A DNA stretch of 29,910 nucleotides from a virus, in IMG/VR virus record IMGVR_UViG_3300013004_000133, positions 1-29,910 of that record, one strand, 5' to 3'. Of this stretch, positions 1-29,910 are shown piece after piece. Below the pieces are notes generated by a model, which saw only the letters and a list, made by a program, of their open reading frames with translations, did no database searches and was not told where the DNA came from. Position 1 is the stretch's first letter; every line of letters begins with the position of its first letter. A program made the translations under genes and the position numbers.

Positions 1-68
1 AAAGTTTCCTCAGTACGAGTTTGACTTACTGTAGACAACTGTCTTGTATCTGCTAAATTATTTTTCAT
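1..68 (-). CDS. 5' fragment of the next minus-strand gene, cut by the window edge
   Basis: The stop codon of the gp54-like gene (TAA, 70-68) shares its last base with an ATG at 68-66 (TAATG). The frame then stays open to the window edge and begins MKNNLADTRQ, giving about 22 residues. One-base stop/start overlaps are used elsewhere in this window (gp14/gp15), so translational coupling is likely. The fragment is too short to identify. From position it should be another tail or baseplate gene transcribed with the gp54-like gene. Confidence 0.6.
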   Translation of the reverse strand, partial: MKNNLADTRQLSTVSQTRTEET

Positions 69-2119
69 TAGGTTATCCAGAAGGTTTTAATGTTTGGCAC
101 TGGGTCAACCTGACCTAAATTAAATTTAGTAAACCAGTCACCATAAGCATTGGCAAAGGCAATTGTATCAATGATACCATCGAATGCCTGTAGTACTAAA
201 CTTTCTCTACTGAAAGATAAAAATTGTTTTATCAAATCTAATACCAAATCAGTGTCTCCAGCCTGTCCTGCAGAAATTAAATTACTACGCAATGTATCAA
301 ATCTATTGATCACCTGAGACTGTGGGTCATCCGCTCTGCTTAGAATTCTTGTTTTCACTCTTCCCAATGCATTGTTGTATTCATTTTGAGTGATGTACCC
401 AAAACCAAGAGTGTTCCTTGAATTGCCAAGCGGAGGAGATCCAGTTTGCAAGGCATAGATATAGGACTGGCGTGCATTCAACAGATCTGGATCGTCTGCC
501 ACTACCGAAGCGTACAGCGGGTTATTCAGCAGCGAAGCCATTCTGTCATTTAGGAAATTCAATCTTGCAGCGTCTTCAGAGGTATTAACTACCAGGTCAT
601 CTATTTCATTTTGTAAGGCAGCAAATTTCACAACAAAATTGTTGCTGAGTACTCTTGCATTAGGCGAAGGCGGAATTGGTTGAGTCTGAGGATTTCCTTG
701 TCGTACCCCACTAACAATATTCTCGCTGGTATTCAAACTTATTCGTTGTCGTGCAGCAAGTTCTTCTGACAATTCTTCTACACTATAGTTAGCTAACTCT
801 CTTATGCCTGTGGTACCCGGTACAATTGTAGCAGTCGATGTACCAGTCAACCGCGGAAATGACGGTGTTCTAGTTGGCGTCTGATATCCTGTAGCAACCA
901 CTTCGTTACCGCTGGTAGCTCTATAGTCAACTCGGTTAGGTGTTGTATTATCTGTAACTGGGGTAGCTGGTCTGTTCACTGCTATCCTAGTGTCTGCCCC
1001 AATGTTGTTACTACTTCCTCCAAGAATCTGTGTAGCACCGGCCACTACCAGCCCCCCGCCGGCAATCAACAAGTAGGGATTTACTCTTGATATACCGCCA
1101 GCAATGTTATTTGTAACATCGCCTATGTTAGGAGCATTTACGGTGCTCAAAGGATTTTGCCCAGTCAAAACTGCTTTGGAAACTTGTTCAATTCCTTCTA
1201 CCCGTAACACTTCGCCAATGTTAACACCTTTGAAGGTTTGGGTTGCTCTGTTAATTTTTGTAAAGGCGCCAGCAAAATTACCTTGCGCTAAATCTGCAAG
1301 TGCTGAATCAATGGTACCAACTAGGCCGCCAGGTCCAAAAACACTGCGAGTGGATCCTGCTGTCAATGAGCTTGGTGTACGATCATACAAAAGCAATAAA
1401 CTGTCTCCAAAGGTATCATCGGTTACATAGCCTTTGAAATATTTTACTGCTTCATACGATACTTGCATTTCGTGTTCAAGTAAATTTGATCCTTCTGCAA
1501 CATGTTCGCCGTGTTTGAAAGATGTTATCACCGGATTAATCAGCATGTACTCACTGAACCTCCCTTGAGTAAAGCTGAATATGCGAATTGACTTGATTGG
1601 ATGATAATCTGGTGCAGGAGAATTAAAAAAGGGAGAAAATGGTCTTAGTCCGTAGCCCCATGTGTCTTTTTGTCTTGCTTTGTATTTGTGATCTTGAGCG
1701 TACAATGCTGGGTCGTGCTCACTGTCTTGATAAAAATAGCTCATGTAATCATACCAAAATTCTCTTACAATGTCAGCACTGTCGTCGTGAAATTTTAATG
1801 ATACTGGATCATACTTGAGTTTTTTTTGTACAATGTTGGCACGATTGTATGCGTTAAAAACTTGATTATCAATAGTATACTTTGGTAGTGACACACTCTT
1901 GCACAAAGCACCAAGTTGCAGTCCTTTGGTCAATGGCGTAAACAGTCCATCATCAGAATCGCCGGCTGCTTTGTAATCAAACAGCACATAGAACATGTGC
2001 GCAAATTTTGGGCTGCGCAGAAACGATTCACTGACAAATATACGACTGGCATGTGCATAGTCTTTGACTGTGCTACTGGAACCAAAGCCTTTCAATACAT
2101 TGTCTAACAAACTTGGCAT
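68..2119 (-). CDS. gp54: T4 gp54/gp19-like tail-tube initiator or baseplate tube protein with a long C-terminal extension
   Basis: 683 residues. Roughly residues 20-250 resemble the tail-tube fold seen in T4 gp19 and gp54: a start near ASRIFVSESF, a conserved KSVSLPKY stretch (about 74-81) and aromatic-rich FWYDYMSYFYQD (about 121-132). By family knowledge, gp54 sits on the baseplate and nucleates polymerisation of the gp19 tube. T4 gp54 is only about 320 residues, so about 400 C-terminal residues are extra. They include a hydrophobic Gly/Ala/Val-rich segment (about 346-368, LLIAGGGLVVAGA) that could be a membrane-inserting helix, and a Thr/Pro/Asn-rich linker after it. The gene lies just downstream of gp19 with its own late promoter and an AGGAAA Shine-Dalgarno before ATG 2119. 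The gp54 assignment rather than another tube paralogue is an inference. Confidence 0.65.
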   Translation of the reverse strand: MPSLLDNVLKGFGSSSTVKDYAHASRIFVSESFLRSPKFAHMFYVLFDYKAAGDSDDGLFTPLTKGLQLGALCKSVSLPKYTIDNQVFNAYNRANIVQKKLKYDPVSLKFHDDSADIVREFWYDYMSYFYQDSEHDPALYAQDHKYKARQKDTWGYGLRPFSPFFNSPAPDYHPIKSIRIFSFTQGRFSEYMLINPVITSFKHGEHVAEGSNLLEHEMQVSYEAVKYFKGYVTDDTFGDSLLLLYDRTPSSLTAGSTRSVFGPGGLVGTIDSALADLAQGNFAGAFTKINRATQTFKGVNIGEVLRVEGIEQVSKAVLTGQNPLSTVNAPNIGDVTNNIAGGISRVNPYLLIAGGGLVVAGATQILGGSSNNIGADTRIAVNRPATPVTDNTTPNRVDYRATSGNEVVATGYQTPTRTPSFPRLTGTSTATIVPGTTGIRELANYSVEELSEELAARQRISLNTSENIVSGVRQGNPQTQPIPPSPNARVLSNNFVVKFAALQNEIDDLVVNTSEDAARLNFLNDRMASLLNNPLYASVVADDPDLLNARQSYIYALQTGSPPLGNSRNTLGFGYITQNEYNNALGRVKTRILSRADDPQSQVINRFDTLRSNLISAGQAGDTDLVLDLIKQFLSFSRESLVLQAFDGIIDTIAFANAYGDWFTKFNLGQVDPVPNIKTFWIT

Positions 2120-2138
2120 AAAAATTTCCTGTTGTTAT

Positions 2139-2146
2139 TATTTATC
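2139..2146 (-). promoter_or_regulatory. T4-type late promoter for the gp54-like gene
   Basis: GATAAATA on the minus strand, one mismatch from the T4 late consensus TATAAATA. It is 20 bases upstream of the ATG, with AGGAAA between. It lies right after the gp19 terminator, so the gp54-like gene can be transcribed independently. Confidence 0.65.
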
Positions 2147-2149
2147 ACC

Positions 2150-2178
2150 AAAAAAATAGCCCGGACTAGCCGGGCTAT
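2150..2178 (-). terminator. Rho-independent terminator after gp19
   Basis: On the minus strand ATAGCCCGG, a 5-base loop, then CCGGGCTAT form a perfect 9-bp stem (2178-2170 with 2164-2156), followed by a run of T (2156-2150). It begins 21 bases after the gp19 stop codon. Confidence 0.85.
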
Positions 2179-2199
2179 GTTCGTCATCTGACTCTTCAG

Positions 2200-2814
2200 T
2201 TAGTTAATACTGGTACCTAGCGTTCTGCCAATTGCTGCACCAACGCCTGCTACACCTTGTGTTTGAATTGCATTGTCGTATTTCAATGTCAACGCAATTT
2301 TAACAGGGTCATTAGATGTATAATTCATTTCACCATAGTTTACTGCGCTGAGCAAGCAACCATAGATTTCCCAGGTCTCTAATACATTAGGTTGATTAGC
2401 ACCATTGCCGCCGTCTAGCATTTCACAAACTGTGATAAATTTGTAGTCAATACCAGATGCTGCACTGCTCTGTTCCATAAAATCAAATTGTTTCTGTAAT
2501 TGCTCGCCAACCAATCGACTGACATTGCCCGGGGCATCGTCGCGCAAGTTAAGGGTGATGTCTTGCCACATTGGCTTGCCTATTAATTTTACTCTGCTGT
2601 TGTAAGCATCAACAGTGATTTCATCAAATTGAACCTGTGGACGAGTAAAGTCCATTACTTGTTTGGTCAATTCTGTTTTTGGATTACTAACACCAAACCC
2701 GGTGAATGTGATCCGGAATCTGTATGACAACTTTGGCATCAACAGACCCTGTGCTGATGCACTTTGGTTTGTTACCAATGGTACTGTGAATTTAGATAAT
2801 GATGCAACAGCCAT
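2200..2814 (-). CDS. gp19: Tail tube subunit, T4 gp19 family
   Basis: 204 residues, against about 163 in T4 gp19. The protein polymerises into the inner tube of the contractile tail through which DNA passes. Family-like features: an Arg/Phe strand near YRFRITFTGFG (about 31-41) and the C-terminal half with TWEIYGCLLSAVNYGEMNYTS (about 146-166), followed by a strand ending LTLKYDNA, which is typical of marine T4-like tube proteins. The start ATG 2814 has a strong AGGAG Shine-Dalgarno 9-13 bases upstream and a late promoter. It lies directly downstream of the sheath gene gp18, the same order as in T4. Confidence 0.9.
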   Translation of the reverse strand: MAVASLSKFTVPLVTNQSASAQGLLMPKLSYRFRITFTGFGVSNPKTELTKQVMDFTRPQVQFDEITVDAYNSRVKLIGKPMWQDITLNLRDDAPGNVSRLVGEQLQKQFDFMEQSSAASGIDYKFITVCEMLDGGNGANQPNVLETWEIYGCLLSAVNYGEMNYTSNDPVKIALTLKYDNAIQTQGVAGVGAAIGRTLGTSIN

Positions 2815-2836
2815 TTTTATTTTCTCCTATTACACT

Positions 2837-2844
2837 TATTTATG
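2837..2844 (-). promoter_or_regulatory. T4-type late promoter for gp19
   Basis: CATAAATA on the minus strand, 23 bases upstream of the gp19 ATG, between the gp18 terminator and an AGGAG ribosome binding site. Confidence 0.7.
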
Positions 2845-2856
2845 GGTAAAGTTGAC

Positions 2857-2884
2857 CAAAATGGAGTAGGTGACCCTACTCCAT
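2857..2884 (-). terminator. Hairpin terminator after gp18
   Basis: A perfect 10-bp inverted repeat, ATGGAGTAGG / CCTACTCCAT, around a 4-base loop (2861-2884). On the minus strand it ends in a short T run (ATTTTGG). The T tract is weak, so termination may be partial and some transcripts could continue into gp19. Confidence 0.6.
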
Positions 2885-2896
2885 TATCTGGTTATA

Positions 2897-5800
2897 TTAT
2901 CTACCGCCTCCTTCGATGGCACCAGGATTCTTCAAACGAATTGGAATGTAGATAAATTCCACACTCTTCATTGGCTCGATCGCAATGTCAACATATAGTT
3001 CATTTCTTGCAATACGATCGCTGGTGTTGTTGCTAGTATCGCAAACAACCAGGTAATCATATATGCCGCGCTTGGCGATCAAGTCATTCATAGCACCTTC
3101 AATTGCTGTTTTAATTTGATCGCGGGTGCTCTTGTCATTTGGTTCAAACAAGTAGCTGTTACTGATGCTGGTAAGGATTGTACGAATGTAGTTTACCAAG
3201 CGACTTACATTCACGCGATCTGTGCTTTGAGCAATAGGACTGCGTGTTTTGTTTCCGTAAACAACCAATCCTGCACCTGGCAACAAACTGATAGGATTAA
3301 TACGCAATTGATACAGTGTATCTCGCTGCCCTTGTGTAATGCCTGTACGAATGAAATTACCAGTTGTGTAATCAACATATCCAACCGCAGTAGCATTATC
3401 CACTAGACCACGACGAGTGCCTGCTGGCGCAAACCACTGATATGCTATGTTGTCGCTGTAGATAAATGTGCGCAGTGCCATATGGCTTGCTGGAACCACA
3501 ACTTCATTGCCGTTAATGTCATTGCTTAAACCTGCTGGATAGTATACACCAGCATACACACTACCAGAAGTTTCGTTGTTATTACTCCATGCTGTGAGTG
3601 CAGTACTGGTTGGCGGTAGATCCAATGGAGTATCGCCAATTATAAAGGCTGTTTCGTTACGATCCACATTTAATGTTACCATGTTGGTTATCAACTCAGG
3701 ATAGCCAGGGCAAGCAATCAAATTAAACTGATATTGATCTTCGCGAATATCAGTATTGCTGTCAATGGCAGCTCTGAGTGCCTTGATTACCATTTGACGC
3801 TGAGCACGATGTCCATGATAAGGATTACCGCTGGTGTCTACACCACTGGCGTTTACCCAGGTACTGGCAAAATCAGGAATAGTTCCCACTTGATTAGTAC
3901 CAGTGTCGTCTGCGTCAGGATAGGCAGTTGTATTGAATTTGTCATTGACAAATTGTTTTACATTCATACCATTACGACGAGTGTTCCACAGCAGTGTGCC
4001 GCGTGGATATAGTCTAAAGTCCGGAGCATCTAAATCAATGTAATTGCTCAACACCATGGTCGCAATTTCTGGAATGTCGCCACTTACTGGGTCAACAATA
4101 CCACCCACGCTGTTGCCACTGTTATCTAAACTAGCGTCCCAACGGGCATCGGCAAACAGAATACCGTTTTGTGTAATTGTATCTGCTTTGTCAATGATAT
4201 TCCATTCGGTAGCATCATAACGATATAATTTAGGAAAGTTTTCTAAATCAGCAGTGTCAACCCAAAGATCGCCGGCTACCAAACTTGTGCCATCACTCTG
4301 CAGAGTTGGCTGCGTAGCTGAAAAAATTGGGCCAGCTGGGTCAGTGTTGCTTAGATTATAGCCACGAGCATCACTGGTTACTGTGCGGTATCCTTTCCAT
4401 CCGTTGGTGCCACAAATCATTACATCAGCTTCGGTAGCATTTCCATAATACCACAGTGTGCCATCTTCTGGGGCCACATATGGAGTTTCGACACTAAAGG
4501 TCAAAGCAGTACTAACTGCGGTCCATTTACTAGCACGAATTGCACCTGTATATACGCCACTGTATTCATATTCAATGCCAGCAGTGCTAGTGGTAAAACC
4601 AGCTGTGGTAATTGGATTACCTCCACCAGCTGTGGTGTCAATCAATACAATTTCGCCGCCGGAGCGATGAAACAGGCTGATAGCACCATTGGTCTCTTTT
4701 ACAGCATACACATCTGGAATGTTACGGCTGAGAATTAAGCTAACAAAAGCATCAGTTGTGGTTGATGCTATTGCAAAACTGCCGCTGAAAGTGTATGCTG
4801 TTAGGCTAGCAGAGCCTGCTGCACTTACTGCTAGAGTAAATGTGTGTCCAATAGTAAAGCTGCTGCTTGGAACAGCGCCTGTTACTTTAAGAGCACCAGT
4901 GCCTGTTCTTGCATACACTTTGAATGTGGCAGGATAACCATCTAGACTGCTGTGCTGAACAAAAATACTGCCGTCAGCAACACCACTGCCGCCATTCAAT
5001 GGATCTAACCCATAAGTGGCTGCCTGTCTATTTTCATACAACGGAGCAGCCAGTGAAGTAAAACGACCAGTTGTGCTGTTGTATTTTTTAATTGCCCAGC
5101 TAGCGCCACTGCCAGTTGCACTGGTTTTGATCCATACAGACCCTGTGGGTGCTGGAGTTGCTTCGCCTGTGGCAAAAGTTGGAACATCTGTGTAGGCACC
5201 AAAATCTAAAATTGGTGCATAGTAAGTGCCCGCAGTCAAACCAAGTGCTGTTGCACCTGCACCTGAGGCAATAATAATCTTGCCATCAGCATTGCTACCG
5301 TCACTCATTGCAGCGGAGGTTGCGCGGAGAACCAAACGACCGTTACTGTCAATTTCGGCGCGAATTCCATCACCATAATTGGCTGCAAACGCACTATTGA
5401 TACTAGTAACTACCTCTGCACCAGTGGCTTGTGCGCCTGCACCAGTGATGGTTACCACAGTACCGTTAATAGTAACTGATACACTGCCTGTACCGGACAC
5501 TTCGTTGCTAGCGTAGGTACTGTATGTGCTTTGTACAGTTGTCCATGCTTTCTGCCAGTCAGCTGTGCCTACTGGCACCCATTCGTTACTGGCATTTTTG
5601 TAGAACAAAGGATGGTTAACATTTCGTGCTACAACGGCATAGGTACCAACTTGGCCAACGCTACTGTTTGGAGTATTCAACGCATCAGATTGAACATCGC
5701 TAGCAGCGGTGATAATGGTTGGTGTAATTTTGCTGTGTGACTGGGTGGTCTGACTCCACTGATACACACCAAAGTCTGTGTTGGCAAGATCCAACCACAA

Positions 5801-6202
5801 GAACCCATTTGTTACTTCGCCCTTAGGACGAATACTGGTGGCTGTAAGTTGCTCAAGATCAATATCTGCACGAATTACAAAGCACTGACTACCAATGCCT
5901 AATGCACTATACGCTGCTTGCAAACCATATTCGTTGCGCTCGTCGCCGTGCAAGCTGGCGCCGGCACTGGTGCGGAATGTTGGGTATCCTAAACTGTTAA
6001 TCAGCTCGCGTTGGCTAGTGAAGCTTAATAGCTTGCCTGCGTTTGCCTTGGTGGTGCCAGCAGCAGTTGTACCAGTTGCTGGACTAGTTTTGTCTTGTTG
6101 CGTTGCTACTAGAATCAGAGGAATTGTGCCGGTACCTGCGGGTACATACTGGCTCTCATCTGTAACTGTAATACTAACGCCTGGTGAAGTTAAAGTTGCC
6201 AT
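2897..6202 (-). CDS. gp18: Tail sheath protein, T4 gp18 family, unusually large
   Basis: 1101 residues, against 659 in T4. It forms the contractile sheath around the gp19 tube. The N-terminus (MATLTSPGVSITVTDESQYV) and the last about 350 residues are sheath-like, including PRGTLLWNTRR (about 732-742), a final domain with DQIKTAIEGAMNDLIAKRGI and C-terminal VEFIYIPIRLKNPG. The extra mass lies between about residues 120 and 680. Two segments there (about 235-326 and 440-545) look like flagellin/hook IN-type modules, each with an SNG or TNG turn, a hydrophobic strand and a Gly-rich end. Three Trp-rich GxxW motifs follow or intervene (about 352, 580, 643). The start ATG 6202 has AAAGGA upstream and a late promoter. 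Confidence 0.9.
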   Translation of the reverse strand: MATLTSPGVSITVTDESQYVPAGTGTIPLILVATQQDKTSPATGTTAAGTTKANAGKLLSFTSQRELINSLGYPTFRTSAGASLHGDERNEYGLQAAYSALGIGSQCFVIRADIDLEQLTATSIRPKGEVTNGFLWLDLANTDFGVYQWSQTTQSHSKITPTIITAASDVQSDALNTPNSSVGQVGTYAVVARNVNHPLFYKNASNEWVPVGTADWQKAWTTVQSTYSTYASNEVSGTGSVSVTINGTVVTITGAGAQATGAEVVTSINSAFAANYGDGIRAEIDSNGRLVLRATSAAMSDGSNADGKIIIASGAGATALGLTAGTYYAPILDFGAYTDVPTFATGEATPAPTGSVWIKTSATGSGASWAIKKYNSTTGRFTSLAAPLYENRQAATYGLDPLNGGSGVADGSIFVQHSSLDGYPATFKVYARTGTGALKVTGAVPSSSFTIGHTFTLAVSAAGSASLTAYTFSGSFAIASTTTDAFVSLILSRNIPDVYAVKETNGAISLFHRSGGEIVLIDTTAGGGNPITTAGFTTSTAGIEYEYSGVYTGAIRASKWTAVSTALTFSVETPYVAPEDGTLWYYGNATEADVMICGTNGWKGYRTVTSDARGYNLSNTDPAGPIFSATQPTLQSDGTSLVAGDLWVDTADLENFPKLYRYDATEWNIIDKADTITQNGILFADARWDASLDNSGNSVGGIVDPVSGDIPEIATMVLSNYIDLDAPDFRLYPRGTLLWNTRRNGMNVKQFVNDKFNTTAYPDADDTGTNQVGTIPDFASTWVNASGVDTSGNPYHGHRAQRQMVIKALRAAIDSNTDIREDQYQFNLIACPGYPELITNMVTLNVDRNETAFIIGDTPLDLPPTSTALTAWSNNNETSGSVYAGVYYPAGLSNDINGNEVVVPASHMALRTFIYSDNIAYQWFAPAGTRRGLVDNATAVGYVDYTTGNFIRTGITQGQRDTLYQLRINPISLLPGAGLVVYGNKTRSPIAQSTDRVNVSRLVNYIRTILTSISNSYLFEPNDKSTRDQIKTAIEGAMNDLIAKRGIYDYLVVCDTSNNTSDRIARNELYVDIAIEPMKSVEFIYIPIRLKNPGAIEGGGR

Positions 6203-6234
6203 GTCGTCTGTCCTTTATATTTGACGGTTCTAGA

Positions 6235-6242
6235 TATTTATT
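6235..6242 (-). promoter_or_regulatory. T4-type late promoter for gp18
   Basis: AATAAATA on the minus strand, 33 bases upstream of the gp18 ATG, one mismatch from TATAAATA, with AAAGGA between it and the start codon. Confidence 0.6.
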
Positions 6243-6268
6243 TGGTTTTGGCAAAACAACCAGGTTAC

Positions 6269-6291
6269 AGGAGCCTTTATAAAGGTCTCCT
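6269..6291. other. Imperfect palindrome in the divergent gp18 / HNH-like spacer
   Basis: AGGAGCCTTT pairs with AAAGG-T-CTCCT around a central AT, a 10-bp stem with one bulged base. It contains the self-complementary CTTTATAAAG and ends on the first base of the plus-strand late promoter. It could be a hairpin, an operator or a barrier between the two divergent units; no T tract marks it as a simple terminator. Confidence 0.45.
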
Positions 6292-6298
6292 ATAAATA
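6291..6298 (+). promoter_or_regulatory. Perfect late promoter TATAAATA before the HNH-like gene
   Basis: An exact T4 late consensus, ending only 5 bases before ATG 6304. In T4 this octamer covers about -13 to -6, so the predicted start point falls on the A of that ATG. The mRNA would be leaderless, or translated from the second in-frame ATG at 6319. Confidence 0.65.
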
Positions 6299-6303
6299 TT
6301 TGC

Positions 6304-6657
6304 ATGAATGAACGCAATATGTGTGGGGCTTGCCATCAACAGCAGGTGGCTATAAACTATATTCGCAACGGTAAAACTTATTTTAGAGCCGTATGCGGCA
6401 CTTGTGCTAGGAAAGGCAAAAGATTAAAGCCCAGTCCACCACAATGGTACAAAAGCGGATACAGAAAAAAACCGCACTGTGACATGTGCGGTTTCAAAGC
6501 TGAGTTACCAGAAAAACAGCTTGGAGTTTTTCATATTGACGGTAATAAACGCAACACTGATAGAAGCAATCTTAAAACTATATGCCTAAACTGTCAGCAA
6601 GTGGTTTATAGATCGCGACTTCCTTGGCGTGCTGCGGACCTTGTACCAGACTTCTAA
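6304..6657 (+). CDS. Zinc-ribbon / HNH-endonuclease-like protein
   Basis: 117 residues. Cysteine pairs CGAC (8-11) and CGTC (about 36-39), then CDMC (about 59-62) and CLNC (about 96-99), suggest two zinc knuckles. Between the last two pairs is FHIDGNKRNTDRSNLKTI, an HNH-like His-Asn arrangement. Similar short proteins occur in many marine T4-like phages and are usually labelled HNH endonuclease or hypothetical; nuclease activity is not shown by the sequence. The C-terminus (LPWRAADLVPDF) is antisense to the end of the dNMP kinase gene over 80 bases. No Shine-Dalgarno is close to ATG 6304, and Met6 (6319) is an alternative start. It is a lone plus-strand gene among minus-strand genes. Confidence 0.75.
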   Translation: MNERNMCGACHQQQVAINYIRNGKTYFRAVCGTCARKGKRLKPSPPQWYKSGYRKKPHCDMCGFKAELPEKQLGVFHIDGNKRNTDRSNLKTICLNCQQVVYRSRLPWRAADLVPDF

Positions 6658-7252
6658 TCTGAGTGTACAAGTCTTCAATCTTACCATTGTTGTTTATAAT
6701 CATGTCAAAATCTGTTCCAGCCCAGCTGGTTTCACTGGCATGAATATTGTTATTTGACAACCACAGTTGTGCTTTGGTGTCGCCTGCGTTGGCTCGTTCA
6801 GCTATTTCGTACCAATGGGGTACAGCACCGCGCTGTATCCACACAATTTTTCCACCCTGAGCTCGTATAGCTTTTACTTCATTAGGAAAACGCACATCGC
6901 TGATCACTGTATGATCACTGCGTTTGGCCAGTCTGGATTCCAGGGCTGCAATCCAAATATCATCATGAAAGTTGTTACGCAATACATCTGTACCCCAGTA
7001 TTGTAAAATCCACCGCGGAGTCAAATGCGGTATATTGAGCCTGGTAGACCACCATTCATCCACTTGTTCACGCCAGGCACGAGCTTCTGGTGTGCGTCCT
7101 TCTATCAGTTCTCTGTCCCATCCAAACACAGCACTTACTGCATCTTTGAGTGTGTTAGCAAAACTGTCACGACGAAATCCATGAAAGCCAACCAGATAAT
7201 CTGCTGCGGTGTCTTTGCCTGCGCCTATCAAACCACAAATGCCTATGATCAT
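6578..7252 (-). CDS. gp1: Deoxynucleoside monophosphate kinase, T4 gene 1 family
   Basis: 224 residues. It phosphorylates dNMPs (in T4 dTMP, dGMP and hydroxymethyl-dCMP) to dNDPs in the cytoplasm for phage DNA synthesis. A P-loop GLIGAGKDT occupies residues 7-15. DSFANTLKDAV (about 29-39) matches the substrate-side helix, and ISDVRFPNEV (about 117-126) is the conserved family block. Length is close to T4 gp1 (241). Start ATG 7252 follows GGGG-C-TTTTTT, the 3' arm and T run of a terminator hairpin; a sigma-70 promoter starts transcription inside that hairpin's loop. The last 80 bases overlap the convergent HNH-like gene. An early promoter fits its role in nucleotide metabolism. Confidence 0.92.
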   Translation of the reverse strand: MIIGICGLIGAGKDTAADYLVGFHGFRRDSFANTLKDAVSAVFGWDRELIEGRTPEARAWREQVDEWWSTRLNIPHLTPRWILQYWGTDVLRNNFHDDIWIAALESRLAKRSDHTVISDVRFPNEVKAIRAQGGKIVWIQRGAVPHWYEIAERANAGDTKAQLWLSNNNIHASETSWAGTDFDMIINNNGKIEDLYTQIRSLVQGPQHAKEVAIYKPLADSLGI

Positions 7253-7276
7253 AAAAAAGCCCCTGAGTATGGGGCT
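7253..7276 (-). terminator. Terminator of the gp13 operon, abutting the dNMP kinase ATG
   Basis: On the minus strand AGCCCC, a 7-base loop, GGGGCT and TTTTTT, immediately followed by ATG 7252. The 3' arm also supplies the GGGG Shine-Dalgarno of the kinase, 7 bases from its ATG. A full-length transcript from upstream would hide this site in the stem and terminate; one started at the adjacent promoter would not contain the 5' arm. Confidence 0.8.
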
Positions 7277-7305
7277 AGTTTACAACAAATTTTGATGAAT
7301 GTCAA
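7277..7305 (-). promoter_or_regulatory. Sigma-70-type promoter for dNMP kinase
   Basis: Minus strand: -35 TTGACA (7305-7300), exact consensus; 17-base spacer; -10 TAAACT (7282-7277), 4 of 6. The -35 box contains the TGA stop of the upstream gene. The predicted start is about 7270, the first loop base of the terminator hairpin, giving an 18-base leader. Confidence 0.7.
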
Positions 7306-7682
7306 ACACCATATTTGTTCTTTTTCTTTACAGGCACCAGACTTTGTTTGTTTGTGTCTTTAAGTTCAAGGCTACGCATGTTACCTTTGTTTAGATCTTT
7401 ATAGTTAGCTCCAACCAATTTGTAACTTTGCTTCAGCATGTCATCTTCTTCTTTGGTATAAGGATGTGCGGTGTGTTTTTTACCAAAAAAAGTTTTTGGA
7501 TCCATGTTAGCTGTATTGCCTTTACCGTCTGCGCAGGCCAGAGCCAACCCTAAACGAAAATGCGTATAATCAGTGTTGGATCTTTCAGCATCGCTGAACA
7601 GATGCAAACCTGGGTTGGACTCCTTGTAGTTGTTAGGCACACTGCCAGCACGAACTTCATTTATAATTTCACGAATTTTCAT
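7302..7682 (-). CDS. Small protein of unknown function downstream of gp13
   Basis: 126 residues, not assigned. The first residues, MKIREIINEVRAG, resemble a short N-terminal helix (M-K-x-R-E-I-I-x-E) that I recall on many T4-like phage proteins. The rest is polar, with DYTHFRLGLALACADG (about 38-53) and a Lys-rich C-terminus ending KKKNKYGV. The start ATG 7682 directly follows the TAA of the preceding gene with no gap, indicating translational coupling. It is the last gene of the gp13 late operon, before the terminator at 7253-7276. The coupling and codon-level continuity support a real gene. Confidence 0.7.
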   Translation of the reverse strand: MKIREIINEVRAGSVPNNYKESNPGLHLFSDAERSNTDYTHFRLGLALACADGKGNTANMDPKTFFGKKHTAHPYTKEEDDMLKQSYKLVGANYKDLNKGNMRSLELKDTNKQSLVPVKKKNKYGV

Positions 7683-8297
7683 TTAGCAGTTCCATTTCCT
7701 CAAAGCCAATGCTTTGCGTGTGGGTTTACCATTGGGCTTTTTCATTGGGCCTTTGACTCCGCCCATTCTTGCACAAAAGCTCTTACGGCGTTTTGCAGCT
7801 TTGCTACCTTTTTTGAGTTTGCTTGGTTTAGTAGTGACAGCCATTTGCAACTTACTACCTGGATTTTCTCTACGATAACTTGCCACACCTTTGCGATTAA
7901 GTCCACCTTTTTTGCTCTTGCCTTCTTTGCGCCGCCATGCCGCAGTTTCAAACAGTTGGTTGTCGTTCATGGCTTCAAAGTTTTCCCATACTGCATCAAC
8001 GGTGGTATGTGTTGCTGCGGCAACTTCTTCTGCAAAAATTTCCATTGCTTCATACATTTCAGCAATTTCAGGATCTTGAATTTCATCCTCGCTTTTCATG
8101 TAATCCCACACTGTGACCAGCATGCTTTTGGCAACAGCAATCTTTTCCTGACACCATTCAGGTAAATTATCACCTGTGTTGATTAGTTCGTCAATACCTT
8201 GTACTGCTCGCTCAAGGGTCTCTAAATTGTTATCTGCCATTCCTGCTTCGTCGTCGTATTCAGGATTATAATTTTCTACAATGTCGTTGGTTTTCAT
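7683..8297 (-). CDS. Acidic protein with a basic DUF6321-like C-terminal domain
   Basis: 204 residues from ATG 8297. This start is preferred over the in-frame ATG at 8315 because AGGA lies 5 bases upstream and the gp13 TAA ends 2 bases before it; the 8315 start would overlap gp13. The N-terminal about 110 residues are strongly acidic (EYDDEAGMADNN, MKSEDEIQDPEIAEMYEAME). The C-terminal about 85 are basic: KSKKGGLNRKGVASYRRENP, later SFCARMGGVKG and a C-terminal ALRKWNC. That block resembles a small domain found in many phage proteins, which I recall as DUF6321. The function is unknown. The charge split could suit nucleic-acid or virion binding, but that is speculation. Confidence 0.75.
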   Translation of the reverse strand: MKTNDIVENYNPEYDDEAGMADNNLETLERAVQGIDELINTGDNLPEWCQEKIAVAKSMLVTVWDYMKSEDEIQDPEIAEMYEAMEIFAEEVAAATHTTVDAVWENFEAMNDNQLFETAAWRRKEGKSKKGGLNRKGVASYRRENPGSKLQMAVTTKPSKLKKGSKAAKRRKSFCARMGGVKGPMKKPNGKPTRKALALRKWNC

Positions 8298-8299
8298 GT

Positions 8300-9433
8300 T
8301 TATCCTATTACCCATGTGTATGGTTGACTACCGTCAATGAAACGCTTTAGCTCTTCTTCTAGTGCATCCATTTCGGCTTTTGCTTCGGTTTTAAGCGCAG
8401 ATCCGTTCAGTTGTGTGCCGCCTTGTGGGCCAGCAATTTGCGCAAATTTTTCTCGGGCCTGGCCCAACATGTCCTTGGCTGTGGCCAAGGCATAATCTGC
8501 TATCCAAGGATATATTCTATCGTCGTTGAGTATCATGCTTTCAGGCTTCTTGTTGTAGATCCATAGCAGCACTGTTTCAGAAGGATCTTCATTGCCCGGT
8601 GCATAGATATTTGTTTTGTTTAGTTCGTATCCATTCACCACTGTGGCACCAAGAATTTCTTTGCTTTCAATAGTAAACAGCGTGTTGCCATTGGATGCTG
8701 TCAAAACTTCATAGGTGTTGTTGTATCCTGTAACAGGACAATTGATAATTCCAATGGTACTACCTACCGTGACTATGTCCCAAGGATCTTGCATTTCAAA
8801 AGTGATTGTACTGCCTACTGCTGTGCCGCTGGCGCTGAGAGTTTTCATGCGGCGATAGTTGTGCCCGGTGTTGGGCATTTTGCGCACAAGTGTCAACTTC
8901 TTGGTAACTGGATTCCAGGTAAAATTCATGTAGCCGCCAAACATGCGCATGGCCAACTCTTGGTATTGACTGAACAATTCGTAGTTGACCAAGCCACCCA
9001 CACGGCCTGCTACCAACATATAGGTATTCAAGTAACCTGATGCAAATGGTTCAAATTGGCTGGCAGTGGTACCTGTCACGCTGCCAATACCTCTGCGGAA
9101 CACTTGACGCACAGTTTGTATTTCAGCTGGCAGGATATATTCTTGTGTTTCTGGCAACAGCTCAAGGAAAGCATAGCTTTCTTCTTCGGCATTTTGAGCT
9201 CGTTGTCTGTATCTTGATAGAGCTTTGTCTATTGCAGTCTTGTAGTGCGCTGGATCCAGTTCCACATCAACCATGCCGTCACCAAGGCGAAAACGGATAT
9301 AGTCTTCTAATTCTTTTCGCTTGGTACTGGTAGCCGTGAGTCCGGTTTCATCATAGGCAATTGGACCCGGGCCGCCCAAGCTGTCTGTTGTTAGAGCTTG
9401 CCTTCCGTTGAGTCCTGTTTTGAGTGTGGCCAT
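8300..9433 (-). CDS. gp13: Neck protein, T4 gp13 family (head completion)
   Basis: 377 residues, against 309 in T4. gp13 and gp14 form the neck that closes the filled head and joins the tail. Recognisable core: LDPAHYKTAIDKALSRYRQR (about 59-78) with FLELLPETQEYILPAEIQTV and VFRRGIGS (to about 117), a pattern shared with cyanophage gp13. The middle segment (about 195-280) looks inserted and strand-rich. The C-terminus has a coiled-coil-like stretch, EAKAEMDALEEELKRFIDG. ATG 9433 sits right after a hairpin and six T residues, with GGGGA as Shine-Dalgarno. gp13 is separated from gp14 here by two unrelated genes and a strand switch. Confidence 0.82.
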   Translation of the reverse strand: MATLKTGLNGRQALTTDSLGGPGPIAYDETGLTATSTKRKELEDYIRFRLGDGMVDVELDPAHYKTAIDKALSRYRQRAQNAEEESYAFLELLPETQEYILPAEIQTVRQVFRRGIGSVTGTTASQFEPFASGYLNTYMLVAGRVGGLVNYELFSQYQELAMRMFGGYMNFTWNPVTKKLTLVRKMPNTGHNYRRMKTLSASGTAVGSTITFEMQDPWDIVTVGSTIGIINCPVTGYNNTYEVLTASNGNTLFTIESKEILGATVVNGYELNKTNIYAPGNEDPSETVLLWIYNKKPESMILNDDRIYPWIADYALATAKDMLGQAREKFAQIAGPQGGTQLNGSALKTEAKAEMDALEEELKRFIDGSQPYTWVIG

Positions 9434-9473
9434 AAAAAATCCCCGTATGCTGTATTTAGCACACGGGGATTTT
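9434..9473 (-). terminator. Long hairpin terminator between the 409-residue gene and gp13
   Basis: On the minus strand AAAATCCCCGT (9473-9463) pairs with ACGGGGATTTT (9446-9436), an 11-bp stem. An inner TGCT/AGCA stem extends it, and a T run reaches the gp13 ATG. It follows the upstream stop codon by 12 bases. The 3' arm carries the GGGGA ribosome binding site of gp13, the same arrangement as at the dNMP kinase start. On the plus strand it also ends in TTTT. Confidence 0.85.
9453..9460 (-). promoter_or_regulatory. Degenerate late promoter inside the hairpin loop before gp13
   Basis: GCTAAATA on the minus strand, two mismatches from TATAAATA, 20 bases upstream of the ATG, within the 20-33 base spacing of the other minus-strand late promoters here. 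The predicted start at 9447 is the last loop base, so the transcript would begin with the 3' arm only. Support is spacing plus partial consensus, so confidence is moderate. Confidence 0.45.
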
Positions 9474-9485
9474 GAACTATCTTTG

Positions 9486-10715
9486 TTATTGAACTTTTAG
9501 CAACAGCACATCGGCGTTGATACGCCCGTTTAGTTTGGTTTCTGTGGCCTTGATGTTTGTAAGGAATGCTCGCAGTTGCACTTTGCCAGATTTCATAAAC
9601 TCAATCAATTGCTGTTCTGGTTTTCTCAGCGTTTTTTGCACACTCTTGGTCTCATCAAAATCCAAGATAGTTGTACCTTTTACACTTATGCCACCTTTGT
9701 AGGCGCCTGGCACATACTTGCCCAACTTGCGTGTTTTTGTGTTGTACACCCAAAGTTCTGCGGCTCCAACAATGTCCACTGGATTGATGCTCACCAGTTT
9801 GAGTTCTTTGCTCTCTTTGGCATATTTGAGCTTGGCTACTAACTTTTCTTTGCTAGGGCTTTTCTTTACTCGCAGTTTCTTAGTGGCTTTCTTTACACCG
9901 CGATACTGTTCCACTGCCTGTTGCAGTTCGTCTAGCCAGGCATAGATACGCTTGTAATCAGCAGCCTTGAAATGCTTGTAGGCTTCAATCAATTGGTCAT
10001 CCTGCTTGGCCTGTGCGGCTTCAAACTCTGCACGAGTCTTGTCAAATGCCGTTTCAACTTTACCAAGTTGTGCTTGTGGCACATTTTGTGAAACCAAAAA
10101 GTCGTAGGGTTTGAAGTCACCTTTGACATCAATTACCACATCATCAAAATAACCTTCTAGCTCGCCAAGAGTAGCTGACATCTTTTCGTTCAAGCGGTCC
10201 TGAATAGTGGGAACTTTGACTGCGGGCTTGGGGGCTTCCGCTGAAGATGTTTCGTCATCGCCTTCGTTATAGTAATCATATTTTTCGCAAACATCTCGTA
10301 CCATGGTTTCAAGATACGCAGGAATCCTGCCACGCAGTGGCATGCCTTGGTTGTGTGCGGCAATAATACTACAAGCGGTCATTGGCACCCAACGACTTTT
10401 GATAACCTTGCCAAGTTCTGTTTTACTAACAGCAAACAGTTTCTGTTCTTGTAGCCATTTGATCAAGTCTGGTTTGAGATCCTTGCTGGCATAGTGGTAA
10501 TTGTAGTAATAAAAACTTCTACGCAAATGATGGTCAAAATCTGCGTCGCTCATGGCAAGGGCTCGTTCGGTATCCCACTGTGGCTCGTAGCCTGTGTACT
10601 TTTCATCTGCTAAATGTGCCCGGCGCACAGCGGGTTTCTTTTTTGGAGGTGCTTTTATACTTTGTCCTCTTGTTGCTTTTTTTGCAACAGGTTTGCTTTT
10701 AGCGGCTGTGGTCAT
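9486..10715 (-). CDS. Lys/Ala-rich protein of unknown function with a sigma-70 promoter
   Basis: 409 residues from ATG 10715. This start is chosen over an in-frame TTG at 10727 because GGGAG lies 5 bases upstream of the ATG and would fall inside the longer frame. Residues 1-35 are a low-complexity basic Ala/Lys/Pro tail (SKPVAKKATRG, PPKKKPAVRRAH) like histone-type or DNA-binding tails. A conserved-looking globular part follows (DADFDHHLRRSFYYYNYHYA, about 57-76), then an acidic linker, a helical charged middle (about 205-275) and a basic segment, KKATKKLRVKKSPSKEK (about 275-291). The C-terminal domain is strand-rich. No known family is recognised. The promoter points to early or middle expression, unlike the structural genes around it. 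Confidence 0.75.
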   Translation of the reverse strand: MTTAAKSKPVAKKATRGQSIKAPPKKKPAVRRAHLADEKYTGYEPQWDTERALAMSDADFDHHLRRSFYYYNYHYASKDLKPDLIKWLQEQKLFAVSKTELGKVIKSRWVPMTACSIIAAHNQGMPLRGRIPAYLETMVRDVCEKYDYYNEGDDETSSAEAPKPAVKVPTIQDRLNEKMSATLGELEGYFDDVVIDVKGDFKPYDFLVSQNVPQAQLGKVETAFDKTRAEFEAAQAKQDDQLIEAYKHFKAADYKRIYAWLDELQQAVEQYRGVKKATKKLRVKKSPSKEKLVAKLKYAKESKELKLVSINPVDIVGAAELWVYNTKTRKLGKYVPGAYKGGISVKGTTILDFDETKSVQKTLRKPEQQLIEFMKSGKVQLRAFLTNIKATETKLNGRINADVLLLKVQ

Positions 10716-10744
10716 ACATGCTCCCAAAGTTTGATTACTTTGTA

Positions 10745-10773
10745 ATTATACGCAAAAACGGAAAAAAGGTCAA
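10745..10773 (-). promoter_or_regulatory. Strong sigma-70-type promoter for the 409-residue gene
   Basis: Minus strand: -35 TTGACC (10773-10768), 17-base spacer, -10 TATAAT (10750-10745, exact). Predicted start about 10738, leaving a 22-base leader with GGGAG. The -35 box contains the TGA stop codon of the 89-residue gene, as at the dNMP kinase promoter. Confidence 0.85.
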
Positions 10774-11039
10774 CCATGTTGCAAATATGCTAACATCAGC
10801 CATTTTTCGTACTCATTAATACTTTCGTTTATCTGAGCGCGAAACTGGTCTGCCACAGGACTGGTTGCTTTTTTAGTACGACGAAGCACCACTTCTTCTG
10901 CACCCAACTTTTGCACAAGACCTTCTATATGACCCAACATCCTGGACAGGTCCTTACGACATTTGGTTGGCGCAGCATGCATATTATTACGCAATTCTGC
11001 TCCAACTTTGTCCCAATCTACGGCAGTTTGTACTCGCAT
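10770..11039 (-). CDS. Small helical protein of unknown function
   Basis: 89 residues from ATG 11039 (MRVQTAVDWDKVGAEL). The open frame continues 24 residues further to 11111, but that start lies upstream of the promoter at 11046-11074, so the shorter form is preferred. The protein appears all-helical and charged: CRKDLSRMLGHIEGLVQKLG, then a basic RRTKKATS patch, then NESINEYEKWLMLAYLQHG. No family is recognised. The predicted transcription start coincides with the ATG, suggesting a leaderless mRNA. It is the first gene of a minus-strand pair with the 409-residue gene. Confidence 0.6.
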   Translation of the reverse strand: MRVQTAVDWDKVGAELRNNMHAAPTKCRKDLSRMLGHIEGLVQKLGAEEVVLRRTKKATSPVADQFRAQINESINEYEKWLMLAYLQHG

Positions 11040-11045
11040 GGATCT

Positions 11046-11074
11046 AGTGTAACAGCGTTTTGAGCTAAAGTCAA
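11046..11074 (-). promoter_or_regulatory. Sigma-70-type promoter for the 89-residue gene
   Basis: Minus strand: -35 TTGACT (11074-11069), 17-base spacer, -10 TACACT (11051-11046, 4 of 6). The predicted start is about 11039, the first base of the ATG. It is back to back with the gp14 late promoter, 4 bases away. Confidence 0.6.
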
Positions 11075-11078
11075 TATA

Positions 11079-11086
11079 GATAAATA
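11079..11086 (+). promoter_or_regulatory. T4-type late promoter for the gp14 operon
   Basis: GATAAATA on the plus strand, ending 18 bases before the gp14 ATG, with AAGGAT (11093-11098) between. One mismatch from the late consensus. Confidence 0.65.
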
Positions 11087-11104
11087 TCACAAAAGGATAC
11101 CAAA

Positions 11105-12301
11105 ATGCCACGCTTGAGCCTTTGGCGCGAAAATCATGGTAATGATTATAAATTCATAGATCGCAGGATCAGCGAAATGTTCACCATTGGTGGTACTGGT
11201 GTTTTGGTACACAAGTATTTGGGCACAGAAAATAACAATTCTGGTACTGATGCTACTCGTCCAGATTATGTAACTCAAAGCGAACTGAATATTCAAGATT
11301 TATTGTTCTTAGAAAATCGTGACAGAAAGTACGACGCCGATGTGTACAGCATGCGCGGAATCTATCAAGTGCAAGATCAAGATTTTGACCTAAGGCAGTT
11401 TGGCATTTTTCTAGCACAGGGCACCACATTCATGACATTCCATTTGAATGACATGATACATCTACTGGGAAGAAAACTCATGTCAGGTGATGTGTTGGAA
11501 CTCATGCACCTGCGTGATTTTCACAGCCTGGACCCAAATGTTCCGTTTGCTTTGCAACGCTTCTATAGTGTAGTTGAGGCAACTAGAGCAGCCGAAGGAT
11601 TTAGCCCTACATGGTACCCGCACCTATGGCGAGTAAAACTACAGCCGCTGGTTGATAGTCAAGAGTACAAGGACATTCTTAACAAGATATCTGCAGATCG
11701 TGATCCGTTTACTGCCAACAATGCAAATACTGCAACCAGCATAGGAAGCATATTGAGCAGTTATCAACAATATCTTGACATAAACGAAGCAGTCATCGAG
11801 CAAGCAGAAGTAGAAGTTCCCTCTAGTGGCTATGACATCAGCAAGTTCTATACAGTGCCTGTGGAAAACAACAAACACAGAGACCCACTGGGTTATCGTG
11901 TTAACAGCAACGGCGTGGTTGATACCAGCAGTGTAAGCACCACAGCGGATTCTGGTCAGGCAACACCAAATGCCAAGATACAAGGTTACCTAACCGGCGA
12001 TGGGCTAGGACCCAATGGATTAGATGTAGGCATGGGTGTGGCGTTTCCAGGCGACCCCAAGAGTGGTGACTATTTCCTACGCTTGGATTATGTTCCAAAT
12101 AGACTGTTTAGATACAGTGGTAATCGTTGGGTCAAAATTGAAGACAAAGTACGAACCAACCTTACACCTGGTGCTAACAACAATGAAACTCAACGCAGTA
12201 TTTTTGTAAACAATACCGGCACATTTACCGACCTGCAAGGCAACACTAGGCCGCAGCGTCAAAGCCTTAGCAAGGCACTTAGACCAGAGGCAGATAATTA
12301 A
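11105..12301 (+). CDS. gp14: Neck protein, T4 gp14 family
   Basis: 398 residues, against 256 in T4. With gp13 it completes the DNA-filled head and forms the tail attachment site. The N-terminus, MPRLSLWRENHGNDYKFIDR with IGGTGVLVHKYLGT (about 28-41), is the hallmark start of marine T4-like gp14. WYPHLWRVK (about 170-178) is another family-like block. The C-terminal extension includes SGDYFLRLDYVPNRLFRYSG (about 320-339) ending in WVKIED, a Trp-rich motif similar to repeats in the giant fibre and sheath. Start ATG 11105 has AAGGAT 6 bases upstream. Its stop overlaps the gp15 start by one base (TAATG), so gp14, gp15 and Nudix form one operon. Confidence 0.88.
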   Translation: MPRLSLWRENHGNDYKFIDRRISEMFTIGGTGVLVHKYLGTENNNSGTDATRPDYVTQSELNIQDLLFLENRDRKYDADVYSMRGIYQVQDQDFDLRQFGIFLAQGTTFMTFHLNDMIHLLGRKLMSGDVLELMHLRDFHSLDPNVPFALQRFYSVVEATRAAEGFSPTWYPHLWRVKLQPLVDSQEYKDILNKISADRDPFTANNANTATSIGSILSSYQQYLDINEAVIEQAEVEVPSSGYDISKFYTVPVENNKHRDPLGYRVNSNGVVDTSSVSTTADSGQATPNAKIQGYLTGDGLGPNGLDVGMGVAFPGDPKSGDYFLRLDYVPNRLFRYSGNRWVKIEDKVRTNLTPGANNNETQRSIFVNNTGTFTDLQGNTRPQRQSLSKALRPEADN

Positions 12302-13713
12302 TGGCTGTTCAATTTTTTTACGATAATCAAATCCGCAGGTTCTTGCTGCAATTCACTCGGATGGTCAGCAACTTTCAAGTGCAGTTTGGAAAAACTGATG
12401 CCGCAACCAGTCAACTGGCTTTGCAAACTGTTCCGGTGTTTTATGGCGACGCCAGCAGACAGGCTGCTCAAATTCTAGCACGAAACAGTGAAAATGTTTT
12501 ACAGGCCGTACCAGCCATGGCATTTTATATAAGTTCGTTGCAGTACGACAGGCAGCGTATGCAAGAACCAAACTTCATTGGCAAGATGCAAATTCGCGAA
12601 CGCATGTATGACCCAATTACAGGCATGCAAACTGACCAGCAAGGTGATACTTACACTGTTGAGCGCCCTATGCCTGTTCCGTATCTTATGACTATCAAGT
12701 TGGATATATGGACCAGTAACACTGAACAAAAGTTGCAACTCATTGAACAAATTGCTACCTTGTTTAATCCTGCCTTGGAGATACAAAGCACTGACAACTA
12801 CATAGATTGGACTAGTCTTAGCTATGTTTTACTCACTGACATGAACTGGAGCAGCCGTACTGTGCCGGTTGGAACAGAAGATCCTATTGACATTGCAACC
12901 ATGACTTTTGAACTACCAGTATGGATTGCTCCGCCTGCCAAGGTTACTCAGATGGGGGTTATCCAAAAAATTATTAACAGTGTGTATGACAGTACTGGTG
13001 CATTGGACAAGAGCATATTTGACGAAGACAAAATTTTAATTAGACGAGCATTGACTGTTCTAAGCTACGGTGTAGTGTTGATTGGCAATAAGCTACGGCT
13101 AGTATCCGCCAGTTCAGCGCAAGGGGACAATTCTATAGAATCTGATGATGTGGAAGTGTATGACAACGATCCTCAGATCTGGCGTAGCATTATCAACCAA
13201 TACGGATCTTTGGAAAATGGTATAAGCCAAATTCGTTTAGACATGCCCAATGGTGGCGAACTGGTTGGAACTGTGGCTTATGATCCTACTGACGACACTT
13301 CGTTGTTGTTTGGAGTGGTAAGTGATACAGTGCCTGTGAACACCTTGACTGCAATTGATGCTGTGGTCAACCCCCACAAGAATTCTGTCATTGACCTACT
13401 GTTTGACAACATGGGTAACTATCAAGTTGCTGCTGGCACAAGATACCTTATACTTGAAGACATAGACGATTTACCAAACACTGATTTTTCACAAGCCTGG
13501 AATCCGAACGGAAAACCACTTGTGGCCAGGGCCAATGATATTGTATACTATGACGGTAATGCATGGCAAGTGGTGTTTGATAGTAACTCTGCCAACGAAG
13601 TAGAGTATGTGACCAATACCGCTACCGGAGTACAATTACGCTGGACTGGTGCCGAGTGGATCAAAAGTTACGAAGGATTGTATAGAGAGGCAGAATGGAG
13701 AATCGTTTTGTAG
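12301..13713 (+). CDS. gp15: Tail terminator / proximal sheath stabiliser, T4 gp15 family
   Basis: 470 residues, against 272 in T4. gp15 caps the head-proximal end of tube and sheath and docks to the neck. Family-like blocks: FYDNQIRRFLLQFTRMVSNF (5-24), VPVFYGDASRQAA (about 44-56), an IRERMYDP block, YTVERPMPVPYLMTIKLDIW (about 118-137), then NTEQKLQLIEQIATLFNP. The C-terminal about 200 residues go beyond the T4 protein and include ANDIVYYDGNAWQVV, again a short aromatic repeat-like motif. It is coupled to gp14 by a one-base overlap and overlaps the Nudix start by 19 bases. Confidence 0.85.
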   Translation: MAVQFFYDNQIRRFLLQFTRMVSNFQVQFGKTDAATSQLALQTVPVFYGDASRQAAQILARNSENVLQAVPAMAFYISSLQYDRQRMQEPNFIGKMQIRERMYDPITGMQTDQQGDTYTVERPMPVPYLMTIKLDIWTSNTEQKLQLIEQIATLFNPALEIQSTDNYIDWTSLSYVLLTDMNWSSRTVPVGTEDPIDIATMTFELPVWIAPPAKVTQMGVIQKIINSVYDSTGALDKSIFDEDKILIRRALTVLSYGVVLIGNKLRLVSASSAQGDNSIESDDVEVYDNDPQIWRSIINQYGSLENGISQIRLDMPNGGELVGTVAYDPTDDTSLLFGVVSDTVPVNTLTAIDAVVNPHKNSVIDLLFDNMGNYQVAAGTRYLILEDIDDLPNTDFSQAWNPNGKPLVARANDIVYYDGNAWQVVFDSNSANEVEYVTNTATGVQLRWTGAEWIKSYEGLYREAEWRIVL

Positions 13714-14126
13714 AAAGTTGTGGTGCACTTATCTATGCAAAAGACACTCATAGATATTTGTTCTTGCTGCGTAGCTCAAGCAAACACAGAAACAGCTGGG
13801 GGCTAGTCGGCGGCAAAGTTGAACAAGGCGAAACAGTTGTTCAAGCCTTGCATCGAGAAATTTTAGAAGAACTGGGTGGGGTTATTGACAATGCCAAACC
13901 TGTACCAATAGAAAAGTTTACCAGCACCAATCAACAGTTTTCATATCATACTTTTATGATTGTGGTTGACGCAGAATTTATTCCTGTGCTCAATCACGAA
14001 CATACTGGGTTTTGTTGGGTACCATTGGAAAACTACCCTAAACCTCTACACCCGGGTGTATGGCGTACATTCAAATTTGATGAAGTAATTAGTAAGATTA
14101 AAACTATCGAAAAACTGAACTCTTAG
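13695..14126 (+). CDS. Nudix hydrolase
   Basis: 143 residues. It hydrolyses a nucleoside diphosphate linked to another group; the substrate cannot be told from sequence (candidates include oxidised dNTPs, ADP-ribose, nucleotide sugars and RNA caps). The Nudix box spans residues 40-62 and fits G-x5-E-x7-R-E-U-x-E-E-x-G: Gly40, Glu46, Arg54, Glu55, Glu58, Glu59, Gly61. The last position is Gly rather than a hydrophobic residue. WGLVGGKVE before the box is typical. The start ATG 13695 has GAGAGG just upstream, inside gp15. It is the last gene of the late gp14 operon, and its stop overlaps the convergent gene's stop by 4 bases. Confidence 0.9.
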   Translation: MENRFVESCGALIYAKDTHRYLFLLRSSSKHRNSWGLVGGKVEQGETVVQALHREILEELGGVIDNAKPVPIEKFTSTNQQFSYHTFMIVVDAEFIPVLNHEHTGFCWVPLENYPKPLHPGVWRTFKFDEVISKIKTIEKLNS

Positions 14127-14869
14127 GTTACGCCTATGTCAGCTTCAATCAAGTAGGCCTGAAAATGAATCTGTCTGAAATTTGGTAACTTGCTCCAACT
14201 AGGCGGACAAACATAGTTAGGTGTAGAAGTTACTCGTACAAATTCAACTTCATTGTACATGCTCATGACTCTTTCCATGCTCATAATCCAGTAATCATCA
14301 CTGTAGTTGTGATTGATAGGAGCATAACCATGACTACCAGCATACACTGTGTTGTTGTAATATTCGCCTGCGCTGTTATCAAATCCAATAAGATATACTT
14401 TCTCGTGACCGTCAAAACAAGCCAAGTATGTGGCTATGGTGCCTGCATTGCTAATAAAGTCTTGCGGTATTAGATAAAATTTGTTAGGATGTCGAATTAT
14501 TTTATCACTGTTGGCATAAACAATATGCCTGTCGCAATAACCACTTTGCGCAAGTTCGTTGGTAATATCGTCGCCGACTGTGACTAAAAATGTTGGTTCG
14601 TATTCTCTATAAAGAGCGTTACAGCCATAGGTTTGCATACTGGTAGCACCTAGTCTGCCACTAAGATGTTTAACAACTAAACCAATTGGGAAAATTTTTC
14701 TACTGTTGCCATTGCCAATTACTGTGGCAATTTTGCTTATGTGATTGTTTGCTACTGCTGTTGGAATCCACTCTGTTTTGTATAACCATTCACTGTTCCT
14801 AAAGGCTGCTTCGGTGGTAATGCGCTCACCACCGTAGTTAGCACGATAGATTTTGTTTAGTTTTTGCAA
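14123..14869 (-). CDS. Putative Rossmann-like protein (MptE/GT42-like?), function unknown
   Basis: 248 residues. Visible blocks: VIGNGNSRKIFPIG (about 50-63, a Gly-rich nucleotide-binding-like loop), YGCNALYREYEPTFLVTVGD (about 81-100), later KVYLIGFDNSAG and an NHNYSDDYW segment. The G-N-G-x-S start and the G-C-N-x-x-Y block recall DUF115/MptE-like and sialyltransferase-like Rossmann proteins, but I cannot confirm a family. Context in a fibre region would fit glycan or nucleotide-sugar chemistry; this is inference. The only in-frame start before the conserved part is TTG 14869. An ATG at 14873, overlapping the upstream TGA (TGATG), is out of frame by one base across an A5 run, so a frameshift or sequencing slip is possible. 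Confidence 0.7.
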   Translation of the reverse strand: MQKLNKIYRANYGGERITTEAAFRNSEWLYKTEWIPTAVANNHISKIATVIGNGNSRKIFPIGLVVKHLSGRLGATSMQTYGCNALYREYEPTFLVTVGDDITNELAQSGYCDRHIVYANSDKIIRHPNKFYLIPQDFISNAGTIATYLACFDGHEKVYLIGFDNSAGEYYNNTVYAGSHGYAPINHNYSDDYWIMSMERVMSMYNEVEFVRVTSTPNYVCPPSWSKLPNFRQIHFQAYLIEADIGVT

Positions 14870-14872
14870 ACA

Positions 14873-15214
14873 TCATACCCCGAATATAATCACAGCGCCA
14901 TCTATGTAACTTTTAGGAACAATTGAGTTTGCTGTAAAATTCGAAGCCGGCGCAACGGTATACGACAGTGTGCCACCAATTGTAACGTTGTCTGCGTTCA
15001 AGTTGCCGGTGAATGTTGGGCTGGTTAGAGTCTTGTTAGTTAAAGTCTGTGATCCAGTCTTTGTTACAAGCTCTGCAATACCGCCAGCGGTGGAACCGTC
15101 ATGGACAATGAGGGTATCTTTATCTGTGTCAAGTGTAACCTCACCTAGCGCACCAGTAAAGGTGTTGTGCTGTGTTGTAGTACCTCTACGAAATTGTACT
15201 TGTGTTGCTGGCAT
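14873..15214 (-). CDS. Small Mtd-N-like fibre protein, copy 1
   Basis: 113 residues. The N-terminal half (VQFRRGTTTQHNTFTGALGE, then VTLDTDKDTLIVHDGSTAGG, about 6-45) resembles the N-terminal domain of the Bordetella phage major tropism determinant and many aquatic phage fibres. Then come a heptad-like TLTNKTLTSPTFTGNL linker and a C-terminus PKSYIDGAVIIFGV. It is clearly paralogous to the protein at 27260-27631. Role: probably a short fibre or fibre-tip component; inferred from domain and position. ATG 15214 follows the preceding TAA by one base, so translation is coupled to the 185-residue gene. Confidence 0.75.
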   Translation of the reverse strand: MPATQVQFRRGTTTQHNTFTGALGEVTLDTDKDTLIVHDGSTAGGIAELVTKTGSQTLTNKTLTSPTFTGNLNADNVTIGGTLSYTVAPASNFTANSIVPKSYIDGAVIIFGV

Positions 15215-15215
15215 T

Positions 15216-15773
15216 TTATGCTATGCTCCCATAATCTCTAGTTAATCCAACTGGATTGACAATCAACCCGTAATCGGCAGAAAAGTTGTCTGTGGTAACT
15301 TGTGCTCCATTAACGGTCACTTGACCTTGGAAGTCAAAATCGTTTGGTGTCATCCAAACGCCGTCATAGATGCTGATGTTGCCATAGGTTCCATTGTAAC
15401 CAATGCTGATGCCGCCACCTCTTGCCTGTGTAGCGTTAATTGCATTATTTGCTAGTGTGATGTTTTTGTCATTGGTAGTAATTTCTGTGGTGGCCACAGT
15501 GGTAGTGTTACCAGCCACATACAAATTACCAATAACATAAACATCGCTAAGGGCACTAACCAGTCCGCCCACATTCAAGCGTCCTACTACGCCTGCGCCG
15601 CCTGTTACCACTAAAGCACCAGTGGTTGGGCTCAAACTACTAGCGCCGGCAATGGTCACATTGCTGATTTGAGTAGCTTGACGAGTCCATGTACCGTAGG
15701 TAGCATTGTAGGTATACAGTATGTTGTTGACTGTAGCCTGTTGCCCGTTTACGGGGGTTGATGGAAATGCCAT
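15216..15773 (-). CDS. Fibre-like structural protein with solenoid repeats
   Basis: 185 residues. The N-terminal segment FPSTPVNGQQATVNNILYTY followed by GTWTR is a short aromatic module common in aquatic phage fibres. Next is TGALVVTGGAGVVGRLNVGG (about 52-71), the same repeat that recurs throughout the 2409-residue protein just upstream. The rest is Asn/Thr/Gly-rich beta-type sequence. It is likely an accessory or partner of the giant fibre. ATG 15773 has an AAAGG-type ribosome binding site and a late promoter, and it heads a unit of three tightly coupled genes (185, 113 and 248 residues). Confidence 0.75.
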   Translation of the reverse strand: MAFPSTPVNGQQATVNNILYTYNATYGTWTRQATQISNVTIAGASSLSPTTGALVVTGGAGVVGRLNVGGLVSALSDVYVIGNLYVAGNTTTVATTEITTNDKNITLANNAINATQARGGGISIGYNGTYGNISIYDGVWMTPNDFDFQGQVTVNGAQVTTDNFSADYGLIVNPVGLTRDYGSIA

Positions 15774-15800
15774 GTTTTCTTGCCTTTTATTTGTTCAAAG

Positions 15801-15808
15801 TATTTATG
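15801..15808 (-). promoter_or_regulatory. T4-type late promoter for the 185-residue fibre gene
   Basis: CATAAATA on the minus strand, 28 bases upstream of ATG 15773, in the 47-base gap after the giant fibre gene. Confidence 0.65.
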
Positions 15809-15820
15809 CTATAGCCCAAA

Positions 15821-18800
15821 TTACCATGTGTATAAACCGGCTCTACGCCAGGTGTTTGGAGCAACACAAACATATACCCAAGCATTGTCCCAGGTGATTT
15901 CGCCGGTTTGGCCAGTGCTTGTAGGAGTGGCTGGGCTTTGAGTTTGCGTTATGCGGAAACGCTCAACTCTAAGAGTACCATTAAATTTGTCAAAAACAAA
16001 ACCTGTATTAGCGCCAAACACAGCGTTGTCAAAAAACTGCACTTGGCCGTCGCCGCCCGCTATGTCATTTGAGGGCAAAATTGCTCGTAATGGCGTGCTA
16101 AAAAAGTCAACCCAATACTCACTGTTTCCATCATTTATGTAGCGGTACAGTATATCTGTGCCTGTTTGATACCACATGTCCCCAGGAGTAGGATTCAATG
16201 GAGGAGTTGTACTAGTAGTTGTTCTTAAGCCATTTTCTCCATATACCAGATTGCCTGTCACAGTAAAATCTGTAAAACTTATATTTGGTGTAAATCCAAT
16301 GCTAATTGAGTTGCCTGATACTGTGGTTTGGATTTGATTAGGTACGCCCACTATTACCAAGGTATCGCCGCCGGTGACTGTGCTGGACCCAACATTGCCT
16401 TGCAATCCAAAACTGGTGCTTACAGCATTACTAGTAACACTAGTGACTCTGCCGTAATTGTCGACAACTAAGGTAGGAATACTGGTGGCGCTGCCATAAT
16501 TGCCTGCTGCCACGCCTGTGGTGGTTAGATCCAATCCAACATTGAAACCGTTACTGATATTGGCAACAATATTAGTGGTGTTGGCCAATGTGGTGGTAAT
16601 GTAAGGAGTTCCATTGGCAAATCTAAAAAATCCGCCAGTGACTGTTACATTACCAACTACATTCAGATCCCCAAGGTTGTCATAACTTGCAGTGACATTA
16701 GCCACACTAGCACTGGTAAGGTCGACCCAGAAATTACTAGTGCCATCATTGATGTATTCATACACCACATCAGTATCTGTTTTGTACCAGATATCGCCAA
16801 CTACAGGCGCAGCTGGTGCACTGCTTTGAGCATACTTACGCAAACCACCGCCGGTAATATTTCCTGTTACAGAGACATTTCCGCCTACTGTAGCATTACC
16901 TGTGACATCCAAACTAGCAAGACTTCCAAATCCGCCGTTGTTGATTACTAGTCCACCAATGGTGGCAGTAGTTCCGGTTGCAATTAAATTACCATTTGTG
17001 ACACTGAAACCAGTTGCAGAAATATTTCCTGCTGTTACGCTCAGCCCACCTGCTGAAAAATATTGGCCGGCGGCTGTGAGATTGCCCGTGGCTGTAACAC
17101 CAAACACTCCTGGTACGCTCAAACTGTTGGCAATAGCAGTAAACCCGCCGGCACCTATACTGTTGGCACTGATAATTCCGGTGCTGATATTACTGCTTGT
17201 TAAATTTGCTGCAAATATTGCACTCTGAGCTAAAATATCTCCGCCAACTGATACATTGTTACCTGCAAATATGTTTCCTGTAATGCCAGCACCGCCTACT
17301 ACTCGTAGAGCACCAGTGCTGTAACTGGTGGCTGCTGTGCCGCTGGCTATGGTGAAATCGCTGTTGATACTATTGTCTACAGAACTGTTGCTGACTGTTG
17401 CGCCAACATAGTCTACCCAGAATGTATTAGATCCATCATTAATATACTGATACAATACATCTGTGTCTGTCTTGTACCAAAGATCGCCTACTACTGGATT
17501 GAGTGGAGCTGTGGGGCTAGATGTTTTACGAATACCGCCACCAGTAACATTACCAGTGATGGTTAGATTTCCGCCGATGGTAGCTGAACCAATAACACCT
17601 AAACTGGCAATATTACCAAACCCGCCGTTTTCAATTACCAGTCCGCCTAGTTCGGCTCGTTGACCATATGCAGTTATGTTACCATTGGTTATTGAGAACT
17701 GCCAGCCGCCAATGTTACCATCCAGCGAAGTCATTCCTCCAGCTGAGAAATAGCTGCCACCGGATGTTAGATTGCCTCCAATGGATGCCAAACCAACTGC
17801 CAAAAGATTACCAACTGTGGTTATATCATTAGCTGCTGAGATTGCTCCATCCAAAACAGAAAAACCATTGGCTTGAATGTTTCCTGCAACTGATAAACTT
17901 GCACCTTGAATAGCACCATTACTTACTAGCAAGTTTACTGTTGCTGTGCCTGTAGTAATGTTGCCAGCATTGATATTGCCTGTAACGCCAACACCACCAA
18001 TTACAGTTATTGCACCGCTTGTGGTGTTGGTGCTTGCTGTGCCCCCAACCACTGCTAGATCTTGTATGCTTTGTAAACTGGTTGGACTTGCGTTTGAAAC
18101 TGTAGCACCAATATAGTCAATCCAATAGCTGTTTGTGCCATCATTGACATAGGTATAGTATACATCTGTGTCAGTCTTGTACCAAACATCACCAGGTACT
18201 GGATTCACAGGTGCCGTGGTACTGGCAGTTTTTCTTAGTCCGCCGCCAGACACATTGCCTGTTACTGCTAGGTCGCCGCCCACAGTAGCCAAACCAACAA
18301 TGTCTATTCTGCCTGATAATAATGCACTGGCAGCATATATATTGCTAGAAAAGTTACCTTGCCCAGCCAAAAGATTAGCACCAGATATATTGCCGGTAAC
18401 TGCTAGGGTTTGAGCAACATTGAGTAATCCGCCGATATAGGTAGCACCTGCAATGCCAGCACCGCCACGCACGACCAAAGCGCCAGTGCTGGTATTGCTA
18501 CTTGCTGTGGTTGCATTTGCTACTAAATTACCAGACGCACTAATTATACCGCTGGCATTGATATTGCCTGTAATGCCAAATCCGCCTGAAACTCTTAGAG
18601 CACCAGTTTCAGTGTCTGTGCTTGGAGTGCCGCTGGTAATTGTAAAATCTACATTAGTGCTGCTGTCTACCGCAGCATTGCTGACCGTGGCCCCAACATA
18701 GTCTACCCAGAAGTTTGTAGTACCATCATTGATGTATTGATACAGCACATCAGTGTCGGTCTTGTACCAAAGATCTCCTACCACTGGATTCGCGGGTGCA

Positions 18801-21800
18801 TTAATACTAGTGGTCTTGCGTATACCGCCACCGGTGACATTTCCTGTGATGGCAACATCGCCTGCGACATCAGCTCGGCCTGCAACAGCAAGATTACTTG
18901 CGCCTACAATGTTGCCGCCTACATTCAAACTGGTACCAATAATGCCGCTGGTGCCAACATTTAGTGTTGTGCCAATATTAGCACTGGTGCCTATCCATGC
19001 AGCGCCACCTATCCATGCAGCGCCACCTATTCCTATACCGCCTGTGCCGGCAATGACCACAGCACCAGTTGTGGTGCTTACGCTGGTTGTACCACTGTTG
19101 GCAACAATATTACCATTGGCAGATATCAATCCGCCGGCAAAAATATTTCCTGTGATGCCTGCGCCGCCTACTACCTGAAATGCTCCGCTTTCGCTATCTG
19201 TGCTAGCCGTGCCGCTGGTTATAGAAAAATCATATGCAACACCATAATCAAATGCAGCATTGCTTATGGTTGGGCCTACATAGTCAATCCAATAGTTACT
19301 GGTGCCATCATGCACATACTGATACAACACATCAGTATCAGTCTTGTACCAAAGATCGCCCACTACCGGACCAGCCGGAGCAGATACACTGGTTGTTTTA
19401 CGAATGCCACCGCCTGTAACTCTGCCCACAACATCAAGATTGCCAGCAATGTCTGCTCTACCTTGCGCACTGATATTACCTAATGTATTGAAATTACCAA
19501 CTACATTAGCAGTGGATCCAACATTGAGTGTAGACCCAACCAACATACTGGTTCCAACATTAAGTGTTGTTCCAATGTTTGCATTTTGGCCAATGAATAC
19601 TGCGCCACCCACACCTAGCCCACCTGTGCCTGAAATTACTAATGCTCCGCTAGTGGTGCTGATGCTTGCTACTCTACTGTTGGCAATGATGTTACCATTG
19701 GCATTGATCAGACCGCCAATGAACAGATTGCCTGTGGCACCAATGCCACCAACCACAGTGAGCGCACCGGTATCACTGTCATAACTTTCAGTGCCGCTGG
19801 CTATTCTAAAATCGTTATTGACACTGTTCTGAACTGCTGCATTAGAAACAGTGGCGCTAACAAAGTCAATCCAATAGCTGTTTGTGCCGTCATTGACATA
19901 GGTATAGTATACATCTGTGTCAGTCTTGTACCACACATCGCCAGGCACTGGATTCACAGGTGCTGTGGTGCTGGCAGTTTTCCTCAGCCCGCCGCCAGAC
20001 ACATTGCCAGTAACTGCCAGGTCCCCACCAATGGTGGCTAGGCCAATTACATTTATACTAGCTAGATTACCAAAGCCACCATTTTCAATAGTAAGTCCGC
20101 CAACAATGGCTTTGCTACCAGAACTTAATACATTACCTACTGTGAGCACTCCGCCAAGCGCAGATAAACCACCTGCTGCAAAATAAGAGCCGCTTGCAGA
20201 AATATTACCGCCAATTGAAATGTCTGAACTGGCAAGATATGCAGTGACATTTGCATTTGAATATGTGCCTTCGTTGCCTGCAAGTATGTTTACACCATTG
20301 GCAAAAGTGAACAAACTACCACTCACAGTGCTTGCAGACACATTGCCTGCATTTATGTTGCCGCTGATGCCTGCACCGCCGGTTACTGTCAAAGCACCAG
20401 TTGTAGTACTGGCGCTTGGTGTACCACTTACAATAGACAAGTCTTGTAAACTTTGCGGAGATGTTGGCGAAGCATTGCTTACAGTTGCGCCAACATAGTC
20501 TACCCAGAAATTACTAGCACCGTCATTGATGTATTGATAAAGAACATCCGTGTCGCTCTTGTACCATAAATCTCCAACCACTGGATTTACCGGTGCTGTG
20601 GTGCTGGTAGTTTTTCTAATACCTCCGCCAGTAACATTGCCGTCAATCGCTAGATTACCTGATATGGTGCCGTTTCCGATCACGCTCAGGCCGGCCAAGT
20701 TACCAATGGTGCCGTTTTCTATGGTTAGTCCGCCAACAACGGCCAATGCTCCAGTGCTGAGAATATTGCCATTGGTTATGCTAAAATTATTTGTACTAAA
20801 AAACTGTGCCGATGAAACAATGTTGCCGCCAGCAAATGAGATTGCATTGGCTGCTAGATATGCTGTGACATTGGCATTAGAAAATGTGCCTTCGTTTCCA
20901 GCTAAGATACTCACACCGTTTGCATAGGTGAACAGGCCTGCGCTGATATTGTTGGCAGACACATTGCCTGCGTTGATATTACCGCTTACGCCTATGCCGC
21001 CAGTGACCACCAAAGCACCAGTTGTGGTGTTGGTGCTGGCAGTGCCGCTGACAATGGTTATGTCTTGTAAACTTTGAGGTTGTGTTGGACTTGCATTGCT
21101 TACCGTGGCACCCGCAATATCTATCCAAAAATTGCTAGCACCATCGTTGATATATTGATAATAAACATCAGTATCAGTCTTGTACCAAATGTCACCAACT
21201 ACAGGGCTAGCAGGAGCAGTGGCACTACTAGTTTTGCGAATGCCGCCGCCGGTAACACGCCCAGTCACATCAAGATTGCCGCCAATGGTTGCAGCGCCAA
21301 TTACCGAAAGACTGGTTAAGTTACCAATGCCGCCATCTGTTATGGTTAATCCGCCTATAATAGCAGTGTTGCCTGTGGCGGTGATATTACCGTTACTGAC
21401 AGTGAGTCCAGCAGCAGAAAAATAAGTGCCGCCAGAAGTCAAATTGGCTGCTATTTGAACATTTTGAGCAAAGGTAGCTGTTTGTAGTACACTAAGATTA
21501 CCACCAATGTTAACATTACCACCAACTCCAATACCGCCTTGGCCACGAACAACCATGCTGCCTGTTACTGTGCTGGTGCTGGTTACATTTTGATTGGCAA
21601 TGATGTTTCCGCCAGAAACATCAAGATTGCCTTGCAAGTAGATATTGCCAATTACCCCTACACCGCCTGCAACTTGCAGTGCGCCGCTGGTTGCGCTGGT
21701 ACTTGGAGTGCCACTTACAATAGCAATATCATTGAGACTCTGCTGATTGTACGCTGTGATGTTGGCAACAGTTGCACCTGTTACATCGACCCAATACTTG

Positions 21801-23050
21801 TTGGTACCATCGTTTACATATTGATAAAGTACATCTGTTCCCAGCTGATACCACTGGTCGCCTACTACTGGATTGCTAGGAGCATTGGAACTTATGGTTT
21901 GTCTTATGCTGCCGCCGGTGATGTTTCCAAGAGCTGTGATATCGCCGCCGGCCCAGATGTTGCCTCCAACGCCAATACCACCAATGCCTGGAAGAATTAT
22001 TGCACCAGTTGTTGTGCTAGTGCTCGGAATACGGCTGTTGGCAACTATTGTGCCGCCGGCCCAGATGTTGCCCCCTACACCCAATCCGCCCGGGCTTGCT
22101 ATACGAATAGCACCAGTGGTGTCACTGGTAGCTGTGGTATTTGATGAAATTACTAGATCTGTACCAAACTGTCCACCGCCAAAACTGACTGAGCCGCCAA
22201 CATTTAGATTACCGGATATACCAACACCACCCACAACTTGTAGAGCACCTGTGTTTGCACTTGTACTATCTACGCCACTGTTAACTACCAAGGTACCAAC
22301 GGTGGTGCTTGTAATAGGATTAACATTGGCAATCGTAGCGCCAGTGACATCTACCCAGTAACTGGTTGCACCGTCATTGATCCATTCATACAGTATGTCT
22401 GTGCCGGTCTGGTACCATTGGTCACCGTCAGCAGGGTCGGCTGGAGGGGTCGCCGATGTTGTGATTTGCGGAACTCGTTTACCGTTCTGAAACAGTGCTG
22501 TGGTTGTAACAAATAAATTTGGAACAATGATATTGCCGCTGGCAAAAGTCAAGTTGCCTGTGGCGTAATCAAAATTTGAAGTTGAGATGCCACCCAGCTG
22601 ATTGTTAAGATTAGCAAATTGCAACTGACCAGTGCTGCCAGCTGGTTCAGCTGTGCTTACTCCAAAACTTAAATTTGTTGTGCCTAGGTCAATATTGCCG
22701 GTGGTCGTTAGTCTAAATGTTCTGCCACTGTTGACGGTGCCTTCTTCTACCAAGGTTATGATAGCTGGTGTGATTTTGCCTTCAGCAGACCCAGCATTGG
22801 CGTCTTTGGTTCTTTCCCAAATACCGTTGCTACCAGTACCAACAGCAATAACTTGATAGATACCATTTTGTGCAGCATTGGCCTGCGCACGAACCAGCAC
22901 ACGATCATAAAAGTTAAGACTAATACCATCTACTGTATTAGGCATTTGTGTCAACATCACATTGCCAATATCAGCAGTGGTGGCGACTCTAACGCTTTGC
23001 TTAAAGTCGGTATCAGGTATCTGACTATACTTGGGTCTAGTTAATGCCAT
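15821..23050 (-). CDS. Giant modular tail-fibre / appendage protein
   Basis: 2409 residues, the largest gene in the window. The N-terminus (about 1-135) is a fibre domain with FYDRVLVRAQANAAQNGIYQ (about 47-66) and WERTKDAN, shared by many phage fibres. The body has 11 copies of a roughly 50-residue aromatic module (GGGIRKT, PxxPVVGDxWYKTDTDV, YxYxNDG, FWVD, ATVSNA) spaced about 190-235 residues apart. Between them are Gly-rich TGALxVxGGxGIxGNxxxGG segments and runs of hexapeptide repeats (IGTTLNVGTS type), consistent with beta-solenoid shafts. The C-terminus, WVYVCVAPNTWRRAGLYTW, is a common end in aquatic phage fibres; no intramolecular chaperone domain is seen. ATG 23050 has a late promoter but no strong Shine-Dalgarno. 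Confidence 0.88.
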   Translation of the reverse strand: MALTRPKYSQIPDTDFKQSVRVATTADIGNVMLTQMPNTVDGISLNFYDRVLVRAQANAAQNGIYQVIAVGTGSNGIWERTKDANAGSAEGKITPAIITLVEEGTVNSGRTFRLTTTGNIDLGTTNLSFGVSTAEPAGSTGQLQFANLNNQLGGISTSNFDYATGNLTFASGNIIVPNLFVTTTALFQNGKRVPQITTSATPPADPADGDQWYQTGTDILYEWINDGATSYWVDVTGATIANVNPITSTTVGTLVVNSGVDSTSANTGALQVVGGVGISGNLNVGGSVSFGGGQFGTDLVISSNTTATSDTTGAIRIASPGGLGVGGNIWAGGTIVANSRIPSTSTTTGAIILPGIGGIGVGGNIWAGGDITALGNITGGSIRQTISSNAPSNPVVGDQWYQLGTDVLYQYVNDGTNKYWVDVTGATVANITAYNQQSLNDIAIVSGTPSTSATSGALQVAGGVGVIGNIYLQGNLDVSGGNIIANQNVTSTSTVTGSMVVRGQGGIGVGGNVNIGGNLSVLQTATFAQNVQIAANLTSGGTYFSAAGLTVSNGNITATGNTAIIGGLTITDGGIGNLTSLSVIGAATIGGNLDVTGRVTGGGIRKTSSATAPASPVVGDIWYKTDTDVYYQYINDGASNFWIDIAGATVSNASPTQPQSLQDITIVSGTASTNTTTGALVVTGGIGVSGNINAGNVSANNISAGLFTYANGVSILAGNEGTFSNANVTAYLAANAISFAGGNIVSSAQFFSTNNFSITNGNILSTGALAVVGGLTIENGTIGNLAGLSVIGNGTISGNLAIDGNVTGGGIRKTTSTTAPVNPVVGDLWYKSDTDVLYQYINDGASNFWVDYVGATVSNASPTSPQSLQDLSIVSGTPSASTTTGALTVTGGAGISGNINAGNVSASTVSGSLFTFANGVNILAGNEGTYSNANVTAYLASSDISIGGNISASGSYFAAGGLSALGGVLTVGNVLSSGSKAIVGGLTIENGGFGNLASINVIGLATIGGDLAVTGNVSGGGLRKTASTTAPVNPVPGDVWYKTDTDVYYTYVNDGTNSYWIDFVSATVSNAAVQNSVNNDFRIASGTESYDSDTGALTVVGGIGATGNLFIGGLINANGNIIANSRVASISTTSGALVISGTGGLGVGGAVFIGQNANIGTTLNVGTSMLVGSTLNVGSTANVVGNFNTLGNISAQGRADIAGNLDVVGRVTGGGIRKTTSVSAPAGPVVGDLWYKTDTDVLYQYVHDGTSNYWIDYVGPTISNAAFDYGVAYDFSITSGTASTDSESGAFQVVGGAGITGNIFAGGLISANGNIVANSGTTSVSTTTGAVVIAGTGGIGIGGAAWIGGAAWIGTSANIGTTLNVGTSGIIGTSLNVGGNIVGASNLAVAGRADVAGDVAITGNVTGGGIRKTTSINAPANPVVGDLWYKTDTDVLYQYINDGTTNFWVDYVGATVSNAAVDSSTNVDFTITSGTPSTDTETGALRVSGGFGITGNINASGIISASGNLVANATTASSNTSTGALVVRGGAGIAGATYIGGLLNVAQTLAVTGNISGANLLAGQGNFSSNIYAASALLSGRIDIVGLATVGGDLAVTGNVSGGGLRKTASTTAPVNPVPGDVWYKTDTDVYYTYVNDGTNSYWIDYIGATVSNASPTSLQSIQDLAVVGGTASTNTTSGAITVIGGVGVTGNINAGNITTGTATVNLLVSNGAIQGASLSVAGNIQANGFSVLDGAISAANDITTVGNLLAVGLASIGGNLTSGGSYFSAGGMTSLDGNIGGWQFSITNGNITAYGQRAELGGLVIENGGFGNIASLGVIGSATIGGNLTITGNVTGGGIRKTSSPTAPLNPVVGDLWYKTDTDVLYQYINDGSNTFWVDYVGATVSNSSVDNSINSDFTIASGTAATSYSTGALRVVGGAGITGNIFAGNNVSVGGDILAQSAIFAANLTSSNISTGIISANSIGAGGFTAIANSLSVPGVFGVTATGNLTAAGQYFSAGGLSVTAGNISATGFSVTNGNLIATGTTATIGGLVINNGGFGSLASLDVTGNATVGGNVSVTGNITGGGLRKYAQSSAPAAPVVGDIWYKTDTDVVYEYINDGTSNFWVDLTSASVANVTASYDNLGDLNVVGNVTVTGGFFRFANGTPYITTTLANTTNIVANISNGFNVGLDLTTTGVAAGNYGSATSIPTLVVDNYGRVTSVTSNAVSTSFGLQGNVGSSTVTGGDTLVIVGVPNQIQTTVSGNSISIGFTPNISFTDFTVTGNLVYGENGLRTTTSTTPPLNPTPGDMWYQTGTDILYRYINDGNSEYWVDFFSTPLRAILPSNDIAGGDGQVQFFDNAVFGANTGFVFDKFNGTLRVERFRITQTQSPATPTSTGQTGEITWDNAWVYVCVAPNTWRRAGLYTW
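18115..18290 (-). repeat. Module copy 8, near-identical partner of 19864-20039
   Basis: Read against 19864-20039, the two stretches match with about a dozen substitutions in the first 155 bases and encode 55 identical residues in a row. Most differences are silent. They lie 1749 bases apart, i.e. three modules. Confidence 0.8.
18991..19026 (-). repeat. Perfect 18-bp tandem duplication in the giant fibre
   Basis: CTATCCATGCAGCGCCAC occurs twice with no gap. It encodes GGAAWI GGAAWI at the head of a hexapeptide series (GTSANI, GTTLNV, GTSGII, GTSLNV). The perfect identity suggests a recent slippage event that added one solenoid step. Confidence 0.9.
19864..20039 (-). repeat. Module copy 5, near-identical partner of 18115-18290
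   Basis: See the partner copy. Flanking module parts differ more, so the duplicated or converted tract appears limited to this segment. Confidence 0.8.
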
Positions 23051-23064
23051 GGCAGAACGGTCTC

Positions 23065-23081
23065 AATTTATACTATTTATG
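23065..23081 (-). promoter_or_regulatory. Late promoter(s) for the giant fibre gene
   Basis: CATAAATA (23081-23074) and, overlapping the next turn, TATAAATT (23072-23065) on the minus strand, 24 and 15 bases upstream of ATG 23050. The first has the spacing seen at the other genes. TCTC/GAGA flank the pair. Confidence 0.6.
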
Positions 23082-23110
23082 GAGACAGTATCCAAAAGAA
23101 ATGTGCATAA

Positions 23111-23138
23111 AGAAAAAGGGCCTTGCGGCCCTTTTTCT
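23111..23138. terminator. Symmetrical bidirectional terminator after the 1355-residue gene
   Basis: AGAAAAAGGGCC and GGCCCTTTTTCT form a perfect 12-bp stem around TTGC, with A and T tracts on both sides, so it works in either direction. On the minus strand it follows the 1355-residue gene's stop by 18 bases. Confidence 0.9.
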
Positions 23139-23156
23139 GTTCTCCTCTGTTGCGGA

Positions 23157-26100
23157 TTAGGCTTGAGATTCGATGTATGTGACTTGAATGTCAATGTTGG
23201 CTTGTGAACCTTGTGCAGGAACAATGTTAAACGCAACGATCTCGTTACCATTTGGAAAGAATCCAGTTCCTGGTAAAACAGCACCGCCAATCTCTTTAAC
23301 ATTGCGTAAGTCAATGAATCCAGAGTTTGTAGCACTTAATGGAATTGAGAACAACTGTTCACCGCCTTGTGCATATGGTAAACCATTGTGATGTCCTCTT
23401 GGACTCAAGTCAAACACCACAGAGTTCACACCCCACAAGTTGGTTGGCTTATCAGTTGCTGGGTACACATTGGCAACGAACTGTGTAAAGCTAGGCTGAT
23501 TAAAACCACCTGTTTGTAGAGTACCACCTGGCTGGTTGAAACGAACATTCAACGGCTGCCAGTTTGCACTAATGATGTTGGTTGGATTCAACACCGCTTG
23601 TAACAAGAAGCGTGGCTTCAAGGTTGCAGCAGTGTCTGCAATGTTAACGAACATGTTCTGTAACAGCAACTGAGCACGGTTGATCAAGTCCTTGCTACCC
23701 AATTCGCCTGTGACAGCATTGGTAATAGCAGGTGCTAGTCTCATCATGAGCAGTGTTTGTACCTGTGTACCCAACACATTCAAGTTTGCCAAGTTGTATG
23801 TGAACTGATATGTACGATCCACATCAAAGCGTCCGTCTAGAATAACAGCTGATCCCCAGTGATTTAGATCTGGGCTGGCTGTGATACTAAACAATCTGCA
23901 GGTAGAAGTTTCTGAGTGTGATGCACCTGTGCCTTGTGGATTCAAACCCATGCTCATGGAACGAATTTGTCCAAGATTGTAGTTTGAAATCACTGCACTA
24001 CGAGTTAGTGTACAAATGTTACCGTTGGCAGTAAAAGGACCTGCTGCGTAAGTAATTATCTCGTCGTTTACAATCACACTGACTGGTTGACTTGCGGTGG
24101 CCTGTGGAAAATCTGCATGAGCTGATGTCAAGGAAATATTTCCTGTTTCATTACCCACCAACGGCAATGCCAGTCTAGCAATTGCATTGGTTCTGTTGGA
24201 ACTCATGTAACGAGCTGGCAAGTTACCTGAACGCATGAATGCTTCGTCGTTCACATTGTTGTTCTTCACACGATGTGCCCAGATCAGTTTGCCATCTGTG
24301 GCTCTCATGCCCCAGTCAATGAAACCAGCACCATACCAGGTGTACTGGATGGCCACCATCTGCATCTTGCTCTTGTCTAGCACATACCCACTTGGGCCAG
24401 TGCCGTCTAGTCTATCAAGATTGAACTGACTTTGCGGAACATTTAGAGTGTCAATCACACTCATTCTTGCCTCTGCTGCATTAACTGATCCGCGATAAGT
24501 TGGTGTGATGTACATTTCTGACTGACCAACAATGCGACTCACTGTGTGGTTCTGACCACGGATCACAATCTGATCACCCACATCTAACTGGTCCACAAAT
24601 CTAGTGAATCTGTCGCCTGCTACCAAATGCTGGTTGATACCTGCGTTCACACGACCTAACACTTCGCGAGTGGCACTGCGACGACCCACTTTGACATTGA
24701 TACCGTCGTATTCCCAGTACACGCCGTTTTGGTCATCAAACATGCCCACACGCACTCTAGCACCATGCCAGTTCAGCACACTGAACTTGGGGAATGTGCC
24801 ATAAGTTGGAGTTGTGGCTCCCAGTAGGCTTTTTGCCAGCACTGTGAATGCTGATGGATTTACAACACTGTTTACCAAATAGTAATCGTTGTAACCAGTG
24901 GTGGTAATGCCAAACAAACCAATATTGGCACCAACTTGCAGGCCGTGCTCTAGTTCTGTGAGGATTGTAACTGTACTACCTATACTTGTACCGCCTGCTA
25001 CCACATTGGTCACTGTGAACACTGGGCACATGCTGATACCTGTGGTAAACATCATGCCTTTACCAGATTGATAACGGAAGTATTTCTTGGTCTGACGAGC
25101 CACTTCATAACCAAAACTAGGAGCATTTACTCCAATATTGGTTCCGCCGTCTACTGGACGGTGCCGCACCAGACTGGTTGGGAACAGTGTGATGTTACCA
25201 TTGATCTGACTCTGTGTGCCCAGTGCTGCTACCACAGCAAGTGCATTGGCCACTGTCGCGCCTGGCTTGGCCACAAAAGTAAATTGATTGCTGTAAGGCA
25301 CGCTGTTGATAGCAAAAATACCCGACGCATGTGTGTTGGCATTCTGTGCGCCAAACAATTGAGTCTGTAGAATCATGCCTGGATACAGTCCATGTGGCTG
25401 TACTGTGGTAACAGTAATGGTGCTAGGTGTGCCCACATTGGACACAATACTAGCATACTGAATGTTGGCACCAGAATACAAACCACCCTTGCGAACCACC
25501 ACATCGTTAGAAACAACAGGTGGGCTCAATTGATACCCAATGTCTCGGCTAGGAGAAACTTTTGGATAGAATGCCATGTAGTTCACATCATTGATGGTGT
25601 TGAAATAGATGCCTTCCACGTTGGCATTGTTCAATCCCAGTGTGGATACAAAACAGTTACCCACATTGGCCACACCAGCCACTGCTGCACTTAGACCATG
25701 CGGACCAGCGCCCTGAACAGATGACGGAACACCGTGAGCATTGGCGTTGATACCAATCACAGGCACGTTGACGTTGCCTGCCACAAACACACCAGCTGCT
25801 GTGACCACCAAGCTGCCTGCAGGTGCTGCGGTAATAGCTGTGGTGCCTAGACCGCTGCGAACCACGGTTTGAGAAGCGTCTTGCAGCGGGCTCACTGAAG
25901 TTCCGCGCAAAATTTCAATGTTCGAAGCACCGCCTAGCCCAGTACTGAGCTCACTGGCCATGTTGACCTTGGCGCAGATTGATCCTGGGTTGATGATTGG
26001 ACTGGCGTTGGTGTTCATCCAGCCACGAGTCACCGTGAATGTACTGGTAACAGTGTCAATAGAATCCACACGGAACAGTTCCAGATTGGACGCAAAACCC

Positions 26101-27224
26101 ACAGTAACATTAGAAGTAATTGCCTTGATTCTTGCGCCAACTGGCAAATTCTGCACTGAGTCGCTGTTGGTTCCCAACAGTCCACGTGTGATACCCAGTG
26201 CTGTTGTGCCGGCGCCTGCGTTAACACCTACCAATTCAAAAGTTCCACCAATAGCAGTTTCAACTGCTAAAACCACAGCCTGTGGTACGGCAAGAGCAAC
26301 GTTGGTAGCCAATGCACTTGCACCAGCGGTAACTGCGGTGGTGGCCACAGTGGCCACATCGTTGTCAGGCAGCGTGACAATCACGCCAATGTCGCCTGCG
26401 TTCCAGTTAGCTGTGCTGAGCACTGTGAATGTTTTTTGTGCAGGACCACCATTGGCCAGTGTTACATGTCTAGCTCCAGTGGTCACAGCAGCGTTGCCTA
26501 CCCAGGTGGTGCCTCGTGGATGGCTTCCGCCCAGGGGCTGGTTAATAACAATCTTGTAGTCAAACGGATTGTGGAACGGACCTGTGTTGCCCTGATAACT
26601 GATAGGAAAGCCTAGTGGGAAGTTGGTGGTGGTGACCGCAGGTGTAAAACCTTGGTTCAACAGTTTGAATGCTGTTCCGCCAGCACCAGTGGCAGTAATG
26701 TTACCGCTGGAACCTGCTGTCATCATGGTAGCATAACCAAAAATGTTGGCCTGCACATCAGTACCTGGCACTTCATAGGTCATGGAAGTCTGGAATCCAG
26801 CAGTGAAACTGGCCCACTTGGTTTGCTGCAAACCGTACTCAAAGTCTGCGTCAATCAATGATTCTGGGAGTCCTATGCGCTGACGCTCAACAGCATCAAT
26901 TCCAAAATCGTGTGTACGAATTCTCAGTTCCACTGTTTCTACAAAAATTTGCAGCCGGTCATTGGCGTTCATTGCACTGGTGTCAAGATCCAGTGTTATG
27001 GTAGTCACGCCATTTTGCGCCCCAGGGAAAGTGGTTGTATCCGTCGAGGCATAGCTAAGGGCGCCGCCGCGTGTGCTGTCGCTGAAATTGTAGATCACCT
27101 GATTTGTGGTCACATTGGTGATCATTAGAATGTCTTTTAGCTGATATGGATCAGCTATCTTCACTGTGCCGGCGCCGCCTGCACCTGGAGTAAAGATGTA
27201 ATATTGTATCGCTTTTCTTGCCAT
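23157..27224 (-). CDS. Large virion structural protein (aquatic T4-like type)
   Basis: 1355 residues. The N-terminus MARKAIQYYIFTPG and the C-terminal third (VDRTYQFTYNLANLNVLGTQ, MMRLAPAITNAVTGELGSKD, LINRAQLLLQNMF) match a large virion protein I recall from marine T4-like phages, often called structural or tail-fibre-like. It has no clear T4 counterpart. Two copies of an HGLxxGxxI ... FTV module (near 611 and 760) are seen. They are typical strand-rich domains of such proteins. The last 100 residues are rich in Gly/Pro/Phe. It sits between fibre genes with its own perfect late promoter and AAGG ribosome binding site, and ends in a strong terminator, so it is a monocistronic late gene, probably a baseplate-proximal appendage or fibre. 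Confidence 0.8.
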   Translation of the reverse strand: MARKAIQYYIFTPGAGGAGTVKIADPYQLKDILMITNVTTNQVIYNFSDSTRGGALSYASTDTTTFPGAQNGVTTITLDLDTSAMNANDRLQIFVETVELRIRTHDFGIDAVERQRIGLPESLIDADFEYGLQQTKWASFTAGFQTSMTYEVPGTDVQANIFGYATMMTAGSSGNITATGAGGTAFKLLNQGFTPAVTTTNFPLGFPISYQGNTGPFHNPFDYKIVINQPLGGSHPRGTTWVGNAAVTTGARHVTLANGGPAQKTFTVLSTANWNAGDIGVIVTLPDNDVATVATTAVTAGASALATNVALAVPQAVVLAVETAIGGTFELVGVNAGAGTTALGITRGLLGTNSDSVQNLPVGARIKAITSNVTVGFASNLELFRVDSIDTVTSTFTVTRGWMNTNASPIINPGSICAKVNMASELSTGLGGASNIEILRGTSVSPLQDASQTVVRSGLGTTAITAAPAGSLVVTAAGVFVAGNVNVPVIGINANAHGVPSSVQGAGPHGLSAAVAGVANVGNCFVSTLGLNNANVEGIYFNTINDVNYMAFYPKVSPSRDIGYQLSPPVVSNDVVVRKGGLYSGANIQYASIVSNVGTPSTITVTTVQPHGLYPGMILQTQLFGAQNANTHASGIFAINSVPYSNQFTFVAKPGATVANALAVVAALGTQSQINGNITLFPTSLVRHRPVDGGTNIGVNAPSFGYEVARQTKKYFRYQSGKGMMFTTGISMCPVFTVTNVVAGGTSIGSTVTILTELEHGLQVGANIGLFGITTTGYNDYYLVNSVVNPSAFTVLAKSLLGATTPTYGTFPKFSVLNWHGARVRVGMFDDQNGVYWEYDGINVKVGRRSATREVLGRVNAGINQHLVAGDRFTRFVDQLDVGDQIVIRGQNHTVSRIVGQSEMYITPTYRGSVNAAEARMSVIDTLNVPQSQFNLDRLDGTGPSGYVLDKSKMQMVAIQYTWYGAGFIDWGMRATDGKLIWAHRVKNNNVNDEAFMRSGNLPARYMSSNRTNAIARLALPLVGNETGNISLTSAHADFPQATASQPVSVIVNDEIITYAAGPFTANGNICTLTRSAVISNYNLGQIRSMSMGLNPQGTGASHSETSTCRLFSITASPDLNHWGSAVILDGRFDVDRTYQFTYNLANLNVLGTQVQTLLMMRLAPAITNAVTGELGSKDLINRAQLLLQNMFVNIADTAATLKPRFLLQAVLNPTNIISANWQPLNVRFNQPGGTLQTGGFNQPSFTQFVANVYPATDKPTNLWGVNSVVFDLSPRGHHNGLPYAQGGEQLFSIPLSATNSGFIDLRNVKEIGGAVLPGTGFFPNGNEIVAFNIVPAQGSQANIDIQVTYIESQA

Positions 27225-27256
27225 TTTGGTCTACCTTATGGTTAATATGCTTCTTT

Positions 27257-27264
27257 TATTTATA
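27257..27264 (-). promoter_or_regulatory. Perfect late promoter TATAAATA for the 1355-residue gene
   Basis: An exact late consensus on the minus strand, 33 bases upstream of ATG 27224. It overlaps the TAA stop codon of the 123-residue gene (27262-27260). Confidence 0.75.
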
Positions 27265-27631
27265 CACCGAACACTATTCCAATGGAATCAATGTAGCTTT
27301 TTGGCATGATTGAGTTGCTTTGGAATGTTTGGGTAGCCAAAATTACATTGGCCAACGTAACGCCATCAAACGTGCCAACTGAGGAAAAATTCGCAGTTCC
27401 TGTAAAAGTGGAATTGCTAAGAGTTCCACTGTTTACTGTGGGGCTTGTTAGTGTTTTATTGGTAAGTGTTTGGCTGGAATTTACACCAACCAGTGCAAAT
27501 CCGCCTGCTGTGGAGCCGTCGTGAACACGCAACACATCCAAGGTTGTGTCCACTGTGACTTCGCCCACCGCACCTGTAAAACTGTTGTTTTGGGAGCTTG
27601 TTCCTCTTCGGAACTGTACTTGTGTTGGCAT
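27260..27631 (-). CDS. Small Mtd-N-like fibre protein, copy 2
   Basis: 123 residues. VQFRRGTSSQNNSFTGAVGE then VTVDTTLDVLRVHDGSTAGG (about 5-43) is the same Mtd-N-like domain as in the 14873-15214 protein. Both share the LTNKTLTSPT linker and the ending PKSYIDxxxIxFGV. This copy has about 10 extra residues in the variable middle (NSGTLSNSTFTGTANFSSVG). The paralogues lie 12 kb apart, flanking the two largest appendage genes. ATG 27631 has an AGGAG site and its own late promoter. Confidence 0.78.
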   Translation of the reverse strand: MPTQVQFRRGTSSQNNSFTGAVGEVTVDTTLDVLRVHDGSTAGGFALVGVNSSQTLTNKTLTSPTVNSGTLSNSTFTGTANFSSVGTFDGVTLANVILATQTFQSNSIMPKSYIDSIGIVFGV

Positions 27632-27663
27632 ATCTTAACCGACTCCTGATAGTGTATTATTGG

Positions 27664-27671
27664 TATTTATG
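27664..27671 (-). promoter_or_regulatory. T4-type late promoter for the 123-residue gene
   Basis: CATAAATA on the minus strand, 33 bases upstream of ATG 27631, overlapping the 3' end of the preceding gene; AGGAG lies between. Confidence 0.65.
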
Positions 27672-28053
27672 TTAACTCGCCTAGATCCGTGGTTTCAACA
27701 TACCCAGATGGCTCCATGCAATCGTAAATGTCATAGGATGTGCCCGAACTTTCTTGTAACACTGCACCAAAAGCGTCTTGTACAGGTGCTATGGTCACCG
27801 GACCCGACGATTCTGTAAAAGTTGTCAGTGTTCCGTCTATAGTAATTTGTGTCACCGCGTAATCTCCACCTGGAAAATACAAAGTAGTAGAATTTATGAA
27901 ACCCTGATTGTTACTAGGGCTGGTGATAATATTATCTGGGCCAGAATTAGCGTAAATGATGTTTCCGCTGGTACGAATATCACCATTGGAAGCAAACATG
28001 GTGATTGGACCGCAAACGATCCCTTCATCAATTACAAACTTGCTGTTAGCCAT
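27667..28053 (-). CDS. Small putative virion protein, unknown function
   Basis: 128 residues, no family recognised. Sequence is beta-type and polar: GIVCGPITMFASNGDIRTSG, a central ASN/TSP-rich stretch, YFPGGDYAVTQITIDGTLTT and an acidic C-terminus (SYDIYDCMEPSGYVETTDLG). The SNGDIRTSGNIIYA segment resembles the short SGN/TGN steps in the neighbouring fibre proteins. It is flanked by fibre genes, has its own late promoter and an AGGAA site before ATG 28053, so a late structural or fibre-assembly role is the best inference. Confidence 0.65.
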   Translation of the reverse strand: MANSKFVIDEGIVCGPITMFASNGDIRTSGNIIYANSGPDNIITSPSNNQGFINSTTLYFPGGDYAVTQITIDGTLTTFTESSGPVTIAPVQDAFGAVLQESSGTSYDIYDCMEPSGYVETTDLGELT

Positions 28054-28074
28054 AATACTGTTGTTCCTATATGT

Positions 28075-28082
28075 TATTTATG
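28075..28082 (-). promoter_or_regulatory. T4-type late promoter for the 128-residue gene
   Basis: CATAAATA on the minus strand, 22 bases upstream of ATG 28053, with AGGAA in between. Confidence 0.65.
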
Positions 28083-28091
28083 AATTTTGGA

Positions 28092-29910
28092 TCAGTAAGA
28101 TTCCCATTCCTGATATTTGCTCAACATATCAGCTCTTACTTTTACTTTGTTACCTGTGCTGTTGCCTGTGTAATACAAATTCACATTACCGCTGCTGAGA
28201 GCCACACTTACATTGCCCAATGGTGCAGCATTTGCCAAGGTACTGATCATGTTGTATTGAGTTCTGTAGGCAGTTGTGTCATTGTGAATGATCAAAACTT
28301 CACTTACTTCATGTGCAGCTCTTGTGGCGTTTTGCACCTGTACCATGTATTTGGCACTGCGATATCTATCGGCCTGGAATGTGTGAATCAGTACTGGGGT
28401 TGTGTTCACCGTGACTTCTGTGGTGCCGCGCCAGCCCACAGTGTGGTCGCTCTTGAATAGCACACTGTTGGCACTGGCAGAACCATTTGCACCTGTTATC
28501 AACACTCCTTCGTCAAGAGCTTGAACATTTACTAATCCAGTGACAGCAGTGAAACCAGCTGTGGTTGTGAGAGCAATAAGTCTGGCGCTGATCACATCGC
28601 CCGGTGCTGGTGCTTCAGTAAAGGTCACTACATTGCCAGAAATACTGTAAGCTGCCACCGGTTGTTGCAGAGTACCGTTGATGGCTACAAAAGTACCTGC
28701 AGTAGTGGCCAAACGACTTAGTGTGTACTGAGTTGTTAATCCGTCACCAGAGAAAGTGTCTGCCACAATGGTAGATGTTAGAGCTGCTTGTGGCTGGAAC
28801 CATTTGGCACCGTCCCAGTATTCAATATCATTGGCAATGGTATTGAATCGTATCATGCCTGGGCTTGTTGAACCATAGCCAATGAATCCAGGTCGCTGTG
28901 CTTCAGTGCCTCTTGGCAGTAGCAAGGAATCAGTACTGTTGATTTGCAGCTTGGCGCCAATCACAAGATTAGCTGCCACAGCACTGTTACCAATCAGCAC
29001 TTGATTATAGGTGCTGCTGGTGCTGGCCCATACTAGCGTTGAGTCGTTGCCGCCGCGAACATAAAAGTCTCTATTGTGATTCTGCTGGTCGTTGATACGA
29101 GCACCTTCGCTCACATTTAGATTACCACCAATTGCTGTGCCGCCCTGCACATACAAGGCACCACTGGAAGTGGTTGTACTGGTGGTACTGTTGGCAATTG
29201 CCACTTGCCCAGTAAATGTTGTTTTTTGGTTGTTGTCCACACGAACTGCCAACGAATGATCGCTGTTGTCGCGTTTGGTCCAAATTTGTAATTCACCACC
29301 AATACCACTGGCAGCAGCGGTAGTACCTTGTGCTACTGTTCTGATGCCAGTGATTTCATTGTATTGACTGGTGTAAGCGTAAGCACCAAAGGTGCCAATT
29401 ACATCGCCATCCTGTGAGTTGGCGGGTGAGTGTCCTGTGCCTCTGCTGCTAGATATTGTCCAACCAGGCAACTGTCCTACGGTGTTGGCTGTGATAGCAC
29501 TCTGTGGTACATAGCTATCGCCCTGATAATAGATGTTAAAGGTATCTGTACCGCCAAAGTCGCCGTTGGTACCCACATGAAGTCCAACTGTGCTGAATGT
29601 GTTGCCTGTTTGTCTCTGGAAGTTGAAATCAAGATTACGCTGATCAACTGACAAGTTTCCACTTGGACTAATAAACAGCACAGAATTGCCAGCAAACGCC
29701 TTCATTACCAAATCTTGACCAATGTTGGCAGCAGTGAACGCTGCCTGACGAGGAGTGATGTTGCCAATGAAGATATTGTTCATATCTCCTGGCAAACCAG
29801 GATTCAATATCAAGTTGCCCGAAGGTGAAATGTTACCACTGCCGCTGCCTAGAATGGTTATGGTGTTGGTAACTGTGAGATTGGTAAATGTGGCTGGCAC
29901 AGGAGTACTG
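28092..29910 (-). CDS. Tail-fibre-like protein, 5' end probably beyond the window
   Basis: At least 602 residues. A GTG at 29900 (reading PATFTNLTVTNT after it) could be the start, but there is no Shine-Dalgarno and the frame stays open to the edge (S-T-P before it), so the gene is probably truncated by the window. Contents in order: Asn/Ser/Gly solenoid-like N-part; a globular region with WTISSSRGTGHSPAN (about 147-161); a repeat TSSGALYVQGGTAIGGNLNV shared with the giant fibre; a typical fibre block FNTIANDIEYWDGAKWFQP (about 350-368); and a C-terminal domain with FQADRYRSAKYMVQVQNATR (about 509-528), frequent at the ends of aquatic phage fibres. It is likely part of the host-contact apparatus. 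Confidence 0.78.
   Translation of the reverse strand, partial: STPVPATFTNLTVTNTITILGSGSGNISPSGNLILNPGLPGDMNNIFIGNITPRQAAFTAANIGQDLVMKAFAGNSVLFISPSGNLSVDQRNLDFNFQRQTGNTFSTVGLHVGTNGDFGGTDTFNIYYQGDSYVPQSAITANTVGQLPGWTISSSRGTGHSPANSQDGDVIGTFGAYAYTSQYNEITGIRTVAQGTTAAASGIGGELQIWTKRDNSDHSLAVRVDNNQKTTFTGQVAIANSTTSTTTSSGALYVQGGTAIGGNLNVSEGARINDQQNHNRDFYVRGGNDSTLVWASTSSTYNQVLIGNSAVAANLVIGAKLQINSTDSLLLPRGTEAQRPGFIGYGSTSPGMIRFNTIANDIEYWDGAKWFQPQAALTSTIVADTFSGDGLTTQYTLSRLATTAGTFVAINGTLQQPVAAYSISGNVVTFTEAPAPGDVISARLIALTTTAGFTAVTGLVNVQALDEGVLITGANGSASANSVLFKSDHTVGWRGTTEVTVNTTPVLIHTFQADRYRSAKYMVQVQNATRAAHEVSEVLIIHNDTTAYRTQYNMISTLANAAPLGNVSVALSSGNVNLYYTGNSTGNKVKVRADMLSKYQEWESY

Follow-up and report, generated by a model that had tools for sequence, protein, structure and literature searches.

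A conserved promoter-in-hairpin module at the dNMP kinase start of giant phages resembles the late-promoter hairpins of T4

T4-like phages carry PeSL (promoter-early stem-loop) cassettes that combine a strong sigma70-like early promoter with a stem-loop at gene starts and that are repeated many times within the variable regions of a genome, where they mediate gene shuffling. These cassettes (Arbiol 2010; Comeau 2014) are cited in PMC4503421. At the T4 genes e, soc, 49, I-TevI and segB and at Aeh1 mobE, a late promoter lies within a hairpin that masks the ribosome-binding site; this promoter-in-hairpin logic has been established by experiment for T4 e and I-TevI, and the T4 precedent acts at translation (PMC3014915, PMC2988022).

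Here we describe an element that most likely represents an early sigma70 version of the T4 e, soc and I-TevI hairpins fused with an intrinsic terminator. It lies in a window of 29,910 nucleotides (the whole stretch of viral DNA analysed, IMG/VR record IMGVR_UViG_3300013004_000133) directly before the ATG of a gene that the first-pass annotation had called a dNMP kinase, an identification borne out by profile matches. The element and its immediate surroundings comprise the following features:

7300..7305, minus strand: -35 hexamer TTGACA, overlapping the TGA stop of the upstream 126-aa ORF
7277..7282, minus strand: -10 hexamer TAAACT, spacer of 17 nt
7271..7276, minus strand: hairpin 5' arm AGCCCC, which doubles as promoter discriminator and is predicted to be absent from locally started RNA
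7264..7270, minus strand: loop ATACTCA, holding the predicted transcription start A7270
7258..7263, minus strand: 3' arm GGGGCT, carrying the Shine-Dalgarno sequence (GGGG in the window; AGGAG or GGAG in most relatives)
7253..7258, minus strand: T6 run, terminator tail and spacer between Shine-Dalgarno and ATG
6578..7252, minus strand: dNMP kinase gene (T4 gp1-like, 224 aa; PHROG 139, E 8e-55; Pfam DNMK)
6468..6495, minus strand: terminator-like hairpin 3' of the kinase, by which the kinase would form a transcription unit of its own
7302..7682, minus strand: 126-aa ORF immediately upstream of the kinase, ending inside the -35 and varying among relatives

On the minus strand, TTGACA-17-TAAACT thus abuts the hairpin AGCCCC/7-nt loop/GGGGCT, which is followed by the T-run and, directly after it, by the kinase ATG at 7252; the promoter is assigned to the sigma70 type by consensus. 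The first-pass annotation had described the promoter with its -10 directly against the hairpin just as we find it, and its predicted start at 7270, the first loop base, coincides with the consensus position at +7 from the -10. Its hairpin with T6 at the ATG is likewise present, except that the six Ts include one shared with the stem (the last T of GGGGCT). As it had proposed, a new transcript is predicted to lack the 5' arm, but instead of GGGGCT-T6-ATG the predicted RNA reads AUACUCA-GGGGC-U6-AUG; the GGGG that it had proposed as Shine-Dalgarno does sit in the 3' arm but is a weak one. With its GC-rich stem followed by a T run, the hairpin has the form of an intrinsic terminator.

From this layout we propose that the element is a composite of sigma70-type promoter, intrinsic terminator and ribosome site, and that the kinase is probably expressed only from its own promoter. 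A polymerase starting locally would begin in the hairpin loop, so that its transcript would lack the 5' arm and leave the Shine-Dalgarno of the 3' arm free. RNA coming from the upstream virion genes would have both arms and fold, and it would then terminate at the U-run or, on read-through, conceal the ribosome site; arms, T-run and -10 would each serve two functions. The actual start site, termination, silencing and the meeting of an early promoter with late upstream transcription are what we infer from these elements, and comparison with relatives and known systems appears to support the mechanism well.

In the window alone, promoter-like matches are as frequent as the shuffle mean (13 found vs. 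12.9 expected), and a claim of significance from the window alone was therefore rejected; terminator-like matches are modestly enriched (15 vs. 8.1 expected), and the fold z-score of the element is -2.05. Judged by conservation, the combination of promoter, hairpin and ATG is far beyond chance because of its recurrence among relatives, the covariation of its stem and its rarity at other ATG starts. A homology search with the kinase yielded 80 IMG/VR loci, 73 of them distinct, and 32 of these 73 show TTGAC, a 16-18 nt spacer, a -10, hairpin, T-run and ATG with identical order and contacts. Far from being lost in relatives, where the first-pass annotation had suggested looking for it, the arrangement is thus kept in full at these loci. 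The automated count had been 33, from which L072 (T-run, no hairpin) was taken out by inspection, and module frequency was drawn from homology-retrieved loci only, pattern-retrieved loci being biased for prevalence. In two further loci of the 73 (L003 and L008), the T-run is missing but stem pairing and Shine-Dalgarno persist.

The arm pairs vary among relatives (AGCCCC/GGGGCT, AGCCTC/GAGGCT, ATGCTC/GAGCAT, ATGCCC/GGGCAT and others), with 96% of cells paired over nine distinct arm pairs. There are nine double-change cells vs. 3.0 in shuffles, none of 500 shuffles reaching as high, and the pairing score drops sharply once the partners are slid; placing the arms by best pairing brings some circularity, which makes the double changes and the slide control the stronger part of this evidence. 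For an independent test of the -35, two DNA patterns covering the -10 and hairpin only were scanned through all of IMG/VR. A correctly spaced TTGAC is present at 44/44 distinct hairpins in kinase context, compared with 0/35 hairpins of the same motif elsewhere, so that the full promoter goes with the kinase context rather than with the hairpin per se. Among the ~7,900 other ATG starts of the fetched loci there is one comparable module (a second listed match, L077, is itself a kinase), i.e., the kinase is essentially the only site there; one further true sigma70 composite (L223) is found in a 354-kb relative, where the rest of the TTTTTTATG sites are terminators or chance matches. On these comparative grounds, the promoter-in-hairpin module at the kinase is real and conserved in a family of giant phages.

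Across 53 distinct modules, the first purine at +6 to +8 after the -10 falls within the loop in every case, so that by consensus the local RNA would lack the 5' arm in 53/53, as in T4 gene e-type hairpins. The 3' arm or loop edge bears GGAG/AGGAG, AGGG or GGGG about 7-8 bases from the ATG, and the stem core has a median of -8 kcal/mol. In folding predictions, the median unpaired probability of the Shine-Dalgarno is 0.007 in read-through RNA vs. 0.43 in initiated RNA, i.e., locally started RNA would still be partly folded, and the site is more exposed in initiated than in read-through RNA in 53/53. The window's read-through RNA is predicted to pair the start codon region as well, giving by folding the paired Shine-Dalgarno and AUG of upstream-initiated RNA in the gene e type, and the predicted structure of its locally started RNA is no greater than chance.

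Like the T4-type hairpins, the kinase element would hide the ribosome site in long upstream transcripts, and a promoter in or beside the 5' arm would produce a short translated RNA without that arm. In T4, however, masking guards a gene that has a late promoter of its own against read-through from early transcription, whereas the kinase promoter is of the sigma70 type and lies downstream of late genes; the kinase hairpin also differs from the T4 systems in the terminator-like T-run that adjoins the ATG. The hexamers at the kinase are TTGACA/TAAACT, with no ATAAATA of a gp55-type late promoter. A direct late-promoter analogue of the T4 systems is present in the window at the neck gene, as seen in the wider neighbourhood:

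8300..9433, minus strand: neck / head-tail adaptor Ad2 (gp13-like) gene
9434..9471, minus strand: neck-gene composite, a hairpin with a late-promoter-like CTAAATA (about 9459-9453) in the loop region, a 3' arm with GGGGA, a T-run and the ATG at 9433
6235..6242, minus strand: T4-type late promoter AATAAATA of the tail sheath gene, in contrast to the kinase promoter
10745..10773, minus strand: sigma70-type promoter TTGACC-17-TATAAT of a 413-aa ORF, with no hairpin

The hairpin had been taken to end the gp13 operon; the upstream cluster does hold the gp13-like neck gene, but the adjacent gene is the 126-aa ORF and the neck gene lies two genes further up. The gene order neck protein, variable small genes, kinase, tail sheath is shared by uncultured contigs and cultured jumbo phages, the latter including CBB, BF, GAP32, 121Q, Munch and Hallingskeid. 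The genes just 5' of the kinase differ among relatives, and the module remains with the kinase. In nearly all relatives the tail sheath gene has a T4-type NATAAATA late promoter, as do about eight other structural or neighbouring genes of the window, the promoters in all these cases sitting 26-45 bases before the ATG; the kinase start, unlike the structural genes of the window, has none. In CBB, a gp55-like sigma factor has been described along with two promoter classes, RpoD-like and ATAAATA, the latter before structural genes (Buttimer et al., PMC5259590). These promoter classes, together with late promoters on structural genes and not on the kinase, indirectly support an early/late contrast between them, in which the kinase would be early.

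At the neck gene, where the window reads ATCCCCGTGTGCTAAATACAGCATACGGGGATTTTTT-ATG, the start is in its sequence the T4 gene e arrangement. A T4-type (C/A)TAAATA, i.e., a late promoter of the gp55 type, is enclosed in a hairpin pairing with the Shine-Dalgarno in 42 of the 43 scored distinct relatives, nine of which are isolates (cultured jumbo phages among them); four further starts went unscored because the Shine-Dalgarno was not found or the motif was a GTAAATA variant. The unpaired probability of the neck-gene Shine-Dalgarno is predicted as 0.00 in read-through RNA and as 0.45 if RNA starts at the late motif, and control starts (sheath, tube, 413-aa ORF) range from 0.38 to 0.58. The 413-aa ORF precedes the neck gene and is the first after a divergent boundary; therefore no read-through reaches it.

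The idea is not unprecedented given the T4 gene e-type hairpins, RB49 modB and the PeSL cassettes. At the RB49 modB start (L236:9420-9490, minus strand), TTGACA-17-TATTAT stands against GCCTCC/12-nt loop/GGAGGC, followed by T6, ATT and ATG. Both the order of elements and the contact between promoter and stem are identical to the kinase element, whereas the gene is a different one, the ATG lies 3 nt further on and early-type genes flank it on either side. This is the sole RB49 start with the architecture of the window, with none in a reversed-sequence control, and 58 phage records (Krischvirus) share the arrangement; in some of them a promoter, a terminator or an RBS is annotated there, each on its own. 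Since modB shows this architecture between genes not known to belong to different classes, an early/late boundary is not required for it.

With the PeSL cassettes the kinase element shares a sigma70-type early promoter joined to a stem-loop. The usual RB49 stem-loop occupies the spacer/-10 ahead of the start, and leader and Shine-Dalgarno are separate from it (18/42 promoter matches), whereas the kinase hairpin straddles the start and itself forms the Shine-Dalgarno. Assignment of the kinase element to the PeSL class was rejected on this hairpin position, which is not in the spacer/-10 and leaves no separate leader and Shine-Dalgarno.

The same layout could in principle reflect compaction only, with a terminator that ends the upstream operon and a kinase promoter and ribosome site that overlap to save space, masking being irrelevant. 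The T-run is present in 32 of 34 module-bearing loci, and in Munch, Hallingskeid, XaC1, GAP32, CBB and BF a terminator precedes the kinase and the Shine-Dalgarno follows the terminator, as such a design would have it. We nevertheless consider this explanation unlikely, as the Shine-Dalgarno is always carried by the 3' arm, the two kinase loci without a T-run retain the paired stem with it, and most neck-gene counterparts lack a good T-run and nonetheless keep the masking hairpin. Translational masking only, as in T4 gene e, with no appreciable termination and the T-run as a spacer, would agree with the short stem (median core of -8 kcal/mol), with the two loci that have no T-run and with the translational precedent of T4 (PMC3014915, PMC2988022); it is quite improbable in the light of T5-T6 being near-invariant at the kinase though any spacer would serve, unlike at the neck gene. 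Finally, a fortuitous or weak promoter match with translation of the kinase from polycistronic RNA, compatible with chance-level promoter-like matches in the window and with some module-less relatives sitting in operons, is very hard to reconcile with a TTGAC found at its proper spacing in every kinase-context case and in none of the others, and with an average of 1.7 bits in the -35 and -10 columns as opposed to 0.68 in the spacer (selection biases the -10 in part).

If the composite of promoter, terminator and ribosome site works as proposed, it would carry the hairpin principle of T4 late promoters over to an early promoter, with termination as an added function, and would show how some 50 bp of DNA let a phage house an early gene within a cluster of late structural genes. 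New would be the early-type promoter version of the late-promoter hairpin switch, fused to a terminator and found beside a late counterpart at the neck gene. More tentatively, and with some doubt on our part, jumbo phages of this group might use the promoter-in-hairpin as a general boundary device between co-oriented genes of different timing: the late version would shield the late neck gene against sigma70 transcripts arriving from upstream, and the sigma70 version would shield the early kinase against late transcription, each class being expressed only from its own polymerase form. Because cultured phages of laboratory E. coli carry like designs (RB49 modB; the 121Q neck gene), these ideas are directly testable, and such compact insulated start elements could be of use as genetic parts.

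Many kinase homologues without the module have a leaderless promoter, a plain leader or a kinase behind an inserted gene. Leaderless-looking starts (L036, L053, L056, L066, L068, L076, L079-L081), in which the -10 ends ~5-6 bases before the ATG with no Shine-Dalgarno, suggest leaderless kinase translation in some clades, possibly another means of coupling translation to a local promoter. One clade has a kinase promoter with an ordinary leader; in other clades an inserted exonuclease-like gene, with TGTGCTATAAT before its own start, precedes the kinase, and a sigma70-type promoter still heads the inserted unit. None of the cultured relatives examined showed the window's form of the regulatory region before its kinase, and a DNA similarity search against phage records gave short matches only. 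PA5oct has no hairpin upstream of the kinase, nor has the kinase of Vibrio phage 2.275.O, which follows a divergent gene (a single case). In Atu_ph07 (L203), a long hairpin GGTATTCTC...GAGAATACC upstream of the kinase includes a -10-like TATTCT in its 5' arm, stops 3 nt before the ATG and has no T-run.

A few further observations concern other starts. The composite of the 354-kb relative (L223, G001:C1:185203-185461) has TTGACA-17-TATACT inside GCCTATAC-TTAACC-GTATAGGC-T6-ATG and precedes a 153-aa gene without PHROG match. At the neck genes of 121Q (L206, gp548) and Kaldavass (L213), the annotated start codons fall within the hairpin or loop, and the ATG after the T-run agrees better with relatives. 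In most relatives, a palindrome-like block (A)CCTTTGCAAAGGG...GTAAC lies ~40-60 nt 5' of the tail sheath late promoter; its copy in the window is CCTTTATAAAGG, at about 6268-6294 on the minus strand.
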